Of a DNA stretch of 61,922 nucleotides, positions 1 to 61,922 are shown one piece after another (the first letter of the stretch is position 1; the number at the start of each line of letters is the position of its first letter). The stretch is from a virus. The stretch is from IMG/VR virus record IMGVR_UViG_3300044673_000157, positions 1-61,922 of that record, one strand, 5' to 3'. The notes under the pieces are model-generated. The model had not been told where the DNA came from. It saw only the letters and a program-made list of their open reading frames with translations, and did no database searches. A program made the position numbers and the translations under genes.

Positions 1-134
1 GCCCTGGTAAACAGATATGATTATTGCCAATAACAATAATCAGATGTATACATACCGGCACCGCTATGTTGTTTATGATTTCTGGATCAAGAAGACGGCC
101 AAGGAATTGATGGATTATGGCGTCCAGGAATCAG
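1..134. repeat. terminal overlap of circular contig (copy 1)
   Basis: Bases 1-134 match 61789-61922 except at position 8, which is T here and G at 61796. This is the usual sign of a circular or circularly permuted phage genome assembled to a linear contig. The overlap lies inside the portal gene. At position 8 the T turns a Glu codon (GAA) into a TAA stop, so the copy at the right end is the more credible one. Confidence 0.93.
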
Positions 135-520
135 AATTGGACATGGAAGATCCCAACCGTATGTACACGGCCAATATCATGGTTACGAATGGCCAGGTGA
201 TCCGCGCAGTGGTGAGCGAGTTCCATCAGGAGCGCCTGCCTGTTTACATTGCCCATTGCCGGAAGAATGTCCATTCCGTGTGGGGCACTGGTTTCGCGGA
301 GATGATGTTCGATTCTCAGGCCGCCGGGTCTGCGTGTGAGCGTGCGGCGAACGACACAATGGCCAGTATCGCCAGGCCCCAGACCGTGGTGGACATGAGT
401 CGGGTCAAGATGGGCACAGACTCATGTAAGCCGCATCCGGGGAAGATCTGGTATGTGAATAATTCGGTAGGCGGGGCGGTCAAGCCTGTCGATATCTTCT
501 ATCCGCCCAATATCAATTAG
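17..520 (+). CDS. portal protein, middle part (continues from 60974; frame breaks near 518)
   Basis: This is the middle of the portal gene that starts at 60974, continuing across the circular join. The reading frame is the same once 61789 is set equal to 1. The frame ends at a TAG at 518-520, but the adjacent frame carries on at once with a plausible protein (open through 519, continuing to 1565). Skipping one base near 518 would give a single protein of about 792 residues. The break is either a one-base assembly error close to the contig end or a real frameshift. The listed ATG at 17 is not the true start. Confidence 0.85.
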   Translation: MIIANNNNQMYTYRHRYVVYDFWIKKTAKELMDYGVQESELDMEDPNRMYTANIMVTNGQVIRAVVSEFHQERLPVYIAHCRKNVHSVWGTGFAEMMFDSQAAGSACERAANDTMASIARPQTVVDMSRVKMGTDSCKPHPGKIWYVNNSVGGAVKPVDIFYPPNIN

Positions 521-587
521 AGAGATTCTGGACCGAGAAGAGTCTCTTAAGGCGTGGTCCGATGAGCAGACCGGCATCCCCCGGTTC

Positions 588-1565
588 TTGTCGGGTATCG
601 GTGGGGCCGGTGCGCATAATCGCACCCTGGGTGGGGCCGAACTTCAGTGGAATAACGCAAACAATCCGTTCAAGACTGTTGTCCAGAACATCGAGAATTA
701 TATCCTTATCCCCGCAATCGATAAGGTCGTTGATTTTTACATGACCTATCAGTACACCGAAGAGATTGATGCTGATTACAAGATCACGAGCTCGGCGCTT
801 CAGGGCCTGGTGGCCAAGCAGGCTCGCGTGCAGAGCATCATGGAGCTCATGAAGGCAGTCGGTAACAATGAATACTGGCAGTCACGCTTCAACGATAAGC
901 GTATTGGCGAGATCCTCGAGGACGCGTTCTCGCTGGCTGGAGAGCAGATCTTCCTGAACGACGTGGACGCTGATGCCAAGATGAAGCGCCTCCAGGATGC
1001 CAAGGCCCAGACCCCGCCCCAGATGAAGCCCGAGATTCCGCTGCGCGACGCGAAGCTGAAGATCCTGGCCGAAACGGATAAGGGCACGGCCCTTTACCCG
1101 GTTGTCATGGAAGAGGCCATGGAAGAACTCGGCATGATCGAGGGTCGCCCCGCCACGGCCGCTGCGTTGAACTTGATGCGGGAAGAGGCCTTGACAGCCC
1201 ATCGTCAGTTTGTATCCCCATCCGATTCTTCTGCGCTCTCCGCGGACGTCAACCCAGATGGGTCTGGTCACGACCTCCCAGACGGCAAGACGGTTCAGGG
1301 GCCGAACCCACAGTCTGGCCCGGCATGGACTCCAGGCCAGCCAGGGCAAATTCCGCCCGCGGGCCTTAGCGAAGTTCAACAGAAGATGGCCGATCCCAAT
1401 ATCGTTCAGGCTCCCCTCCCGCTTGGTGTCCAGTCGCTTGGCACACCCAAGGCCGAGTCTCTGGTCCAGCACCCAGAGCGCTATTCTGCCTCAATCCCGC
1501 CAGGGCATTCTACTAATCCGGCCGATGTCGGCGGGTCGGGCTTGCCATCTGTTGGAGGTCAATAA
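588..1565 (+). CDS. portal protein, C-terminal part
   Basis: C-terminal part of the portal (head-tail connector), the dodecameric ring through which DNA enters and leaves the head. The frame is open from about 519 and codes through 588 without a stop, so 588 (a TTG codon) is only a formal start. It includes a helical stretch (positions 780-1180) and ends in a Pro/Gly/Ser-rich tail, common in podovirus portals. It follows the large terminase and precedes scaffold and capsid, the standard order. No new start site is visible, which supports one frameshifted gene. Confidence 0.85.
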   Translation: MSGIGGAGAHNRTLGGAELQWNNANNPFKTVVQNIENYILIPAIDKVVDFYMTYQYTEEIDADYKITSSALQGLVAKQARVQSIMELMKAVGNNEYWQSRFNDKRIGEILEDAFSLAGEQIFLNDVDADAKMKRLQDAKAQTPPQMKPEIPLRDAKLKILAETDKGTALYPVVMEEAMEELGMIEGRPATAAALNLMREEALTAHRQFVSPSDSSALSADVNPDGSGHDLPDGKTVQGPNPQSGPAWTPGQPGQIPPAGLSEVQQKMADPNIVQAPLPLGVQSLGTPKAESLVQHPERYSASIPPGHSTNPADVGGSGLPSVGGQ

Positions 1566-1765
1566 TGACTAGAGACCGCGACGAGGTAATGACGCGGATG
1601 TCCATGCTTATGGGCTCGTCCGAGGAGATTATCTCCGACTATGCTGATGTTATGATTTCCCAGCTACACGACTCTCTCGAGCGGTCTTCGGATTTTGGGG
1701 AGATTAGGTTTATCCAGGGCCAGATCGCTGGCATCAGGGATTTCTGCACGGTAGTTAAGGAATAA
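1565..1765 (+). CDS. hypothetical protein, 66 aa
   Basis: Small acidic protein starting in a TAATG overlap with the portal stop, so it is probably translationally coupled. The sequence looks mostly helical (repeated Met, Ser, Glu, Asp and Leu) with no recognisable motif. Its position between portal and scaffold suggests a head-assembly or accessory role, but this is inference from context only. Confidence 0.7.
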   Translation: MTRDRDEVMTRMSMLMGSSEEIISDYADVMISQLHDSLERSSDFGEIRFIQGQIAGIRDFCTVVKE

Positions 1766-1766
1766 C

Positions 1767-1796
1767 TTGACATACAGTGCAGCATGTAACCAATAT
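1767..1796 (+). promoter_or_regulatory. sigma70-like promoter upstream of scaffold and capsid genes
   Basis: A perfect TTGACA at 1767-1772 is followed after 18 bases by CAATAT (1791-1796). It lies in the only gap between the portal-side genes and the scaffold/capsid genes, so it would raise expression of the head genes. The -10 box is imperfect. Confidence 0.5.
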
Positions 1797-1812
1797 AACC
1801 ATGGAGGAACAC

Positions 1813-2748
1813 ATGAAGAAAACCCGCGCAGAGCGTGACGCCGAGCGTCTTAAGGAACTCGAGGCCGAGCAGGGCCGTATCGATAGTGGGGATATCTCTA
1901 TCGATGAGGTGAATATCGATCATATCGATGATTCCGCCGCCGGAGAACCTGAGCCGGAGCCATTCATCCCGGAGCCGGCACCCGAGCCGAGGGGCATTGA
2001 TGTCAGCGCCCTGGAGCATGAGATTGCCAACCTGAAGCGGACGGTGAGCCATTACGAGCAGGAACTCAATCCGGCGCAGAAGCGGGCCCAGCAGTTGGAG
2101 CGCGAGGTCGAGGAGCTTCGGGCCCGCTTGGCCGAGCAGCCCCGTCAGGCTGAAGGCCCGACTGATTACGGCCTCTCTGAAGATGAGCAGGAATTCGATA
2201 CCGTGAAGAGCATCGCCGAGAAGGTATCTCGGGTCCAGGCTGATACCGTGTCCAAGAAGCTGCTGGCCGAGATTGAGAATCTAAAGAAGAAGGTTAGCGC
2301 TTTCGAGTCTGTTACCGAGCAGGCGGCCATCGACACCCAGATCTCTAAGCATCGAAGCGAACTCAGCAGGGCGCTTGATGGCGACAACCCGGATGTCCTA
2401 TTTTCGCACCCAAAAATTGCAGCCTGGGCCGACACGCAGTCTGAAGAAGAATCTCTTGCACTTCGCAACCCATTAGCGTATAGTCCAAAGTTCGTAGCGG
2501 GTGTACTTACCCGCTTTAAGGCCGAAGTATTGAAGGGGCAGGCCAAACGTGAGCCGTCCCATGGAGACCTGGCAGTCCCGAGCCGAATCGCACCAGATGT
2601 TGTTCAGCGTAGGGATGGTGGTGATGGGGTAGACCCAGCATTTAATCCGGCCACATTCCAGAAGGACGTCAACAAGCTCATCTCTGACGGTAAAACCGCT
2701 GAGGCCGAAAAGCTGATTGCTGTTGCCGAACGTGCCATGAGCGCCTAG
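1813..2748 (+). CDS. capsid scaffolding protein
   Basis: Predicted internal scaffold (311 aa) that guides procapsid assembly and then leaves the head. It is highly charged and Glu-rich, with a Pro/Glu-rich segment near residues 45-70 and a long coiled coil near residues 75-115, followed by another helical region. The fold, size and place just before the capsid genes are typical of podovirus scaffolds. The ATG at 1813 was chosen because GGAGG stands 5 bases upstream. An earlier in-frame ATG at 1801 overlaps that ribosome-binding site. Confidence 0.8.
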   Translation: MKKTRAERDAERLKELEAEQGRIDSGDISIDEVNIDHIDDSAAGEPEPEPFIPEPAPEPRGIDVSALEHEIANLKRTVSHYEQELNPAQKRAQQLEREVEELRARLAEQPRQAEGPTDYGLSEDEQEFDTVKSIAEKVSRVQADTVSKKLLAEIENLKKKVSAFESVTEQAAIDTQISKHRSELSRALDGDNPDVLFSHPKIAAWADTQSEEESLALRNPLAYSPKFVAGVLTRFKAEVLKGQAKREPSHGDLAVPSRIAPDVVQRRDGGDGVDPAFNPATFQKDVNKLISDGKTAEAEKLIAVAERAMSA

Positions 2749-2777
2749 CAACCCATCATCCGTAAGGAGGCCATCCC

Positions 2778-3302
2778 ATGGCTGTTGTTTATCCCGTAGC
2801 GCCTACTACCGTCACGCTGGCTAATGCCGCCGTTGGTAGCATTATGCGCGACTATCGCGACTCTGGTTACACCCAGGGCACCTCGATTGTCCGCGATATC
2901 AATCCTGTCAAGCAGTCCGTCGACATCGATGTCGTGCGGCGTAAGTTTGACTTCAAGACCGCCAAGTTCGTGGACGCCTCCCTGGCTGCCGCGACCCCCG
3001 CGACGACCGATACTGTCCAGCTTATCCCTGTGGATGCCAGCACCTCTATCCTCGGTGGGTCGCTTCGTGTGATCCGCGCCGCGTCTGCCGGCGGCAGTGC
3101 CACCGCCACCGTCAAGGTTGGCGCCACGGCCATCTCGGCCGCCGTTGATCTTCTGACCACGGGCACGACTGTCGTCGCCACCTCCACGCCACTTATCGTG
3201 GCCGCGAATGATACGGTCGATCTGCTTCTCACCGGTACGACTTCGCCCGTGTTTGATGCGCTGGTCGAACTTGTCCTCAACACCCAGCCCAATCGCGGTT
3301 AA
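2778..3302 (+). CDS. putative head decoration / capsid accessory protein
   Basis: A 174-residue protein rich in Ala, Thr and Val, with alternating hydrophobic residues that suggest beta structure. AAGGAGG precedes the ATG. It sits between scaffold and major capsid protein and is probably strongly expressed, so a head decoration or cement role is likely. No family motif was recognised, and a minor capsid role is possible. Confidence 0.6.
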   Translation: MAVVYPVAPTTVTLANAAVGSIMRDYRDSGYTQGTSIVRDINPVKQSVDIDVVRRKFDFKTAKFVDASLAAATPATTDTVQLIPVDASTSILGGSLRVIRAASAGGSATATVKVGATAISAAVDLLTTGTTVVATSTPLIVAANDTVDLLLTGTTSPVFDALVELVLNTQPNRG

Positions 3303-3314
3303 GGAGACTAAACC

Positions 3315-4217
3315 ATGGCCGTTTCTCGCGTAACTGCTAACCTTGCCAATCGGCTCTTCATCCCTCAGCTTTATAGTCAGAAGCTCCAGGTGAAGTTTTA
3401 CGCCGGCTCCGTCGTGCCCAACATCGTGAACTACGAGTGGGAAGGCGAAATCCGTTCCGTTGGCGACAAGATCAATATCCGCCAGCTGCCCGACCTGATC
3501 GTAGCTCCCTGGAGCGTTAACGATGACATCAACTTCCAGGAACTGGAAGATGGTCAGATCCAGCTCACCATCGATTACGCGTACTATGCTGCGTATAAGA
3601 TGGACTACGTTGATTTCCACCAGATGGACATCAACCTCAAGGAGCGCCTCATGGACGAACTCAACAACCGCATGCGGTTGCAGGTTGAGAATACCGTCCT
3701 GGGTACGGCTTATGCCAGCGCCTATCAGCAGGTTGATACCACCAACAATGCTGCCGCCACCACTTACTTTGTGATGGCGAACAACAACGCCACTGGCTGG
3801 ATCCTGCGCAATGACCGTCTGCTTACCGAGCAGAACGTGCCCCTCGAGAACCGTTGGTTCTTGCTGAGCCCGTCCATGAAGGAGCAGGCGATTCAGCAGG
3901 CCGTGCTGTACAACTATGCCACTGGTGATGCGGCTAAGGCCCCTGTCCGCACTGGCTTGGTTGGCCCCATGGGTAACTTCAGCCTGTACGAATCCACCCT
4001 GCTGTCCGGCGGGTCCGGCGCTACTGTCGCCACCTCCATCAATTCGATGGCCGGTCATCGTAGCGCGATCAGCTTCGCCTCTCAGTTCACTGAGTTCGAG
4101 TCTGATATCGTGCTCCAGAATACGTTCGGCAAGGGCACCCGCTCTCTCATGGTGTTCGGTTTCGGCACCACGAAGAAGGAAGCCCTGATTTACGACAAGG
4201 TTGCCTTCGCCGCCTAG
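3315..4217 (+). CDS. major capsid protein
   Basis: A 300-residue protein with the look of a P22 gp5 / N4 gp56-type HK97-fold coat. It has an N-terminal segment ending in a GDKINIRQLP-like motif near residues 50-60, a long helix with charged residues near 95-125, and a C-terminal beta-rich domain. It follows scaffold and decoration genes and is followed directly by a strong hairpin, as often seen after capsid genes. Start chosen at 3315 after AAGGAG. Confidence 0.85.
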   Translation: MAVSRVTANLANRLFIPQLYSQKLQVKFYAGSVVPNIVNYEWEGEIRSVGDKINIRQLPDLIVAPWSVNDDINFQELEDGQIQLTIDYAYYAAYKMDYVDFHQMDINLKERLMDELNNRMRLQVENTVLGTAYASAYQQVDTTNNAAATTYFVMANNNATGWILRNDRLLTEQNVPLENRWFLLSPSMKEQAIQQAVLYNYATGDAAKAPVRTGLVGPMGNFSLYESTLLSGGSGATVATSINSMAGHRSAISFASQFTEFESDIVLQNTFGKGTRSLMVFGFGTTKKEALIYDKVAFAA

Positions 4218-4229
4218 TCTCGCTTTACG

Positions 4230-4260
4230 ACCCCCGGCGGGATGGTCCTGCCGGGGGTTT
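4230..4260 (+). terminator. stem-loop terminator after capsid gene
   Basis: A 13-bp GC-rich stem (4230-4242 with 4246-4258, one mismatch) with a TGG loop is followed by only a short T run. It lies 12 bases after the capsid stop. It probably acts as a partial terminator or mRNA 3' stabiliser, keeping capsid mRNA more abundant than the downstream message. Confidence 0.65.
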
Positions 4261-4282
4261 ACTATAATGTATGGAGGAACAT

Positions 4283-4726
4283 ATGCAGAAGATGTCCAAG
4301 GGTTCTATTGACGCGGACCGCCGCATCATGGCCAAGTCGCGTGTTTGCCAGCGTATTGTTAGCCTCGAGCCGGGCCCGGATGGCAAGGTCAAAGAGTTCG
4401 AGCGCGGCATGTTTAATGACCGGCAGTGGCATTCGCTGTTTGTCTATTGCTGGTCCCACAAGGAAGATTTCGACTTCGAGTACAAGGCTGGAGCGTCCGC
4501 TAACCCCAAGGCCCTCACTGAGTCCCAGATGGCTAGGATGGGGCTAGAGGTCGAGGACGATGATCACATCGTTCGTAAGAATAAGGTTTACACCGAGGAT
4601 GAGCTCCGCGGTTCCAGAATCAAGGAGCTGCGTGAAATCTGCACGGCCAAGGGCGTCCCGGATGATGGGGACAAGAAGGCCATGATTGATGCTATCCTCG
4701 AGGTGCAGTCTTTGCTGGAGGACTAG
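4283..4726 (+). CDS. hypothetical protein with SAP/HeH-like C-terminal segment
   Basis: A 147-residue protein. The C-terminal 45 residues (about 100-145) have the pattern of a SAP/HeH helix-extension-helix motif (RIKELREICTAKG), often found near phage structural genes and thought to touch nucleic acid. Start at 4283 is fixed by GGAGG five bases upstream; the upstream in-frame ATG at 4271 is part of that leader. A TATAAT-like box at 4263-4268 precedes it but has no clear -35. Confidence 0.7.
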   Translation: MQKMSKGSIDADRRIMAKSRVCQRIVSLEPGPDGKVKEFERGMFNDRQWHSLFVYCWSHKEDFDFEYKAGASANPKALTESQMARMGLEVEDDDHIVRKNKVYTEDELRGSRIKELREICTAKGVPDDGDKKAMIDAILEVQSLLED

Positions 4727-4729
4727 CTG

Positions 4730-5572
4730 ATGAATATCCGTGACCTGCAAAGCCGAGTGCAATTCATGCGGTCGGACCTCCCAGCGGGGGCGGCTAACTT
4801 GGTTTTGCAGGACGCGGCCCGGTGGGTCGCTCGCAAGAGCGGCGTCGTCAGGCTGAAGAAATACGGGTATGTGAATCCTTCCCAGTATGTCATTGACGTA
4901 GCCACCTTCATGGACGCCGCAAATGGCCAGTTCGAGGTTTTACGTCCAACCCAGATCATGTACCTGCCAGGGCTGTATAAATCGACTACGGCCCTCGGGC
5001 TTTTGACCGCCACCTCACTAACGATTCCGCTCGCGACTGTCGCTACCGCCTACGGATTTTATGTAGCAACGGTCGCCCTGACGGCCACCGATGGTGTCGC
5101 GAGCTATCCCATGAAGGCCGGGGATGTGATCCAGGCGGTGAACCAGAAATGGGTTGTGACCCCATTCTACAAATATAGTGTCGCCAGAGATATCGCCAAG
5201 ATGCGCACTTACCGGGCGAAGGAATCTCCGCTCAACACCACGGGCTATTTGGGCGGCTATGTCGTGGAGAAGGACTCAATCAGTCTTATCCCTGTGCCAA
5301 CGTGTGCAGTGCCCGTGCAGATGGAGTGCAGCATCGTCCCGCTTAAGGAATTCGATTCGGTCGATTTCCCGGTTGAGGCTGAGGACGCCATTATTGCCAT
5401 GGCCAAGGCCCTGCTTTACCAGATCCCCAACAAGGCGGGTGGAGGTGCGGACCTGGGCGCTGCCGGAAGGTTTAACGGGGTGGCCGAGGGCGAGGTCAGC
5501 CTTCTGCGCGCTGTAGCCGAGGGCGGCTACGGCGACTCCGAGATGGCCCCTCCTCCGCATTTTGGCAATTGA
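4730..5572 (+). CDS. putative head-tail / tail protein, 280 aa
   Basis: No family recognised. The protein has mixed helix and beta pattern with a hydrophobic central region (residues 80-125) and a Gly/Pro-rich end. It starts 3 bases after the preceding gene. Location between capsid and an adaptor-like gene suggests a connector or early tail component. Confidence 0.65.
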   Translation: MNIRDLQSRVQFMRSDLPAGAANLVLQDAARWVARKSGVVRLKKYGYVNPSQYVIDVATFMDAANGQFEVLRPTQIMYLPGLYKSTTALGLLTATSLTIPLATVATAYGFYVATVALTATDGVASYPMKAGDVIQAVNQKWVVTPFYKYSVARDIAKMRTYRAKESPLNTTGYLGGYVVEKDSISLIPVPTCAVPVQMECSIVPLKEFDSVDFPVEAEDAIIAMAKALLYQIPNKAGGGADLGAAGRFNGVAEGEVSLLRAVAEGGYGDSEMAPPPHFGN

Positions 5573-5580
5573 GGTGATCC

Positions 5581-6270
5581 ATGGGCAAGACTTTTACCGA
5601 TGTGATGACCCAGGTGCGCGAGCTCATTGGCGACTACCAGTCGACCACCTTCACAGATAAGCAGGTTGGCGAGGCCATCAACTGGGCCCAGGATCTGGTT
5701 ATCCGCATCAAGGGGTTCAAGGTCGCGACACGCCTTTATAACCCGACGACCTATCCCACCGGGAGCCTCCCATCAGACTGGCTTGTCGTGAAGCGCATGC
5801 AGCTCGTGACCAATACGGCCCCGACCTTTGGGGTCGATTCTTCTGATGTGACTGATGTGGTCATCAGGATTCTGGACCCATCTGAGGTCGGTCTCGAGGA
5901 CTCCAATAACGAGAGGTGGCGCTCTGTCCGCCCATCGTATCTACCCCGGCGATGGACGTTGATTGGAGGTCTGTTGTTCTCGATTGTTCCGCCATTGATG
6001 CCAACGGACGGGTCTGGGGCCGGAATGTATGTGAGGCTACATTACATCAAGCGCGCTGTACCTGTTGATTACACGGTGCCTACGAGCCCCGTCGATGCAT
6101 CTATCCCGGACTATTACCAGGAAGCGTTGCGGTATGCTGCGGTCGCTTACCTGCTAGAGAAGGACACGGACCTCAAGTCCCTCCAGCTTAAGGGCGAGAT
6201 GATGAAAGCATTTGACTTCCATCTTGCCGGCGGCGTTGTTAATCTGGCCCAGGGCGAACAGGACGCTTAG
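5581..6270 (+). CDS. putative head-tail adaptor protein
   Basis: A 229-residue protein whose N-terminus (FTDVMTQVRELIGDYQ followed by DKQVGEAINWAQD) resembles phage adaptor proteins that bind under the portal. These have a short helical start, an LPSDW-like motif (residues 60-65) and a C-terminal helical segment ending in a dissociable tail. It overlaps no neighbour, with AGGTG before the ATG. The adaptor assignment rests on pattern and position. Confidence 0.7.
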   Translation: MGKTFTDVMTQVRELIGDYQSTTFTDKQVGEAINWAQDLVIRIKGFKVATRLYNPTTYPTGSLPSDWLVVKRMQLVTNTAPTFGVDSSDVTDVVIRILDPSEVGLEDSNNERWRSVRPSYLPRRWTLIGGLLFSIVPPLMPTDGSGAGMYVRLHYIKRAVPVDYTVPTSPVDASIPDYYQEALRYAAVAYLLEKDTDLKSLQLKGEMMKAFDFHLAGGVVNLAQGEQDA

Positions 6271-6278
6271 GAGATCCC

Positions 6279-6950
6279 ATGGCACTTGTAGGTAACACTT
6301 TCTACCAGGCGTCATCGCTGGACCCCGGCACTGGCTACCCGATGTATTACTGGAACCAGACCAACACGGGCTTAATCTACGTTCGCAATGCCGCAGATAC
6401 CGCATGGATTCTTGTCGGTGACTCTGCGCAGCCCTATCTGGGTCAGCTCAGCACGCAGGGTGGCAACATGAACGGCGCCATTTCGGGCGCGCACGGGCTG
6501 GCCCCGGCAACCGTTAATGACTTCACCAGCAACCTATACAAGGCCGGTCTGGAAGTCGCTACCAAGTCTTACGTAGATACCCAAGACGCGACCCTGAATG
6601 CGGCTATCGGAGCTGGGATTGCTTCTGCTATCGCGTCTGTCCCGGCGCTCAATCTCTCGAGCCGGGTAGCATACGCACGTGACTCGTGGACGTTCACAGG
6701 GACGTCGAGCGGAAATGTTATCCCGCTCCCGTTCTATTCTGATGGGGTTCAGGCTTCCGAGGCCGAGTGTATCTGGGGTGCCTGGTGGGGGAAATTGACG
6801 GCCGGCTACTACGTGTCAGATAACTTGGTCTTGTCCATCACCGAGACGTCGAATCGTGTGTTTGATCTTGTCGCCCAAAAACAAACGTCCATTATCAACT
6901 TTAATGCAACTGTTAATTGGATGATCATCGCTTTTAGGAAGACCACCTAA
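6279..6950 (+). CDS. putative tail protein with fibre-like region
   Basis: A 223-residue protein. Its N-terminus resembles short phage tail/fibre head-binding segments (GTGYPMYYWNQTNTGLIYVRN), and a middle segment (LSTQGGNMNGAISGAHGLA) resembles fibre repeat spacers. The C-terminal part looks beta-rich. The stop overlaps the next ATG (TAATG). It may be a tail appendage linking fibre to tail tube. Confidence 0.6.
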   Translation: MALVGNTFYQASSLDPGTGYPMYYWNQTNTGLIYVRNAADTAWILVGDSAQPYLGQLSTQGGNMNGAISGAHGLAPATVNDFTSNLYKAGLEVATKSYVDTQDATLNAAIGAGIASAIASVPALNLSSRVAYARDSWTFTGTSSGNVIPLPFYSDGVQASEAECIWGAWWGKLTAGYYVSDNLVLSITETSNRVFDLVAQKQTSIINFNATVNWMIIAFRKTT

Positions 6951-9637
6951 TGGCCAAAACAATTAAGGCTAAGTCGGACTTGGGCGTCAATTCCATCATG
7001 GACCCAATTATGGTCCCGGACGGGTTTTCGCGCGTGTGTGATGGCCTTGATCTCAGGAGTGGCGTGTGCAAGACGTGGCAGCTACCGGCCTACCATCGGC
7101 CGTTGGGGTCCACGACAACTACGTGCATCTGGGAGTATCGCGGGAAATGGCACGAGTCCGACCTCATGCGCACCTATCATGGCGAATACTTGTATGGTCA
7201 GGAGATCGTGTATTTCACGGAAGAGGGTATCGGCCATCTCCCGCCCCAGAAAATTATTGATGGCACGCAGGTAAGGTTGGGGATCAAGCGCCCGATTTCA
7301 GAGCCGATCATTTCATCTTATGCTTCCAGATCTCCAACGTCCCTGGCCTTCTACAGCAAGGGTGCCGGCGGTGTGCAGCCGCCTGTGGTGAGCTATCGCG
7401 TAGCGGCTGTCAAGGACGGAAACATCCTGACTCCGAGTGGCCCGTTAAAAGTTCAGGTTGTTACCGCGGCGGCTATCCAGGTAGTTTGGCGTAAGGTGCC
7501 AGGAGCTGATGGGTACGCCGTCTTCGGGCGGACATCCGGGTCAGAGCGCCTTCTGGTCATGTTGGGCGATGTCAACTCGTGGACTGACGATGGAACCGCG
7601 ACAGAGGGCCAGGTTGCGGCGGCCTCCTATGACGCCGCGACGTCGTACCAATACGTGTATACCTATTATCGAAAGATCGGGACGGTAGAGGATGAGTCCG
7701 GTCCCTCGCCCATTTCGGACCCATCGATACCGGGATCTACGCCTGTTATTACCAGGCTTCCCAATAGTGATGGCCTCTACAGCGAGGGTGCCACCGTATT
7801 CCACGTATCCGTGAATACGCTTACGGCTTATGTCCCCGCATCCAGCACGAAGACGATCTGCTACTCCTTGGTCAATGAATCCAGCACTGCAACGACGCTC
7901 GTTACAAACACGGCGCATTCGCTGGTATCTGGTGCGACCGGAAGGCTCCTAGGGGCTACGACAGCCTCTGGCGATGTCGATCTTGTCGTGACTGTGCCTG
8001 CTGCTCTGTCGGCACCCAACATGACACTTAATTCTTACCCGACTGGCGGCACGGTTACGGTCGGCGCGCATCAATATAAGTTCACCGCCGTTCGCGGGTG
8101 CATTGATTTTGTTGCAACAAATCCTGCCCAGACGCTGGCGACTACGGTTAACGTCACGGTCCCCGGGGGATCCGGCAGCGTGCGGTTCAATATCGCTGGG
8201 TTCTCTCCGGGCACGCATTCGATCATTGCCTATCGAGATGGCGTCCCGGTCGCGTTTATTTATCCGGTATCGATTAGCGGCAAGACCGCGGTTGCCACCT
8301 GGACGGACGATGGGACGCCATGGTGGCAATCACTGGCGGGGGTCTCGATCCCGGCATCCAACGAAACCTCTACACGGTGCATAACCGTCCCCGTAGCGGC
8401 TGTTCTTCCCCCCAATTTCGCCGTCCCTAGTATCATCGGCACATTCCAGTTGAACCTATCTGAGATCACGCTTACCGGTGCTGCTAGCTTTGTGCCGGCC
8501 GCAGGGGATGTTATTTACCTGTACGGGCTGTCCTCCCTGTCGTCCCTGAACGGGCCTGCCAGGGTTATCTCGTATGATGCGGGCACTGGAAAGGCGACTG
8601 TCGCCAGGTTCCTTTACAGTGGCCTGTCTGGCGTTACCGATTCCGGGGCCGGGACCCTTACCTGGCGATTGGGCAACGGGAGTTACTCTGGGTGGCGCAT
8701 CTACAGGGTTGGCGATACCGCCGAATTCCTGCTTGTAGCGGACCTTCCGATGGACGTTGAGTCCTACACGGATCTCGTCTCCGTGGACAAACTTGGAATT
8801 GCTATTCCGACGGCTTATAGCGCCAACGGACTCGAGGTCGTTTACGACCGTGCTCCAGATGGGCTCAAGCGGATGGTTCCGCACTTCGGCATGCGCTTCG
8901 GAATCGTCGACAATATCGTCAGATGGACCCCAAACAACGTCCCGGATGCCTGGCCGGACGTCTACTATGCCGCGTTCCCGTCGAGGCCTGTAGCGTTGGC
9001 GAGTTACAAGGGCGTCTTGTCGGTCGTGTGCGAAGATGGCCTGTACGCTTTGGTCGGGAACACCGCCCCGACGATGAGCCCGGCTGGGCCATTCTCGAAT
9101 CTCGGCTGTATCGCGCCGTTCTCCCTCCAGGCGTCCAACGCGGGGCTAATGTGGCTCACTAAGACCGGCATAGCCATCTCCAGGGACGGCACCTCCGCGA
9201 CATGCCTGACCGCGGATAAAGTTCCCGGTCGGTATTTTTATGCTCCGTCTACGCCGGGGTTGCAGGGAAATGTCCCGATCGGGTATGGCTGGTATTTGCC
9301 GGCCACCCAAACGGTTCAGTTTGCCGAGTCCATGGCGATGGAACAGGTTGATGATTCCATGTTCCCGGTATCTCAGGTGACGTCGGATCTCCCGATGTCC
9401 GGAGAAATCTCTGATATTAAGAGCTTCTTCTGGGACAACCGTTATGTATTGTATTATTCGTCTTCAGTGGGCCATGCCCGTAGTGGTTGTGTTGTTGTTG
9501 ATATGGCTACGCAACAGTTAGACCTTACAACCCTTCCGATTAAACCGGTATCTGCTCACGTTTCTCTTGGTGGAGACTGTTATATGCTGCTTAATCCCCG
9601 GCCAATCACCACTGTTACCATCACGAGTCCGGCATGA
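6950..9637 (+). CDS. large tail protein (tail nozzle/tubular B-like)
   Basis: An 895-residue beta-rich protein. Its first 120 residues (conserved SDLGVNSIMDP, VCDGLDLRSG and WEYRGKW patterns) are like the N-terminal propeller region of podovirus tail nozzle proteins. Residues about 150-215 and 600-650 look like fibronectin-III-type folds. The C-terminal part again carries propeller-like repeats. It follows the adaptor gene, where the tail tube/nozzle gene is expected. Overlaps the next gene by ATGA. Confidence 0.65.
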   Translation: MAKTIKAKSDLGVNSIMDPIMVPDGFSRVCDGLDLRSGVCKTWQLPAYHRPLGSTTTTCIWEYRGKWHESDLMRTYHGEYLYGQEIVYFTEEGIGHLPPQKIIDGTQVRLGIKRPISEPIISSYASRSPTSLAFYSKGAGGVQPPVVSYRVAAVKDGNILTPSGPLKVQVVTAAAIQVVWRKVPGADGYAVFGRTSGSERLLVMLGDVNSWTDDGTATEGQVAAASYDAATSYQYVYTYYRKIGTVEDESGPSPISDPSIPGSTPVITRLPNSDGLYSEGATVFHVSVNTLTAYVPASSTKTICYSLVNESSTATTLVTNTAHSLVSGATGRLLGATTASGDVDLVVTVPAALSAPNMTLNSYPTGGTVTVGAHQYKFTAVRGCIDFVATNPAQTLATTVNVTVPGGSGSVRFNIAGFSPGTHSIIAYRDGVPVAFIYPVSISGKTAVATWTDDGTPWWQSLAGVSIPASNETSTRCITVPVAAVLPPNFAVPSIIGTFQLNLSEITLTGAASFVPAAGDVIYLYGLSSLSSLNGPARVISYDAGTGKATVARFLYSGLSGVTDSGAGTLTWRLGNGSYSGWRIYRVGDTAEFLLVADLPMDVESYTDLVSVDKLGIAIPTAYSANGLEVVYDRAPDGLKRMVPHFGMRFGIVDNIVRWTPNNVPDAWPDVYYAAFPSRPVALASYKGVLSVVCEDGLYALVGNTAPTMSPAGPFSNLGCIAPFSLQASNAGLMWLTKTGIAISRDGTSATCLTADKVPGRYFYAPSTPGLQGNVPIGYGWYLPATQTVQFAESMAMEQVDDSMFPVSQVTSDLPMSGEISDIKSFFWDNRYVLYYSSSVGHARSGCVVVDMATQQLDLTTLPIKPVSAHVSLGGDCYMLLNPRPITTVTITSPA

Positions 9638-10845
9638 GCTATCCCACTGGGGTACCAATCTCGTACACAGCTGTTGCATCTACGTCGGGCTTCCCTGGTG
9701 CGGCTTTCGACTACGCATGGACATTCGATGATGGGACTACGGGAAATACGGCCAGTCTTAATCACACGTGGTCGCTTACGGGGAATCGTGGCGCTACTGT
9801 TGTGGCTACCGATCGAGCTACTCGATCCTCCGCCTCGGCAAGCAAAACCATTAAGGTCATGAGTTATCTATGGTCTGGACTGGCGGGCATGACGTCGGCG
9901 TCGAACGTTCTGGGGCCTGGGGTAATGGGTGTTCAGGGGAACAAATTGTTTGTCGTATCTAGCGGCGCACCCGGAACCGGAACATATATTTACGACATAG
10001 TTGCGGACACGTGGTCGGCTGGGCCGACTCTGCATTACGATAGTCGGATTAGCTCCAGTATTGGGCAGAGATATATGATGGCCCCAGTCATGCCCAATGG
10101 AGATATATATGTTCAACAGGTTGGTTTCGGCGCTCCGATGTCGGTCAATCTTGCCACGGGGGTGGTGACCAATCTTGCCGGCCAGGGGAGCTATTCGATC
10201 GTGAACTACGCCTGCATGGGCGGCGATGGGAATGCCTACTATTTTATGCTAAGCGGGTCGTTCAACCGGACCTACATGCACAATTTGACATCTAACACAT
10301 GGTCGTTAAAGTCCACGCTTTCTCCCGCTCTTTTTGGAATCGCGCCAATATACATTGGTAACAATAAGATGTTCATGATAAATAGGTCAGATGGTTTTGG
10401 TTACACGTATAACCACCAAGCCGACACATGGCTCATTAGTCTAAACGCATCGGGGCTAACAACTGGGACAGACGCTGTGTCGAGCCTCCTGTTAATGCCG
10501 GATGGCCGCGTCTTTTGTTGTGGCGGGAGTAACGGCAAGGGGTCTATCTTCGACCCTGCCACCAATTCGTTCACCGTGTCCGCTGGCACTGACCCGACGA
10601 TTCGGACGCTCCCTGGTTTATACATGATGGAGAATGGTAAAATCCATGTTATTAACAGTGGAGGAGTTGGGACTATCACGACTTCGACAATATTCGATCC
10701 CGTGACTGGTGGGTTTAGCGGGTCTTATTCCATGGGTCATGGGCATATGAATAATGTTATCGTTAGTCCAATAGATGGAAAGCCAATAGCCTTCGGCCAG
10801 AACTCCTCTGCCCCCGTGTTCACCAGTGTCTTTGACGGGGTGTAG
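9634..10845 (+). CDS. PKD-domain plus kelch-like beta-propeller protein
   Basis: A 403-residue protein, translationally coupled to the upstream tail gene (ATGA overlap). Residues 1-75 match a PKD domain pattern (YAWTFDDGTTG then NHTWSLTG). The rest has about six repeats with Trp-Ser and Gly-Gly patterns like a kelch/galactose-oxidase propeller. Such modules bind surface sugars or proteins, so a receptor-binding or tail-decoration role is likely. Catalytic residues for an oxidase are not evident. Confidence 0.65.
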   Translation: MSYPTGVPISYTAVASTSGFPGAAFDYAWTFDDGTTGNTASLNHTWSLTGNRGATVVATDRATRSSASASKTIKVMSYLWSGLAGMTSASNVLGPGVMGVQGNKLFVVSSGAPGTGTYIYDIVADTWSAGPTLHYDSRISSSIGQRYMMAPVMPNGDIYVQQVGFGAPMSVNLATGVVTNLAGQGSYSIVNYACMGGDGNAYYFMLSGSFNRTYMHNLTSNTWSLKSTLSPALFGIAPIYIGNNKMFMINRSDGFGYTYNHQADTWLISLNASGLTTGTDAVSSLLLMPDGRVFCCGGSNGKGSIFDPATNSFTVSAGTDPTIRTLPGLYMMENGKIHVINSGGVGTITTSTIFDPVTGGFSGSYSMGHGHMNNVIVSPIDGKPIAFGQNSSAPVFTSVFDGV

Positions 10846-10847
10846 GG

Positions 10848-11225
10848 ATGGCCAATATTCTAGACATCGCAGTCCCCACCACGGCCATCTATCGTTTCGG
10901 CTCGCCCTTTGACCGATCGGTTGGGGCCCTGCCGGGATTCTACGCGTCTAAGACCTTCACCGGGGAGGATGCCTCCCAGCGGGTCAAATGGCGCACTATC
11001 GTCTTCCATGGTGTAGGCACAATTTCCGTTAACATCTATATCGACAACGTGTTGCTTCTCACAGACCATGTAACCATGACCGAGATCCCAAGCCAGGATC
11101 GCGTCGTAAACTTCCCTCGCAGTCAGTCTACGGGCTACACGATGCGCTATGAGTACTCAATCGAGTCTGGCTATGTCCGGTTCGCAGAGATCTTTTATGA
11201 GCCTGTCAACGCGGATCTCAACTGA
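10848..11225 (+). CDS. hypothetical tail-associated protein, 125 aa
   Basis: No known family recognised. The sequence is beta-rich. It starts two bases after the propeller gene and overlaps the next gene at one base (TGATG). Context suggests a tail-tip accessory protein. Confidence 0.6.
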   Translation: MANILDIAVPTTAIYRFGSPFDRSVGALPGFYASKTFTGEDASQRVKWRTIVFHGVGTISVNIYIDNVLLLTDHVTMTEIPSQDRVVNFPRSQSTGYTMRYEYSIESGYVRFAEIFYEPVNADLN

Positions 11226-11791
11226 TGCGGCCCGCCGATCTGACCGACCTTCATGCGATGAGCCTCATGGCCCATGAATGCGATATGCCGCCTCTTTCGC
11301 CAGATATGTTTGAGCGCATGCTTATCTTTGTGGGCGACCACGGTTACGTCTTGATTGATCTCCAGGACGAGCGAACCGGGATCGTGCATGTCGTCGTTAC
11401 GCCGGATGGCCGCGGTAAATGGGCCAAGAGTTTCTTCGATGCCTTCCTGCGGTGGGCATTCACGGGGACTCGAATCGAGCGCCTGAACGCCGCCATCCCA
11501 TTCTGGGCTGTCAACGTCATGCGGTTTGCGCGCGAGTCTGGGTTCCAAGAGACGCATGCAACGCCTCAGTACAGATTCATGTATATCGACATTATTCGAT
11601 GGATGTCGGTATGCGGGGATTGTTTGTCCGAGGGCGAGGGCGCGGTATCGGGGTTCAAGCTGGCGGACCAGGAAATGGTGAAGCGTGTAACTGGCGCTTG
11701 TCACATGATGCACGAAGCCGGGATGGAGCATAAGGCTTGGTATATATATGAACTTTATGCAAAACTGTTTGGGTACAAGACGGAGGCTTAG
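11225..11791 (+). CDS. GNAT-like acyltransferase
   Basis: A 188-residue protein resembling GNAT-fold acyltransferases found among podovirus tail and ejection genes. The pattern AAIPFWAVNVMRFARESGFQ near residues 95-115 fits the GNAT C-terminal helix and strand, where substrate and acetyl-CoA meet. The usual Q/R-x-x-G-x-G/A pyrophosphate loop is weak (DGRGKWAKSF near 60-70). Activity is therefore inferred, not shown. Confidence 0.55.
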   Translation: MRPADLTDLHAMSLMAHECDMPPLSPDMFERMLIFVGDHGYVLIDLQDERTGIVHVVVTPDGRGKWAKSFFDAFLRWAFTGTRIERLNAAIPFWAVNVMRFARESGFQETHATPQYRFMYIDIIRWMSVCGDCLSEGEGAVSGFKLADQEMVKRVTGACHMMHEAGMEHKAWYIYELYAKLFGYKTEA

Positions 11792-12505
11792 ATGCCACAA
11801 ATCGCGCTGGCCGCCTATGCTGTTTATCAGGGTGTTCAATCCGGCAAGCAGGCCGACAGGGATCGGGAAACTCGAGACGCGGCCACGGGGCGCGCCACGG
11901 CCATTGGCCTGGAGGACCGGGACTATTACCGCAAAAAGTTTGGTCCCGTGAATCAGATGTTGATCGACTACGCCATGGGCAATAAGCCATCTCCATATCT
12001 CGCGCGCGCCAAGGGGCAGGTTGAATCCGGTTTCCAGAAGGGCATGACCCAGCTCAATGAAATTCAGGGGCGGTCCGGGCTCGGTGCGTCCGGCATTGGC
12101 GAGGGGCAGAAGATTGGCCTCGGCATGGAGCGCGCGAAGATCCTGGCGGGGCTCGATCTTCAGGACCAGTCGCAGCGGTATGGCGTGGCCCAGAGCTTGA
12201 GTGGCATGGAGAACAATTCGCTTCAGGGCAGCGCAACGGCTGCTCGCGGTTATGGTTTGCAAGCCAGCTATGCCGGAGAGGACATGGGCCGGAGCCTTAA
12301 TTACCAGGACCAAATGTTCCAGGGCGCGGCCGGTGCGCTCGGCGGGTATGTCGAGAATCTGTCGTCTGGTGGCAACATGCTAGGCATGAAGGCCAAGCAG
12401 GAAGGCAAGATCGAGGCTGGCGGGAGCCGGCCGGCGGTGGCCAACGGGGGCTGGAGTCTCCAGGGTGGCGTAGGCGCTGGCGGATTTACTGGGAAATTGA
12501 GCTAG
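11792..12505 (+). CDS. putative internal virion (ejection) protein, 237 aa
   Basis: Starts directly at the stop of the GNAT-like gene. The protein is Gly/Ala/Gln-rich with helical segments. It resembles in size and place the smallest of the three ejection proteins of T7/P22-like phages, which are delivered with the DNA to build a channel through the cell envelope. The assignment is by position and composition. Confidence 0.6.
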   Translation: MPQIALAAYAVYQGVQSGKQADRDRETRDAATGRATAIGLEDRDYYRKKFGPVNQMLIDYAMGNKPSPYLARAKGQVESGFQKGMTQLNEIQGRSGLGASGIGEGQKIGLGMERAKILAGLDLQDQSQRYGVAQSLSGMENNSLQGSATAARGYGLQASYAGEDMGRSLNYQDQMFQGAAGALGGYVENLSSGGNMLGMKAKQEGKIEAGGSRPAVANGGWSLQGGVGAGGFTGKLS

Positions 12506-12514
12506 GGGGCGCAT

Positions 12515-14179
12515 ATGGCTGGTCTTGGATTTGGTTATGGGCTTGCGATGCTGGGAAACCAGATTGCCCCGGCGCAGCTGCGTGGGCGCAGGCACGAAGA
12601 GGAGCATCAGCTTAAAGAGCGCCAAATGGATGTTAATGAGGCTGCCGAGCGGCGAGCCGGTGAATTCTACGGTGAGATCAACCAGGATCGCAGACTCCAG
12701 CGGAAGAAGAGTGAGTTTGACGCTGAGGCTATCGTAAAAGCGGAAGAACTTATGCATGGCGGCACCCAAAAAGGAGCGACAGGAGGCAATGCGCCAGCGC
12801 CCGAAGCGGCCTCGCCTGACGTGACGAATGCTGAGCCTACATCCTCACTCGCGCCCGAGCCCGAAGCCCCCCAGGTGGATGTGCTAGGCAATGAGCTTAT
12901 CCCGGACGGAAGCGGTGGGTGGATGACTGCGCAGGGCACGCCGTCGGAGCCTCTGACCCCGGGCGTCGGCCGGTCTGGTGCGCCGCGCTCAGCTACGGTT
13001 ACACCCGGCGGCCAGAAGGGCGGAATGCCCGTTAAGACTGGTGGGGCTTTGCCAAAGGCCGCGCCCTCGGGTTATGGTGTGCCCGCCCCGCAAGCCCAAC
13101 CCGCCACGGCTTCGGCCAAGGACGAGACCCTGCTCCGTCAGGGCAAATCCCAGGTCGCTCCTGCCGAGGTCCAGGGCTACCAGACGCAGTACGAAACCCT
13201 TTCGGCCAATGCTGATGGCGTCGAGACGCGCCTCCAGGAAGCGCTCAAGTCCGTAGACCAGCGCTACAGCAATGACCCAACTATGGCCACCTATCTCAAG
13301 GCGAATATCATCGCCAAGGTGCGCCCCCAGATCGAGCAGATGAAAACCAACGCCGCGCGACTTAAGCAGGAGGGCCAGCTGGCCCAGTTCGCGCACGACG
13401 CCGGTGGATTCGCGGAGTCTATGCTGGCCCATATCGAGGGCGGCGGGAAGATTGACCAGAAGTGGATCGATGCCAATAAGGATGTTGCCGCCAAACTCGG
13501 CATCCAGCCCGGCATGCTGTGGGGTCTGCATAAGAACGACCAGGGTGCTATCGTCAACGGCCAGGGGTATGTGTACCCGCGCGGCGCACTGATGAAGATG
13601 GCCAACGCTGCCCTCCCCTGGAAAGAGCGTTTCGACGCCATGAAGGATGTCGACAGCATGTATAAGGTGCAGCAAGAGCTCGCTATCCAGCGTCAGCGCG
13701 TAGCCCAGGCCGATCCTCTTCGCGTGGAGAAATGGACTCTCGGGATGGTACGAGCTAATGATCAGAATTATGCCGCTAACGATTACGCCTATAGCAAGGC
13801 TAAGGAACTCTTCGCCAAGGGGACCGAGAAGGGCAAGCCCATCACCGTCAATATTGGCGGCAAGCCCGTCCAGGTCGATATCCCGCCCCAGTACAAGGAC
13901 GGCGAGGATTGGCTATATGGCATGAGCAAGAGCCAGGACCCCAAGGTCCAGGCCGCTTACGAGCAGATCATTCTTCCGCTCGAGCGCGCTCGCGCCCAGG
14001 CTGACACTATCGGCCAGTTCTTGGGTGGGTTCAGGGCCCGCGTCAAGGTGGCTAACGAGGCAACCGGAGAGCGCGCGGCCGAGGCTGCCGAGCAGCGTTC
14101 TTACGGGATGGCCAAGGGTCGGTCTGAGGCCGAGGCTGATATTGCCGAAGAAAGGCGTTCCAAACTTAACGCCAAATAG
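12515..14179 (+). CDS. putative internal virion (ejection) protein, 554 aa
   Basis: A 554-residue protein with a charged helical start, a Pro/Ala/Gly-rich linker (about residues 85-200) and a long helical region (about 205-554). It is the second of three consecutive ejection-type genes, upstream of the giant protein. No enzyme motif was seen. The long linker is consistent with a protein that unfolds to pass through the tail. Confidence 0.6.
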   Translation: MAGLGFGYGLAMLGNQIAPAQLRGRRHEEEHQLKERQMDVNEAAERRAGEFYGEINQDRRLQRKKSEFDAEAIVKAEELMHGGTQKGATGGNAPAPEAASPDVTNAEPTSSLAPEPEAPQVDVLGNELIPDGSGGWMTAQGTPSEPLTPGVGRSGAPRSATVTPGGQKGGMPVKTGGALPKAAPSGYGVPAPQAQPATASAKDETLLRQGKSQVAPAEVQGYQTQYETLSANADGVETRLQEALKSVDQRYSNDPTMATYLKANIIAKVRPQIEQMKTNAARLKQEGQLAQFAHDAGGFAESMLAHIEGGGKIDQKWIDANKDVAAKLGIQPGMLWGLHKNDQGAIVNGQGYVYPRGALMKMANAALPWKERFDAMKDVDSMYKVQQELAIQRQRVAQADPLRVEKWTLGMVRANDQNYAANDYAYSKAKELFAKGTEKGKPITVNIGGKPVQVDIPPQYKDGEDWLYGMSKSQDPKVQAAYEQIILPLERARAQADTIGQFLGGFRARVKVANEATGERAAEAAEQRSYGMAKGRSEAEADIAEERRSKLNAK

Positions 14180-14193
14180 GCTACAGTATATAT

Positions 14194-14210
14194 AGCAGCC
14201 AGGCTGCTTT
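14194..14210 (+). other. short hairpin before the giant gene
   Basis: A 7-bp inverted repeat (AGCAGCC / GGCTGCT) with a one-base centre lies between the 554-aa gene and the giant gene, just upstream of the GTG at 14216 and ATG at 14225. No good Shine-Dalgarno is visible here, so the hairpin may modulate initiation of the giant gene. It is too weak to call a terminator. Confidence 0.35.
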
Positions 14211-14215
14211 GGTCG

Positions 14216-17200
14216 GTGTCCGAAATGCCCGACGGCAAAAACCCCCTTGATGCCCTTAATTTGTCCGGCAATGACAAGGCTTGGTTCGATAAAATCCTTG
14301 GCGATCCCAGCGCGGATTCCGCGCGTAAGGCTGTCGAGGGCGTAACGGCCCCCGCGATTGAGCCCACCCCCATGCCCTTCATCCCGGCGCATACGCCAGC
14401 GCAGCCGGAGACTAAGCCGGTCGGAACCTGGGGCGAGAACGCCACGGACGCGGAGTGGGAGAAGCCGGTAGTCCCGTTCAATCCGTCTGCCCCACGCCCG
14501 GAAGATATCGGATCTGTCGAGCCCATGACGATGGACGAGTACGCTGATGTTCGGTCGGCCGATGATGCTCGACGTATGTCCGCCCCCTGGCGTGTATTTA
14601 CTGGTCTGGCGCACGGGGCAGCCGCGTCTATCGTTCATCCTGTGGCTTCAGTGAGCGGCCACGTACGGTCTATAGGGGCACTGCTGGAGGAAAGCGGCGT
14701 CCCCGGGCTGGTTGACATTGGGCACAGGATTCGGGGGGCTGGCGATACTATCCGCCCCGCGAAGTCCGAGGCTCAGCTTGCCGAATATGAGCCCACAACC
14801 AAGGCCGGCAAGGGCGGTGGATTCGTCGGCGGGACGTTAGCGATGATTCCAACCTTCGCTGCCATGGGGCTCCCTGGGTTTGTTGCATCTACGGTCGGTG
14901 GCAAGGAGAACGCCATCCTGGATACCGGCGGGACGGGCGCGCAGGCCATTGGTGTTGGGTTGGTCCAGGGCGCGAAGGACGCGTTGATTCTGAAGCTGGC
15001 GTCGATGGTCCCCATCCTGCGGACGACCAACGCCAAGGCTGCGGTTGCTGTTAACGGGGCGCTCAAGAATGTGGCCACGCTTGGCGCCATGAATACTACG
15101 ACCAATCTCGTAGATAAATACACATGGGATCCGAATCGTGGCGCGTTCGACGGAACGCTCGACGCACTATCCACAGGGTTGGCGTTGGGGATTCTCCATG
15201 CCCCGCAGGAGATCCGGCGCGCCAACTACCGCAAGCTGGCGTCAGAATACCCGGGCGGAGTTGAGCGGTTCATGGAGGCCCTCGAGGCCAAGCGCAGCGC
15301 ATTGGCCAAGGGCGAGTCTGAAGCTCAGAATATGGTCACCCTTAACGAGCAGGGCGAACGTGTGCAGTCATACGACCAGATGGCCTTCCGGCGGGTAAGC
15401 ACGGCTGTCGATGAGGCCCTCGCAACGGCCCGGGATTACAGGGACCATCTTCTTAAGTTGGGCAAAATCACGGAGGCCATGGGCAGCGGGGCGATGGCGG
15501 AACGCCCATCTGCGGACCAGGAAGCCGCGCCTGCTCCCACCCCCCTGGCGGTCAAGCCCATCGCTGCCGAGGCCCCAGCGCAAGTGGCCCCGATTGCTGC
15601 GCCGCCCAAGGCGAAGGTTGATGAGGCCACCGGCCGCACGGCCATGCAGCTCTCCACCGAGGCCGCGCAGGCTGCTAAGCCTCTGTCCGATATCCAACCC
15701 ATCAAGACTCACGCGAATGTCGTTCGAGTGACGAGCGGATACGGGGAAGCCAACAAGCCTGAGAACATTCAGGTCCACACTCCCGAGACTTCCCACGCCG
15801 TCGCCAATCGCGCAGCCGCCCAGTCGCTGTTCTCGGTGATGGCCGGCGCGGTCAAGGAGAGTGGGGTTGAGATTGACGATGATGTCAAGGCCACGCTGCA
15901 CAATGTAACTGACGGACTCTCTGCGCCCAACGGCGTAGCCCAGATCGCGCAGCGGTGGGGGCAGATGGGCGTGCCAGAGCCTGTTATCCAGGCATTGACG
16001 GACACGGCTGTCGAGCTCAAGAAGCAGGGGCTAGATATTAACAAGACCCCGCTCAATCCAGATACCACGCCTATCCCGGCTGGCAAGGCTGCGCTTCGCA
16101 ATATGACTTTCCTGACCGAGTTCCACAAGCAGCTCGCGGCTCGCGTCCAGGAGATGGGTGTCGATGCCCCTGAGTGGGCGCGCGGCGCTGTGGCCAAGAT
16201 CGGCAAGCTGGTCGAGCCTGGAGGCAAGTACGACACCGCATTCCGCAAGGGGCTCGGCCTGGAGCCACGCGAACCCGTGGCCGAGCATGCGCCCGTCCAG
16301 CCCATTGTGCAGCCGGTGAGTATCGGCAGTCTGAACAGAGCTGCCACGGAGGGCATGGAAGGGCTCACACAACAGGGCGTGATGTCCGGAGAAGGCCTCA
16401 CCCCCGGTGCGTCCGGAACCGAGGTCGTATCCAACGAGGAGCTCAAGCGCGCTGAGCGTGGCGACACTTACTATCGCGTTGATCGCAGCGGCAATGTCAC
16501 CCATCTGGGCCCCCAGCCTGATGCGCCCGTTCGCAAGGGCGAGGCCGTCATCATGGTGAGTGGCAAAACCGGCCAGCCCCAGGTGCAGAACAGCGAGGGG
16601 CTGGGGACCGATAAGGAAGTGCTGGCGAAGTTCGCGCCCAAGGTCATGGAGGTAGTCAATGCCCAAGCAGGAGAAAGATCTAACCGCACCGAAGTCCCCG
16701 TCCAAGAAGGTCCAAAGCCTCGTCCTGAGCGGCCCAGCGTACCGGCAGGCGAAGGCGAAGGCCGAACTGCTGGGGCTCGGGCCGATGAAGCCCGGGGAGA
16801 GCGTGGAGGATTACTGGCAGAGGCTGGTGGCGCTGATGCAGCCGGGCTAGCGGCCCTTCCGCCCGAAGTCCGTGCGCGCCTGGAGGCTGCCCATTCCGCC
16901 GTATCGGCCCTCCTCGAGCGCGAGCTCGGCGTGACGGATGTGCGCAGCCTGCACGACGAGATGCTGGACATCATGAACGTCCAGGTCAAGCCAGGGGAGG
17001 GTGAGGTCGGTGGTCCGGGCCAGAATGTCTACGGGCCGTCCGAGCTTCTGTACCCCGTCGCCCGCGAGCTTCCAGGGTCTCCATACAAGCGCGTGTTGAA
17101 CCTGACCTCGGGCGTTTTCGTTAGCCCCGAGCTTGCCAAGGCGCTTGGCGTGCCGGCTCGTGCCGGCTACCCGATCCCCGGCAGTAGCGTCATGGCTGCC

Positions 17201-20200
17201 CTTAGCCTAAACCCTGATGCCTGGGGCCACAACAAGACGCTGCTGCGCTCGCTCGGCTTCGACGGCGTGGCCTATAACAATTCTATCGACGGGGTAGCTA
17301 TTGGAGATTTGTCCGAGCCCGTAGCGGCCACAGAAGAGAAGCCCATTACCACCGAGAAAGAGCGTGCCCCCGAAGCGCTGCCCAAGTTCAATCCCGAGAC
17401 CGGCCGCTTCTCGGATAACCCGTGGACGGGTCGATCGACTTCGCTGTTCGGTAATGTGTGGGGCAAGCGAGCGGGCGGGAGTTTCGGGTGGCTGAACGCG
17501 CCAGCGCGCGCGCGGGTTGGTATTAAATTTGTGGAACATGCTGGGGGGTATGCTGCCAGAACCGCAGACAACGCTAAGGCTGATGTGACGATTGCCATGG
17601 CTAAAGATTTTTCTACTGCCGGGGAGCGCCTAACGCGCAAAATGGCATTGCAGAATGGCAAACTATTTATAGAAATACCGCTTACAGTCTCAGGGCTGTC
17701 TGAAAACAGCGTGGCCAACGCAGCCAGGCGGATATCATCTCTCGGCAAGACGAGTGTATCCGTCAATATTGCCGGGAATGGCATTTATAGTCTCAATGGC
17801 AATCAGCCCAAGGTCGATGAGATTGTTCATCAATTCCTAAGCTCCCTTATTGCGCACCCCGACATGTCCGCCAAGGTATCTGGTATCAGGTCTGGTGGCC
17901 AGACTGGCGTAGATGAGGCTGGTATAAAGGCCGCAATCAAACTTGGTTTGCCAGCTACCGTGGTAGCCCCCAAGGGATGGCTATTTAGGGACGCATCGGG
18001 TAGGGATATCTCCAATGAGTTGGCCTTTAAGGCCAGGTTTGCCCGCGTGGCCGAACCCCAGAGCGGCAACCAGATTATAACCCCTCGCCCCGTCTCGAGC
18101 GATGTGCCGGATGCGCCTACCCATACCGTACCCATCGCCGATAAGGTCGAGCGCGAGCAGGCCATCGAGGATGGTCGCACGTTTGCGAGTACACACTGGG
18201 TTACGACTGACGATCTACTGAAGCTGGCGCGCAATGCCGGTGTGCCCCTTGGCGATGACGAGATCAAATCGTCTGGCATGCCGGGCATCACTACCGCTGA
18301 GTATAAGCAGCTGGCCGATCGTGCCGCGGTGGAGTCTGGGGAGGGTGTCGCTAAGCCTGCCCCCACCATGGCCCCGGCCACCGGAAAGTCCTACGGTCCC
18401 GGCGAACTTGTGCATAAATTCACCGCATATGCACGCGACGGCGGGTTCGGTGATCTGGTTTTCTGGTTGTCGAAGAATCCTGATTTTGTGAGCGATATTG
18501 AGGAGGGCGTTCGTTACGGGCGTGGAGAGTTCCGCGGCGTCGTCAAGGCGCTCCTTTCCCGGGAGGAGATCCGCCCAGAAGACCGCGATCGGTACTTCCG
18601 AGAGTTGATGAATGCCGGAGAGCTCGGCTCTAACGACAAGTATCTTATGGCCCGCAACGCACTCAACCGCATGGTCATGGAGGCCGTCGACGGGAAGCAG
18701 GATACCAAGGGCATCTCACGCGCGATGATGAGGCCAGAGCTGAGTAAATCGCATGCAGATATTCTTGCGCTAGCTGCCGTGGCAGCGGCCAAATACCAAC
18801 CTGATTTCTTCTCTGTATCCGAGAAGCGTCTCGCCGATATCCGCCAGCGCGAGATGGAGCGCGGGGCTTACGACGAACCAAAGGACGGTAAGCCAGTCGA
18901 GCCTGTTCTGTCTGGCCACTTCGATGTCCGGCCCGACACACCCAGCGGCTTCTCCCCTACGCTTGATGTATACAACAATCCGGAAGTTGCCCGCGAGTCC
19001 AGGGCGGGTGCCGGATTTGAGGCCCCGGTCCGCGATGAATACGGCGAGCATCTGCCCGCCCAGCCCGTCCTCAACAAGCTGGTGAACGAGGTCGCCAGCC
19101 GCGGCGGGTTCACCAAGGACGCGTTGCGGGCAGCGGGCGTAGAGGCTATGCCCAAGATGCAACACCAAGCCTCCTACGAGGCCGCTGTTAACACTGTCGA
19201 ATCGAACCCGAGGCTCGCCGCCGAGATCACGACTAAGGGGCGCGGGATCCTGCTCGATATGTCCCGCATGCCGAAGGAGCTGGTTCGCAACGGCTTCGCG
19301 ACCTTGCTGCTTAATCATTTCTCTGGCAATGGCAAGAAGCCATTCCATATCGATGCCGAGCGCATTGACCCCAAGTTCGAGAAGTATTACACCGTCGGCG
19401 AACAGACCGTCCTTCAGGTGAACCAGCATGGCGATGGCTTACCCGTGCCACAGCACGTTATGACCACGCGAGAAATTGGGATCATGCTGGACCATAACCA
19501 TCCCATGCACAACCAGACGGTCGAGAACGTGATCGGGCGGCTGGCTTCCAATGAAGATCTGTGGCTCAGTTCGACGCCCATGAAACGCGTATACCAGCGC
19601 GCGGAAGATGGTCGACGATCCAGTGTTCTTGTCCCTCGCGAAACCCTGCTTGGCAATTATCGGTTCAAGACCCTGACCGCCGGTCTTGTACCGCAGGTTG
19701 CACTTGGTCAGATGCCTAGCCACATTCGCGTGTCGGACCCCAAGACGATCCGCACCTCTGTGCGTGAAGCTCTGGATGCGCTCCGTAATGCTGAACCGGA
19801 TTGGTATCAGCGTCTCGGCGATGACCTTATGGATCAATATACCATGGGCATGACCATCTTGGACGCCGCAAAGTCCGCCAAGAAGGGAGATTTCTCCAAG
19901 CTCCTCGGGCTGCCGGAGAACAGCTCAGAGTCGACCGCGGCCTCCCTCGCCTTCTCGGATAAGGCCAACATGGCCAAGCTCGAGAAGTGGACCTCGGATC
20001 TCCTGAAGCGCCTTAACTCCAATACGGATCCAGAAGCCGCGCGCGCGCGAGCCCTGGCTCGTGAGATCGATGCTGCGCTGCGCAAGGTTAAGAGCGATGT
20101 GCTGTGGAACGAGATCTTCCCGGTCGTGCCTGAAGGTGGGGTCGCATCCGCCATCCCCGTGGCAATTGCCGAGACGTCCGTGCGCAACAAGGAACAGTTT

Positions 20201-23200
20201 CTCGATGCGTTTGATGCGCTGACCGAAGGCGACGACAGCCCCAGTCGCAAGTTCGCACGCAGCGTCTTCGAGAAGATCCATGACTCGTTCTTCGAGGAAC
20301 TCGGCATCCACGTCGACACTGACCCCAGTCTCGATGGCGGTCTGTTCGACGTCATGCATCGCATCATTAAGATGTCCAACAGTCTGAAGTCCACGGCCAG
20401 CGCGAGCAAGGTGGCATGGCTGATGACGCACGAGCTCGGTCACGCATTTACGGCTTACATGGGCATCCCCATGCAACAGGCGTCGCACCGCTGGTTTATG
20501 ACTGAACGCGCCAGAGCCATGGGTGGCAATCGTCGGTTCAATGATGTCATGCAGTCAGATTCTATCGACCCGCGGGACGGTAAGAGCATCATTTCTGTGG
20601 CCGATAACTTCAACGCCAATGGCAGTCTGGGCGAGATTGTCATCCCGGCCAGCGGCGAGCTCGGGTCTGCGGCCCTTCTCGCTACCTATCCAGACCTTGC
20701 CCCCCATATGCGAGAGGTGCTGGACGAGGATGGGAACGTTGTCGGCCATCAACTCAGCCGCAAGTTCGCCGGCAGCAACGGGTATCGATACCTGAACCAC
20801 GGCGAATTCATCGCCGAGACCTTCAAGGACGCACTGCACGAACACGCTCGCGGCATTCAGCGTAAGGGCGTGCTGCGACCCAACCTAGACGTTGGTGACC
20901 AGGGCCGGTATATGACTCGTCTCAAGATGAACCCAGACGCCCTGGCGTCCATGGGTTCTCTGCACCGTAACATGGGACGCATGATCGACGCCATGGTTGG
21001 TAAGAACACCATGCGGAGGTTCGTCGGCTACCTGGTCAACCAGGGTGGGACCTACAGCGAGGGCCTGCGCACTGGGTCCGCTGATATTGCGTTCCCCGAG
21101 GCTCAGTGGCGCGGGAACGACCGTGACGTATTTAACGGGAAGGTGCAGGGCGGGCCCCCCATCAGGCCCAAGCCGTTGACACCGGAAGAACTTGCCCGGC
21201 GGCAGCACGAGACGGCTACCAATATTGGCGCGTTTATCAACAGATGGTTCCGCGCGCCATTGATGTCGCAGCTGAATGCGGCGAGTGTTAGTGAATATTC
21301 TCGATCTGCCGCAGACGGGATTAGGTCTATTCTCGGAGAGCTGGGCGTCAACTACAATACCTATACATCGTCTCTGTACGAGTTTCAGGACCGAGCTGCC
21401 AGCGCGGCGGAGGTTGCCACTGCGACGAGACACGCTGTCTCCAGGTTGGCCGAGGCATCCCCCGAAGCCAAGAGGGCTGCGGCCGACGGATTTGCCACGT
21501 CTGTCAAGATCACCGACCCTGCTACCAAGGCTGAATACCTGGTGTCTCTTGACCGCAATGGCAAGTTCCAAGACGTCACCCCGATGTCCAACATTGAGTC
21601 GTGGGTCAACTTCGAGAAATCCGGCAAGTTCACGGGCGATCTGGCCGGCCTCGAGACCCCGCTCAAGGAGCTCAACCATATCACCTGGTCGCAGCTGAAA
21701 TGGGCTGTGGCGGATCTGGCGCAACACCTTGGGGTTGACCCCGAGCACCTGGCCGACTTCGATAAAGAACTCGAGAAGGTGCCCAACTACCTCGTTCATT
21801 CACACGTATCGAAGACAGAGGGGGCTCCCTACTCTAGCTCGGAATCCGCGACCGGGGTGTACGGTTCTGCCGTGGACCCAGCGGTAGATATCGGCATCAA
21901 CGCCAGCATGCTGGTCAACCGTAAGTTCAATGACTATGGTGAAGCAGTTGACGCTGGTCATTTCCCGACACACACCAATGCCGTGAATCTGGCCGTCGGC
22001 GGCATCGCCAACACCCTTGGCGTCATCGCTCGGCTGAAGGCCATCTCTGGTCTCCTCGATCGCGGCCTTGCCGTCGAGTCCGTCACTGACCACCCCGAAA
22101 CCAAGGCCTGGCCTACGCTCCGCATGTCGACCGTCGGACTTCCTGACGAGATGTTCGGCCCCGCGTTGCACAACATCCGCGTCCACCCGGATGCCATGCG
22201 GGTTCTCGATTATGGGTTCCGTCCAGAGCTGTTATCGCGTAGCGAGTTCGGGCGCTATATGTCCCTGGCCTCCGGCATGCTCAACGCCACGCAGCTGTTC
22301 GGGCTTAACGATTACGTGAATGGCATGGCCGCGGTGTCTGGGTTCTCGTCCCTACTCGGCCCTGAATACAAGACCTCGGCGAAAGATGCCAAGTTCATAA
22401 AGAACCTTACCACTGGCGCCAAGGTTGTCGGTGGTGGTCTCGCTATGGGCGCACTAGCGTCTGCCGGCATGGGCCCGGCTGTTGTCTTGGCTGGCGGTGT
22501 TGGTGCGGCTATTACCGCCGCCGCGGCTGTTCGGGCCATTCGCGGGTTCAAGTCCATGACGGCGGGCACCCTTCAGGCCATCACTGAGGGCAAGCGGACG
22601 ATGAACCTCATCCAGTCTCGGGCCGCGCTCCACCCTGAGAGCCTATCTCAGGCCGACCGCAACCTTATTGGGTTCTTTCAGGCTGGCAATATCAAGCTGA
22701 CGGAGAGCAAGACTCAGATCGAGCGCATGAGGACCATGACGCCGGAGCTGATCCGGCAGGGCAAGATGGGCCAGGCGACGGCATACTGGGCCGCTAACAT
22801 CTTGAACAAGCCTGTGCAGGTCCAGGAAATCGGGGTTGGGGGCGTTGGCGGCAAGCTGGTCGCTAAGATCGGCATGCTGGCAATGTTCGCACCTCACGTC
22901 ATGGCCCCATATACAGATGCCAATGGGGACGTTGATTTCTCCAACAAGGAGCTGCTGCACAAGATCTTTGAGCTGTCTGATGATATGGACAATCAGGTTG
23001 GTGCCATCCAGTACCGCAACCTACACATGAACCCAGCTATCGTATCCGGAGCAAAGCTGGCTTTCCGAGCGTTCGGCTTCAGATATACGACCGAGCGAAT
23101 GAAGGTTTTATTTGCAGCAGACGTTATGAATAATCTGGCCTACATCGGGAGCCGGGTGGCTCCGTCCATCGGCACTTCGTACATGGCCTTCCGGGCTGCC

Positions 23201-24451
23201 GCCACTGGCGGGGGCACTGTTGGGCCGAATACTGTCAATGGTACAGTATTAAGCGTAAATGGCGTCAAGCAGGGGCTGGCATGGGGCTGGCGCTCCGGTT
23301 CTCTCGCCCTGATGAACACGCTCCTAACCCTCTCCCTGGCTGCGCGGGTCGAGGCCATGATGAGCCATGTCGTGTGGCCCGGCTCCAACTATACCCAGAG
23401 CCGCTTCGCCGTAGAGACCGCCAGGCAGTTCGGCATGGCAGTGGGTAGCAATAAAGCGGGGAAGGCTTTTGAGGGCCTGCTTTCGGTGGTCCCGCCCGAA
23501 GGCTCGTCACTCTATGATGCCATGCGCCATATCGTTTACGAGACCGTCCTGGCCGCCCCGCAGGCCGGTGAGAACGACCCCAATACTGGACGCCCACGCC
23601 GCATGATTTTCCCGGGCGCCATGTACGCCAGGAATCTCGCAGAACACCCGTTGGCCCTTAGCCTCGATCCCGAGGATCAGCTGAAGGCATCCATGCAATG
23701 GGCTGGCTCTGGCAAGTCGCCGGCCTTATCTGCCATCCATGATGTTTTGCGACAAAAGGACTCTCTTGGCCGACCCCTCGGATTCGGCGAGCCCCTGCGC
23801 AATATTAAACAGATCGAGGCATTCAACAAATGGTCCGAGACCCAGCCGGAAGACTCATGGTCCCTCGGCGTCAAAGTTCCGCTGCGGAGCGCGGCCCACT
23901 CTATCAGCAGCATTCCGCCCCTGTTCGTCCGTTCTATTGACAACATGGTCCAGGGGAGAGAGCGTATGCTGGCCATCAGTCAGCTGCTCGGAGGCCGCAC
24001 CATGCCCCCCGAGGCGAGCCTTAATGAAGCCGAGCGGCTTGCGTTCTCCAAGGCCATGAACCGAGTCGGTGGGGACCGAGACCAGGCGTCGGTAGCGTCT
24101 GGGCGCAAGCTGGCCACAGCTAAGGAAGCCCTATCTCGTGATGGCGATACCACCGAGCTCGACCGTCTCAAGGCCGAGGGGGATATTACAGAGAGCCAGT
24201 ATCGGACTACGAAATCTGCATACGTGGACAAACGCGGAGTCCCGCGGCCCCCGGTTGTCAGGTTCTTGCGCAAGCTAGGCAAGCCGAATAGCAAGGCCTG
24301 GAAGGAAGTTTACCTACTGTCCACGCCCGAACAACGAACCCAGATTAAAGAATATTTATCTGATCCACGTGGATCTGGATATACGAAAGAATATAAAGCT
24401 ATAATCAACGAGGCACTTGACTGGATGGCCGCACAGGACAGGAAACGATGA
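14216..24451 (+). CDS. giant multidomain internal virion / polyvalent-type protein, 3411 aa
   Basis: Third and largest ejection-type gene, probably carried in the head and injected. A Gly/Ala-rich hydrophobic region spans roughly 125-330. Near 1013-1018 is LGFDGVAYNN, the end motif of ART-PolyVal-like domains. Residues 1226-1233 (SGGQTGVD, then an APKGW stretch) match the SLOG/cpYpsA-type Rossmann motif. H2072-E-L-G-H2076 is a zincin metallopeptidase motif. A hydrophobic Gly-rich stretch lies at about 2738-2775. Such giant proteins combine channel building with host-directed enzymes. The start may be GTG 14216 or ATG 14225; neither has a clear ribosome-binding site. The next gene is coupled by ATGA. 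Confidence 0.85.
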   Translation: MSEMPDGKNPLDALNLSGNDKAWFDKILGDPSADSARKAVEGVTAPAIEPTPMPFIPAHTPAQPETKPVGTWGENATDAEWEKPVVPFNPSAPRPEDIGSVEPMTMDEYADVRSADDARRMSAPWRVFTGLAHGAAASIVHPVASVSGHVRSIGALLEESGVPGLVDIGHRIRGAGDTIRPAKSEAQLAEYEPTTKAGKGGGFVGGTLAMIPTFAAMGLPGFVASTVGGKENAILDTGGTGAQAIGVGLVQGAKDALILKLASMVPILRTTNAKAAVAVNGALKNVATLGAMNTTTNLVDKYTWDPNRGAFDGTLDALSTGLALGILHAPQEIRRANYRKLASEYPGGVERFMEALEAKRSALAKGESEAQNMVTLNEQGERVQSYDQMAFRRVSTAVDEALATARDYRDHLLKLGKITEAMGSGAMAERPSADQEAAPAPTPLAVKPIAAEAPAQVAPIAAPPKAKVDEATGRTAMQLSTEAAQAAKPLSDIQPIKTHANVVRVTSGYGEANKPENIQVHTPETSHAVANRAAAQSLFSVMAGAVKESGVEIDDDVKATLHNVTDGLSAPNGVAQIAQRWGQMGVPEPVIQALTDTAVELKKQGLDINKTPLNPDTTPIPAGKAALRNMTFLTEFHKQLAARVQEMGVDAPEWARGAVAKIGKLVEPGGKYDTAFRKGLGLEPREPVAEHAPVQPIVQPVSIGSLNRAATEGMEGLTQQGVMSGEGLTPGASGTEVVSNEELKRAERGDTYYRVDRSGNVTHLGPQPDAPVRKGEAVIMVSGKTGQPQVQNSEGLGTDKEVLAKFAPKVMEVVNAQAGERSNRTEVPVQEGPKPRPERPSVPAGEGEGRTAGARADEARGERGGLLAEAGGADAAGLAALPPEVRARLEAAHSAVSALLERELGVTDVRSLHDEMLDIMNVQVKPGEGEVGGPGQNVYGPSELLYPVARELPGSPYKRVLNLTSGVFVSPELAKALGVPARAGYPIPGSSVMAALSLNPDAWGHNKTLLRSLGFDGVAYNNSIDGVAIGDLSEPVAATEEKPITTEKERAPEALPKFNPETGRFSDNPWTGRSTSLFGNVWGKRAGGSFGWLNAPARARVGIKFVEHAGGYAARTADNAKADVTIAMAKDFSTAGERLTRKMALQNGKLFIEIPLTVSGLSENSVANAARRISSLGKTSVSVNIAGNGIYSLNGNQPKVDEIVHQFLSSLIAHPDMSAKVSGIRSGGQTGVDEAGIKAAIKLGLPATVVAPKGWLFRDASGRDISNELAFKARFARVAEPQSGNQIITPRPVSSDVPDAPTHTVPIADKVEREQAIEDGRTFASTHWVTTDDLLKLARNAGVPLGDDEIKSSGMPGITTAEYKQLADRAAVESGEGVAKPAPTMAPATGKSYGPGELVHKFTAYARDGGFGDLVFWLSKNPDFVSDIEEGVRYGRGEFRGVVKALLSREEIRPEDRDRYFRELMNAGELGSNDKYLMARNALNRMVMEAVDGKQDTKGISRAMMRPELSKSHADILALAAVAAAKYQPDFFSVSEKRLADIRQREMERGAYDEPKDGKPVEPVLSGHFDVRPDTPSGFSPTLDVYNNPEVARESRAGAGFEAPVRDEYGEHLPAQPVLNKLVNEVASRGGFTKDALRAAGVEAMPKMQHQASYEAAVNTVESNPRLAAEITTKGRGILLDMSRMPKELVRNGFATLLLNHFSGNGKKPFHIDAERIDPKFEKYYTVGEQTVLQVNQHGDGLPVPQHVMTTREIGIMLDHNHPMHNQTVENVIGRLASNEDLWLSSTPMKRVYQRAEDGRRSSVLVPRETLLGNYRFKTLTAGLVPQVALGQMPSHIRVSDPKTIRTSVREALDALRNAEPDWYQRLGDDLMDQYTMGMTILDAAKSAKKGDFSKLLGLPENSSESTAASLAFSDKANMAKLEKWTSDLLKRLNSNTDPEAARARALAREIDAALRKVKSDVLWNEIFPVVPEGGVASAIPVAIAETSVRNKEQFLDAFDALTEGDDSPSRKFARSVFEKIHDSFFEELGIHVDTDPSLDGGLFDVMHRIIKMSNSLKSTASASKVAWLMTHELGHAFTAYMGIPMQQASHRWFMTERARAMGGNRRFNDVMQSDSIDPRDGKSIISVADNFNANGSLGEIVIPASGELGSAALLATYPDLAPHMREVLDEDGNVVGHQLSRKFAGSNGYRYLNHGEFIAETFKDALHEHARGIQRKGVLRPNLDVGDQGRYMTRLKMNPDALASMGSLHRNMGRMIDAMVGKNTMRRFVGYLVNQGGTYSEGLRTGSADIAFPEAQWRGNDRDVFNGKVQGGPPIRPKPLTPEELARRQHETATNIGAFINRWFRAPLMSQLNAASVSEYSRSAADGIRSILGELGVNYNTYTSSLYEFQDRAASAAEVATATRHAVSRLAEASPEAKRAAADGFATSVKITDPATKAEYLVSLDRNGKFQDVTPMSNIESWVNFEKSGKFTGDLAGLETPLKELNHITWSQLKWAVADLAQHLGVDPEHLADFDKELEKVPNYLVHSHVSKTEGAPYSSSESATGVYGSAVDPAVDIGINASMLVNRKFNDYGEAVDAGHFPTHTNAVNLAVGGIANTLGVIARLKAISGLLDRGLAVESVTDHPETKAWPTLRMSTVGLPDEMFGPALHNIRVHPDAMRVLDYGFRPELLSRSEFGRYMSLASGMLNATQLFGLNDYVNGMAAVSGFSSLLGPEYKTSAKDAKFIKNLTTGAKVVGGGLAMGALASAGMGPAVVLAGGVGAAITAAAAVRAIRGFKSMTAGTLQAITEGKRTMNLIQSRAALHPESLSQADRNLIGFFQAGNIKLTESKTQIERMRTMTPELIRQGKMGQATAYWAANILNKPVQVQEIGVGGVGGKLVAKIGMLAMFAPHVMAPYTDANGDVDFSNKELLHKIFELSDDMDNQVGAIQYRNLHMNPAIVSGAKLAFRAFGFRYTTERMKVLFAADVMNNLAYIGSRVAPSIGTSYMAFRAAATGGGTVGPNTVNGTVLSVNGVKQGLAWGWRSGSLALMNTLLTLSLAARVEAMMSHVVWPGSNYTQSRFAVETARQFGMAVGSNKAGKAFEGLLSVVPPEGSSLYDAMRHIVYETVLAAPQAGENDPNTGRPRRMIFPGAMYARNLAEHPLALSLDPEDQLKASMQWAGSGKSPALSAIHDVLRQKDSLGRPLGFGEPLRNIKQIEAFNKWSETQPEDSWSLGVKVPLRSAAHSISSIPPLFVRSIDNMVQGRERMLAISQLLGGRTMPPEASLNEAERLAFSKAMNRVGGDRDQASVASGRKLATAKEALSRDGDTTELDRLKAEGDITESQYRTTKSAYVDKRGVPRPPVVRFLRKLGKPNSKAWKEVYLLSTPEQRTQIKEYLSDPRGSGYTKEYKAIINEALDWMAAQDRKR
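16659..16850 (+). CDS. nested small gene inside the giant gene, +1 frame
   Basis: A 63-residue reading frame lies wholly inside the giant gene but in another frame. It begins at ATG 16659 with GGAGG (16647-16651) at good spacing. By eye, third codon positions in this frame are mostly G or C, while the giant frame here shows weaker third-position bias and a low-complexity Pro/Glu/Gly linker. The product is helical, with a charged N-terminus and a SVEDYWQRLVALM pattern near its end. It may be an overprinted gene or the relic of a gene fusion. Confidence 0.5.
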   Translation: MPKQEKDLTAPKSPSKKVQSLVLSGPAYRQAKAKAELLGLGPMKPGESVEDYWQRLVALMQPG

Positions 24452-26370
24452 CCGATTTCAAGAGGCATCTCCCGCACGACACCTCCCTGATGGCGCTTCA
24501 TGTGTCATTGGGGAGGCTGTGGGATGCGCTCGAGGCCCAGGGCGGCAGCGGGACTGCTGTGAATGCACCAGCCAGAACTCAAATACTCGGGGCTTCTGCT
24601 AGCATCACGTCGCAAGCCGGCGGACCATCCTCTCGGCATAACGATTTGTCCGGTATCCAAGGTGGAGATGTCGATAATTACTATCATCTGACACGCGCGG
24701 AGTGGCTTGGCACGGGAACCGGGGTCGTGGCCCGCCAGGATAGCCCTGTATTCACGGGGGATCCCGCTGCCCCAACGCCGCCGGTCTCTGATGCTGACAC
24801 CAGTATCGCCAATACAGGGTGGGTTAAATCTCAGCCATCATGGCCCAATAGGGCGGCTGTCGCTGACACTGATTATACGATTGTCGGGACCAAGGGCTTC
24901 ACGGTCGCATATACGTCACTCACTGCCACGAGAACAGTGACCATGCCGGCCGCCACCACGGCTGGCCAGATAATCCACATCATCGATGAATCTGGCAATT
25001 GTTCGCATACCAACATTATTCGTTTGGTTTCAGGCGGGACGGACAGCATCGAAGGTGAAGCCACCTATGCACTGGATTATAACCACGCCTCCATCAAGGT
25101 GGAGTCCAATGGCGCTGGGGTTTGGGTAATCGTCACCAATCCCGGGCAACACCTATCTGCCGGTGCGCGAGTCCAACCGAGCCTGACCGATCTCGGCACG
25201 GGGTCCATTACCATCGGAACTGGTATATATGCGGTGTATAGCAACACCGATGGTATTGGCCGCATCCTGACACATACGCTCGCCGGAGGGACCTTTGCCC
25301 TTACGGACGGTGTGGTGAACTATGTGGTGGCGGACCATTCTTCCGGATCTCCTGTAGTAAGGGTCACGACAACCGTATCCGAGATTCAGGAAACCACCAT
25401 CATCCCCATCTATACTATTTATCGAGAAGGAACGGTCCTACATATTTTCAACTGGGACCAACTGGGTGACGCACTAGCCAACAAGATGCACAAAAGCATC
25501 GTAAAGACCCAGCGGTTCCGGCTCGAGTCCGGGCTGGCTATTGGCGAGGCCGCGACCCGCACCGTGACGCTCACTGCCGGGACCGTATGGACCGGGGCTG
25601 TTGGCACGACCATGCCGGCCATCCGCTCCGACACCGGCAGCATGTATCTCATGTATCATGTGGCCGGCGTATGGACTAAATCTGCGCCCATCGCCCAGTA
25701 TAACAATACCCAATATGATGATGGCACAGCCCTACAGACCCTGCCGGGCGGCAAGTACGCCGTCAATTTCGTATATCGGTCGGTCGGTCAGGACAATGAA
25801 TTGTTCCTGCTCCTTGGTGCCGGAGCCTATTCTCTTGGCCAGGCTCAGGCGTCCCAGCCTCCGGCCCTTCCGCCGATCATCTCGTCCCACTGTATTTTGG
25901 TTGGCCGCATTATCGTGAACCAAGGCGGATCTACTGCCACTCAGATTGACTCATCGTTTGTGACACAATTCACACCGACCGCGGCGTCTGATCACAATAC
26001 GCTAGCTAATCTACAGGGAGGTGCGGCGTCTGAATATTACCATTTAACGAGTCTTGAATATACAGGTGTCGGGACGGGTGTGCATGTTAGGGTTAATGCC
26101 CCGTCCGTTACAGGGACCTGGAGCTTTTCTGGTCAAATCAATAGCGGTAATACAACGGCCTCAACATCAACTGCGACTGGAGCCATCGTGACCCCGGGCG
26201 GCATAGGATGCGGGGATTTCTTTACGGGTAAGTACAGATCTTCCGATGGCACGGCCGGGCTGAGTGCAACCAAAACATTTTATGCAGCATCCAGCTCCGG
26301 TGCCATTGCCAATATACTCAATACCGTCACAATAAAGGACGGTATTATTACGTCGTGGACCCAAGTCTAG
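24448..26370 (+). CDS. tail fibre protein
   Basis: A 640-residue protein coupled to the giant gene (ATGA overlap). Two copies of a known fibre repeat occur: HNDLSGIQGG...YYHLT near residues 70-90 and HNTLANLQGG...EYYHLT near residues 515-535, each followed by a GTG-V-R and a TG tract. Between them are beta-rich segments. These repeats are typical of trimeric tail fibres that contact the host surface. The last 100 residues probably form the tip. Confidence 0.75.
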   Translation: MTDFKRHLPHDTSLMALHVSLGRLWDALEAQGGSGTAVNAPARTQILGASASITSQAGGPSSRHNDLSGIQGGDVDNYYHLTRAEWLGTGTGVVARQDSPVFTGDPAAPTPPVSDADTSIANTGWVKSQPSWPNRAAVADTDYTIVGTKGFTVAYTSLTATRTVTMPAATTAGQIIHIIDESGNCSHTNIIRLVSGGTDSIEGEATYALDYNHASIKVESNGAGVWVIVTNPGQHLSAGARVQPSLTDLGTGSITIGTGIYAVYSNTDGIGRILTHTLAGGTFALTDGVVNYVVADHSSGSPVVRVTTTVSEIQETTIIPIYTIYREGTVLHIFNWDQLGDALANKMHKSIVKTQRFRLESGLAIGEAATRTVTLTAGTVWTGAVGTTMPAIRSDTGSMYLMYHVAGVWTKSAPIAQYNNTQYDDGTALQTLPGGKYAVNFVYRSVGQDNELFLLLGAGAYSLGQAQASQPPALPPIISSHCILVGRIIVNQGGSTATQIDSSFVTQFTPTAASDHNTLANLQGGAASEYYHLTSLEYTGVGTGVHVRVNAPSVTGTWSFSGQINSGNTTASTSTATGAIVTPGGIGCGDFFTGKYRSSDGTAGLSATKTFYAASSSGAIANILNTVTIKDGIITSWTQV

Positions 26371-26379
26371 GAGCCGATA

Positions 26380-26733
26380 ATGCCCGAAGATTACTTGACC
26401 AAAAGAGAATTTGATCGGCTCACCGAACAAGTGACCCATGTATCCATCAAACTTGATACCCTCGTAAATGGTCGCATTGAGGAGGCTAGAATGATGGGCG
26501 AGCTTACCGGCATGGTCAAGCAGGTTATCGAGCGCATTGACAGCCAGGAAGAAGTCACGGGGGAGCTACGGAAGCGCCAGGATGACGAGGCTAAGATGCT
26601 ACGCGGGGAAATCGATGCACTCTGGGAACAGAATCGGCTTAGGGCGGACGGCAAGATCAAGTGGTGGAACCAGTTGATTGTCGTTCTGGTCGCCGCCGTT
26701 GTCGCCGCCTATCTTGGAAAGATATGGAAATGA
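26380..26733 (+). CDS. coiled-coil protein with C-terminal membrane segment (lysis-associated)
   Basis: A 117-residue protein with a long coiled coil (about residues 8-85) and one membrane helix at the C-terminus (about 95-113, LIVVLVAAVVAAYLG). Directly upstream of lysozyme and holin genes, it is likely part of the lysis cassette, for example an antiholin, pinholin partner or spanin-like factor. The exact role is not set by the sequence. Confidence 0.65.
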   Translation: MPEDYLTKREFDRLTEQVTHVSIKLDTLVNGRIEEARMMGELTGMVKQVIERIDSQEEVTGELRKRQDDEAKMLRGEIDALWEQNRLRADGKIKWWNQLIVVLVAAVVAAYLGKIWK

Positions 26734-27203
26734 ATTTCGACACTGCATTCGCTAGGCTTATCGATTCCGAGGGGGGCTACACTAACAACCCCACTGATCC
26801 CGGCGGAGAAACTAAATACGGGATCAGCAAGAGGTCGTACCCCAATGAAGACATCGCCGGAATGACGCTAGAAAGGGCTAAGGCTATCTACCTCAGAGAC
26901 TTCTGGTCTCCCCTTGGAGAAGCCCATCCTGCCGTCAAGTTCCAGGCCTTTGATTTCGCCGTAAACTCTGGTATCCAAACGGCTTTACGGAAACTCCAAG
27001 CGGCAATAGGGGTGGCGGATGATGGCCATTGGGGGCCCGTAAGCGCAGCCAGACTGGCGTCCCTGGACCTAAATGACGTGCTTATGAAATTTGCCGCAGA
27101 GCGGTTGTTGTTTATGGCATCATTGTCCACGTGGTCTGAGTTTGGTCGAGGATGGGTTCGCCGGATCGCCCAAAATCTAAAGTATGCGTCGGAGGACAAC
27201 TGA
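26730..27203 (+). CDS. endolysin, GH108-type N-acetylmuramidase
   Basis: A 157-residue lysozyme. The N-terminus has the GH108 signature DSEGGYTNNPTDPGGETKYG, in which E14 is the expected catalytic acid. A DFWSPL region and a C-terminal peptidoglycan-binding-like repeat (ALRKLQAAIGVADDGHWGP, about residues 85-110) follow. It cleaves the glycan backbone of peptidoglycan at lysis. The start at 26730 overlaps the preceding stop by ATGA; the in-frame ATG at 26724 is an alternative. No signal peptide, so export needs the holin. Confidence 0.85.
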   Translation: MNFDTAFARLIDSEGGYTNNPTDPGGETKYGISKRSYPNEDIAGMTLERAKAIYLRDFWSPLGEAHPAVKFQAFDFAVNSGIQTALRKLQAAIGVADDGHWGPVSAARLASLDLNDVLMKFAAERLLFMASLSTWSEFGRGWVRRIAQNLKYASEDN

Positions 27204-27204
27204 T

Positions 27205-27618
27205 ATGTGGCCAACCATTATCCCAATCATCGGCAATTTGCTTGACAAGATTTTCCCCAATGCCAAAGACGCCGCAGAGGCGAAGCTCAAGGTCATGGAG
27301 ATGGCTCAGTCTGGGGAGCTCGCCGCGCTGGACGCTGATCTGAAGATGGCCCAGGGCCAGATGGAAATCAATAAGGCTGAGGCGGCTAGCGGTAATTTGT
27401 ATGCCAGTTCGTGGCGTCCAACCATCGGATATATCTGCGCCATTGGGCTGTTCTACAACTTTTTAGGCTACCCATTGCTGACCTGGATCGCGGCCGTATG
27501 GTCACCCGCCATGACGGTTCCGCCCCTGCTTGACAACAATCTGTTTGAGCTGGTTTTGGGCATGCTCGGTCTAGCTGGGTTCAGGACTTACGAGAAGGTT
27601 AAGGGAATCAACAAATAG
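27205..27618 (+). CDS. holin, 3TM family
   Basis: A 137-residue membrane protein resembling the 3TM holin family. It has an amphipathic, charged N-terminal half, then hydrophobic segments near residues 75-100 and 112-125 (YICAIGLFYNFLGYPLLTW, LFELVLGMLGLAGF). GGAGG lies upstream of the ATG at 27205. The lysozyme gene just upstream supports a lysis role. Confidence 0.8.
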   Translation: MWPTIIPIIGNLLDKIFPNAKDAAEAKLKVMEMAQSGELAALDADLKMAQGQMEINKAEAASGNLYASSWRPTIGYICAIGLFYNFLGYPLLTWIAAVWSPAMTVPPLLDNNLFELVLGMLGLAGFRTYEKVKGINK

Positions 27619-27626
27619 GAGGCCGT

Positions 27627-27950
27627 ATGGTCATGCAACTTCTCTCTGGCGCTACCGGTATCACCACTGGAGCGGCCTTCAAATACGCGATTCCGTCAAG
27701 CGTAACCGGTCAGCACGACCTACATATTCAGTCAACCCTGACTGGGACTGGCGCCGTTACTGCGTCCGTCTTGATTCAGGCGTCGACAGACCCAGCAACG
27801 ATGGGATGGGCTACGATCTACCAGGTTGACCTGACGGGAACTGATTCGACGTCGACCATCAACGCCATCATCGCAGGCGCCGCGGCGTATCGAGCCACAG
27901 TAACGGCGATCACTGGGACCGGCGCGTCCGTCTCAGTGCGGGCCGTCTGA
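27627..27950 (+). CDS. hypothetical structural protein, 107 aa
   Basis: Thr/Ala/Gly-rich, beta-patterned protein with no recognised family. It overlaps the SGNH hydrolase gene by one base, so the two are probably translated together. It could be a fibre accessory or chaperone-like tail protein. Confidence 0.55.
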   Translation: MVMQLLSGATGITTGAAFKYAIPSSVTGQHDLHIQSTLTGTGAVTASVLIQASTDPATMGWATIYQVDLTGTDSTSTINAIIAGAAAYRATVTAITGTGASVSVRAV

Positions 27951-29887
27951 TGACGACCACCCTTGCACAGTCAAGGTTCAGCCCGGTTATACCCATCGTA
28001 ACCGAGGCAAGGTTGCAGGGAGCGACCAGTTGGGCGCACTCTCGCTCCGGCACCCCGCGCACCATTGACGCCACGCATCTCCAACTCACGGACAACGCGG
28101 GCGCGGATCTGGCGGCGGCCACGCTGGGCTCCCTGTATCGCACGGACAGCTTTGGGCACCTCGCCCTTTCGCCCAACCTCCGCACGAATATCTGCCTTCA
28201 AAGCGCCAACATCCCGGCATCTCCTTGGTCCACGCCTGGGGCCACCGCTCCATCTGGCAGGCTCACGGAGGACACGAGCACCGGGCAGCACAGCCTGCGG
28301 CAAGATGTCGCAGTGAAGCTGGGCACGTATTACTGTGCTCGGGTCTGGGTGGACGGGGCCGATCAGACGCGAGACCTTGCGATTGCGTCCGGTGCCGCCG
28401 GGTTTGCATCCAGCAAATTCGCGGCTTGGCGGGCTGATGGGACTGCGCCGGAGGGATCGGCCCCTTATTTTGGACCCAGCCAACCTGGGGCCGTGATTCG
28501 GCAATATTGGGCCGTATTCCAGGGCGAGGCGAATGCGAACGGCTCCATTCAGGTAAAACTGTCTACCAATCTTGGCACCGGCATTTCCTACACCGGAAAT
28601 GGGGCAGGTGGCGCAAAAATTCTGGGCGTCGAAATCATGCCTGGGATCATTTCTCCCACTGGCATTTTCATCCCCACGGGCGCGGCCCCGATCACTCAGC
28701 GCGACTACTCATCCTCCGCCACCTGGACGGACTCACGCGGCAATGTGGCCCCCGTCTACCCATTAACCGATCTGGTCTGCTGGGGCGACAGTCTCACGGC
28801 TGCGGCCTACCCGTCCAAGCTTTCGGCCAAATACACACCGGCCCGGACCACGCTTAATGGCGGCATCGGCGGGGAAACATCCAGCCAGATCCTCGCCCGC
28901 GTCAAGGGTCACGACTATAACGGAGGAACGGGGATCACATGGACGCCTGGGACCATCCGGCTCAAGACGGCCCGTGCGCTTCCTCCACGCCTCATTGATG
29001 AAACCTACCGTGCATCCTGGACAACCTACGCGGCGGCCATCGCAGAACCCAGCTATGTCGAATGGTTCAACGATGGGGCTTTGATTGGCTCCAGTTCCAA
29101 CCAACTCAAGGCAGTATGCACGGTTTCCACCACGCGCTTTTCGGCCACTGGGCACCCCTTCGCAAACGGCGATGTGGTCTATTTCCTCGGGACCATCGTT
29201 ACCGGCATGTATGCGGGGAAACCCTACTACGTGCGTGATGCGGACGCGACCGGGTTCTCTGTTTCCGAGTATTCGGGAACCGCTGCGATCTCATTTGGGA
29301 GCGGAACCGTCACGGCGCTAGGGGCCTTCTACTTCGACTGGACCTATGCAGGTGGGACGCACAACATCACGACCCTGACTCACACGAATTTCGACACCTC
29401 GACGCTGGTTCTGTGGTGTGGGGCCAACAATGTGGACAGCATCGCTCAGGTCCAGACTGACATCACGGCGGCATTCAATCACGCCAAGACGCAGACCAAG
29501 GGCGTCCTGATCCTCACGGTAATCCCTAGTAATGCATGGTCGGCTGGTTCTCTCGCCAATATGCAGACCATCAATGCCTGGATTCTGGCGACGTATCCCA
29601 ACAATTCCGCTGATGTCTACTCTTACCTCCTCACCAAGGGCAACGGTGGCACCCAGGACAACACCGATATCTCCGCTGGCCTGACGCCCTCAAGCATCCG
29701 GGTGGATGCCATCCACCTGACGGACGCCGGATATGGGTATGTTGCTGACTTCGTAGCGGCGGCCCTGGCCACCAAGCAATGGTCTGATCCCACCATCACT
29801 CTTGCCCAGAGCGGCGGCACCTATGACGGGTCGTGGAGCTACAACGGCGGCATTGAGGGCGGCGATTTTATGGAGGTTAAATGGTGA
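27950..29887 (+). CDS. SGNH/GDSL hydrolase tail protein
   Basis: A 645-residue protein. Residues 1-270 are beta-rich and may bind carbohydrate or the virion. The C-terminal half has SGNH blocks: GDSLT with S281, a Gly-rich GGIGGE block near 304, GANN at 491-494 (block III Asn) and D586-A-I-H589 (block V). Such enzymes remove acetyl groups from O-antigen, capsule or other surface sugars. An insertion of about 170 residues separates blocks II and III. Late position and coupling to the preceding small gene fit a depolymerising tail appendage. Confidence 0.8.
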   Translation: MTTTLAQSRFSPVIPIVTEARLQGATSWAHSRSGTPRTIDATHLQLTDNAGADLAAATLGSLYRTDSFGHLALSPNLRTNICLQSANIPASPWSTPGATAPSGRLTEDTSTGQHSLRQDVAVKLGTYYCARVWVDGADQTRDLAIASGAAGFASSKFAAWRADGTAPEGSAPYFGPSQPGAVIRQYWAVFQGEANANGSIQVKLSTNLGTGISYTGNGAGGAKILGVEIMPGIISPTGIFIPTGAAPITQRDYSSSATWTDSRGNVAPVYPLTDLVCWGDSLTAAAYPSKLSAKYTPARTTLNGGIGGETSSQILARVKGHDYNGGTGITWTPGTIRLKTARALPPRLIDETYRASWTTYAAAIAEPSYVEWFNDGALIGSSSNQLKAVCTVSTTRFSATGHPFANGDVVYFLGTIVTGMYAGKPYYVRDADATGFSVSEYSGTAAISFGSGTVTALGAFYFDWTYAGGTHNITTLTHTNFDTSTLVLWCGANNVDSIAQVQTDITAAFNHAKTQTKGVLILTVIPSNAWSAGSLANMQTINAWILATYPNNSADVYSYLLTKGNGGTQDNTDISAGLTPSSIRVDAIHLTDAGYGYVADFVAAALATKQWSDPTITLAQSGGTYDGSWSYNGGIEGGDFMEVKW

Positions 29888-30051
29888 AGACCGTTTACCA
29901 ACTTCCCGGTGCGGGCCGCGTGTTCATCGCGCCCGATGCCGAATCTCTGGCCCTGTCGATTGCCGAGGCGCAGTTGCCCGAGGGATCATTCGAGGTCGCC
30001 AGCGAGGCCGACCTGATCCTGCCGCCTCCAACAGAAAACGCCCCGGCATAA
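29881..30051 (+). CDS. small hypothetical protein, 56 aa
   Basis: Begins at ATG 29881, overlapping the SGNH gene end, with GGAGG at 29870-29874. It encodes an acidic 56-residue protein, and its stop lies inside the loop of the terminator. It is the last gene of the rightward block. No family recognised. Confidence 0.65.
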   Translation: MVKTVYQLPGAGRVFIAPDAESLALSIAEAQLPEGSFEVASEADLILPPPTENAPA

Positions 30052-30060
30052 CCGGGGCGT
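30038..30060. terminator. bidirectional stem-loop terminator
   Basis: A perfect 9-bp stem (30038-30046 with 30052-30060) and a 5-base loop. On the minus strand the stem is followed by TTTT, a proper intrinsic terminator; on the plus strand the T content is weaker. It lies where the rightward structural block and leftward early block converge. The remaining spacer to 30199 has further small hairpins but no gene. Confidence 0.8.
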
Positions 30061-30199
30061 CCTCTTGTGCCCTCTAGCCAAGCCTTGACTTGGCGCGTCC
30101 GGCGACCCTAGTGTTCCCATCAATGTCTGTTGAAGCCTATTCCACCAAGGTTGGTGGTTGACATAGCATTGTTGGGTTCGCAGATCAAGATCATAGGCA

Positions 30200-30520
30200 C
30201 TAGATAATGGCCAGCATGGGCTGGGATGACTGCGGGTGGGACCGCAGCATGCGCTTCTTCCTGGAAGCCTCGATGCGCTCTGCCTGCGCCTCGTCAATGG
30301 CCTCATCGATTATTCTACGGATAACACCATCCGTATATATATGACCATACTTACATCGCATGGCGTACGCAGTGTGATAATCAGTGGCCTTAAGTCTGCA
30401 CACCAATTCTCGTGCAACGACTTTAAGCATGTCGTAGGCCATGGGAGAAGCCTCGGCGAGCGTTGGGGCACTGGAAAGCATGAACGAATTAACGGTAACG
30501 GTAATATCCTTGGCAAACAT
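30200..30520 (-). CDS. hypothetical protein, 106 aa
   Basis: Start 30520 follows AGGAG. A helical protein with a charged Arg/Lys/Glu-rich C-terminal third (IIDEAIDEAQAERIEASRKK), which may bind nucleic acid or a partner. Last gene of the leftward replication block. No family recognised. Confidence 0.6.
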   Translation of the reverse strand: MFAKDITVTVNSFMLSSAPTLAEASPMAYDMLKVVARELVCRLKATDYHTAYAMRCKYGHIYTDGVIRRIIDEAIDEAQAERIEASRKKRMLRSHPQSSQPMLAII

Positions 30521-30528
30521 GCGATCTC

Positions 30529-32298
30529 CTATTGGGTGTCAACGGCGCTAATCAAGAAAGGCCCGCACGAACAATCCATTAGCTTCGTGAGCCTGGACAT
30601 ATCGTAGGCCCAGTCTTTCTTTAGGAATTTGTGTAGCGTGATGTGGTATCTTCCGCGGAAAATCTTGTCATCTGCAATAAGGCTGAAGCCCTCGCCCTCC
30701 AAGATCATGCCGACCGTCGCCGGGTTCCCAAGTCTGGATTGGTCAATGCGCTTCGAGTCAATCAGAAGCCCGTGCAACATGTGATGGTCGATAACGAATC
30801 CGAATTTATCGGAATATGCAAACACCCTGTCGGAAGCCAGCTTGGAATACCGCCCCTCCATGGCCGACCATCCACTCTTTAGCGAGGTCAAGAATCTGCC
30901 CATGGAGCTAACGTCAGTAACAAGCCGGCTCATCTCACGGAGACACTCTCGCACGGCATTACAAAATGACATGTAAAGATAGCCGAGCCTGCCACCACTA
31001 TCAGCATTGAGTAGGTTGAAGCCCAGGAGCGCGATGGCCGCGGCGGTCACACTGCGATTGAGCGTCATCGCCGCATCATCACAGATAACCACAGCATCGT
31101 CATGCGCCTTCTTCCACATAGCCTCAAATTCTGCGTCGCCCGTCAGGCTTGTCTTGGAGTAGATCGAATTTGACCAGCGAGGGTATAGCTCTCGATATTT
31201 GTCAGACCACCATACCCAGCCCGGGATAGCAGCAGTCTTGGCCATGGCCTTCAGGGTGACGAGATTCATCGTAAACACTCTGTTGGTTATGCTACTTGTG
31301 TCTCCAGGAACGAACTCTGATACCAGGATTGGCATCGAGCGGACACGTGTTGACGCCCGCAAACGCCCGCTGCGTGTGGACTTGGCCGGGATATCGCCGT
31401 TCACGAGGGATTTGATTAAATCATTATCGTGGATCCCGGAATAAGGCTTGACCTCATCCATGACGAATGGCAGGCACGAGCGCATGGCAGCGACAAGGAA
31501 CACGCCTGCGTTTGAAGACGAGGTCATGTTCGCGTGAGGGCGTTCGCCCTTGCCGCCCAGCATGCGCAGCCCGATGGTGGCCATAAGCGTCTTGCCGCGG
31601 TGACTATCCCCACAGATATAAATGGCCGGCAGCTGGGCGTCCATAGCTTCGATGCGGCTTCGCAAAACCGAGGCCCGGATCCATGCATTGCAAATGATGG
31701 GGGCGATGGATCCATACATGCTAATCAGGTCTGATGCCCATTCCGCGATAAGCTCACCGTCACTGTCCACCATTGGGGCCGGCCCGCATTCTTCGTCGCA
31801 GGTAAGGCTGGGCGCGTATACAACCCTTCGACCACTGGCCGTTTGACGATGCGTGCCGCGTTCCATGGGGATGAACTCCCCGTCAGCCACAACCCCATTA
31901 GCTAGCGCCCACAGCCCCGGCTCAATCTCTCCGACACTATCGACGTAGGTCACGGGAACTGACGATTCCGGATCTGCGACGACACCATTGATGATCTTGC
32001 GGACATTTTTTCCATCCGGCTGGGGCAGCCCAAACTGAGAGCACCATCCCAGGAACCTTGCCCCAACCGTATCAGTGGCCATAAGGGTAACGCCATGCCG
32101 GATGGAGGTCGGGTCGAGCATGGTGATGACGTCGACGACGTATCCCGTCTCTCCGTGGCGATCGAATCTGCCGATGGGGATTAGGCATGCGCCCCAAATG
32201 ACGATGGGTCCCTTGTCGGTATCCTCGATGGTTCGTCCACGCTCTAGGTCTATGATAATGCCCAACATACGTTGGGATGCCGCAGTGTCCATGGTCAT
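30529..32298 (-). CDS. DUF927-type replicative helicase / ATPase
   Basis: A 589-residue protein. Residues 230-237 (GDSHRGKT) are the Walker A P-loop, and near 276-283 is a Walker B (LPFVMDEV). Conserved Ser/Arg patterns at 305-320 may hold the sensor and arginine finger. The arrangement fits phage DUF927/DUF3987-type helicases. It overlaps the primase-polymerase gene by ATGA, a typical replication pair. It would unwind the phage DNA ahead of synthesis. Confidence 0.75.
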   Translation of the reverse strand: MTMDTAASQRMLGIIIDLERGRTIEDTDKGPIVIWGACLIPIGRFDRHGETGYVVDVITMLDPTSIRHGVTLMATDTVGARFLGWCSQFGLPQPDGKNVRKIINGVVADPESSVPVTYVDSVGEIEPGLWALANGVVADGEFIPMERGTHRQTASGRRVVYAPSLTCDEECGPAPMVDSDGELIAEWASDLISMYGSIAPIICNAWIRASVLRSRIEAMDAQLPAIYICGDSHRGKTLMATIGLRMLGGKGERPHANMTSSSNAGVFLVAAMRSCLPFVMDEVKPYSGIHDNDLIKSLVNGDIPAKSTRSGRLRASTRVRSMPILVSEFVPGDTSSITNRVFTMNLVTLKAMAKTAAIPGWVWWSDKYRELYPRWSNSIYSKTSLTGDAEFEAMWKKAHDDAVVICDDAAMTLNRSVTAAAIALLGFNLLNADSGGRLGYLYMSFCNAVRECLREMSRLVTDVSSMGRFLTSLKSGWSAMEGRYSKLASDRVFAYSDKFGFVIDHHMLHGLLIDSKRIDQSRLGNPATVGMILEGEGFSLIADDKIFRGRYHITLHKFLKKDWAYDMSRLTKLMDCSCGPFLISAVDTQ

Positions 32299-33101
32299 GA
32301 TTTAGCCCAATCTGCATAGGCCCATCCCCGCGGCCTGCCGTTGGCCGCGCCTTCGCGCAGGCTTGTATCGATGGCGTGCAGGATTTCCCGCTCGCTCCAC
32401 ATGGGTTGGGCTCTCCGTAGGTTCCATTCATACATACAGCGAATTGTGCCATCCCTGGATAGCCCGATACCGTTGGCAAAGAAACTGGCCGCATGCTTCA
32501 TGACCGCCGAGCCATTTTCCCCTTGAACGCTGTCCTTGCTATTGTCAATAAACCACCTGGCGATTTCGATGGAGTCATTATTGAGGTTGCGATCCGGGAT
32601 TAAGATGTGGCACGGCTCAACCTCTCGCTCTTGTGGGAAAAGGTGGGACGGATAGTCGGGCAACTCCGAGATGGGCGTGTCCCAGAATGACACCTCTCGG
32701 TATGTAAACCCACCCACCACGCTCCCCGGGGCGACCACGTATCCCTTGGCCTTTCGGTCCAGCGCGATGCCTGCAATCGGGCGCTTGTCCTTTGGCGCTC
32801 GCTCGCCGTCGAGCAGTCGGTAAAACCGATGCTGCCCGCGCTTGGTGACCGTGCGCATAGGCGTATCGGGCAGAGAGCTCTCGGCCCACGCATCAGCGTC
32901 TTTTGTGTCTGCATCCAGAACCACCAACCTGGACGGGGCCAGGTAAATACCGAAGGCCCTGTGCCCATTTCGCCAGTCATTGCGGATCGAGTCGATCGTA
33001 GCGCTGATGGCATATCTCTGCCACCCAACAATTGCCGGGCGCTTGTTCGGGGTCACGGGGAAGAGCTTTAAGCCAAGCTCCATGAGGTCGGCAGGCGTCA
33101 T
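32295..33101 (-). CDS. primase-polymerase (AEP / Prim-Pol type)
   Basis: A 268-residue protein resembling the bifunctional primase/polymerase N-terminal family. The N-terminal GLKLFPVTPNKRPAIVGWQ pattern, a D63-x-D65 pair in VVLDADTKD for metal binding, and a GQHRFYR motif near 89-95 (His for nucleotide binding) are the AEP landmarks. It would make primers and perhaps short DNA stretches for the phage. Paired with the downstream helicase (ATGA overlap). Confidence 0.8.
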   Translation of the reverse strand: MTPADLMELGLKLFPVTPNKRPAIVGWQRYAISATIDSIRNDWRNGHRAFGIYLAPSRLVVLDADTKDADAWAESSLPDTPMRTVTKRGQHRFYRLLDGERAPKDKRPIAGIALDRKAKGYVVAPGSVVGGFTYREVSFWDTPISELPDYPSHLFPQEREVEPCHILIPDRNLNNDSIEIARWFIDNSKDSVQGENGSAVMKHAASFFANGIGLSRDGTIRCMYEWNLRRAQPMWSEREILHAIDTSLREGAANGRPRGWAYADWAKS

Positions 33102-33412
33102 GCCCCACCCTTCAATAGCTCATAGGCCGACACCCACGCCGATGCGTACTGCTCCAATTCCGGCGCGGAATTTTTGTCGGCCAGAATCAGCTGGCATAGT
33201 AGATGCTCTTTCCCGTCGGCAACCAATGTATCTACGCCGTCCTGCCCCAAGAACGAAAACGCATCATCCATCGCCTCGAAGATCCTGGTCGCACGAGGCT
33301 TGCCCACCACACCCACAAAAGATGCACGGTCGAACATGATGGTGCCGTTTATCTCGACAGCCTTGACCTGCTTGCCAAACATGCTGACCAGCACGGATCG
33401 GGATTCTTGCAA
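33098..33412 (-). CDS. hypothetical protein, BRO-N-like start, 104 aa
   Basis: Begins with TTG at 33412 after a strong GGAGG and ends overlapping the Prim-Pol gene by ATGA. Residues 10-45 (VKAVEINGTIMFDRASFVGVVG) loosely resemble a BRO-N/antirepressor start, but the match is weak. It may be a small regulator of the replication genes. Confidence 0.55.
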   Translation of the reverse strand: MQESRSVLVSMFGKQVKAVEINGTIMFDRASFVGVVGKPRATRIFEAMDDAFSFLGQDGVDTLVADGKEHLLCQLILADKNSAPELEQYASAWVSAYELLKGGA

Positions 33413-33544
33413 GGTATCCTCCGATGGCGCATCGTCATGTTGTGGAGCGCCGGATGAACAGTGTGCGTCCGACAGGCATCCCGCGCAAGGGGCAAGATCG
33501 AGTAGTGCAATTCGTCACAGCTCGGATATTGATCCATACGGTTA

Positions 33545-33584
33545 CAAAAAAAGAGGGACAAGGCGTTAACCTCGTCCCCCTCTC
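33545..33584 (-). terminator. rho-independent terminator after RHH gene
   Basis: On the minus strand a GAGGG-GAC stem pairs with GTCCCTC around a short loop, followed by seven T residues (33545-33551 on plus). It directly follows the RHH-type gene stop. It would end the glycosyltransferase/VRR-NUC/RHH transcript. The stretch 33413-33544 holds no convincing gene. Confidence 0.8.
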
Positions 33585-33586
33585 TG

Positions 33587-33778
33587 CTACTCTTTGCCTG
33601 CCAGCTCTTCGCACAGCTCGTCACAGGCGGCCCGCACCAGCTCGGACACCTTGACGCCGGCATCCGCAGCAGCCTTCTCAAGCAGGGCGTAATTCTCGGC
33701 GCGCAGCCTGACCGCCACAACCTTCGCAACGTTCTTCCCGGGCTTGCTGGCTCGCGCCAATACTGCATCCTTGAGCAT
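33587..33778 (-). CDS. RHH-type (CopG/Arc-like) DNA-binding protein
   Basis: Start 33778 was chosen because AAAGGAG precedes it at good spacing; upstream in-frame codons lack a site. The 63-residue product has a basic strand (AKVVAVRLRAENYALLEKAA) and two helices (DAGVKVSELVRAACDELCEEL), the ribbon-helix-helix pattern of small dimeric repressors. It probably controls phage early genes. A terminator follows at once. Confidence 0.7.
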   Translation of the reverse strand: MLKDAVLARASKPGKNVAKVVAVRLRAENYALLEKAAADAGVKVSELVRAACDELCEELAGKE

Positions 33779-33836
33779 ATCTTCTCCTTTATCTGTGGGT
33801 ATCCCGCCCACATCGGGGTGGCAGTAATCTGCCGGA

Positions 33837-34409
33837 TTATCGCTTAGGGGCTTTTGGTAATCCCCCAAACCCAAGAACCTCGAGAAAGTCTCGAAGCTCC
33901 TGAACACTAGTGACGACAACATATTTATCTCCTCGTGTTTCCATGGCTTCCTGGTAACGCCTTTGATCGTCAGACTGCTTGCCCGCACGTTGGACCTTCT
34001 TGCCGTCAATTACCACGTCGGGGCGCTTGACCTCTACGTGGATCTGGCGCTCGAACGGCTGGCCCTTGTGTGGAGTTAGGATCAAGTCTGACTCGCCCTT
34101 CACGCCGCCGAAGTTCATGACGAATCCGGCCTGCGTTCTCATCTTACCAACAGACACGCGCTTCGTGTCGATATATGTAATCTTTTTCAGCCACGTTTTG
34201 AGGGACCGCAGCACGGCCGCCTCTGGCTTCAGGGCTGGGCGCCTTGGCCTACCGGCCTGTGCTTCGTAGCGCCCCCAGTGATAAGCCATGTTATCGGTCA
34301 GCGCGTCGAAGGGCGGGTTAGCGTCACCGGTCTCCGCCACAGGGGCGGGTTCTTCCTTGGCGCGTTCAGCCCTTCTGGCAAGCATCTCTTTTAGCAGATC
34401 GTCGACCAT
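33837..34409 (-). CDS. VRR-NUC domain nuclease
   Basis: A 190-residue protein. The C-terminal half shows a VRR-NUC pattern: G105-E-S-D108, then H124-V-E126-V-K128 as the PD-(D/E)xK core, a Q149 and a final strand with VVVTSVQEL. Such phage nucleases act on branched DNA during recombination or packaging. Start 34409 follows AAAGGAG. Its 5' end overlaps the small basic gene by 44 bases. Confidence 0.7.
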   Translation of the reverse strand: MVDDLLKEMLARRAERAKEEPAPVAETGDANPPFDALTDNMAYHWGRYEAQAGRPRRPALKPEAAVLRSLKTWLKKITYIDTKRVSVGKMRTQAGFVMNFGGVKGESDLILTPHKGQPFERQIHVEVKRPDVVIDGKKVQRAGKQSDDQRRYQEAMETRGDKYVVVTSVQELRDFLEVLGFGGLPKAPKR

Positions 34410-34554
34410 CCAATCTCCTTTGATCGCGCTCTTGTTTGGCTTCAATCACAGCCTGATGGACCTTGGCCCTAAAGGCCGCCTTGCGCTCGGCGCTACGGGC
34501 TCGCGACTCCGCGAGCTTTTCTCTATTGTACTTGTAACCGAATCTATTCTGCAT
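34366..34554 (-). CDS. small basic protein, 62 aa
   Basis: Start 34554 has AAGGAG upstream and overlaps the end of the glycosyltransferase gene by 11 bases; its end overlaps the VRR-NUC gene. The product is very rich in Arg, Lys and Glu. Function unknown, possibly nucleic-acid binding. The overlaps on both sides make it less sure. Confidence 0.5.
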   Translation of the reverse strand: MQNRFGYKYNREKLAESRARSAERKAAFRAKVHQAVIEAKQERDQRRLDGRRSAKRDACQKG

Positions 34555-35521
34555 CCTCAATCTCCTTAATGATCTGGGCAGAATGCGTGAAGCCAGGAGA
34601 TAATCGCAATGATTCCTGTGCGAAGAGTTTAGCCTCCCTAAGTCGCCCCATGGCTGCGAGGGTAATAGCCGTTCTGTTGAGTGCAAATACGCTCGTAGGA
34701 CACGCTCGAAGGACATCCTGATATTGGTGAAGTGCCTGCTCGTAATCTCCGCGCTGATGGGCCAACTCACCCGCGATAATCGCAACAGAAAATGGAACTG
34801 GATCCCCGATGTCCGAATATGCTTCGATCCCGGCGGCTACGTCCTCCCATGACCCGGCGATCCTGGCATGGGAAATGTAGTTAAAGATACACTTAGGATC
34901 GAACGAGCGCTCAAGATAGTCTTGTCTCGCCAATTCCAGATAGTGGGCGGCCTTGCCGCGCTCGTGGGCCTTATTGACCTTCCCGTAATGCTTGATAATA
35001 AAGTCCGACCATCCAACAGATAGCCCGGCTTCTGGCATCAATTTCTCGTGCAGTCTTCCTTCATAATGTAGCCCGATATGGTTCCTGAATAGGCGACCCC
35101 CGATGTCATCATATCTGTAAGGGTATTCATCGTCGTATGGTTCGGGCGTGTGCCCCAACATGGCTGCGTTGCCATCCATATAATAATGACGAATTTTGTG
35201 TTCATATAAATCATGTGGACCTTCGACCGAGCGCCTAATAATTCCATGATCCTGTCTGGCAAGAGCCTCGTCAGCGTCAAGGACCAAGATCCAATCACCC
35301 ACACAGTATTTGAGCGACTCATTCCTGGCCGCCGAGAAATCGTTGCACCACTCGAACGAGCTAGGCACAACTCCGTTTTTATGCAAGAGTTCGATAGTGC
35401 CATCCACTGATCCGGTGTCCACAATTACCATTTGATCAACCAGTCCGCGAACGGAATTGATGCAGCGTTCGATATTCTCGGATTCATTACGAACAATCAT
35501 GGCGAGAGATATTGTGCTCAT
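34544..35521 (-). CDS. family 2 glycosyltransferase with TPR-like C-terminus
   Basis: A 325-residue protein. Residues 1-90 form a GT-A core (SLAMIVRNESENIERCINS, VDTGSVDGT, and D82-A-D84 for metal and sugar nucleotide). The C-terminal part (about 220-325) holds TPR-like helices (HQRGDYEQALHQYQDVLRA). GT2-TPR proteins add sugars to proteins or other acceptors. In phages, GT2 enzymes modify DNA, virions or host sugars; the target here is unknown. Coupled to the upstream gene by ATGA. Confidence 0.75.
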   Translation of the reverse strand: MSTISLAMIVRNESENIERCINSVRGLVDQMVIVDTGSVDGTIELLHKNGVVPSSFEWCNDFSAARNESLKYCVGDWILVLDADEALARQDHGIIRRSVEGPHDLYEHKIRHYYMDGNAAMLGHTPEPYDDEYPYRYDDIGGRLFRNHIGLHYEGRLHEKLMPEAGLSVGWSDFIIKHYGKVNKAHERGKAAHYLELARQDYLERSFDPKCIFNYISHARIAGSWEDVAAGIEAYSDIGDPVPFSVAIIAGELAHQRGDYEQALHQYQDVLRACPTSVFALNRTAITLAAMGRLREAKLFAQESLRLSPGFTHSAQIIKEIEDAE

Positions 35522-36036
35522 CCCCGCGCCCCCTTGTGGGTGAGGGCGGCGTCACCCTGCGCGATGACCGGCTGGCATGACTCGATGAAGCCGAGTGATT
35601 CCGAGTCGATGCAAACCCACTTAAGCCGTTCGAGTGCCGCTCCCAGCGCCTCCTCCAGTTTGGCGATGCGCTCGGCCTGGGCGGTGATGGTGGCATCCTG
35701 ATCGAGCGTGCAAGCCATCGCTCGGTTCCACGCTCCGGCCATCATCCCAACCCGGAATGGCAGGCTTTGATCTGCATAGTACGTGGGTGGCAGGGCTGCC
35801 TTAGTCTCCTCCGCTTCCCGCGTGAGGGCGTCCAGGGATGCAGCGGCCACATACTCAAACATCGCCTTAGCTTGAGTCGCGGTGAACAGGTTGGTGCCGA
35901 TGGGCCAGCTATTCGGGTGGGGGAGTGGTGCGTAGTGAATCCCGCAGTCCGGCGAAAAGTCGGCAGGCAGCTTCCAGCCAAGGAAACGGTCTACCATCTG
36001 GCGTATCACTTCGGCGTGGTTCGTGGTGTCGGTCAT
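35518..36036 (-). CDS. hypothetical phage protein, 172 aa
   Basis: Start 36036; the end overlaps the glycosyltransferase start (ATGA). The N-terminal part has a FLGWKLPADFSPDCGI pattern often seen in small phage accessory proteins. A coiled-coil segment lies near residues 110-140. No enzyme motif. Confidence 0.6.
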   Translation of the reverse strand: MTDTTNHAEVIRQMVDRFLGWKLPADFSPDCGIHYAPLPHPNSWPIGTNLFTATQAKAMFEYVAAASLDALTREAEETKAALPPTYYADQSLPFRVGMMAGAWNRAMACTLDQDATITAQAERIAKLEEALGAALERLKWVCIDSESLGFIESCQPVIAQGDAALTHKGARG

Positions 36037-36152
36037 GGGGGGCCTTTCGACTGTTTAGGCGAACTCGGGTTAATTGAAAATGTTGCGCTTACGTGTTTGT
36101 TTGGTATGCCGGTTCCCCGATTAGGCGAACTGGCGAGTACGGCTAGTGCTAG

Positions 36153-36458
36153 TTAGGGCTCCCGCCGATCGATGCAGTCATCCATGCTGCGGTAGTAGAG
36201 AGCCGGGAACCGCTCTCGCCAGGCGTGGGCCTCCCGGCGGAACCGCTCCCGCTCGCGGGCGAGCTGCACCAGGCGCTGATCAACCGAGGCCAACTCTCGC
36301 CGAATCTGCTTCGTCTCCCAGTGCTGGGCCATGCTGGTATAGAGGTGATTGCAGGGCGTGCAGTCCTCGTAGATCGAGACCCCATGCTCACAATTCATCG
36401 TCACCCTAACCACGGCGCTCGACTCGGACCCTGCCTCGGGTGCGTTTTGCTTCGTCAT
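36153..36458 (-). CDS. cassette gene 1, hypothetical, 101 aa
   Basis: The ATG at 36458 lies inside the central loop of attC-1, with a GGAGAAAGGA-type site upstream; a second ATG at 36398 directly after the attC box is also possible. The protein has a CEHGVSIYEDCTPC motif (two Cys pairs, possibly zinc binding) and an Arg-rich coil. The stop TAA falls within the degenerate R' box at 36152-36158. No family recognised. Confidence 0.6.
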   Translation of the reverse strand: MTKQNAPEAGSESSAVVRVTMNCEHGVSIYEDCTPCNHLYTSMAQHWETKQIRRELASVDQRLVQLARERERFRREAHAWRERFPALYYRSMDDCIDRREP

Positions 36459-36504
36459 GTCGGTTCCTTTCTCCGGCAGGGCCGGTCAGCTTTGTGCGTT
36501 GGGC
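36404..36504 (+). repeat. attC-like site 1
   Basis: Left box CCCTAAC (36404-36410, one mismatch to RYYYAAC), right box GTTGGGC (36498-36504, fits GTTRRRY). The arms pair as GAC-CGG-CCCTGCC, with unpaired C, T and A in the left arm. The left-arm bulges define plus as the attC top strand. Confidence 0.75.
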
Positions 36505-36505
36505 G

Positions 36506-36694
36506 CTATCGCCACTCCCATTCAAAAGTCCCGAACACGGGTTCAACCTCGCCCACCAGATCATCCAGCGGGTTCTCCATGCTCATGTCGCCGTTGTCGT
36601 TCAACCGGAAGCGCAACCACTCTTCCAGGTTGTCGTCGTTGATCCGCGCATCAGCCGGTATTTCGACTTCAAATTCCACCTTGATCCGTGGCAT
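36506..36694 (-). CDS. cassette gene 2, hypothetical, 62 aa
   Basis: Start 36694 follows GGAGGAACAC, and the 15-base leader is identical to the one in front of the scaffold gene (1801-1815). The product is a small, very acidic, beta-patterned protein (PRIKVEFEVEIPADAR, then FEWEWR at the end). The TAG stop sits one base from the R' box of attC-1. This is the best-supported gene of the array. Confidence 0.7.
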   Translation of the reverse strand: MPRIKVEFEVEIPADARINDDNLEEWLRFRLNDNGDMSMENPLDDLVGEVEPVFGTFEWEWR

Positions 36695-36713
36695 GTGTTC
36701 CTCCATTGGCGCT

Positions 36714-36796
36714 GCCCAACCGGGCATTCAACCTGCGTTCGCTTCGCTCGTCGGACCCGGACGCCTGCGGCGCCGGGTTAGCTCGGGGCGTTAGAC
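36714..36796 (+). repeat. attC-like site 2
   Basis: R'' box GCCCAAC (36714-36720) and R' box GTTAGAC (36790-36796), both full matches to the attC consensus. The left arm carries an extra 18-base insert containing TCGCTTCGCTCG. The right arm ends GGTTAGCTCGGGGC before R', close to classical attC right arms. Confidence 0.75.
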
Positions 36797-36970
36797 ATAC
36801 CAAGCGCGGAGTTTCACGATGGTTTTGGTCTTACGCCCGGTTTTAAATTTCTCGGGTATCACATGGATGTTGGCATCGCAATTGGTGTTTAATTCTTGTA
36901 ATTCAACTTCTACATCCCCATGTTCCGCCATGGTTGCGCTCAATTCATTGATCAAAACGGATATTTTCAT
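36791..36970 (-). CDS. cassette gene 3, small protein, 59 aa
   Basis: A 59-residue product starting at 36970, only 3 bases from the R'' box of attC-3. The start pattern KISVLINELSATMAEHGDVEVEL resembles many small phage proteins with an ISELI..L..HGD form. The stop TAA is inside the R' box of attC-2. No strong Shine-Dalgarno; the attC box itself supplies AGAGGTTAGG. Confidence 0.65.
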   Translation of the reverse strand: MKISVLINELSATMAEHGDVEVELQELNTNCDANIHVIPEKFKTGRKTKTIVKLRAWYV

Positions 36971-36972
36971 CT

Positions 36973-37066
36973 ACCTAACCTCTGCATCAACTCGGACCCC
37001 AGCGCGGGTGCGAGTGGTTTCTGATGTGTCCGGCCTGCGCTGGGGCCGGTTATGCGGGCGTTGGGC
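36973..37066 (+). repeat. attC-like site 3
   Basis: R'' box ACCTAAC (36973-36979), R' box GTTGGGC (37060-37066). The arms align as CAT-AAC-CGG-CCCC in both, with extra C, T and A in the left arm. The first and last extra bases are 8 apart, as for the G20''/T12'' extrahelical bases of known attC sites. The CCCCAGCGC stem is perfect. Confidence 0.8.
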
Positions 37067-37068
37067 GC

Positions 37069-37269
37069 TTAGGCATCCACCAATCGGCCAGCGCGGATGC
37101 TTGCTCCCACATCCACCTGGCCGTGCCCCTCGGCCTCAGTCGGGCATCCTGCCCAAAGATCCGCGATTCGCTCTCGCTCCTGGGTGATGTAGCTGTCGAA
37201 ATCGGCTCGGCTCATTCGGAGGCTGTCTCGGTTCTGAAACACCTGCTCCGTGATCTGGTTCTCACTCAT
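37069..37269 (-). CDS. cassette gene 4, hypothetical, 66 aa
   Basis: Start 37269 (M of MSENQITEQVF) lies 22 bases after the attC-4 box and follows GGAAAGG. It encodes a helical, charged 66-residue protein with a Trp and one Cys. The TAA stop begins 3 bases after the R' box of attC-3. No family recognised. Confidence 0.65.
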   Translation of the reverse strand: MSENQITEQVFQNRDSLRMSRADFDSYITQERERIADLWAGCPTEAEGHGQVDVGASIRAGRLVDA

Positions 37270-37290
37270 GTCATCCTTTCCGGGCATCGC

Positions 37291-37367
37291 GCCCAACATC
37301 TCGCTCAACCTTCACTCGCTTCGCTCGTCGGACCCGTGCGGCGCCGGGTTAGCTCGGGGCGTTAGCC
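37291..37367 (+). repeat. attC-like site 4
   Basis: R'' box GCCCAAC (37291-37297), R' box GTTAGCC (37361-37367, one mismatch). It shares the 18-base left-arm insert type and the GGTTAGCTCGGGGC right arm with attC-2, but its hairpin is shorter. Confidence 0.7.
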
Positions 37368-37559
37368 GAATGGAATCTCTACAGGCCCGTGCAGGGCTTC
37401 ATGAATAAGACCGGCAATCCAGCTATGAGAAAGCGTTGTAGCCGCCAGTTTCTTCTCAAGTGTCTCCAGATACGCCTTATAACGGTCACGTTCTTCCTTG
37501 ACCTTGTTTCGTCTAACCCGTCGCTCAACTCGGGCCCCGCCTTCATCGTATTTCGTCAT
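37362..37559 (-). CDS. cassette gene 5, hypothetical, 65 aa
   Basis: The only in-frame start with a ribosome-binding site (GGAGGATGAC) is ATG 37559, inside the central loop of attC-5. Translation then reads through the left arm and R'' box (residues about 6-16, GGARVERRVRR). The rest is a charged helix and a short hydrophobic tail. The TAA stop is inside the R' box of attC-4. Confidence 0.65.
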   Translation of the reverse strand: MTKYDEGGARVERRVRRNKVKEERDRYKAYLETLEKKLAATTLSHSWIAGLIHEALHGPVEIPFG

Positions 37560-37605
37560 GTCATCCTCCAGGCCCACGGCGGGGCCGGTTAGCTTTTCGT
37601 TGGGC
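37511..37605 (+). repeat. attC-like site 5
   Basis: R'' box GTCTAAC (37511-37517), R' box GTTGGGC (37599-37605). Both arms have an 8-base spacer, then AAC-CGG-CCCCGCC, with extra C, T and G in the left arm. The loop holds the start signals of cassette gene 5. Confidence 0.8.
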
Positions 37606-37606
37606 G

Positions 37607-37894
37607 CTACTCGTCGGGTGGGAAAAGTGGGTGCTGACGGCGCAGTTCCATGCCACTCCACAACACCAAATTCCCGCTCTCTAACATGCACTTATCCGGG
37701 CTGAGGAATTGAACGGCCCACTTCCGAAACTCGTCGAACTCATTGTCTGCGAGGATCACGCCAACCGGCTTTGCGAGGTTGTTAGTGAGGCAGGCGCTCT
37801 CTAGGTTCGAGAGATACATGGCGGCCTTGGGGTAGAAGACTGCGCCCAACCGTGCGCTCGACTCGGACCCCGGCTGCGTTTCGTCCTGGTTCAT
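37607..37894 (-). CDS. cassette gene 6, hypothetical, 95 aa
   Basis: Start is either ATG 37894, with the half attC site encoding QPGSESSARLG, or ATG 37819 after the box (AAGG upstream). The body (LESACLTNNLAKPVGVILADN, then FRKWAVQFLSPD) is globular with no recognised family. The TAG stop lies one base from the R' box of attC-5. Overlaps none of its neighbours. Confidence 0.6.
   Translation of the reverse strand: MNQDETQPGSESSARLGAVFYPKAAMYLSNLESACLTNNLAKPVGVILADNEFDEFRKWAVQFLSPDKCMLESGNLVLWSGMELRRQHPLFPPDE
37844..37872 (+). repeat. half attC-like site (left arm only)
   Basis: R'' box GCCCAAC (37844-37850), then an 8-base spacer, C, GAC, T, CGG, A and CCCCGG as in the other left arms. No matching right arm or GTTRRRY box was found before 38100. 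It marks the right edge of the array. Confidence 0.65.
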
Positions 37895-37896
37895 AG

Positions 37897-38043
37897 TTAT
37901 TCCCCCACCTTTGCGACATCCCCGCGCAGAAAGACTTCCACGATCTGGCGCATATCGTTGATGTATTCGTCCTTGGCCCTACACATGGCTTGATAGTATT
38001 TCTCTTGCGCAGACATCATGTTGCGGAGTGCGGCTTCGTTCAT
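37897..38043 (-). CDS. small hypothetical protein, 48 aa
   Basis: Start 38043 with GAGGG upstream; the stop is two bases before the start of cassette gene 6. It encodes a helical 48-residue protein (QEKYYQAMCRAKDEYINDM). It lies outside the cassette array. Function unknown. Confidence 0.6.
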   Translation of the reverse strand: MNEAALRNMMSAQEKYYQAMCRAKDEYINDMRQIVEVFLRGDVAKVGE

Positions 38044-38071
38044 TGGGCCCTCGTGGAATGTGAACAATATG

Positions 38072-38095
38072 CGGCCCGGGTGCTACCCCGGGCCG
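38072..38095 (-). terminator. GC hairpin after SSB-like gene
   Basis: A perfect 9-bp stem CGGCCCGGG / CCCGGGCCG with a 6-base loop, placed downstream of the SSB-like gene on the minus strand. The bases after it (CATATTGTT) are only partly T-rich. It may be a weak terminator or mRNA end protector. Confidence 0.45.
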
Positions 38096-38119
38096 TATAA
38101 GTCGACTACTTGCGATAGA

Positions 38120-38662
38120 TCAAAATGGGATGTCCTCATCATCTTTGCTCGAGGTGACCCCTCCGACTGGCGCGTCCACCGGCACCAGCGCATCGGCCTT
38201 GCCGTAAAAGGAGGTGAAATATTTCGGATATCCATTGTCCTGCATCTCGCCCAGCTTGACACCGAAGCTGACCAAGGTGCCAACGGCTGCCGCAAACTTG
38301 TTGGTATCGATCCCATCACCGGCCGCATTCGCGATGTCAAGAACCTTCACGGCCCGAAGCAGGGTATCCAGGTTGCGCTGGACAGCCTTCTCCACCTTGT
38401 CGGGTGCGGTGTTCGGGGCGATGTCACTGGGATCCAGGTTGACCAACAGGGATTCCTGATGAACCCCATTGGTAAGCTGAATCCAGAGCCACGCCTTGCC
38501 TTCCGTGCGCCCCGTGCCCTCCTTGATCTGGAGGTCCGTGACGATACCGGTGTACTTCGTGTAGCCAACCTTGTTGGCCGGAAATGGGGTGCGCGGGCCA
38601 TCATAAGTGTCCTTGGCCCCTTCGATCGCACTTCGGGTGAGCCCCAATTTGATGTCTGCCAT
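38120..38662 (-). CDS. single-stranded DNA-binding protein (SSB-like)
   Basis: A 180-residue protein with a core that fits an OB-like ssDNA-binding protein and an acidic C-terminal tip, DDEDIPF, the classic SSB tail that recruits replication and repair partners. AGGAG precedes ATG 38662. It lies with the Sak4-like ATPase and the nuclease, so a role in phage replication and recombination is well supported. Confidence 0.75.
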   Translation of the reverse strand: MADIKLGLTRSAIEGAKDTYDGPRTPFPANKVGYTKYTGIVTDLQIKEGTGRTEGKAWLWIQLTNGVHQESLLVNLDPSDIAPNTAPDKVEKAVQRNLDTLLRAVKVLDIANAAGDGIDTNKFAAAVGTLVSFGVKLGEMQDNGYPKYFTSFYGKADALVPVDAPVGGVTSSKDDEDIPF

Positions 38663-38673
38663 GTTTGTTTCTC

Positions 38674-38901
38674 CTAGTGCGAGCGTCTCTCGCCTTTATT
38701 GATATAGGGAATTTCCACGATCCGATCATAGGAATCGGTATCGACGTATACGTTAAGCCCGTTCTCGTCCACGATTTTCATAAAGGTCCCACGCCCAACC
38801 TCAGGCGCAGGAACCATATGCTTGTCGATATCCTCGGTGCCCTTGATGGCTACCTCAACTCGGTAACCCCCGGGGCCCAGGAAGCGGAAGAATCTACCCA
38901 T
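38674..38901 (-). CDS. hypothetical protein, 75 aa
   Basis: Start 38901 overlaps the Sak4-like gene stop (TAATG). The N-terminus MGRFFRFLGPGGYRVEV is beta-patterned, and the rest is Asp/Tyr-rich. No family recognised. Located between SSB-like and Sak4-like genes, so possibly part of the same complex. Confidence 0.55.
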   Translation of the reverse strand: MGRFFRFLGPGGYRVEVAIKGTEDIDKHMVPAPEVGRGTFMKIVDENGLNVYVDTDSYDRIVEIPYINKGERRSH

Positions 38902-39626
38902 TACGCCCCCTTCTTCGGCCCGCCCTCGATGACGGCCAGGAGTTTATCGGCATCGCCGTCGACGGCGGGATCCCAAGATGACTTCAACCAGGGAAGACCA
39001 GAGCGCCGGGCTGCGTCACTGGGACCAGACTCGATGGTATAGGTGTCGCCCCGGTCGTTTACGCTGACCGCCTGGAGCGTAGCTACGAGCTTGCCCGGAA
39101 GCTGAGCTACCGACTTACCGAGACTGGCCGGGACGATCTTGCTGACGCGCAGGACGCCCCCTCCAGACTCCTGGACCTCCGACCTCGCAATGATGATAGA
39201 AGGCAGGGGGCCAGCTTGCGCCATCCCCAGGAACCCGAACACCACGCGCTGGAGATCACCATACTGGGGCAGACTGATCTGCGCCCCACCCCCGATATAT
39301 CCACCGACAATCGCGGTCAGGTCGGTCCAGCTATCGACCACAAGGCGAGTGGCCTTATCCATGCCGGGGAACATCTTGACCCCCTCGGCTGGATTACGCA
39401 GGGCCTTGCCGATATCGCGGAGGTCGTCAATGCTTTCTGGCACGGCGATGATGGCCTCCGGGTTGACGGAAAGAAGAATGGCTTCCGCCTTTGGCTCGAG
39501 ACAGACCACGAATGGCCTGCCTCCCGTAACCGCGAAGGTTGTTTTCCCAGCGCCACTCTCGCCGTGCATCAAGACATGTGCTCGGGCCTTGTGTGCCGGC
39601 GGCGTTGCTTTGTTAATGATCTTCAT
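38901..39626 (-). CDS. Sak4-like RecA-fold ATPase (recombination mediator)
   Basis: A 241-residue P-loop protein with Walker A G22-E-S-G-A-G-K-T-T30 and a RecA-type core (RLVVDSWTDLTAI as Walker B-like near 92-104, an IIIARSEVQ strand later). It resembles phage Sak4-type annealing and strand-exchange ATPases that work with SSB. The SSB-like gene lies downstream and the Cas4/RecB-like nuclease gene upstream. Confidence 0.75.
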   Translation of the reverse strand: MKIINKATPPAHKARAHVLMHGESGAGKTTFAVTGGRPFVVCLEPKAEAILLSVNPEAIIAVPESIDDLRDIGKALRNPAEGVKMFPGMDKATRLVVDSWTDLTAIVGGYIGGGAQISLPQYGDLQRVVFGFLGMAQAGPLPSIIIARSEVQESGGGVLRVSKIVPASLGKSVAQLPGKLVATLQAVSVNDRGDTYTIESGPSDAARRSGLPWLKSSWDPAVDGDADKLLAVIEGGPKKGA

Positions 39627-39656
39627 GCTTACTCCTAACCCGGTTCATTCCGGGGA

Positions 39657-40421
39657 TCAAGTGTACGGTCGGCACACGCTGTCCGCAAGGCCGGTATTGA
39701 GAATAGCCAGTCCCGCGTCCAGGAAAATCTCCCCGACCTTGGCGAGATGTTCGCACTCATCTTTATCCAACGACCCTATCAACAGGGGGTTCCAGGTGGG
39801 TGCGCTGTAAACAAGTTTCCAATGGCGGTCATCCGCCTGCTCGCCCATGAGTTCCACTGCCGATCGCAATGCATCGTGGCAGGCCTTTTGCCCAGATAAG
39901 GCCACTGTCCCATTCTTGTTAAACATAACGGGATGTGGCTCGTCCAGGCGGCTAGCCAAGAGAATGCTGAGCTTGGGCACCCGTTCATACTGACGTCTGT
40001 AAGCGGCCATATAGCAGACCATTTGGACGCTATGTAGCAGTTTATCCAGCATTTCTTCGGTCGGATATTCGGTGGTCTTCAGATCGATGATGTGATCGTC
40101 CACCCATTCGATGAAGTCCGGGTGGCCTTCGGCCTCGGCGCTCTCGACACTGGGCCACACCAGCGCCGGCTGATACACCAGCCCTGCATAAGGCTCTTCC
40201 GCGAGTACGTCCACAACCCTACCGGCCGGGATCGCATATCGATCAACCTCCGCCTGATCGAAGGGCAGGGTGTCGGGCAGCCACGGCTGGAACCCTAGCT
40301 TCAGGGCTACCGCCGCCTCCATCCAGACCCCCCCAAGCATCGCTTGGGAGGGTTCGTTGACCTCGAGGGCCTTTTTGGGGCTAAGTGTGGCGTTGATAAG
40401 TTGATGGAATCGGTAGGTCAT
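39657..40421 (-). CDS. PD-(D/E)xK nuclease, Cas4/RecB-like
   Basis: A 254-residue protein. Motif II is G99-H-P-D102; motif III is D113-L-K115 in HIIDLKTTE. A QMVCYMAA motif (Q near 132) is the QxxxY of Cas4/RecB-type exonucleases. It would trim DNA ends during replication-linked recombination. Its ATG overlaps the amidotransferase stop by ATGA. Confidence 0.75.
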   Translation of the reverse strand: MTYRFHQLINATLSPKKALEVNEPSQAMLGGVWMEAAVALKLGFQPWLPDTLPFDQAEVDRYAIPAGRVVDVLAEEPYAGLVYQPALVWPSVESAEAEGHPDFIEWVDDHIIDLKTTEYPTEEMLDKLLHSVQMVCYMAAYRRQYERVPKLSILLASRLDEPHPVMFNKNGTVALSGQKACHDALRSAVELMGEQADDRHWKLVYSAPTWNPLLIGSLDKDECEHLAKVGEIFLDAGLAILNTGLADSVCRPYT

Positions 40422-41509
40422 AATGTATCCACATCGAGATAGTCATCGGCGCCCACGAGGATATCCCCATAGCCACCAACTACGTTGATTTTGTGCTGCT
40501 CGCACACCTCGTCAATGATGCAATCAAGGCACATCAAGACGGTATCCGAGCCCCCGTAGCTTAAGGCCACGTAAGAAAGATCGTCGATCGGATTCTCGTG
40601 CCCACAATACCAGCAGAAATCGCACAGCTCATCATCGGTCGGTTCATCCTGATGTCGCGTATGGGGCGTACGCTTTACCTCCCTGGTTGCCGGGAGATTG
40701 GACTTTCCGCTGAAGTTCTGTGAGCTCCAGCCGAGTGTCATGGGCGTGTATGACCTGGTATGCATGTTGTAATAATAGTCATCATCGTCCTGAAAATGCC
40801 CCCTCCAGGAGTTGGGCGTATAGGCGGTGGCCTTTCTAGCAGGGGCCGGCTGATACACCTTGCCCCATCCCGGCTGGCAGAACACGTCCTCGTCCACTTC
40901 CCCGATTGAGTTTGGCGTGAGGCCGACCCGCTTGACCAGAACGAGTTCCAGGTCAACTTTGGTGCTGCAAATGACCGTGCCCCAATCGAACAGGGCCTGG
41001 TGGAGGACCTGGTTGTGGCGGTAGATCATGGGGTCATCATTGACCGTGACCAACAAGGCGCATGACCCGCTTACCTTGGCCATGCCATCTACCCAGCCGT
41101 CCTTGAGGATGGACATCCCGATGAGGCCGGAGTCAACCGCATGGTCCTTCTCGGTAAAGCCCTCGACATCAACCACGCCATTGTGGGCCAGGGCGATATT
41201 CCCCATCAAAAAAGGATGAGCATTGTCGGTCGTCTTCCCCCCGTGTGTGGCAAATCGAGTGTGACCGAACAGATAGGTCGGCAAGCCGTCCCCCCTGTAC
41301 TTGAACCCGGCTAGATGTTCGTGCAGGGACGTGTAGTCGCTCGAATATTTGCCGAGCCCCTTGATGGGGTCGATACCGCTGCCCCAGGCACCCCAACTAT
41401 GACCGCCGCGATCGTCATTCTCTTCCATCAAGAGGGAGAAGATCGTCTTCATGAGCGCAATTGGCATGAGATCGGGACGCGTAACAACGATGCCGGAAAG
41501 ACCGCACAT
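40418..41509 (-). CDS. class II glutamine amidotransferase
   Basis: Start 41509 was chosen because the mature protein must begin Met-Cys: Cys2 (MCGLSG) is the nucleophile. AGGAG precedes it. Residues 81-90 (FGHTRFATHG), N96-A-H-P99 and H109-N-G111 match the GAT-II active site. The remaining part (residues 230-363) holds a Cys-rich zinc-ribbon-like segment (CDFCWYCGHEN, then CLDC). It is expected to release ammonia from glutamine and pass it to the adjacent amidoligase. Confidence 0.85.
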   Translation of the reverse strand: MCGLSGIVVTRPDLMPIALMKTIFSLLMEENDDRGGHSWGAWGSGIDPIKGLGKYSSDYTSLHEHLAGFKYRGDGLPTYLFGHTRFATHGGKTTDNAHPFLMGNIALAHNGVVDVEGFTEKDHAVDSGLIGMSILKDGWVDGMAKVSGSCALLVTVNDDPMIYRHNQVLHQALFDWGTVICSTKVDLELVLVKRVGLTPNSIGEVDEDVFCQPGWGKVYQPAPARKATAYTPNSWRGHFQDDDDYYYNMHTRSYTPMTLGWSSQNFSGKSNLPATREVKRTPHTRHQDEPTDDELCDFCWYCGHENPIDDLSYVALSYGGSDTVLMCLDCIIDEVCEQHKINVVGGYGDILVGADDYLDVDTL

Positions 41510-43077
41510 TAAAGATCTCCTTTCGCCAATTGAGTGACGGCCGCAAGCTGATCGCCAGTACCTGTTGCGGGGTAGCACTTGACCCCAGTCCCGAATGATA
41601 GGTAGAGATCCATCCCGCCGCCGTCTTCCGCGGCCTCAAGCGTGGTATCTCCAACGGCTGAAATCTGCGCCCCATCTGGCTTAACATAATCCGTAGAATA
41701 CAAAGAGGATTCACTAGCGATGGCGGCCACCTGGATATCGGTAAACCTGAACGCCGTCTTCTTATGGCTGAACGGGTTGAAGCGCTCGCTCATGCGGGAA
41801 AGATCCCGAATGCAGACGTCGGAAAGGCCGATGAGCTCTCCCAGCTTGAGCGTTAGCTCTCGGCGCACATTCCCGCGACATAGATCAGCAAGCGCACAGA
41901 ACTGATCCGTCGCATCCTGGTTGAGTTGGAGAGCGCCCTCGTCGGTCATGAGACAGGAGTCGTAATAGCGAATCAATTTCTGGCTCAACTCGGCTCGCGC
42001 CATGGTGTAGCGTACGCTATTGCTGCTTGGCCAGAGCCTGAATTCGATGGTCCCGATCGTCCGGACGGCAATAGACGGATACGAACTCGTGCCGTAGATA
42101 TAGGCCATCTCGCAGGCCCCGTATTTACCCATGTTCTTTTCACGAACTGATGGCCTATCACAGCAATAACCGCCGCCTCGTCTGCTCGACGAGATGTACT
42201 CACTACATATGGTGCTCATGCAGTTGAGCATGCGAGTAGCCGCTTGTTGGATCGCTCCCGGGATCTTATCCACAGTATATCCATCCAGGAACAGGCGCAG
42301 GAATCGACTGGAAACATGCATGTGGAAACCGCACGACGGGTGCTCGGGGCCGGGGGAGAAAGTGCCATCCGCGAACGGCGCATAAAACATCCGAATGATG
42401 TCCTCGATTTCTTTACCAGACGCTGGCGATGAGACGATTTCTTTAGCGCTATATCCACTCATGGTCGCAATGCTGCCGTCATAATGGCACGTGAAGCGAT
42501 CCCTTGCCTTATCGGACTGGATGATGTGTGTATAAAGGGCGTCCTCATATGCGTTCCTTTCACCATTGCGCACTGGGGCGTGCTCAAACTCGAACCCTAC
42601 CGTGGGGGCAGAAAGGAATCTATCCGTGGCCTCGCCCACAAAGATGCGGAAGCCGTCCCCGGCTGGGGCCAAAGAGCGTTCCGGCCGAGGCCTATCGTCG
42701 TTAAACCGATAGACCTCATCATCATCGTCGAAATAGCATCGCTCATCAACGCAATGTGTGCATGAAGACCCAAAGCCTTCAACATGGGTGTCGTAGCCAT
42801 AAAATTCATTTCCGCACAAAACGCACTGGAAATAGTCAGCCAGTTCCGGGTCGTCAATATAAATGCGCACATCACGCAGACGGTAGCCGGATTCCCCATC
42901 ATATCGCATTGTGATTTCCGCGATATCACGCGGGGCGCTTCTGCCCTCGTAGTCTGTGGTGATGTATTCTTCATCATTGTGGGTGCCGCAGAAATCGTAA
43001 TCCACGCCGCGATAAGTGATGATCGTGCTCTCGTTATCGTCCTCGGAGATAGAGCATTGACATACGTGGCAGGTCAT
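41509..43077 (-). CDS. amidoligase (GS-like COOH-NH2 ligase)
   Basis: A 522-residue protein. The N-terminal 120 residues hold zinc-ribbon-like Cys pairs (CHVC, CVLC, CTHC). The core fits Amidoligase_2 (glutamine synthetase-like): GFEFE 161-165, YDGS near 199-202, EIVSSP 213-218, CGFHMHVS near 249-256 and TIEFRLWPSS near 343-352. These supply the Glu and His ligands for ATP and metal. It would link a carboxyl to an amine in a protein, peptide or small molecule. Stop and GAT start overlap (TAATG), so the two are a functional pair. Confidence 0.85.
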   Translation of the reverse strand: MTCHVCQCSISEDDNESTIITYRGVDYDFCGTHNDEEYITTDYEGRSAPRDIAEITMRYDGESGYRLRDVRIYIDDPELADYFQCVLCGNEFYGYDTHVEGFGSSCTHCVDERCYFDDDDEVYRFNDDRPRPERSLAPAGDGFRIFVGEATDRFLSAPTVGFEFEHAPVRNGERNAYEDALYTHIIQSDKARDRFTCHYDGSIATMSGYSAKEIVSSPASGKEIEDIIRMFYAPFADGTFSPGPEHPSCGFHMHVSSRFLRLFLDGYTVDKIPGAIQQAATRMLNCMSTICSEYISSSRRGGGYCCDRPSVREKNMGKYGACEMAYIYGTSSYPSIAVRTIGTIEFRLWPSSNSVRYTMARAELSQKLIRYYDSCLMTDEGALQLNQDATDQFCALADLCRGNVRRELTLKLGELIGLSDVCIRDLSRMSERFNPFSHKKTAFRFTDIQVAAIASESSLYSTDYVKPDGAQISAVGDTTLEAAEDGGGMDLYLSFGTGVKCYPATGTGDQLAAVTQLAKGDL

Positions 43078-43283
43078 TTATCCTCCCCGAGCTGTTGGAA
43101 TAGCTGCATTTTAACGAGCTCACTCATCCCGAAAATGTGGATGGCGTCATCGCCGATGGTCAGGATCTCTGTCTCGCCGGTTGGTTCGCCCGGAAGCGTC
43201 TTGAAGCGCACCGCGATGACCGCGGATTCCACCTTTTCATAATTAGCACTGATATGTGCGAGCAAATTGATCATGCTTTCCAT
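43074..43283 (-). CDS. hypothetical protein, 69 aa
   Basis: Start 43283 follows GGAG and its stop overlaps the amidoligase start (ATGA). A small alpha/beta protein (ESAVIAVRFKTLPGE, ILTIGDDAIHIFG). Coupling to the amidoligase suggests it works with it. No family recognised. Confidence 0.55.
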   Translation of the reverse strand: MESMINLLAHISANYEKVESAVIAVRFKTLPGEPTGETEILTIGDDAIHIFGMSELVKMQLFQQLGEDK

Positions 43284-43909
43284 GCTGACTCCAGTTGCTC
43301 GTACACCTCTTTGGCATCAGCGCCAAAGACTCCGACTGGCCTGTTCTCAAGACAGCCTGTGATTGAGATATAGAATGGCTTGGTGCGGCTCAACTTGAAG
43401 TCGCATTTGATAGCGCAGCCATCGAGGTCTTCGCTTGGCATGAACGTGGTTTCGGCGCGGATGAATCCGCGCTTTGTGGCCCCTGTATCGTCGACCACGA
43501 CAGTCGAGATGGAGTTCCACAGCGTCTGGCCGACCAGCGATGAATCAAATAATCCCTGATATTCCATGTAATCGATAACCACCGCATCACGTTCTGTAAT
43601 GCATAGCGACAGCACCGTCTTGCTGACATTGCCCACGACTCCGGAAAGAGACAGGAACATTTCCTTGCCGATAGCCTGGTACATCATGTGGTAGGCCCTC
43701 GGCACCGGCACTAGCGCGGCGAGCTCCTTATCGACCTCGCCCCTGATCCTCGGATTATCTCTGGTGAATATGGTGCCGTCCCGTGGCCCATTCTCGATAT
43801 AACCTAGTCTCGCAAGAACTTCGATATCACCAAGGAACTTCGATACCGGTTCTTCTCCGTTTATCATCCTGAGATATCTATAGAGAGGTTCGAGCTTGCC
43901 GATGCTCAT
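43271..43909 (-). CDS. hypothetical protein, 212 aa
   Basis: Overlaps the 69-aa gene by 13 bases and the zinc-finger gene by ATGA. The first 60 residues look like a winged helix (FLGDIEVLARLGYIENGPRDGTIFTRDNP). The rest is mixed alpha/beta. No clear enzyme motif. Part of the amidoligase operon by position. Confidence 0.6.
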   Translation of the reverse strand: MSIGKLEPLYRYLRMINGEEPVSKFLGDIEVLARLGYIENGPRDGTIFTRDNPRIRGEVDKELAALVPVPRAYHMMYQAIGKEMFLSLSGVVGNVSKTVLSLCITERDAVVIDYMEYQGLFDSSLVGQTLWNSISTVVVDDTGATKRGFIRAETTFMPSEDLDGCAIKCDFKLSRTKPFYISITGCLENRPVGVFGADAKEVYEQLESAWKA

Positions 43910-44343
43910 TTACGGAGCTCCTGGAGAATGTCCCTGAGAAGGGCGTTCGTTTCCGTCATCAACGCCACAAGAGTCAACTTACCTTTCCCACGAGGGCGTC
44001 GGATATGCTCGCCCGGTGTGATTGTCAAGCACCGCGCGACGAGCGACTTGGCAACGGCGTTGATATCCATTCGATCGTGGAATTTCATAATTCTATAGCG
44101 TGCATGTGCGGCCCTGCATTCTGGCCCGCAATAAACCGGCATCTTGTTTTTGAATTTTCCTAGCAGGATTTTCGGTGTAATGTCAGACCCGCATTCGAGG
44201 CACGGGATGAACCGCTTCTCCTCGATGTCGGCCAGGGTGATGCCGTGTGCTTTCGCAAAGTCTTCATTGTATGGACGTCGAGTGATCGTATAACCCAATT
44301 TACCGTCAATAATTTCAGCGATCAGATCGGCCTGTGTTTTCAT
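43906..44343 (-). CDS. zinc-finger protein, 145 aa
   Basis: A CxxC...CxxxC motif (CLECGSD, then CGPECRAAHARYR) near residues 48-75 suggests a treble-clef zinc finger. The rest is basic with helical parts. Coupled on both sides (ATGA). It may bind nucleic acid or a target protein for the amidoligase. Confidence 0.6.
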   Translation of the reverse strand: MKTQADLIAEIIDGKLGYTITRRPYNEDFAKAHGITLADIEEKRFIPCLECGSDITPKILLGKFKNKMPVYCGPECRAAHARYRIMKFHDRMDINAVAKSLVARCLTITPGEHIRRPRGKGKLTLVALMTETNALLRDILQELRK

Positions 44344-45137
44344 AGCATATACATAGAATGACCAACAGATGTAATAATCTGCGGCTTGGGGAGTTGCTCA
44401 TAAATCATCGTTAGTGCTGTCCGCATGAGATCCTGGCATGCCTCACGCCTCATAGCGTTGGGGTTAATTGCCGCTATAGACATTGCTTGTGGGACGGGCC
44501 AATCCCCGAAGGTGGGCTCACATCCGTGTTTTCTGTATATGGAATCAACCAGTGGCATGACGCCTGAGTCCCAAGCTCCGCATGCGGTATCGAGTATTGT
44601 GCGATTAACGAATTGACGACCTTCTACGCGATAAAAATAATCATCAAGGCTATATCGTAACGCTAGATAGTCATAAGATACGGGATCAATGAAATACCTC
44701 GTTCTTGAATTGACTAGAGCTACCGGTATAAGGATATCGACCACTCGGTCTACGTTCTGTTCGTGCTGGTGTAGAATGTAATCCCCGTCAAGGGGCGAGC
44801 CTGGAAGGGTTCCGTATATCCGAGAAGGATCAAGGGGGGGGTTGCCGCTTAGTGCCACCAGCGCCGATTGCGCAAGCCCTTCCTCGGGTGGTGGAGTTTC
44901 CAGATGACCCGTAGGGATATCAGATTCACAATTGATAGGGCAAGGATCAGCCATTCGTGGAATTTCATGGGGCTCCTCCATTGTGACGCTCCGTGGGCAA
45001 AGGCTTCTGGCCATGTGATAACGCATAGCGTCTTGTATTATTGTGTTAACTAATGCCCATATGCGATCAAGCCGAAGGCCCCGGAGGGCCTCCGGTTCGG
45101 TATCTACCTGTGTGTATTGAATGGGCTCAGCGACCAC
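44340..45137 (-). CDS. hypothetical protein, 265 aa
   Basis: Start may be GTG 45137 (no clear ribosome-binding site) or a later start. It overlaps the downstream zinc-finger gene by ATGA. Pro-rich in the middle, then helical with Tyr/Asp-rich segments (YLALRYSLDDYFYRVEGR). No motif recognised. Confidence 0.5.
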   Translation of the reverse strand: MVAEPIQYTQVDTEPEALRGLRLDRIWALVNTIIQDAMRYHMARSLCPRSVTMEEPHEIPRMADPCPINCESDIPTGHLETPPPEEGLAQSALVALSGNPPLDPSRIYGTLPGSPLDGDYILHQHEQNVDRVVDILIPVALVNSRTRYFIDPVSYDYLALRYSLDDYFYRVEGRQFVNRTILDTACGAWDSGVMPLVDSIYRKHGCEPTFGDWPVPQAMSIAAINPNAMRREACQDLMRTALTMIYEQLPKPQIITSVGHSMYML

Positions 45138-46167
45138 GGTAGGTCATGAGCGCATTGGCAGCGGTTTCGGCGGCCAGCAGCGCATAGCGCGCGGAAACAA
45201 GATTCGCGTTCACGGCCTCGAAGAGCAGGTCCTCGAGGATTGAAGGCTCATCACAAGGATCAGCTGGGGCGGTCACGGACTGGTTGGACGTGGGGGTCTC
45301 TTCATGGCCGGCTTCGCGAGCCGCGGCGCGCTCGAACATCTCGGCGACCGAGATCTCGCTCTCGAGGAAGAGCTCAATGAGCCGACGCATCGGCTTGCGG
45401 GTGAAATAGTGCATGGGCTGATCGCGGTGTTCCTTGATCAGACCGCCCTCTTTGAGGATATCGGCGATGAAACTGGCGTTGAAATCACCCACGGTCCAGC
45501 CCTGAACATCGAGGGCGTGCTCGCTCTGAGTGATGTCGCTCAGCACGACGCGGTAGCAGTCCTCGGGGATCCCGAGGTAGAGGTCCTCTGTGCTGGAGGT
45601 CGGTTCACCGGTCGTGGGAGCCTGGGCGGTATCCCCGCCGATCGCCTTGACTTCAGGATCGAGCAGAGTCTGGAGGGTCACATTGCCCGCCAGGAAAGCG
45701 CGGATCTTGTCGCGCATGGGCTTGCGGGTGAAGTAATGGCCACCCTTGTCGGTGTGTTCCTTGATCAGTTTGGCGTTGACGAGGATCTTGATAGCTTTGT
45801 CAAAGAGCTCGTCGTTCATGGCGGGGAAGATATCCAATGCGCCGAGCGCTTCGGGCGCGTTGATGATGTCGCTGAGGATCTGGCGATAGTCGGACTCGGT
45901 GACCTCCGCGTCGAAGGTGATGCCATCGAGCGTCTCGACGTGGCCTTCGAGGAAGTTCGCGATCTCTTCACGCTTGGGCGTGCGGGTAAAGAAGCCGCTG
46001 TTGTCGGAAGCGAACTTCAGGTACCCAGCCTGTGAGAGCTCGCTGGTCACGTCCGTCACTTCTTCGGGGTTGAGGCCGGTGGCGCCAGCGAGCGCAGAGA
46101 TCTGGAGCGCATGGGGCGCTTCCTTAATGGCCTTGAGAATGGAAACGTAGGAGGACTTGAGGGCCAT
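45127..46167 (-). CDS. triple winged-helix repeat protein, 346 aa
   Basis: ATG 46167 follows AAGGAG. The protein has three copies of a winged-helix-like unit, each ending in a near-identical wing and helix (FFTRTPKREEIANFLEGHV, then HYFTRKPMR twice). The units are separated by acidic linkers. This would give three DNA-binding modules in one chain, suggesting a regulator or architectural protein. The C-terminus is helical and Ala-rich. No known family of this size recognised. Confidence 0.6.
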   Translation of the reverse strand: MALKSSYVSILKAIKEAPHALQISALAGATGLNPEEVTDVTSELSQAGYLKFASDNSGFFTRTPKREEIANFLEGHVETLDGITFDAEVTESDYRQILSDIINAPEALGALDIFPAMNDELFDKAIKILVNAKLIKEHTDKGGHYFTRKPMRDKIRAFLAGNVTLQTLLDPEVKAIGGDTAQAPTTGEPTSSTEDLYLGIPEDCYRVVLSDITQSEHALDVQGWTVGDFNASFIADILKEGGLIKEHRDQPMHYFTRKPMRRLIELFLESEISVAEMFERAAAREAGHEETPTSNQSVTAPADPCDEPSILEDLLFEAVNANLVSARYALLAAETAANALMTYRGR

Positions 46168-46235
46168 GAGTGGCTCCTTGGGAATGCCCGAACCAGGATG
46201 GGGCATGATTCATATTCGGCCGCCTGGTAGCTGGC

Positions 46236-46520
46236 CTAGAGTTCATCCGCAACAAAGATGTCGCGAAGATCGATTACGATTGAGATTCCTGAATCATTCG
46301 TTACTACTGCTACATGGTTAAACCGCTTGTAACCAGCGGAGCCCGTATTCCAATAGGCTGCCCGGCGCAGGTCCGTACATCGAAATGATCTATTCACGTC
46401 AAAGAACAAATCGTCACATATACCGACCGGGTTACGCCGGATAATTCGGTAGCTCTTGTGGTTGGAATAGATGTTCGCTAAGTCATGCATGGTATCAATC
46501 AGGAATCGACTGGCATCCAT
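46236..46520 (-). CDS. hypothetical protein, 94 aa
   Basis: Start 46520 directly overlaps the upstream stop region (TAG-ATG) with GAGGTGG upstream. Mixed alpha/beta with Arg, Asp and Tyr (RSFRCTDLRRAAYWNTGSAGYK). No recognised family. Confidence 0.55.
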   Translation of the reverse strand: MDASRFLIDTMHDLANIYSNHKSYRIIRRNPVGICDDLFFDVNRSFRCTDLRRAAYWNTGSAGYKRFNHVAVVTNDSGISIVIDLRDIFVADEL

Positions 46521-46757
46521 CTACCACCTCACCAAAAGATTCTCGCCAACCCAGCGGGCCCGATATGCGGTGGCCATGTCAGAGACAATGCATGCCATTA
46601 GGCCGGACACACGGGAATGCTGCACGCGAAATGCGAACATCTTTTGGGGCATGGTATTGTCCATGGTTCGGATGGCGTCACCCCGCCGAATTTCCATCTC
46701 GGTATAAGGGCGCTGGCTTCTTGCGATAGCGTTGAGGAAGCGCTGGGATTGGCGCAT
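46521..46757 (-). CDS. hypothetical protein, 78 aa
   Basis: Begins one base after the stop of the Gly-Tyr repeat gene, probably coupled because no separate Shine-Dalgarno is visible. Rich in Arg and Met, with a central MPQKMFAFRVQHSR stretch. No family recognised. Confidence 0.5.
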   Translation of the reverse strand: MRQSQRFLNAIARSQRPYTEMEIRRGDAIRTMDNTMPQKMFAFRVQHSRVSGLMACIVSDMATAYRARWVGENLLVRW

Positions 46758-46758
46758 G

Positions 46759-46995
46759 TTAGCCGCGGCCGTAGCCGTCGCCGTAGCCGCGGCCGTCGCC
46801 GTCGCCGTCGCCGTAGCCGTAGCCGTAGCCGTGGCCGTAGCCGCGGCCGTCGCCGTCGCCGTCGCCGTAGCCGTCGCCGTCGCCGTCGCCGTAGCCGTAG
46901 CCGTAGCCGTGGCCGTAGCCGCGGCCGTCGCCGTCGCCGTAGCCGTAGCCGTGGCCGTCGCCGTAGCCGTCCTTACCTATCAAGAGGCTCAGCAT
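46759..46995 (-). CDS. Gly-Tyr/Asp repeat protein, 78 aa
   Basis: After a short hydrophobic start (MLSLLIGKD) almost every second residue is Gly, alternating mainly with Tyr and Asp and sometimes His or Arg (GYGDG units). It is coded by GGC alternating with NAC/CGC codons. Such Gly/Tyr chains are flexible or adhesive. It is flanked by real genes on both sides in the same direction. Function unknown; the repeat could also expand or contract. Confidence 0.5.
   Translation of the reverse strand: MLSLLIGKDGYGDGHGYGYGDGDGRGYGHGYGYGYGDGDGDGYGDGDGDGRGYGHGYGYGYGDGDGDGRGYGDGYGRG
46763..46972. repeat. GCCGTA/GCCGTC hexamer tandem repeat
   Basis: About 200 bases are built from 6-base units GCCGTA and GCCGTC (with GCCGTG and GCCGCG variants). 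All units are divisible by three bases, so the reading frame is kept. The array makes up the core of the Gly-Tyr/Asp gene, and its length is likely to vary between isolates. Confidence 0.85.
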
Positions 46996-46998
46996 GAA

Positions 46999-47319
46999 TC
47001 ACCACCCCGAAATCACATTGATCTGAACGAATGGGGTGCAACGCACCGTGCCATAGTCGTCATATTTGGTTTTATTGGAGATGGGGCCATTGACGAGTTC
47101 GCCGAGGCCCCCGGTAGTGCCCCAATAGCGGATATTGCGGGCATTGGAGATGGTCACACTGCCGTCAGCATGATCTTCGCAGTGGCCGACAAATACCCAA
47201 CCCTTATCTGCCACAATAATACGGATGGGGCCAAGAACACCTGGAGTCTGGATGGAGTCTTTGCGTACATAGTCGATGTTGTTGATAGAGATCGTGTTGA
47301 TCTGGTCTTGCTGGGGCAT
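46999..47319 (-). CDS. DUF6948-like small protein, 106 aa
   Basis: AGGAG precedes the ATG at 47319. The sequence has the patterns of phage DUF6948-type proteins: RIIVADKGWVFVGHCED, ARNIRYWGTTGGLGELVNG, and YDDYGTVRCTPFVQINV. These are common small accessory proteins in phages. Their function is not known. Confidence 0.7.
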   Translation of the reverse strand: MPQQDQINTISINNIDYVRKDSIQTPGVLGPIRIIVADKGWVFVGHCEDHADGSVTISNARNIRYWGTTGGLGELVNGPISNKTKYDDYGTVRCTPFVQINVISGW

Positions 47320-47359
47320 GGGGGCTCCTAAGATATAGTGGGGGTGCAGATGGACAGCT

Positions 47360-47533
47360 TCACGCTGTCATCTTGGTTACACGGAATGCGTCGAGGATGT
47401 CTTGCTCAAAGGCTTGGCGAACCACGCCCTCAATCGCCTTCTCCATCAAGGACCGGAACTGCGCCTCGCCCTCGGCAGTCATCCTCGGCATTTCATGCTT
47501 CAGCAGAAGTTGAAGCTGGAGATCAAATTCCAT
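47360..47533 (-). CDS. small hypothetical protein, 57 aa
   Basis: ATG 47533 follows GGAGG. A helical, charged 57-residue protein (LKHEMPRMTAEGEAQFRSLM). Its stop overlaps a small stem at 47353-47369. No family recognised. Confidence 0.6.
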   Translation of the reverse strand: MEFDLQLQLLLKHEMPRMTAEGEAQFRSLMEKAIEGVVRQAFEQDILDAFRVTKMTA

Positions 47534-47552
47534 AGGGTCCTCCTCGACAGAT

Positions 47553-47771
47553 TCACTTCGGTTTCACGACGATGACGGACTCGCTCAACTGGAACTCATC
47601 ACAGCGGCGCTTCCAGCCCCAGTCCTGGTCCATCGGGCCTCGGGGCTGGAAGAACCGGGGCTTGTGCCCCTTGGCGCAGGACGGTTTGCGAATCCAGGCG
47701 AAGGGCTCAGACTCGCTTGTTGCGCCAAAGTCGAAGTGCTGGCAGAAGTCGCAAGCCTGAGCCTTCGCCAT
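47553..47771 (-). CDS. zinc-ribbon-like protein, 72 aa
   Basis: Start 47771 chosen over the upstream in-frame ATG. Cys residues (CDFCQHF, then SCAKGHK and RRCDEF) form a likely zinc site. The pattern is that of small phage accessory proteins. It lies just after the 69-aa gene. Confidence 0.6.
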   Translation of the reverse strand: MAKAQACDFCQHFDFGATSESEPFAWIRKPSCAKGHKPRFFQPRGPMDQDWGWKRRCDEFQLSESVIVVKPK

Positions 47772-47775
47772 GGCG

Positions 47776-47985
47776 CTACTCGGCTTCCTTGACAACCAGA
47801 TAGCGGGTGCTGGTGAGGTAAAGGTCCGCCGGGGTCATGGCGCAGGGGTTGTCCAGGTTGATGGTCCGCGCCAGTTTCGCGGGGACCTCGTTGCCCTCGC
47901 GGTCGGTGTAGGGCTTGTCCCATACCTCAACGATCACCTTGTAGGGCGAGTTATCGGCGTTCTCGACTCGGATGGTCTTGGTCAT
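47776..47985 (-). CDS. hypothetical protein, 69 aa
   Basis: Start 47985 has AAAGGA upstream; the longer frame in this region is not supported by a start. Small beta-rich protein (TIRVENADNSPYKVIVEVWDKPYTD). It belongs to the block of small minus-strand accessory genes. Confidence 0.6.
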   Translation of the reverse strand: MTKTIRVENADNSPYKVIVEVWDKPYTDREGNEVPAKLARTINLDNPCAMTPADLYLTSTRYLVVKEAE

Positions 47986-48034
47986 GGTGGTGTCCTTTCG
48001 GGACGAAGGCGGGAAGGTTCCCGCGAGTGGACAG

Positions 48035-48289
48035 TTACAGGCGAAGGTGTTGAGAGAGTTTCCAGGATTCGCAGCGTTCCCGCAGGGTGTCGTAGCCATA
48101 GTCATCAGACATGAGCCATTCGACATCGTGTGCGGCTTCTGCCAGCTTTTCGATTTCCTCGGCAAGCCAGTCCATGTGGAGCCGAATGTCATCGGGCATT
48201 TCCCTATCGGGGTTTCCGCTGTCCATGCGGATAGCGTTGGCAAGATCATTCATTCGTGAGTAGAGGTAGTCGTAGTGACCGCCGCTCAT
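48035..48289 (-). CDS. small phage protein (MSGGHYDY type), 84 aa
   Basis: ATG 48289 follows a CCACTGGAGGAACC leader. The MSGGHYDYLYSRMNDLA start is a known pattern among small phage accessory proteins. The rest is helical with acidic residues (EEIEKLAEAAHDVEW). Function unknown. Confidence 0.65.
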   Translation of the reverse strand: MSGGHYDYLYSRMNDLANAIRMDSGNPDREMPDDIRLHMDWLAEEIEKLAEAAHDVEWLMSDDYGYDTLRERCESWKLSQHLRL

Positions 48290-48309
48290 GGTTCCTCCAG
48301 TGGACATGC

Positions 48310-48552
48310 TCAGTTGATGGGAATAACTACGGTCAGGTGGGTCTTGGCGCACTCCCGGCAGATGACCGCCCAGTCACCCAGGTAGTCGAGGCGGTAGCCA
48401 TAATCAAGTTGTTGACCGTTCTGTCGGGCTTCCTCTTCCTTGGGGATAGGCTCATTCCCCCAGGCGCTCTTGCCTTGCTCGTAATTTAGGTTGGCATCGT
48501 AGAACACCTTGCCGCCGCAGACATCGCAGCTTCGGTAATCGCATCCAGCCAT
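48310..48552 (-). CDS. zinc-ribbon phage protein, 80 aa
   Basis: CDVCGGKVFYDANLNYE and a later CREC give a zinc-ribbon. The WAVICRECAKTHLTV pattern at the end is typical of small phage proteins. GGAG precedes ATG 48552. Confidence 0.65.
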   Translation of the reverse strand: MAGCDYRSCDVCGGKVFYDANLNYEQGKSAWGNEPIPKEEEARQNGQQLDYGYRLDYLGDWAVICRECAKTHLTVVIPIN

Positions 48553-48570
48553 GGGTTCTCCTTTTGGACA

Positions 48571-48828
48571 TCAGCCTTTCGGCTGGGTGAAGTGGGGGTG
48601 GGGAACGAGAGGGCGGATCGTCTTGGGCTCGATGTCGTGGTTAGATTCGCGCCCAACCCCAAGCTCCCATTCCAGGACTTCGCAGGCATACTTTCCGCCA
48701 CGATACTCTTCCTCGGATTCGGCTGCTTTGATCGCCTGCGCCTTCTTTGGGTAGACGCCCACGATGTAGCTGTGATTTTCGCGGTTTCCCCATCGGCAAG
48801 CCTGGACGGTGTAGACCTCTGGTTTCAT
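48571..48828 (-). CDS. small phage protein (YRGGKY type), 85 aa
   Basis: Start 48828 follows CCACTGGAGGACGC, a leader also found upstream of the 84-aa gene. The pattern RWGNRENHSYIVGVYPKKAQA and EEEYRGGKYACEV matches a common small phage protein family of unknown function. Confidence 0.65.
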   Translation of the reverse strand: MKPEVYTVQACRWGNRENHSYIVGVYPKKAQAIKAAESEEEYRGGKYACEVLEWELGVGRESNHDIEPKTIRPLVPHPHFTQPKG

Positions 48829-48906
48829 GCGTCCTCCAGTGGACAAGATCAGCGTTGCCGCGCTGGTGTTGAGTTGATGTGTCTGGTCTTTGAAGATCTG
48901 CGGACG

Positions 48907-49200
48907 CTAGGGGTGCTCCTCCAGCCACAGGATAGCCTGCTCGACCGTGGCGCATTCTTTCTCGCCAGTGCGCCAGCTGTCGTTACCGCCGCGCGTGGCG
49001 AGATAGACGGGCCCATGATCGGGGTTGCGCTGGATCCAAGTGACGCGTGGGTTACTAATGAATGGCTCTTCGAGCGTGATGCATTCGTAGACAGTGTGGT
49101 TGCGCGTAAAGCGCGAGAACATGTGATCCCCGTGATAGGGACTCTCGTGGAAGCCGGCGTCAATTAGTGTTTCTTGGTCATCCGAGGGGATACTCAACAT
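48907..49200 (-). CDS. hypothetical protein, 97 aa
   Basis: ATG 49200 overlaps the end of the small membrane protein gene (ATGTTGA), so translation is probably coupled. The upstream in-frame ATG 49212 is an alternative. Asp/His/Glu-rich with a TVEQAILWLEEHP end. No family recognised. Confidence 0.55.
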   Translation of the reverse strand: MLSIPSDDQETLIDAGFHESPYHGDHMFSRFTRNHTVYECITLEEPFISNPRVTWIQRNPDHGPVYLATRGGNDSWRTGEKECATVEQAILWLEEHP

Positions 49201-49292
49201 GTGGATAGCCATAGAAGGAGAACGATGACAATCCCGGCCATGATGCATTCCGCGATCGTCATGTGGGGATGGGGGTCGGGGTCGTCGATCAT
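49194..49292 (-). CDS. small membrane protein, 32 aa
   Basis: Start 49292 has GAGGAG upstream. The 32 residues have an acidic, Pro/His-rich start and one strongly hydrophobic segment (about 18-29, MAGIVIVLLLWLS). Likely an inner membrane micro-protein. Short, so less certain. Confidence 0.5.
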   Translation of the reverse strand: MIDDPDPHPHMTIAECIMAGIVIVLLLWLSTC

Positions 49293-49301
49293 GCGGGCTC
49301 C

Positions 49302-49673
49302 TCAGCATCGGTTCAGTTCTGTGATCGGGAATGACCTAACCCATGTCGCCTTATCGGCTGGGTAGATCGTTTGGCGGATCCCTGTTTGGTATTCTTCGGC
49401 TTCAACCTCGACGATCTCGAAGTCAAGATCGTGGAGCGGGTTGAGCCAGCCCTGGAACCAGGCTTCAAGCCACTCAAGGCACGGGAAGCCGCACCTGGGA
49501 TTGGTCCATTCATCCCACGTTTTCCCCATTCCGTCATTGCGGGGTGTGGGGTGGTAGGTGATGTCGCAGTTGTGTCGTTCCATCATGGCGTCGAGGGCCG
49601 TCCCAGGACGAGAATCAGCCCACACATATGGTCCTTCGTGCGTTATGGCGTGTTCGATGCGATAGACGCGCAT
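49302..49673 (-). CDS. hypothetical protein, 123 aa
   Basis: Start 49673 chosen, as the longer upstream extension overlaps the next gene. Contains RVYRIEHAITHEGPY, CGFPCLEWLEAWFQGW and a Tyr/Trp-rich end. Looks like a small globular phage protein, unknown family. Confidence 0.55.
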   Translation of the reverse strand: MRVYRIEHAITHEGPYVWADSRPGTALDAMMERHNCDITYHPTPRNDGMGKTWDEWTNPRCGFPCLEWLEAWFQGWLNPLHDLDFEIVEVEAEEYQTGIRQTIYPADKATWVRSFPITELNRC

Positions 49674-49683
49674 GATCAGCTCG

Positions 49684-50376
49684 TTATGCCAGTTCGGTCT
49701 TGGTGACCGGCTGCTCGGCCAGTTCGATCTTGGCCACGGCTTTGAGAACATAAGCCGTGCATTTTTCCTTGCGAGCCAGGCGGGTAGCCTCATCTTGCGC
49801 GGCGTCTTCCGTCAGGTGCTGCACGCAGGGCGCATTGCGGCCCTGGAGGTACACCATGTAGAACCCCTTCTCAGCGGGCTCCTTGTCCCTCCACGTGATC
49901 TTGGCCAGCTCGTGGCGTCCTGTGGCGTTGATTACCCACTCATACCCATTGGGTGCGGTGCAGGGTGGGGCGGGGAATGACGTGGCGGGCTTGCCTCCGC
50001 CTTTGGTATCCGGCGTCGGGGCGTCCGGTGCGCTGGCCGTCTGGCCCCAGAGCTGTTGGGCTCGTTCGGGGATTACCGGGCAGATTCCTGCGGATTTGGG
50101 CCGGTTATCCGCGGCGATGGGCTTATTCAGCTCCTCGGGGCCGGTTACGTCACCACGGCCGTGCTGGGTCAGAGCGTAACAGAACTTCTTGGGCTGCTTG
50201 AGGTTACCCCGCTGCTTGGCGCGGGTTAGCAGATTGTGGAACGCCTTCTGCTTGTAGTTCGCGTTGTGCTTCTTGATCGCGTCGAAGAGGGCTTTGGTGT
50301 CAGCGTATTCTCGCTGGAGAAGATACGTGCGGATGATACGCCATGGGGTGATGGCGGGTTCTGCCGGGGAACTCAT
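49684..50376 (-). CDS. hypothetical DNA-binding-like protein, 230 aa
   Basis: AGGAG precedes ATG 50376. The N-terminal 75 residues look like a helix-turn-helix (RIIRTYLLQREYADTKALFDAI, FHNLLTRAKQRG). A Pro/Ala-rich linker follows, then a C-terminal alpha/beta part (GYEWVINATGRHELAKITW). Its position suggests an early regulator, but no family was recognised. Confidence 0.55.
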   Translation of the reverse strand: MSSPAEPAITPWRIIRTYLLQREYADTKALFDAIKKHNANYKQKAFHNLLTRAKQRGNLKQPKKFCYALTQHGRGDVTGPEELNKPIAADNRPKSAGICPVIPERAQQLWGQTASAPDAPTPDTKGGGKPATSFPAPPCTAPNGYEWVINATGRHELAKITWRDKEPAEKGFYMVYLQGRNAPCVQHLTEDAAQDEATRLARKEKCTAYVLKAVAKIELAEQPVTKTELA

Positions 50377-50384
50377 TGAGTCTC

Positions 50385-50789
50385 CTAGAGTCTGGTCATG
50401 TGGGTGAGTTGCGCAGATTCGATTACCGCATTATGGCCGTAGTATCCGTTTTGGGAGTTATATGCCGTGAATTGGAGTACGCCTTTTGAGGTGTTGATGT
50501 TTACAAATATCACACTTCCTTCGTAGAGGTCGCTAAGTTCTTCAGGCCTCAGACATTCGTTAACAATTACGATGTCAAGGAGCTCAGCATTAATAAAGTC
50601 GTCGAAGTTGTCTTCCGACATGAAGTAACCTGGGTGCTCACAGCACTCTTGGTACATGTTGATACCAAGTCGGATGATCTGTTTGGTAGTGATGATCTTG
50701 AACCCTTCGGCCATTCCGTAGAAGTTTTTTTGAGCGGGTTTGAATGTGGCAGGCTTAATGGTTTGGATGATTTCTTTTCGCTGCTCCAT
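50385..50789 (-). CDS. hypothetical early protein, 134 aa
   Basis: Start 50789 has AAAGG upstream; the frame extends further up but without a site. Beta-rich with SVIFVNINTSKGVLQFTAYN near its end. It is the first leftward gene after the AT-rich control region, so it is probably an early gene. Function unknown. Confidence 0.55.
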   Translation of the reverse strand: MEQRKEIIQTIKPATFKPAQKNFYGMAEGFKIITTKQIIRLGINMYQECCEHPGYFMSEDNFDDFINAELLDIVIVNECLRPEELSDLYEGSVIFVNINTSKGVLQFTAYNSQNGYYGHNAVIESAQLTHMTRL

Positions 50790-50939
50790 GCTGAATCCTT
50801 TGGGGTTAGGCTTTTCGCCTGTTTGCAAGTGAATGGGTGTGTGGTACTTGTAGATATCTACTGATAATACACATACTTATTTGTCATGGATTTGTAACGT
50901 GATGTATGTTGAGTGATATCTGTGTTTATAGGGCATAAT

Positions 50940-50975
50940 ATCAAAAACATATCATCACAACATCAAAAACATATC
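50940..50975 (+). repeat. direct repeats of ATCAAAAACATATC
   Basis: Two copies of ATCAAAAACATATC at 50940-50953 and 50962-50975, 22 bases apart in phase. Looks like iterons or operator sites. Confidence 0.75.
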
Positions 50976-51087
50976 TCTAACATCACACTCAACAAAACAT
51001 CAAAATTTTCTCATGTTTTTATGTAGAGAGAGAATGGTTCATGTATATGGTTGTGTATGTGATGTGTTGTTGTGTGTCTGTGTGTGT

Positions 51088-51101
51088 GATATGTTTTTGA
51101 T
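51088..51101 (-). repeat. inverted copy of the 14-base repeat
   Basis: GATATGTTTTTGAT is the exact complement of ATCAAAAACATATC. A partial copy (AAACATATC) lies at 51125-51133. Confidence 0.75.
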
Positions 51102-51292
51102 ATATGCGATGATATGCGGTCACGAAACATATCAGCTAACATCATAATATCTAGCAATTGCAATACTTAGGAGCTAACATCAAGTTGAGTGTATCTGACT
51201 AAGATCTTGTGTAATTGTTGATATGGTTCGTTGTTGCTCCTCGCGTCATCCCGGGGGCACCTGGTTCACGCGGAATACTGGTATACGGCTGG

Positions 51293-51320
51293 ACAAAAAA
51301 AGCCGAACCGCCAGGTTCGG
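51293..51320 (-). terminator. intrinsic terminator for leftward genes
   Basis: On the minus strand the stem CCGAACC / GGTTCGG with a 4-base loop is followed by C and seven T. It ends the transcript of the 51.4-52.5 kb genes before the AT-rich region. Confidence 0.85.
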
Positions 51321-51395
51321 TCCCTGAGCTTCTCCTTGGCTTCTTGGCCTTGGGTTGGGCTTGGATCGTTCCTGGGGTTCGGCTTGGTGTGTCTG

Positions 51396-51638
51396 CTAGA
51401 TGGTGATTGCATCGTCCTCGACTGGATGGGACTTTTGCTGTTCGATCTCGCTGTCGGTTTGTTCGACGATGAGCGGGAGGATGCTCGGCTCGGCTGCGAA
51501 GAGATCTTCAAGCTTGACCGGGATGGGGTCGGCGTTGATCTCCTGTAGGGCTAGAATGACTTCTGCCGCCTCATGGTATGTGTCGCATCGGCGGGCTCTT
51601 GGGAATCCGTCTACGGGGTGGTTGTAAACGATATACAT
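51396..51638 (-). CDS. hypothetical protein, 80 aa
   Basis: AAGGAG precedes ATG 51638. The start MYIVYNHPVDGFPRARRCDTYHEA is beta-patterned and the C-terminus acidic. A terminator follows downstream. No family recognised. Confidence 0.6.
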   Translation of the reverse strand: MYIVYNHPVDGFPRARRCDTYHEAAEVILALQEINADPIPVKLEDLFAAEPSILPLIVEQTDSEIEQQKSHPVEDDAITI

Positions 51639-51706
51639 GAGATTCTCCTTGCCAGCATCGGCTGGAATGAAGGGGAGTTGGCTCCCCCTCAGTTCAAACG
51701 ATGGTT

Positions 51707-52177
51707 TTAGGCTTCGGCCATCGCCTTTTCGGGTGCTTCCGCTTCGGCGTTCTCGGCTTCGGCGTCAGCAGCCTTGAGCTCAGCTTCGGTCATGTAGATT
51801 CCGACACCGGCCAGGAAGGTCTGGCGCTCGTGGGTGTGCTCGTCTTCCAGGACTTCGACGAGGTGCTTGCCGACCGCCTTGATGTTCTGCGCCCAGTGGT
51901 ACGTGGTGTTCGGGCGGGGTTCTCCGGGCGCGTTGCGGGGCGTGAGGCCCTGGAAGCTTAGCGCGTCGAACTTGGTGACGTCGATGCTGGCCGCGCGATC
52001 GGGGTGGACGAGGATGTCCTGGTAGCACTCGACTTCCTGATCGTTGACGATCTGGGTGCGGACGCTGACGATGTGGAGGTAGCCCCGCATCGTGGTGTTG
52101 ACGACGATCGCCTTGCTGATGCGGCTCTGTTCCTGAGCGGGGATCAGCGTGGAGAATTTGGTGCGATTGATGGCCAT
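51707..52177 (-). CDS. hypothetical protein with acidic tail, 156 aa
   Basis: AGGAGG precedes ATG 52177. A beta-rich core (RGYLHIVSVRTQIVNDQEVECYQDILVHPD) is followed by an Ala/Glu-rich acidic tail (about 130-156). The tail resembles partner-binding tails, but its role is unknown. Confidence 0.6.
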   Translation of the reverse strand: MAINRTKFSTLIPAQEQSRISKAIVVNTTMRGYLHIVSVRTQIVNDQEVECYQDILVHPDRAASIDVTKFDALSFQGLTPRNAPGEPRPNTTYHWAQNIKAVGKHLVEVLEDEHTHERQTFLAGVGIYMTEAELKAADAEAENAEAEAPEKAMAEA

Positions 52178-52298
52178 TGTGGCCTCCTATGTGCTTAGAC
52201 CGGTTCTGCCGGTTCAGCCAGAGCTGCTTGCGCTGGACGAAAGGTCCGAAGGCCCTTCGTTTAGCGTAAGGGGGTGCTCCCCCGCCAAAGAAATCATT

Positions 52299-52481
52299 TC
52301 ACTCACGCGCGGGGTCGATCCCTGCGCCCTGCCCTAGACGCGAAGCGTCAGGGCGCGGGGGGAGACCCGCATCGAGCCGCTTGCCGTCGATCCAGATGGG
52401 GATCGTGCCGCGCTTGTGGTATTCACGCTGCTCGTCCGCGGATACCACGACCCATCGGTTGTATGCCCAGATGAATGGCAT
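52299..52481 (-). CDS. small hypothetical protein, 60 aa
   Basis: ATG 52481 has GGGAGGTGAGGGC upstream. The start MPFIWAYNRWVVVSADEQREYHKRGT suggests a compact alpha/beta protein. First leftward gene after the divergent region. No family recognised. Confidence 0.6.
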   Translation of the reverse strand: MPFIWAYNRWVVVSADEQREYHKRGTIPIWIDGKRLDAGLPPRPDASRLGQGAGIDPARE

Positions 52482-52826
52482 GCCCTCACCTCCCTGTGTG
52501 TGTATGACTACCCAACCCACCGGCCTCGGCGTCCTGCCGCTGCCGAAGGCGCGAGCGAAGCGAGCCAGCGGCAGGGCGTAGAGGCGGGAGCGGCGAAGCG
52601 GTGGGTCGGCGCGTGGCGGTCAGCCCGAGCCCCCACAGTGCGTGTGCAGCCATGGGCGAGGGGGTGGGGGTGGGTCACGAGCGGATGATGGGTGGTGGTC
52701 TAGTAGAAACTCCCCCACCTAAAATTTTTCCCCTCCTACATGCGAGGTAAACAAAATGGTTACAGCGCGAGGCCCCTTGACAGCAAGTCCGCTCCACCCC
52801 ATGTTTGATCACAAGGAGGGTCAACC
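52482..52826. promoter_or_regulatory. divergent intergenic region with hairpin
   Basis: Separates the leftward block from the rightward block. It contains a 10-bp inverted repeat (52533-52542 with 52566-52575) whose loop carries GAGCGAAGCGAG, and, near 52720-52740, a short A/T-rich patch. A likely rightward promoter lies at its end. No gene seen. Confidence 0.55.
52777..52805 (+). promoter_or_regulatory. rightward promoter candidate
   Basis: Perfect TTGACA (52777-52782), a 17-base spacer and CATGTT. It precedes the small membrane protein gene (ATG 52827). A similar element occurs at 53074. Confidence 0.45.
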
Positions 52827-53060
52827 ATGTTGCCCAAGGACAAGCAGCTCCACGCTCTGGCAGGACTTGCCATCGCGCTCCCTGTATCGGCAGTTGGCCA
52901 CCCCGGCCTCGCCCTTGGGATGGCGGTAGCGGCTGGCGTAGGCAAGGAGATTTACGACTACTACCACCCCCTGGACCACACGGCCGATCTGATGGACGCC
53001 CTCGCAACCATTGGCGGCGGGGTGCTCGGTGTGGCGCTCGGTTTGCTGATCAACGGCTAG
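52827..53060 (+). CDS. small membrane protein (DUF2279-like), 77 aa
   Basis: AAGGAGG precedes ATG 52827. Patterns KDKQLHALAGLAIALPV, AAGVGKEIYD and a hydrophobic GGGVLGVALGLLING end recall small phage/bacterial membrane proteins with two helices and a central GKE-D motif. Likely inner-membrane. First gene of the rightward block. Confidence 0.65.
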   Translation: MLPKDKQLHALAGLAIALPVSAVGHPGLALGMAVAAGVGKEIYDYYHPLDHTADLMDALATIGGGVLGVALGLLING

Positions 53061-53073
53061 ACGGGGTGACGCA

Positions 53074-53102
53074 CCCTTGACGGGGGGTCATCTTCGACCC
53101 AT
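53074..53102 (+). promoter_or_regulatory. rightward promoter candidate 2
   Basis: CCC-TTGACG, 17-base spacer and CATATT, close to the element at 52777. It would serve the next genes at 53111 onward. Confidence 0.4.
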
Positions 53103-53110
53103 ATTGAGCC

Positions 53111-53530
53111 ATGGGCAATGGACCCATACACACAGGGGGGGGTGTCGTGTCAATGTTTGGTGCGTCGGATGAAATGATTGAGCGTCTTTGCGATGCCGAG
53201 CTTGAGGTTGAGCGCTTGCGCAAGACGTGTGATTTATGGGAATCCAAGTGTCGTGAGATGGAGTCTAGGAAGGACGCGGCATACACCGAGCGCAACCGCG
53301 TCGTGGCCGTGCTGGCTCGAGTGTGTCCATCCGGCATCCGCAAGACTGATATCGAAGGATGGGACGACGAGTGGAATCAGTGTGTTTACATTGATATGCC
53401 CTGCGGCCAGGGGAGCTGGCATTATACGAATGAGCATGCCCATCTATTTGCCAATTTGCCCCCATACACCAAGCCATACGATGGTCATACCACAGAGGTT
53501 AAGTACGCTCGCATGGAGCAGATGTGCTGA
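53111..53530 (+). CDS. hypothetical coiled-coil protein, 139 aa
   Basis: Start uncertain: ATG 53111 lacks a clear ribosome-binding site, while ATG 53153 follows a long G run. A coiled coil (DAELEVERLRKTCDLWESKCREMES) occupies about residues 25-55, followed by a Trp/Tyr-rich globular part. Possibly a small DNA-binding or assembly factor. Confidence 0.55.
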   Translation: MGNGPIHTGGGVVSMFGASDEMIERLCDAELEVERLRKTCDLWESKCREMESRKDAAYTERNRVVAVLARVCPSGIRKTDIEGWDDEWNQCVYIDMPCGQGSWHYTNEHAHLFANLPPYTKPYDGHTTEVKYARMEQMC

Positions 53531-54033
53531 CGATTGTCGATGGCCAGCTGTTGAACACCCGGGACGTCGGCAACGCCGTGGCCAAGCTGCTGCTCGAGGG
53601 CATGCAGATCGATCACATTTGCGACATCGAGGGCATGCCGACCGCGGGGCAGATCGCGTTCATGCGCAAGAACGACCCCGCCTTCGCTGAAGCTCTGGCC
53701 ACCGCGTTCGAGGGTGCCGGCATCGAATCAGCCATGGTGCTGATGAAGGGCGCCAGGACTGGTAATATCGGTAAGAACCAGGTGGAAGCCGCGAAGTGGG
53801 TGGCTGAACGCATGGCCCCGGATCTGTTCCAGGAGCGCAAGACCATCACGAACCAAGAGATCAAGCTCACGGATGAGGAGCTGGCTTTCCAGCTTCAGGC
53901 CGCCATGAGGACCGATGAGCGCGTGCGCAAGATCGTGGAGGACCACGCATTTACGATCGACGGGGAGACGAAGCCCGAGCGCGCCAAGCGCGGGTTCAAG
54001 GCCGCGTCCCGGTACATGAAGAAACTCACATGA
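53524..54033 (+). CDS. putative terminase small subunit, 169 aa
   Basis: GTG start at 53524 after GGAG, overlapping the preceding gene. The N-terminal half is HTH-like (AVAKLLLEGMQIDHICDIEGMPTAGQIA). The centre has an EAAKWVAERMAPDLFQERK stretch, a typical small-terminase pattern, and the C-terminus is basic. It would bind the packaging start and load the large subunit. The large terminase gene lies 5.5 kb downstream, which is unusually far. Confidence 0.65.
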   Translation: MLTIVDGQLLNTRDVGNAVAKLLLEGMQIDHICDIEGMPTAGQIAFMRKNDPAFAEALATAFEGAGIESAMVLMKGARTGNIGKNQVEAAKWVAERMAPDLFQERKTITNQEIKLTDEELAFQLQAAMRTDERVRKIVEDHAFTIDGETKPERAKRGFKAASRYMKKLT

Positions 54034-54227
54034 ATCACCGCAAGGTGGTTTGTGTGAGGGCCGAGCTGGAGGGGCAGATTTTAAGCAGCCTCAGCAGATA
54101 CGTGACGAGATGCCTGGTGTGCGGGACATATAGGGACGAGAGGGTGAAGGAAGAGCGTAACGTGGTGTGGATAGGGTGCAGCTGTGGCCATGTCTTCCCT
54201 GCGAAGAACTGTAATACTTGGCACTAG
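54030..54227 (+). CDS. zinc-ribbon protein, 65 aa
   Basis: Coupled to the terminase-like gene by ATGA. CLVCG and GCSCGH form a zinc ribbon. A basic N-terminus may bind nucleic acid. Confidence 0.6.
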   Translation: MNHRKVVCVRAELEGQILSSLSRYVTRCLVCGTYRDERVKEERNVVWIGCSCGHVFPAKNCNTWH

Positions 54228-54240
54228 GGGGGCCAGGACA

Positions 54241-54411
54241 ATGGAGTCATTTGTAAATAAGATCGTCTTGACGGACGAAAACGGGACATACACGATCGAG
54301 TGCGTGTGCGGACCGACGGTTAATGATGCCGTGGATCGCCTGGTCGTCCCAGTGCTGCTTGCGGCTGGGTATCATCGTGACTCCATCAGTAAAATTATCG
54401 ACCTGGACTAG
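54241..54411 (+). CDS. small hypothetical protein, 56 aa
   Basis: ATG 54241 follows AGGA; the longer frame from 54184 lacks a site. Alpha/beta pattern (VLTDENGTYTIECVCGPTV). Unknown function. Confidence 0.55.
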   Translation: MESFVNKIVLTDENGTYTIECVCGPTVNDAVDRLVVPVLLAAGYHRDSISKIIDLD

Positions 54412-54421
54412 GAGGAAGACA

Positions 54422-55048
54422 GTGGATCGCATGAACCCACCCAGCATGGTTCAGCTCCAGGGAGCCCTGCAAATCAGCGACGCAAGCTATCTGGCTGAAT
54501 ATGGTGCCCAGATGGTCGAGGCAGCGGAGGCCGGAATTGAGTCCCAGCGCCGATGGACCCTCCACCACATGGGCTGCGTCGAGACGTTCGACCCCGTGTT
54601 TGGCTACGACTGGGAGAAGCGCGACGACGCCATTTCGGTCCCGGCCGCTACGTTTGGCCTCCGGGCGCGCATGTTCGCACGGCTCCAGGAGGGTGTGAGC
54701 CACATGGCCCAGCTGAAGCCGAAGGCCGAATGCCCCGTCCCCGAGCAGGAGATGCGGCATATCGCCCACGCCATGGGGCATGAATTCAGAGTCAGCGATA
54801 TGCGGCAGAATGGGCGCGGGTATTACGTCGATGCGCAGCTGGCCGAGGGCAAGCCTCGCGCCCGGGCTGGCGTGGATTCGGATGAATTTGCCAAGCACCG
54901 TAAGGACCACCCTGAATGGATCGACGAGGACTACCGGGCCCACCTGGGCTATAAGGCCGTCCTGCTGGCTGCCGCGCGAGACCTGGGTGACGCCCCGCCG
55001 GATCCCGCGCAGGAGCGGAAGCCAAGGAGCTCTGATGTGCGATCATAA
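54422..55048 (+). CDS. hypothetical protein, 208 aa
   Basis: GTG 54422 has AGGAGG upstream; ATG 54431 is an alternative. Helical, with Trp, His and Met-rich patterns and a C-terminal region of Arg/Asp/Pro. No family recognised. It overlaps the next gene. Confidence 0.6.
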   Translation: MDRMNPPSMVQLQGALQISDASYLAEYGAQMVEAAEAGIESQRRWTLHHMGCVETFDPVFGYDWEKRDDAISVPAATFGLRARMFARLQEGVSHMAQLKPKAECPVPEQEMRHIAHAMGHEFRVSDMRQNGRGYYVDAQLAEGKPRARAGVDSDEFAKHRKDHPEWIDEDYRAHLGYKAVLLAAARDLGDAPPDPAQERKPRSSDVRS

Positions 55049-55226
55049 TTGGATTAGAATGAACGTGGACGCAATATCCACAAATAATGGCCCGCTTGTC
55101 CGGGTGTCATCCCCAAGTGTACCCGTGTCCGTGTGCGGCAGATGCCATCAGGCCAATATCCGCCTTGACGGCAGGATCCTTGTCGGCAATATGAAATGGC
55201 TGGAGGATATCGATGACCCGCAATGA
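55035..55226 (+). CDS. zinc-ribbon protein, 63 aa
   Basis: ATG 55035 follows AAGGAG, inside the end of the upstream gene. CDHNW and CGRCH form a two-part zinc site. Overlaps the next gene at its end. Confidence 0.6.
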   Translation: MCDHNWIRMNVDAISTNNGPLVRVSSPSVPVSVCGRCHQANIRLDGRILVGNMKWLEDIDDPQ

Positions 55227-55536
55227 AAACTACGACCGCAACGACGATGTGACGTTCCTGTTGGCGCTGGCTAACCGCTATACCAGTGAGGGCCAGGAGC
55301 GCGGCTTGCCCAGGGGCCTTCTGGTCATGATCGCCGAGGGCGATGGCACCTTCACAAATCACTTCGCGGATCCAGACAATGAGATGGACTGGTTCTCTAT
55401 GGTCGGTACGATGGAGGCCTGTAAGCATAAGATCTTCATGGAGAATGTCGAGTTTGCCGCGACCGACAGGGACGGTATTCTCCTGGGCCCCGAGGACGAT
55501 ACCGATGAAGACGATTTCGATGGGGATGACGAATGA
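55213..55536 (+). CDS. hypothetical acidic protein, 107 aa
   Basis: GGAGG precedes ATG 55213. A helical start (ENYDRNDDVTFLLALANRY) and a very acidic C-terminus (PEDDTDEDDFDGDDE). Such tails can mimic DNA or bind basic partners, but no family was recognised. Confidence 0.6.
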   Translation: MTRNENYDRNDDVTFLLALANRYTSEGQERGLPRGLLVMIAEGDGTFTNHFADPDNEMDWFSMVGTMEACKHKIFMENVEFAATDRDGILLGPEDDTDEDDFDGDDE

Positions 55537-55733
55537 GCACACGCCGGAAGAGTTGTGACCACGATCACTGGAATATCTATCCGGGGAATGTGATTACCTG
55601 CGTCGATTGTGGTGAGAGTATCGATCCAGAAGAGCTGCTGGACACCATGTCTGGAGAGCCGGTTCACATCACCACGATCAATAAATTACCGACGATTAGC
55701 CCATTGACATACCGGATGAAAGACCTAACCTGA
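55533..55733 (+). CDS. zinc-ribbon protein, 66 aa
   Basis: Overlaps the acidic gene by ATGA. CDHDHW and CVDCG give a zinc site near the N-terminus, followed by a flexible Thr/Pro-rich part. Third small zinc-ribbon gene in this block. Confidence 0.6.
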   Translation: MSTRRKSCDHDHWNIYPGNVITCVDCGESIDPEELLDTMSGEPVHITTINKLPTISPLTYRMKDLT

Positions 55734-55749
55734 AACCAAGGAGGCCCCC

Positions 55750-55974
55750 GTGGTCAAGCGCGTGAACAAGTCCAAGAAGAGCACGTCCGTCACCGGGGCC
55801 TCCCCAAGGCCCAAGGCCAAGCCGTCCCCCAAGGCCAAGTCAAAGGCCCCGGCCAAGCCGAAGGTCAAGCTCCCGGCCATGCCGGTCATCCCTCCCGGCG
55901 GGATGCCGGGCGGCACGCCGCCGTTCGGCGGAGGTCAGGGCGGGCCTCTCGGAGGCGGCGCCGGTAGCTTCTAG
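55750..55974 (+). CDS. basic Lys/Pro/Gly-rich protein, 74 aa
   Basis: GTG 55750 follows AAGGAGG. N-terminal half is Lys/Ser/Pro-rich (KPSPKAKSKAPAKPKVKLP), the C-terminal half is Gly/Pro-rich. It is like a histone-like tail and may bind DNA. Low complexity. Confidence 0.55.
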   Translation: MVKRVNKSKKSTSVTGASPRPKAKPSPKAKSKAPAKPKVKLPAMPVIPPGGMPGGTPPFGGGQGGPLGGGAGSF

Positions 55975-55984
55975 GGAGGTTGCA

Positions 55985-56128
55985 ATGGATAAGTCTGATA
56001 AGAAAGAACTTAAGGCCATGGGAAAGAAGGCCTTCGTGAAGATGGAGAAGAAGGACATCGCCGAGGCCAAGAAGGCCAAGGATGGCGGCAAGCCCAAGGG
56101 TAAGAAGATGCCCAAGGGTAAGTGCTGA
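55985..56128 (+). CDS. very basic small protein, 47 aa
   Basis: GGGAGG precedes ATG 55985. The protein is nearly half Lys (KKELKAMGKKAFVKMEKKD). Likely DNA or polyanion binding. Next gene starts 1 base after its stop. Confidence 0.55.
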   Translation: MDKSDKKELKAMGKKAFVKMEKKDIAEAKKAKDGGKPKGKKMPKGKC

Positions 56129-56129
56129 C

Positions 56130-56321
56130 ATGGCCGGCAAGAAGAACTGGATCAAGGAGGCCACTCAGAATAAGGGTGGCCTTCATCGCAGTCTTGGCGT
56201 GCCCGAGGGCGAGAAGATTCCCAAGTCCAAGATCGCGGCAGCCGCTAAGCGCGGCGGCAAGGTTGGCAAGCAGGCCAAGCTAGCCCAGACGCTCGGCAAA
56301 ATGCATAAGGGGGGCAAGTGA
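56130..56321 (+). CDS. small basic phage protein (WIKEA...LA-TL type), 63 aa
   Basis: ATG 56130, just after the upstream stop. WIKEATQNKGGLHRSLGVPE and KLAQTLGKMHKGGK resemble a widespread small phage protein. It is basic, with a helical C-terminus. Its stop overlaps the next GTG start. Confidence 0.6.
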   Translation: MAGKKNWIKEATQNKGGLHRSLGVPEGEKIPKSKIAAAAKRGGKVGKQAKLAQTLGKMHKGGK

Positions 56322-57304
56322 GACCTACTGGAACAGCGTGGCGTAATTGGAAGAAGATGCGCACGCGCCAGAGATCGGCAAGTGGCATTCACACACCCCC
56401 TAAAGACTGGAATGAAGAATGGGCGTCATGCCAAGGCGTGACGCCGCATTGTCCCCCCAGCCCCGAGCTCGAGGCTGAGGAGATCATTGAATACCGGATC
56501 AAGAAGTTCGATCGCAAGCAGGCCTATGAGGTCTCGCGCCAGCTTATCGACGTTGAGATCCCCATCGCTGGCCCCTATGCCATCCTGCACTTCGGAGATC
56601 CCCATGTGGATGATGACGGGACAGACCTGCGTAAACTGCGACACGACATCGAGCTAGTTAAGAGTACCCCGGGGCTCTTCGCCGCCAACATTGGCGACAC
56701 GAGGAATAACTGGGTAGGGCGCCTGGCGAGGCTGTACGGAGACCAGGGTACAAGCGCGAAAGAGGCACTCATCCTCGCCGACTGGTTCCTGCGCGAGCTA
56801 AGTGGTAAGTGGGCTTATCTTATAGGCGGTAACCACGACGCGTGGTCGGGCGCTGACGATCCACTTGAATGGATATCTAGCCAGATCAACGCCCTTTATG
56901 AGCCCAGTGAAGCCAGGATCAATCTCGTAGTCCCGCGTGGTGAGAACACGATCATCAATGCTCGGCATGACTTCAAGGGCTCAAGCCAGTGGAACACAGC
57001 TCACCCTGTCATGAAGGCCGCAATGCTTGGCATCAGGGATGATGTGTTCGTCTGCGGGCACAAGCATTTGTGTGGCTACGGCGTAAACAAAAGTCCCGAC
57101 GATGGGCGCATCTCGCACTGTTTACAGATCTCGAGTTACAAGGTTTACGATCGGTACGCGCGCGAGAAGGGTTTCAAGGACCAGCACATAAGCCCTTGCG
57201 CCGTAACGGTTATCGACCCAGAGGCCCCGCTGATCAACCGCGTCCAGGTATTCTGGGACGCTCGCGCCGGGGCAGACTATCTGACATACTTGCGTCAGAG
57301 GTGA
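56318..57304 (+). CDS. calcineurin-like metallophosphoesterase, 328 aa
   Basis: GTG start (overlapping TGA) after a purine-rich site. Motifs: D94-P-H96, G126-D127-T-R-N, G171-N-H-D174, H217 and G247-H-K-H250, the classic two-metal phosphoesterase set. It would cleave phosphate esters in nucleic acid or small molecules. The first 60 residues are a charged extension. Confidence 0.8.
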   Translation: MRPTGTAWRNWKKMRTRQRSASGIHTPPKDWNEEWASCQGVTPHCPPSPELEAEEIIEYRIKKFDRKQAYEVSRQLIDVEIPIAGPYAILHFGDPHVDDDGTDLRKLRHDIELVKSTPGLFAANIGDTRNNWVGRLARLYGDQGTSAKEALILADWFLRELSGKWAYLIGGNHDAWSGADDPLEWISSQINALYEPSEARINLVVPRGENTIINARHDFKGSSQWNTAHPVMKAAMLGIRDDVFVCGHKHLCGYGVNKSPDDGRISHCLQISSYKVYDRYAREKGFKDQHISPCAVTVIDPEAPLINRVQVFWDARAGADYLTYLRQR

Positions 57305-57307
57305 CGC

Positions 57308-57661
57308 ATGACGGTCAAATGCCACAGGGTTCCACTTCTGGACGTCAATGTCTATTTTATTACCAGCCTAGACGAGGCTAAGGCGTTCATCCGAGAGCAT
57401 GCCGTTACCGAGGACGAGGATAGGGTTGTAGATGGCGCGGTAGGGGCCTGCCATACGGTAACTGGCGCCGATGGCAAGAACTACCGCATCATGTGCGTTT
57501 TTGATGGCGATAGAAACACGGTGGTTCACGAGGCGGTCCACATGGCCTGGATCGTTCTGCGGTACTGTTCGATCAAGGCCGGTTCGGCCAATGAGGAGCC
57601 GCTGGCTTACACGGCCGCATGGCTGGCCGAGACCATGATGGAAATTCTTGAAGAGGCTTGA
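57308..57661 (+). CDS. small zincin-like protein, 117 aa
   Basis: H74-E-A-V-H78 is a zincin motif, and E96/E97 in NEEPLAY could be the third ligand or catalytic residue. The region YTAAWLAETMM follows. Resembles small phage proteins related to metallopeptidases; cleavage is not proven. A strong promoter for the tRNA genes overlaps its end. Confidence 0.6.
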   Translation: MTVKCHRVPLLDVNVYFITSLDEAKAFIREHAVTEDEDRVVDGAVGACHTVTGADGKNYRIMCVFDGDRNTVVHEAVHMAWIVLRYCSIKAGSANEEPLAYTAAWLAETMMEILEEA

Positions 57662-57685
57662 CAGCCTCCCGCCACGGCCTATAGT
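57658..57685 (+). promoter_or_regulatory. strong sigma70 promoter before tRNA genes
   Basis: TTGACA (57658-57663), a 16-base spacer and TATAGT (57680-57685). The spacing is near ideal. It would start transcription about 7-10 bases later, just before the tRNA-Pro gene. Confidence 0.8.
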
Positions 57686-57696
57686 TTGTAGTTCAC

Positions 57697-57773
57697 CCGC
57701 GGCTGGCGCAGCCTGGTAGCGCACGTGCCCTGGGAGCACGGGGTCGTCAGTTCAAATCTGACGCCGCGGACCA
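57697..57773 (+). tRNA. tRNA-Pro (TGG)
   Basis: Acceptor CCGCGGC/GCCGCGG (7 bp), D arm GCGC...GCGC with AGCCTGGTA, anticodon stem CGTGC/GCACG, loop CCTGGGA (anticodon TGG), T arm GTCAG-TTCAAAT-CTGAC, discriminator A and an encoded CCA. All parts are present. The base before the anticodon (position 33) is C, not the normal T. Confidence 0.85.
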
Positions 57774-57775
57774 CT

Positions 57776-57845
57776 TGGGGGATCGTTTAGCTAGGACTTC
57801 GGGTCGCACCCGAGACGCGGGTATAGAATCCCGCTCCCCCGACCA
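57776..57845 (+). tRNA. atypical tRNA-like gene, anticodon CGC (Ala by the code)
   Basis: Acceptor TGGGGGA/TCCCCCG (first pair T-G), discriminator A and an encoded CCA. The anticodon stem TTCGG/CCGAG holds a 7-base loop GTCGCAC, with T33 and A37 correct and anticodon CGC. The D arm has a 5-base loop with no GG. The T arm GCGGG/CCCGC has an 8-base loop TATAGAAT instead of the TTC consensus. No G3-U70 pair, so alanine charging is doubtful. It could be a modified or decaying tRNA. Confidence 0.55.
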
Positions 57846-57863
57846 ACACGTATGGAGGAATGA

Positions 57864-58451
57864 ATGAAATATATCGGAGACCTATCGGCGCGTGATGCCG
57901 AGGTTCTGACCATAGCGGCGTCCGGCGCGAAGGATATCTTGGAGTTCGGGTGCGGGGCTTCGACCCAGATCTTGGCCCAGGCGATGGGCCCTGACGCCTT
58001 CCTGGTGTCCCTGGACACGAGCGACGATTGGATTAGACGCACCTACCTGAACCTTATGGCGCTTGGCGTGCCGGATACCATCTACCGCCTAGACGATTAC
58101 GCAGGCTGGCAGGATCGGTATCTAACTGATTGGGGCCTTATTTTTGTGGACGGCATCGACTCCGAGCGCGGCGTGTTCGCTAAGGCGGCGTTCCCGCGGC
58201 TAGCCATTGGCGGAGCCATGCTCTTCCATGACACGCGCCGGCCGCAAGATCTAAAGAATGTGCTTGAGCTCGCCATGGAATACGGCAATGAGATTTCTGA
58301 CGTCATGCTGAATGTCAATGGCAGCAACATCAGTGTTGTGGTCAAGAAGGCGTTTGAGCCCTACGAAAACTGGAATGTCGTTGAAGGGCGGTCTGACTGG
58401 ATGACGGGCGCGGTCCCACCTCCAGCCAATTGGCCGGAGCTGCTACCATGA
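57864..58451 (+). CDS. class I methyltransferase-like protein, 195 aa
   Basis: GGAGG precedes ATG 57864. Residues 25-34 (ILEFGCGAST) match motif I for S-adenosylmethionine binding, followed by VSLDTSDDW (motif II-like) and LIFVDGIDSE. The C-terminus ends in PPPANWPELLP. Target unknown. It may modify a DNA, RNA or a small molecule. Confidence 0.7.
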   Translation: MKYIGDLSARDAEVLTIAASGAKDILEFGCGASTQILAQAMGPDAFLVSLDTSDDWIRRTYLNLMALGVPDTIYRLDDYAGWQDRYLTDWGLIFVDGIDSERGVFAKAAFPRLAIGGAMLFHDTRRPQDLKNVLELAMEYGNEISDVMLNVNGSNISVVVKKAFEPYENWNVVEGRSDWMTGAVPPPANWPELLP

Positions 58452-58663
58452 TGCAGTCGCGATATCACAGCGTCATCGAAGCCTGCACCAACACGGCGAT
58501 CGGCTATGGGATCAACTTCTTTGGCCAGTTGGTCATCTTCCCGATGGTCGGGATCAAGGCGTCTGTGGGCCAAAATATCAAGGTTGGGCTGCTGTTCACG
58601 TGTATCAGCGTGGCTCGGCAATACGTTATCAGACGATGGTTTACACGAAAGACGGAGGCTTAG
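58448..58663 (+). CDS. small membrane protein (DUF7220-like), 71 aa
   Basis: Coupled by ATGA to the methyltransferase gene. The pattern QSRYHSVIEACTNTAIGYGIN, FFGQLVIFPMVG and an FTCISVARQYVIRRWF end match a common small phage membrane protein with two helices. It may sit in the inner membrane. Confidence 0.7.
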   Translation: MMQSRYHSVIEACTNTAIGYGINFFGQLVIFPMVGIKASVGQNIKVGLLFTCISVARQYVIRRWFTRKTEA

Positions 58664-59008
58664 GTGGTGGTGCAACGCGATAAGGACCCCCATGGTCTTG
58701 ATCAACACGCCCCCGGCGCCAAGCTGGACGCTGACAAGCCGCGCGTCGGCCTGGTGCTCGAGGGCTTCGCGAACGCCATCCTGGAGGTGGCCAAGGTCGG
58801 GACTTACGGTGCGAAGAAGTACACGGACAACGGCTGGATGGAGGTCGCCAACGGCGAGGCGCGATATAAGGATGCCATGCTGCGACATCTACTCCAGTCG
58901 ACCCATGAAGAGCTAGATGGTGAGACCAAGCTTTCACACTTAGCATCATGTTGCTGGAACGCACTGGCCGTGCTAGAGCTGCACACTAGGGCAGGGTTGG
59001 GTAAGTAG
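58664..59008 (+). CDS. dATP/dGTP diphosphohydrolase N-terminal-like protein (DUF5664), 114 aa
   Basis: GTG 58664 follows GGAGG. KPRVGLVLEGFANAILEVAKV, YGAKKYTDNGW, RYKDAMLRHLLQ and HEELDGETKLSHLASCCWNALAVLEL match DUF5664, related to nucleotide pyrophosphohydrolases. It might reshape host or phage nucleotide pools. The E/D pairs for metal are present (H..EELD). Confidence 0.7.
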   Translation: MVVQRDKDPHGLDQHAPGAKLDADKPRVGLVLEGFANAILEVAKVGTYGAKKYTDNGWMEVANGEARYKDAMLRHLLQSTHEELDGETKLSHLASCCWNALAVLELHTRAGLGK

Positions 59009-59018
59009 CCAATGAAAA

Positions 59019-59038
59019 GGCCCCCACTCGGGGGCCTA
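59019..59038 (-). terminator. intrinsic terminator for the small minus-strand pair
   Basis: An 8-bp stem AGGCCCCC / GGGGGCCT with a 4-base loop. On the minus strand TTTT follows. It ends the transcript of the two minus-strand genes at 59.06-59.45 kb. Confidence 0.7.
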
Positions 59039-59058
59039 ATCATATTGCCGCAGCTGTG

Positions 59059-59271
59059 CTACTTGGTGGACCTGCCAAGGGGCGTACGATCGCAGTCGCC
59101 CTTGGGGCAATCGCCAGGGTTCTGCTGGGGCTCGGCGCAGTACCCAGGCACGGGGGCTCCCATGGGGTTTAGTGGCGAGGGGCCCCCACCAGTGGCCTTG
59201 GACCTCCAGGATGGGCAAGCCCCGGCCGCGGGGGACGGATAACGATCCGTCATGTCGAACGACTTAGCCAT
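59059..59271 (-). CDS. Pro/Gly/Cys-rich small protein, 70 aa
   Basis: Start 59271 with GGGGAAG upstream, just after the stop of the 58-aa gene. Rich in Pro, Gly and Cys (GAPVPGYCAEPQQNPGDCPKGDC). Unknown function. It runs against the plus-strand late block. Confidence 0.55.
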   Translation of the reverse strand: MAKSFDMTDRYPSPAAGACPSWRSKATGGGPSPLNPMGAPVPGYCAEPQQNPGDCPKGDCDRTPLGRSTK

Positions 59272-59274
59272 GGG

Positions 59275-59451
59275 TCACTTCCCCGGGATCTTGGAGCTGG
59301 AGCCGGCCGTCACCGCGCCGAGCTTGGCATTGGCGCTGGTCTGGTTGGTGCCGGTGAAGACGTTGGGATGGACACTCTCAGCGCTCTTCCCGCCCTGGGA
59401 GGTAGCGACTTCGAGCTTGGTTGGGGACTGGGCATTGCTGTACTGGGACAT
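59275..59451 (-). CDS. small Ser/Gly-rich protein, 58 aa
   Basis: ATG 59451 has GGAGG upstream. Low-complexity, Ser/Ala/Gly/Thr-rich (KLEVATSQGGKSAESVHPNV). First of a two-gene minus-strand unit that ends at the terminator at 59.02 kb. Confidence 0.6.
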   Translation of the reverse strand: MSQYSNAQSPTKLEVATSQGGKSAESVHPNVFTGTNQTSANAKLGAVTAGSSSKIPGK

Positions 59452-59466
59452 ATATCCTCCGAAGGG

Positions 59467-59495
59467 TTGTCGACACCCAGATAATCATGTATCAT
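59467..59495 (+). promoter_or_regulatory. promoter before large terminase
   Basis: TTGTCG (59467-59472), a 17-base spacer and TATCAT (59490-59495). A palindrome-like CTTGCATGTATGCAAG lies just downstream (about 59500-59515) and could be an operator. Confidence 0.5.
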
Positions 59496-59522
59496 CTTCT
59501 TGCATGTATGCAAGGAGAATGT

Positions 59523-60965
59523 ATGGTGTCTGTCGACAAACTGCTTAAAGAACATTTGCGTAGACAACAGGGCAAGCAGTTCGAGAACTTTAAGCCCAGG
59601 CCGTGGCAGAAGAAGTGGCTCAACTCGAAGAAGAAGATGGCTATTGCGCTATGCGCCAATCAGGTCGGTAAGAGCCTAACTACTGCCGCTAAGATATCTA
59701 TGCATGCGCGATGCCGATATCCAGAATGGTACGAAGGTCCGAAGATTACCGATCGAGCTCCGGTCATTATCGTGATCGGTCTATCATTCGAGGAAGTCCG
59801 AGACTCGATTCAGACGAAGCTCATTGGGGCCAATGCCGACAACCCGGGCGGGGGCATGATCCCACCGGACGACATCATCCGCATGACCCGCCGTTCCAAT
59901 GTGCCGGGGTCGGTGGACAGGTTGTACGTGAAGCACCCGCTTGGCGAGGCGTGCATCATGTTCAAGGCTGCCAACCAGGGGCGTGAGCACCTCCAGGGTT
60001 CTACGATTGATGTGGTGTTCATCGACGAAGAGCCGCCGCGCGACATCTTGAACGAGCTCGTAGCCCGTGTAGCCAAGGCGAATGGCCAGTTGTGCATCGG
60101 GTTTACAGCGCTCAAGGGTGTCAGCGATGTTTACATCTTCCTGACGGAACAGCCGGAGGAGGTGGCTGAGATTGTCCACGCTGGATGGAACGCCGAGGAC
60201 GCGCCCCATCTTACAGATGATGCCGTCAAGATGATGATGGAGATCTACAAGGACAATCCAGCCGAGCTCCAGGCTCGCAGTACGGGCATTCCCACGGTCG
60301 GCAAGGGCTTAATTTACCCCTTCCCCGCCGATGACTATTCTGGCCGGCTGTTCAAGATTCGCGACCATATGCGCCGTCTGGTGTCTATGGACGTCGGCTG
60401 GACTCACCCCACCGCGGCTCTTATCGGGGCCTACGATGATGACACCGATATCCTATATATCTATGACGAGCATTGCCAGGAAGCCAAGCCCCCGAGCCAC
60501 CACGCCTCGGCCATTAAGCGCTGGGGTGATTACACTATCGTCATGGATACCGCATCTTTGCAGACCAATAAAAACGATGGAACCACCCTCTACGGCATGT
60601 ACGAACAGGAGTTTGATGGCCCTGATTGGGAAGAGCTCGAGGAGGACAAGCGGCGCGTCCAGCTGGCCGACAATACGGCCGGGAGCGTTATGTCTGGTAT
60701 CGCCAGGGTTTACCAGAGATTCGACGAGGGTCGCCTGTATATCAGTGAGAACTGTGTGAAGTTGCTCGCCGAACTGAAGCTGTACCGTTACGATGAAAAG
60801 ACGGGCAAGATCGTTAAAAAGAAAGATGACCTTTGTGACGCCTTGCGCTATATGGTAATGTCATTACACCTGGCCCGCTTGCGGGGCATGCGTGTCAGAC
60901 AGGATGAGTTCACATATGATACTGACGACAAGTGGGAACCAGTTGATCCAACCGTTGGCTATTAG
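59523..60965 (+). CDS. terminase large subunit
   Basis: Start 59523 follows AAGGAG; the upstream extension is not needed. ATPase: C44-A-N-Q-V-G-K-S51 (Walker A variant), VVFIDEE 165-170 (Walker B). Nuclease: SMDVGW with D290, then MDTASLQ and DLCDALRY near the C-terminus. It packs DNA into the head and cuts it. The portal starts 8 bases later. Confidence 0.9.
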   Translation: MVSVDKLLKEHLRRQQGKQFENFKPRPWQKKWLNSKKKMAIALCANQVGKSLTTAAKISMHARCRYPEWYEGPKITDRAPVIIVIGLSFEEVRDSIQTKLIGANADNPGGGMIPPDDIIRMTRRSNVPGSVDRLYVKHPLGEACIMFKAANQGREHLQGSTIDVVFIDEEPPRDILNELVARVAKANGQLCIGFTALKGVSDVYIFLTEQPEEVAEIVHAGWNAEDAPHLTDDAVKMMMEIYKDNPAELQARSTGIPTVGKGLIYPFPADDYSGRLFKIRDHMRRLVSMDVGWTHPTAALIGAYDDDTDILYIYDEHCQEAKPPSHHASAIKRWGDYTIVMDTASLQTNKNDGTTLYGMYEQEFDGPDWEELEEDKRRVQLADNTAGSVMSGIARVYQRFDEGRLYISENCVKLLAELKLYRYDEKTGKIVKKKDDLCDALRYMVMSLHLARLRGMRVRQDEFTYDTDDKWEPVDPTVGY

Positions 60966-60973
60966 GAGCGCTT

Positions 60974-61922
60974 ATGGAAGCTGAACCCGCTGGCGCCAAT
61001 GCCCCAGAGACGAACGATGAAGAACTAATTATGCAGGGCGCGGATCCAGGATCCGCCGCCGGCCAACTCCTGAATCTATTCCTTACCGCTCGGTTCGCGC
61101 GTCGGAATCAGGACTATATCTGGATGACAGCGTTCCGCAATATCCGGGCGCGGTATGGCGCGGATGTCCAGCTTGCGGAAGGTTGGTCAAAGGCTTTCGT
61201 CAATATGACGAGCCCCAAGATCCAGACCGCTATCGCGATTATCTCTGATGTGCTTCTCCCGCAGGGCAAGGATGTCTTCAATATTGAGACCACCCCCGAG
61301 CCCTACATGCCAGACTTCACCGAGTTCTTGGCCCAGCAAAACGCAGAGCAGGGCATCGATGCCGATTACGAGACCTTCAAGAATCAGATTTTCCTCGAGT
61401 CTCAGCGGCGTTGTGGCAACCTCCAGTCGAAGGTGAAGGACGGGTTCGCAGAGACATCGTTCAAGCCCAAGATGTACGACTGCATCCATGACATTGCGGC
61501 CTTCGGCAGCGGCGCTATTTTTGGCCCATTCCCCAAGGAGCGCGTGCGCAAGGCCCACGGGAACCGCAAGTCGGGTAAGAAGTATCTATACCCTGACTTT
61601 GAGTTCGTTAGCATCTTCGACGTCTACCCAGACCCCGGTGCGCGCAGTGTCGAAGATTGTCTCTATATCTGCCGCAGGCGCGTGGTCAACAAAGCGTGGC
61701 TCAGTGGTGTCCGCGGGCTTGGTGGGTTCTTTAAGGACCGCATCGACTACGTGATGGAGCATGCCCCAGATGGCAACTGGACGCCAGAGCCCTGGGAAAC
61801 AGATATGATTATTGCCAATAACAATAATCAGATGTATACATACCGGCACCGCTATGTTGTTTATGATTTCTGGATCAAGAAGACGGCCAAGGAATTGATG
61901 GATTATGGCGTCCAGGAATCAG
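60974..61922 (+). CDS. portal protein, N-terminal part (runs past window end)
   Basis: ATG 60974 with AGGAG upstream. Opens with an acidic N-terminus, then QLLNLFLTARFARRNQDY, a Trp/Arg pattern and KSGKKYLYPDFEFVSIFDVYPDPGARS, typical of podovirus portals. It continues into base 1 of the window (61789 equals 1) and is one protein with the parts listed at 17 and 588. Confidence 0.88.
   Translation, partial: MEAEPAGANAPETNDEELIMQGADPGSAAGQLLNLFLTARFARRNQDYIWMTAFRNIRARYGADVQLAEGWSKAFVNMTSPKIQTAIAIISDVLLPQGKDVFNIETTPEPYMPDFTEFLAQQNAEQGIDADYETFKNQIFLESQRRCGNLQSKVKDGFAETSFKPKMYDCIHDIAAFGSGAIFGPFPKERVRKAHGNRKSGKKYLYPDFEFVSIFDVYPDPGARSVEDCLYICRRRVVNKAWLSGVRGLGGFFKDRIDYVMEHAPDGNWTPEPWETDMIIANNNNQMYTYRHRYVVYDFWIKKTAKELMDYGVQES
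61789..61922. repeat. terminal overlap of circular contig (copy 2)
   Basis: Same as bases 1-134, with G at 61796 where copy 1 has T. This copy keeps the portal frame open. Confidence 0.93.

Follow-up and report, generated by a model that had tools for sequence, protein, structure and literature searches.

A probable small gene nested out of frame in the linker of a giant phage virion-type gene

Nested genes are known in phages, few of them have been proven, and gene finders usually drop them. Among the systems described closely enough for comparison is Rz1 of phage lambda, a gene of ~60 residues that is wholly embedded in Rz in the +1 frame and occupies a mutationally silent part of Rz; the functional regions of Rz and Rz1 stay clear of one another (PMC5295617). 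A different arrangement is set out in a modular model of the hepatitis B virus (HBV) polymerase and surface genes, which draws on sliding-window codon usage and proposes that a short middle gene is the older one and that a new frame inside it became a spacer joining two modules (PMC8227390). A third group of interest is the polyvalent proteins of phages and conjugative elements, which are very long and multidomain, belong to the virion gene cluster and carry a zincin-like HExxH motif; the word "overlapping" is absent from that account, and the passages drawn on here mention no nested genes (PMC5512222). Searches of the open-licence literature on overlapping or embedded genes and on ribosome-profiled small proteins listed no title that deals with nesting inside a giant virion or polyvalent gene of a phage.

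The locus described here shares features with each of these systems. It comes from an uncultured tailed phage and lies in a window of 61,922 nucleotides, the whole stretch of DNA that was analysed, which corresponds to positions 1 to 61,922 of virus record IMGVR_UViG_3300044673_000157. Like Rz1, the candidate nested gene is about 60 residues long and sits in the +1 frame inside a larger phage gene. Like the HBV model, the frame switch is read from codon usage in windows. Like polyvalent proteins, the giant host gene is very long and lies among virion genes, and with a SLOG domain and an HExxH motif seen by pattern it may be multidomain, a likeness that concerns the host gene only. Judging from codon statistics and initiation signals, positions 16659–16850 are probably a genuine dual-coding region, in which a complete small gene is nested out of frame in the linker of the giant gene.

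The giant gene and the frame inside it

The features on which the argument turns are as follows.

14216–24451, plus strand: giant gene of 3,411 amino acids, a polyvalent-like virion or effector protein as judged from PF12694, PHROG 10774, HExxH and the neighbouring virion genes
16648–16652, plus strand: GGAGG, a Shine-Dalgarno-like motif in the sequence, with a spacing of 6 bases to ATG 16659
16653–16655, plus strand: TAG in the nested frame, just 5' of ATG 16659, from the sequence and the open reading frame (ORF) list
16658–16846, plus strand: giant-frame reading of the nested stretch (residues 815–877), an Ala/Gly/Glu/Arg/Pro-rich linker by composition, with a third-position GC content (GC3) of 0.43 against a gene mean of 0.70
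16659–16850, plus strand: candidate nested gene of 63 amino acids, ATG to TAG, from the ORF list, in the +1 frame relative to the giant gene 14216–24451

The giant protein contains a YpsA-type SLOG domain at residues about 1110–1266, which scores above the cut-off for Pfam PF12694 and matches PHROG 10774, and a zincin-like (metallopeptidase-like) HELGH motif at residue 2072 that is identified by pattern only. Searches of Pfam and NCBIfam returned no match besides SLOG. Upstream of the giant gene are matches to portal, scaffold, coat and internal virion proteins, downstream is a tail fibre match, and a terminase match also falls in the late region of the record, which we take to be podovirus-type. 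Together, these features recall polyvalent proteins, and by this analogy the giant protein may be described as polyvalent-like.

Two other parts of this region have features of their own. The SLOG region, at 17543–18013, resembles proteins of Vibrio and Pseudomonas phages as well as a stretch annotated as a putative RNA polymerase in crAss-like phages, and its local GC content is lower than that of its surroundings, so it may have been acquired. The portal gene is apparently frameshifted: ORFs at 17–520 and 588–1565 align with adjacent parts of a single portal/connector profile, with a change of coding frame at about 515 (region 480–540), apparently through a sequencing indel, a real mutation or a programmed shift. 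Indel errors elsewhere in the record are therefore possible.

The initial annotation had described a 63-residue frame opening at ATG 16659 behind a GGAGG, set within a giant frame that reads as a low-complexity linker, and both parts of this description hold. The nested ORF ends with a TAG at 16848–16850 and is wholly contained in 14216–24451, on the same strand and in a different frame. Because the TAG at 16653–16655 precedes the ATG, the small frame does not extend any upstream out-of-frame ORF. The linker is the most compositionally biased part of the giant protein: in the 60-residue stretch from residue 821, a fraction of 0.90 comes from A, G, E, R, P, Q, S, K, D, T and N.

The start signals, an ATG with GGAGG at 6-base spacing, are evidence from the sequence alone, and they are rare in this setting. 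Of the 94 ATGs that lie out of frame in the giant gene, only two, 16659 and 16164, come with a strong Shine-Dalgarno (SD)-like motif, and the 51-residue frame that opens at 16164 has a codon score of -29 on the scale defined below. At least 5 bases matching AGGAGG precede 12 of the 35 tabulated main genes of the phage, as they do the nested ORF. The giant gene's own start has AGG only, making the SD of the nested ORF the stronger of the two. Around the nested start, predicted RNA structure is no greater than in shuffled sequences, and an Rfam search gave no match. A search for flanking repeats, as traces of insertion, yielded nothing beyond short repeats that chance would be expected to produce.

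If both frames are used, ribosomes would load on the giant-gene message at the internal GGAGG, initiate at ATG 16659, translate 63 codons of the +1 frame and terminate at TAG 16848–16850, releasing a microprotein predicted to be basic, mostly helical and soluble. Ribosomes coming from 14216 would cross the same bases in the giant frame, producing a flexible Ala/Gly/Glu/Arg/Pro linker that joins two parts of the giant protein. The computed small protein is basic, with a pI of 9.6 and a mass of 6.9 kDa. AlphaFold, run without an alignment, models it as three helices and no strand with modest to low confidence (mean pLDDT 69.6), and models the giant-frame peptide from the same DNA as one long helix (mean pLDDT 72.8); because the two pLDDT values are similar, the structure models cannot separate the two frames. 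A ribbon-helix-helix regulator, an idea that came from reading the small protein by eye, found no support, as the low-confidence model has no strand and no family match was found up to E = 10.

The nested ORF has its own frame, SD, start and stop, and codon signature switches locally across it. We infer that the small frame is translated and that it is expressed jointly with the late virion genes. As to function, an accessory protein made alongside the giant protein, such as a chaperone, a regulator or an early effector, would be the most natural guess.

Codon evidence for the small frame

GC content at codon positions 1, 2 and 3 is 0.67, 0.43 and 0.87 in the small frame, compared with 0.86, 0.67 and 0.43 in the giant frame of the same stretch and about 0.64, 0.47 and 0.70 in the giant gene as a whole. 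The initial remark that third positions look more GC-biased in the small frame was right, and the bias is strong (0.87 vs 0.43). Coding potential was then expressed as a codon log-likelihood score, small frame minus giant frame, in 63-codon windows. The small frame comes out ahead by +16.5 over 63 codons, the highest value among 21,238 windows taken out of frame across the main genes, where windows shifted off the nested ORF are also penalised by stop codons at both ends. Away from the nested region, the windows have a mean of -38 and a standard deviation of 13, the true frame normally being far ahead, and their maximum is +5.3, found in gene 34544–35521.

The position of the signal matches that of the ORF. 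A cumulative profile in which stops are neutral turns upward at 16652–16664 and is flat from about 16847, so that the onset of the coding signal coincides with the SD and ATG and its end with the stop at 16848. An unsupervised, seven-state frame segmentation that was blind to the ORF likewise picked out 16663–16818 as a small-frame segment within the giant frame. All nine of the further out-of-frame ORFs that were scored in the window are negative, at -15 to -89. Short stretches in which the +1 frame runs slightly above the gene's own frame also occur in 34544–35521 and 41509–43077, both on the minus strand; the ORFs in those stretches lack a strong SD, and their overall scores are -22 and -15.

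A wider scan covered 768 nested ORFs in 26 records, with host ORFs picked automatically. Positive scores were obtained for 43 of the 768, among which the ORF at 16659–16850 ranks 15th. Several of the higher ranks reflect a doubtful picked host, and two of these higher-ranking ORFs, both SD-bearing, coincide with annotated genes of phage Jace (30595 and 37205).

Giant-frame coding and alternative readings

Every ribosome that starts at 14216 must read the giant frame through the nested stretch, because there is no stop before 24451. Given the small protein, 14% of redraws and 9 of 178 ordinary gene windows leave the giant frame without a stop. When stops are scored near the mean, the giant-frame score lies above 99.98% of redraws (P = 0.0002) and above all 178 control windows (z = 2.65); when stops are scored as zero, z falls to 0.92 and 25 of the 178 controls are as high. 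The apparent giant-frame constraint thus depends on how stops are scored. Before these controls, the score stood at the 99.99th percentile among open draws. When the codons of the small gene itself are permuted, 18% of the permutations yield a giant frame at least as good, which is not significant. The small gene has G at 38 of its 63 third positions, and the giant-frame excess could also stem from this unusual preference for G-ending codons. Constraint on both frames seems to be favoured, short of proof.

The same region might be read, though this is unlikely, as two ordinary adjacent genes seen through two indels, arising either from sequencing or assembly errors or from real frameshift mutations, with no nested gene at all. 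The upstream gene would then end at TAG 16653–16655, and what looks like a small gene would encode the true N-terminus of another large protein, one that enters the giant frame before 16848. The order GGAGG-TAG-TCA-ATG does resemble an ordinary operon junction, and the portal gene of the record is also apparently frameshifted, at about 515. However, two compensating indels would be required within about 200 bases, the first no more than about 15 bases from the TAG, since coding in the giant frame continues to about 16640–16652. The giant frame would also have to be open by luck, at the frequencies given above, and to beat all 178 controls by luck, and the end of the signal would still coincide with the stop at 16848.

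Chance provides a further account, which we regard as quite improbable: a purine- and GC-rich, low-complexity linker could yield an open, coding-like +1 frame. When the giant protein is redrawn with synonymous codons, the +1 frame remains open 91% of the time, so ORF length alone carries no weight, and local AT skew is high. The coding signal is harder to obtain in this way, as none of 20,000 synonymous redraws reaches the small-frame score and a codon-correlation difference of the observed size is found in none of 502 other windows. A stricter control, in which local codons are permuted among equal residues so that the odd codon content is kept, still reaches the score in 64 of 20,000 permutations. 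The other low-complexity linkers of the giant protein lack such a signal, and chance would also have to place an SD and ATG exactly at the signal onset.

Very improbable is a +1 frameshift product modelled on programmed +1 shifting aided by an upstream SD, in which a shift after 16655 and an end at 16850 would give a truncated form of about 876 residues with a small-frame tail: the offset is indeed +1 and the SD-like GGAGG lies just upstream, but known +1 sites (prfB, antizyme) carry a stop or slow codon at the shift point, where the giant frame has no stop or obvious slow codon, and with an ATG ideally spaced from the SD, direct initiation is the simpler account.

Frame age, relatives and known systems

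Taking the nested small gene as the preferred reading, the initial annotation had left a choice between an overprinted gene and two genes fused through a third. The nested gene is well supported by codon statistics and by having an SD, start and stop of its own, whereas for the relative age of the frames there are only hints. Small-frame codon usage correlates with that of the phage at r = 0.50, which is typical (51% of true windows are lower), whereas the giant frame in the nested stretch reaches r = 0.27, with 8% of true windows lower. A Williams test of this difference over 63 codons gives a one-sided p = 0.07, which is not significant.

The codon signature of the small frame is the one normal for this phage, so the small frame may be the older of the two, with the giant gene as its read-through. 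The evidence leans towards an older small frame that entered the giant gene by insertion or was captured between its parts, and it leans away from classic overprinting, in which a new small frame arises on an old giant frame. Looking for traces of former gene ends, we found no giant-frame stop to end the upstream part and no SD-preceded start just after 16850. That the region is a living fossil of fusion, with two phage genes joined by read-through of an intact, still translated small gene, is a tentative suggestion from the sequence that we hold to be rather doubtful.

The small protein is an orphan. Searches with tblastn against phages and against plasmids, up to E = 1, detected no homologue. 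Pattern scans for the small protein matched 57 stretches in IMG/VR and 380 in genome contigs, none of which was confirmed. A hand-relaxed motif scan of viral contigs picked out three loci that carry the same 1,359-residue reading frame, which were rejected as the similarity is local only. The small protein has no family match and no fold match, and a sequence search of solved structures returned only chance-level matches.

For the giant protein, no relatives beyond the SLOG region were found in viral contigs, genome contigs or phages, in searches from which very near records were possibly left out. The phage search retrieved 84 records, all through the SLOG region, covering at most 8% of the query among the matches listed (40 of 84). 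Neighbouring genes were also used as starting points. None of the 80 loci kept in the coat alignment, and none of the 15 loci from the scan with 24448–25104, has the giant or the small protein; queries with the terminase and with 12515–14179 reached no relative of either. On one short viral contig, a related coat protein lies ~7 kb from a relative of the 24448–26370 protein, compared with ~21 kb here. Given this shorter spacing, related phages may have no giant gene at the corresponding position.

Set against the known systems, the locus is unusual in that the inner frame has a better coding signal than the outer one, a hint that the small gene was swallowed by the giant one and not born inside it. 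Lambda Rz1, a proven nested gene that served as a control for the same method, scores -12.7, a value that 46 of 5,000 redraws reach, so its codon signal is weaker than that of the nested ORF (+16.5). The two also differ in kind, as Rz1 is described as an outer-membrane lysis lipoprotein in a small host gene, whereas the product here, encoded within a giant virion-type gene, would be a basic orphan that looks soluble. For a small gene inserted into or captured in a linker, the HBV polymerase/surface model is the best parallel. In contrast to the phage, HBV is small and reverse-transcribing, has conserved relatives and carries a longer overlap; here relatives were not found and the age test gives p = 0.07. 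If the small gene was indeed swallowed, the locus would show in concrete terms how multidomain phage proteins can be lengthened with no gene lost. If the fusion is true as well, the locus would be a tailed-phage counterpart of the hepatitis B polymerase/surface bridge, suggesting a route by which giant phage proteins grow.

Follow-up and report, generated by a model that had tools for sequence, protein, structure and literature searches.

An integron-like cassette array in a phage genome with genes inverted relative to their attC sites, and recurrence of this design in viral contigs

Results and Discussion

The 61,922-base virus record IMGVR_UViG_3300044673_000157, which was analyzed over its whole length and is referred to as the window, carries between 36151 and 37894 a row of six short genes on the minus strand, about 240-350 bases apart, that alternate with five attC sites and one half site on the plus strand:
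36151..36158 (+): lone R'-like core (GTTAGGGC) at the left border of the array
36153..36458 (-): cassette gene C1, 101 aa, starting inside S1, with its stop TAA in the R-box complement at the left border
36404..36504 (+): attC site S1, with the off-consensus R'' box CCCTAAC; a Shine-Dalgarno sequence (SD) and the ATG of C1 lie in its loop on the minus strand
36506..36694 (-): cassette gene C2, 62 aa (MPRIKVEF...)
36714..36796 (+): attC site S2, second subtype, weak score
36791..36970 (-): cassette gene C3, 59 aa, weak match to the phage families phrog_10692 and phrog_6992
36973..37066 (+): attC site S3
37069..37269 (-): cassette gene C4, 66 aa (MSENQ...)
37291..37367 (+): attC site S4, second subtype, weak score, with the off-consensus R' box GTTAGCC
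37362..37559 (-): cassette gene C5, 65 aa, starting inside S5, N-terminus ..GGARVERRVRR coded by the attC arm
37511..37605 (+): attC site S5; SD and ATG of C5 lie in its loop on the minus strand
37607..37894 (-): cassette gene C6, 95 aa, N-terminus coded by S6
37844 to about 37880 (+): half attC site S6 (R'' and L'' arm only)

In order to test whether these sites are indeed attC sites we built a covariance model, R1, from twelve attC sites of bacterial contigs only, mostly Acidobacteriota, and searched both strands of the window. At E<=10 the model returned exactly five matches, all on the plus strand and all within the array, namely S5 (62.7 bits, 1.8e-14), S3 (56.6 bits, 8e-13), S1 (56.5 bits, 8.5e-13), S4 (16.8 bits, 0.039) and S2 (14.2 bits, 0.19). 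The same model also found the attC sites of class 1 integron cassettes on the strand of the resistance gene. Three sites are beyond doubt on their own, whereas S2 and S4, which belong to another subtype with a longer loop region, are weak alone but lie in register in the array and resemble each other, and S2 is conserved with its cassette in another phage. The initial annotation, which had described five complete sites with RYYYAAC and GTTRRRY boxes, a half site and six very short genes and had interpreted them as a CALIN-type array carried by a phage, is thus confirmed with small corrections: both strict boxes are present in S2, S3 and S5 but not in S1 and S4, and the extra C, T and A/G bases restricted to the left arm are clear in S1, S3 and S5. 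What had not been noticed is that all six genes run opposite to the attC sites. An Rfam scan gave no hit, and no DNA similarity to the array was found in 50,697 phage records.

The carrier is a podovirus-like phage encoding a large terminase, a head-tail adaptor, a scaffold, an internal virion protein and a primase, but no integron integrase or tyrosine recombinase was found in the window. In the collection of phage records its terminase has only relatives under 60% identity, and no relatives were found through the Sak4-like gene neighbouring the array. A family 2 glycosyltransferase with TPR repeats (34544-35521) lies beside the array on the same strand. The genome also contains a single ORF of 3411 aa (14216-24451) in the structural gene half, a plus-strand ORF reading as a long alternating Ala-Val repeat, which is a simple-sequence tract (46732-47331), and a tRNA-Pro (tgg) gene (57697-57773).

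Inverted polarity of phage cassettes

In class 1 integrons the extrahelical bases lie in the left arm of the strand that carries the gene. In the window they lie in the left arm of the plus strand, while the six genes, together with the flanking phage genes, are on the minus strand. To take this further we collected viral contigs with similar sites as well as bacterial genomes with the same attC type, of which 15 of 17 tested carry an integron integrase above the curated cut-off. R1 found about 300 sites in the viral loci. As a longest-ORF count (103 to 41 with 47 ambiguous) was too crude in GC-rich DNA, we scored only the DNA between attC sites with codon models. From 191 viral cassettes in 59 loci 137 were inverted, 0 canonical and 54 undecided, whereas from 76 bacterial cassettes 38 were canonical, 1 inverted and 37 undecided. 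Exchanging the codon models kept the sign (viral 73 inverted to 1, bacterial 14 canonical to 1), and the contrast is therefore a property of the phage arrays and not of the method. Phage TJE1, a published phage CALIN, gave no hit with R1 and could not serve as a polarity control.

Interestingly, 89 of 184 viral attC sites of 85-135 nt hold on the gene strand an ATG with a Shine-Dalgarno sequence inside the site, in a frame open into the cassette, compared to 1 on the top strand and 6 of 136 bacterial sites. The attC arm then codes the first residues of the protein, MTKYDEGGARVERRVRR in C5, MTKQNAPEAGSESSA in C1, and the like in other phages (GPVERPVRR, GSELSEGLG, VRLTDGLG). At the other end, 58 of 160 inverted ORFs stop at the TAA of the R'-box complement and 96 stop there or within 12 nt before it. 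Since the attC of a cassette lies at its right end and the box at its left end, start and stop belong to the same mobile unit. In the window C1, C5 and C6 start inside their site, while C2, C3 and C4 start just outside it. Contigs of Acidobacteria metagenome bins (loci L066, L091 and L135) also hold attC sites of the phage subtype, with the same attC-coded peptide MTNQNAPEAGSESSAVVR in L091, and might be prophages or misbinned phage contigs.

Phages with their own integron integrase

Virus record G014 (loci L309 and L310) encodes a tail tape measure protein, a second tyrosine recombinase and an integron integrase of 346 aa, which scores 428 bits against a cut-off of 265 and is 53% identical to IntI1. 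Its array sits at the 5' side of intI with the attC sites pointing away from intI, which is the usual geometry, yet the genes point toward intI. Using an integrase alignment, and thus independently of attC, we found 385 viral stretches with relatives, of which 80 were kept. In these, 89 of 90 attC matches lie on the strand opposite to intI, and the cassettes were again inverted (36 inverted, 1 canonical, 3 undecided). The genes in the 1.5 kb before intI pointed toward it in 54 cases and away in 1, a test that does not use attC but in which the bacterial loci were mostly undecided. By a strict pattern, LexA boxes before intI were too few in either group to conclude. Portal, head maturation protease, tail, spanin and phage integrase genes lie in these contigs. 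In a quick maximum-likelihood tree 62 of 68 viral integrases form one clade (SH-aLRT 96) without any of the 39 bacterial ones sampled, although the bacterial sample is thin and the viral integrases were picked by likeness to one of them. In the 50,697 phage records integron integrases at this level occur in only nine, comprising the published cases (P1, Shewanella, Vibrio), one Salmonella record, two short Acinetobacter phage fragments and one enrichment-culture virus, which may explain why these integrons were not noticed. Virus Rctr41k (KX853513) from a methane-oxidising enrichment carries at 4680-5678 an integron-type integrase annotated as xerD, with upstream genes on the same strand, toward the integrase as in the phage type, but no clear attC array was found beside it.

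Sharing of cassettes between phages

Cassette C2 recurs in the phage locus L013 with 89% identity of the DNA over 284 bases and 93.5% of 62 residues. The likeness starts exactly at the GTTGGGC box and ends inside the attC near R', whereas the attC arms before it and the neighbours differ, and the terminases of the two phages are 35% identical. C1 shares its left end, coding the C-terminus, with locus L006, from the box on, and with locus L026. The left border of the array (36119-36151) is shared with L026 (3698-3735) for 33 bases beyond the cassette, and in L026 this is a clean inverted repeat (TAGGCGTAC..GTACGCCTA), perhaps a terminator or an attI-like element. Over all viral cassettes 11 pairs of cores are shared between different locus pairs once the two pairs from one and the same record are set aside, and in all five with neighbours to compare the neighbours differ. 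Some pairs link phages without an integrase match (L019, L255) to integrase-bearing ones (L359, L367, L393). This comparative evidence suggests that the cassettes move as units bounded by the recombination boxes.

Relation to known integrons

CALINs and integrons in phages are already known, as Qi et al. (2023, PMC9892861) reported 17 CALINs and 3 complete integrons in 10,705 phages and showed that IntI1 can use five of six tested phage attC sites, which makes recombination of such sites plausible. To our reading gene polarity relative to attC is not discussed there, and the annotated Shewanella case (M16-3) has genes pointing away from intI, so that not all phage integrons are of the inverted kind. 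No earlier report of phage integrons of this kind was found in the open-access literature searched, which leaves out preprints and most subscription journals. Class 1 integrons share with the phage arrays the extrahelical bases in the left arm of the attC top strand and the box types, but their resistance genes lie on the attC top strand and point away from intI, whereas the phage cassette genes lie on the other strand and point toward it. The nearest attC sequence type was found in chromosomal integrons of Geothrix and other Acidobacteriota, which differ by their canonical polarity, by longer loops of about 124-nt sites and by few start signals inside attC.

We interpret the array as a CALIN that belongs to a phage-adapted branch of the integron system, with a probability of roughly 0.8; recombination is only inferred from sequence comparison, and two of the five sites score weakly. 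We infer that each cassette is a self-contained translation unit, with the start signal in its own attC and the stop at its other border, that needs no cassette promoter and is read by the phage operon into which the array is set, the latter being inferred from gene direction only. With inverted genes the mRNA would have the sequence of the attC bottom strand, so a hairpin in the mRNA would show the start codon in its loop. An integron integrase would recombine the folded bottom strand of attC to insert, excise and swap cassettes. As the window has no integrase, its cassettes would be exchanged by an integrase in trans, either from the integron of the host or from a co-infecting or resident phage of the intI-bearing kind.

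It is also possible, but unlikely, that the sites are remnants of an old array on which no integrase acts any more and which is kept only for its genes or as intergenic hairpins with translation signals. The missing integrase, the off-consensus boxes of two sites and the half site would fit this view, but three sites keep boxes, arms and extrahelical bases, and C2 is shared with another phage with its left border exactly at the recombination box and with different neighbours. Slightly less likely still, an ordinary bacterial CALIN might have been captured by chance, as in the published phage cases, without any phage-specific design, since attC sites of the same type are abundant in Geothrix and other Acidobacteriota integrons. 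However, cassette polarity is an inherent property of a cassette and is inverted in phages and not in those bacteria (1 inverted to 38 canonical), start signals in attC are a phage feature, and cassettes recur between phages. That the polarity is an artefact of gene calling in GC-rich DNA is very improbable despite long plus-strand ORFs and the less clear longest-ORF count, given the codon scoring with either model, the weak phage family matches of C3 and the protein conservation of C2, both on the minus strand, and the flanking phage genes running the same way.

Conclusion

In summary, a phage carries a CALIN whose genes run opposite to their attC sites, and the same design recurs in dozens of viral contigs, many with their own integron integrase. 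It appears likely, although somewhat less so than the interpretation above, that phages own a separate class of integrons, with their own integrase lineage and with cassettes whose attC sites double as ribosome-binding leader, N-terminal tag and stop signal, and use it to swap small accessory genes between unrelated phages, including phages without an integrase that rely on one in trans. Integrons are studied as bacterial gene-capture devices. The attC-coded N-termini, such as VERxVRR, GSELSEGLG or VRLTDGLG, give a sequence signature by which such cargo genes can be found, and the attC site would gain a second role, in translation. If phages run their own version, with genes turned round so that they are read with the phage operon, then part of the small-gene mosaic of phage genomes may be shuffled by site-specific recombination rather than by chance.
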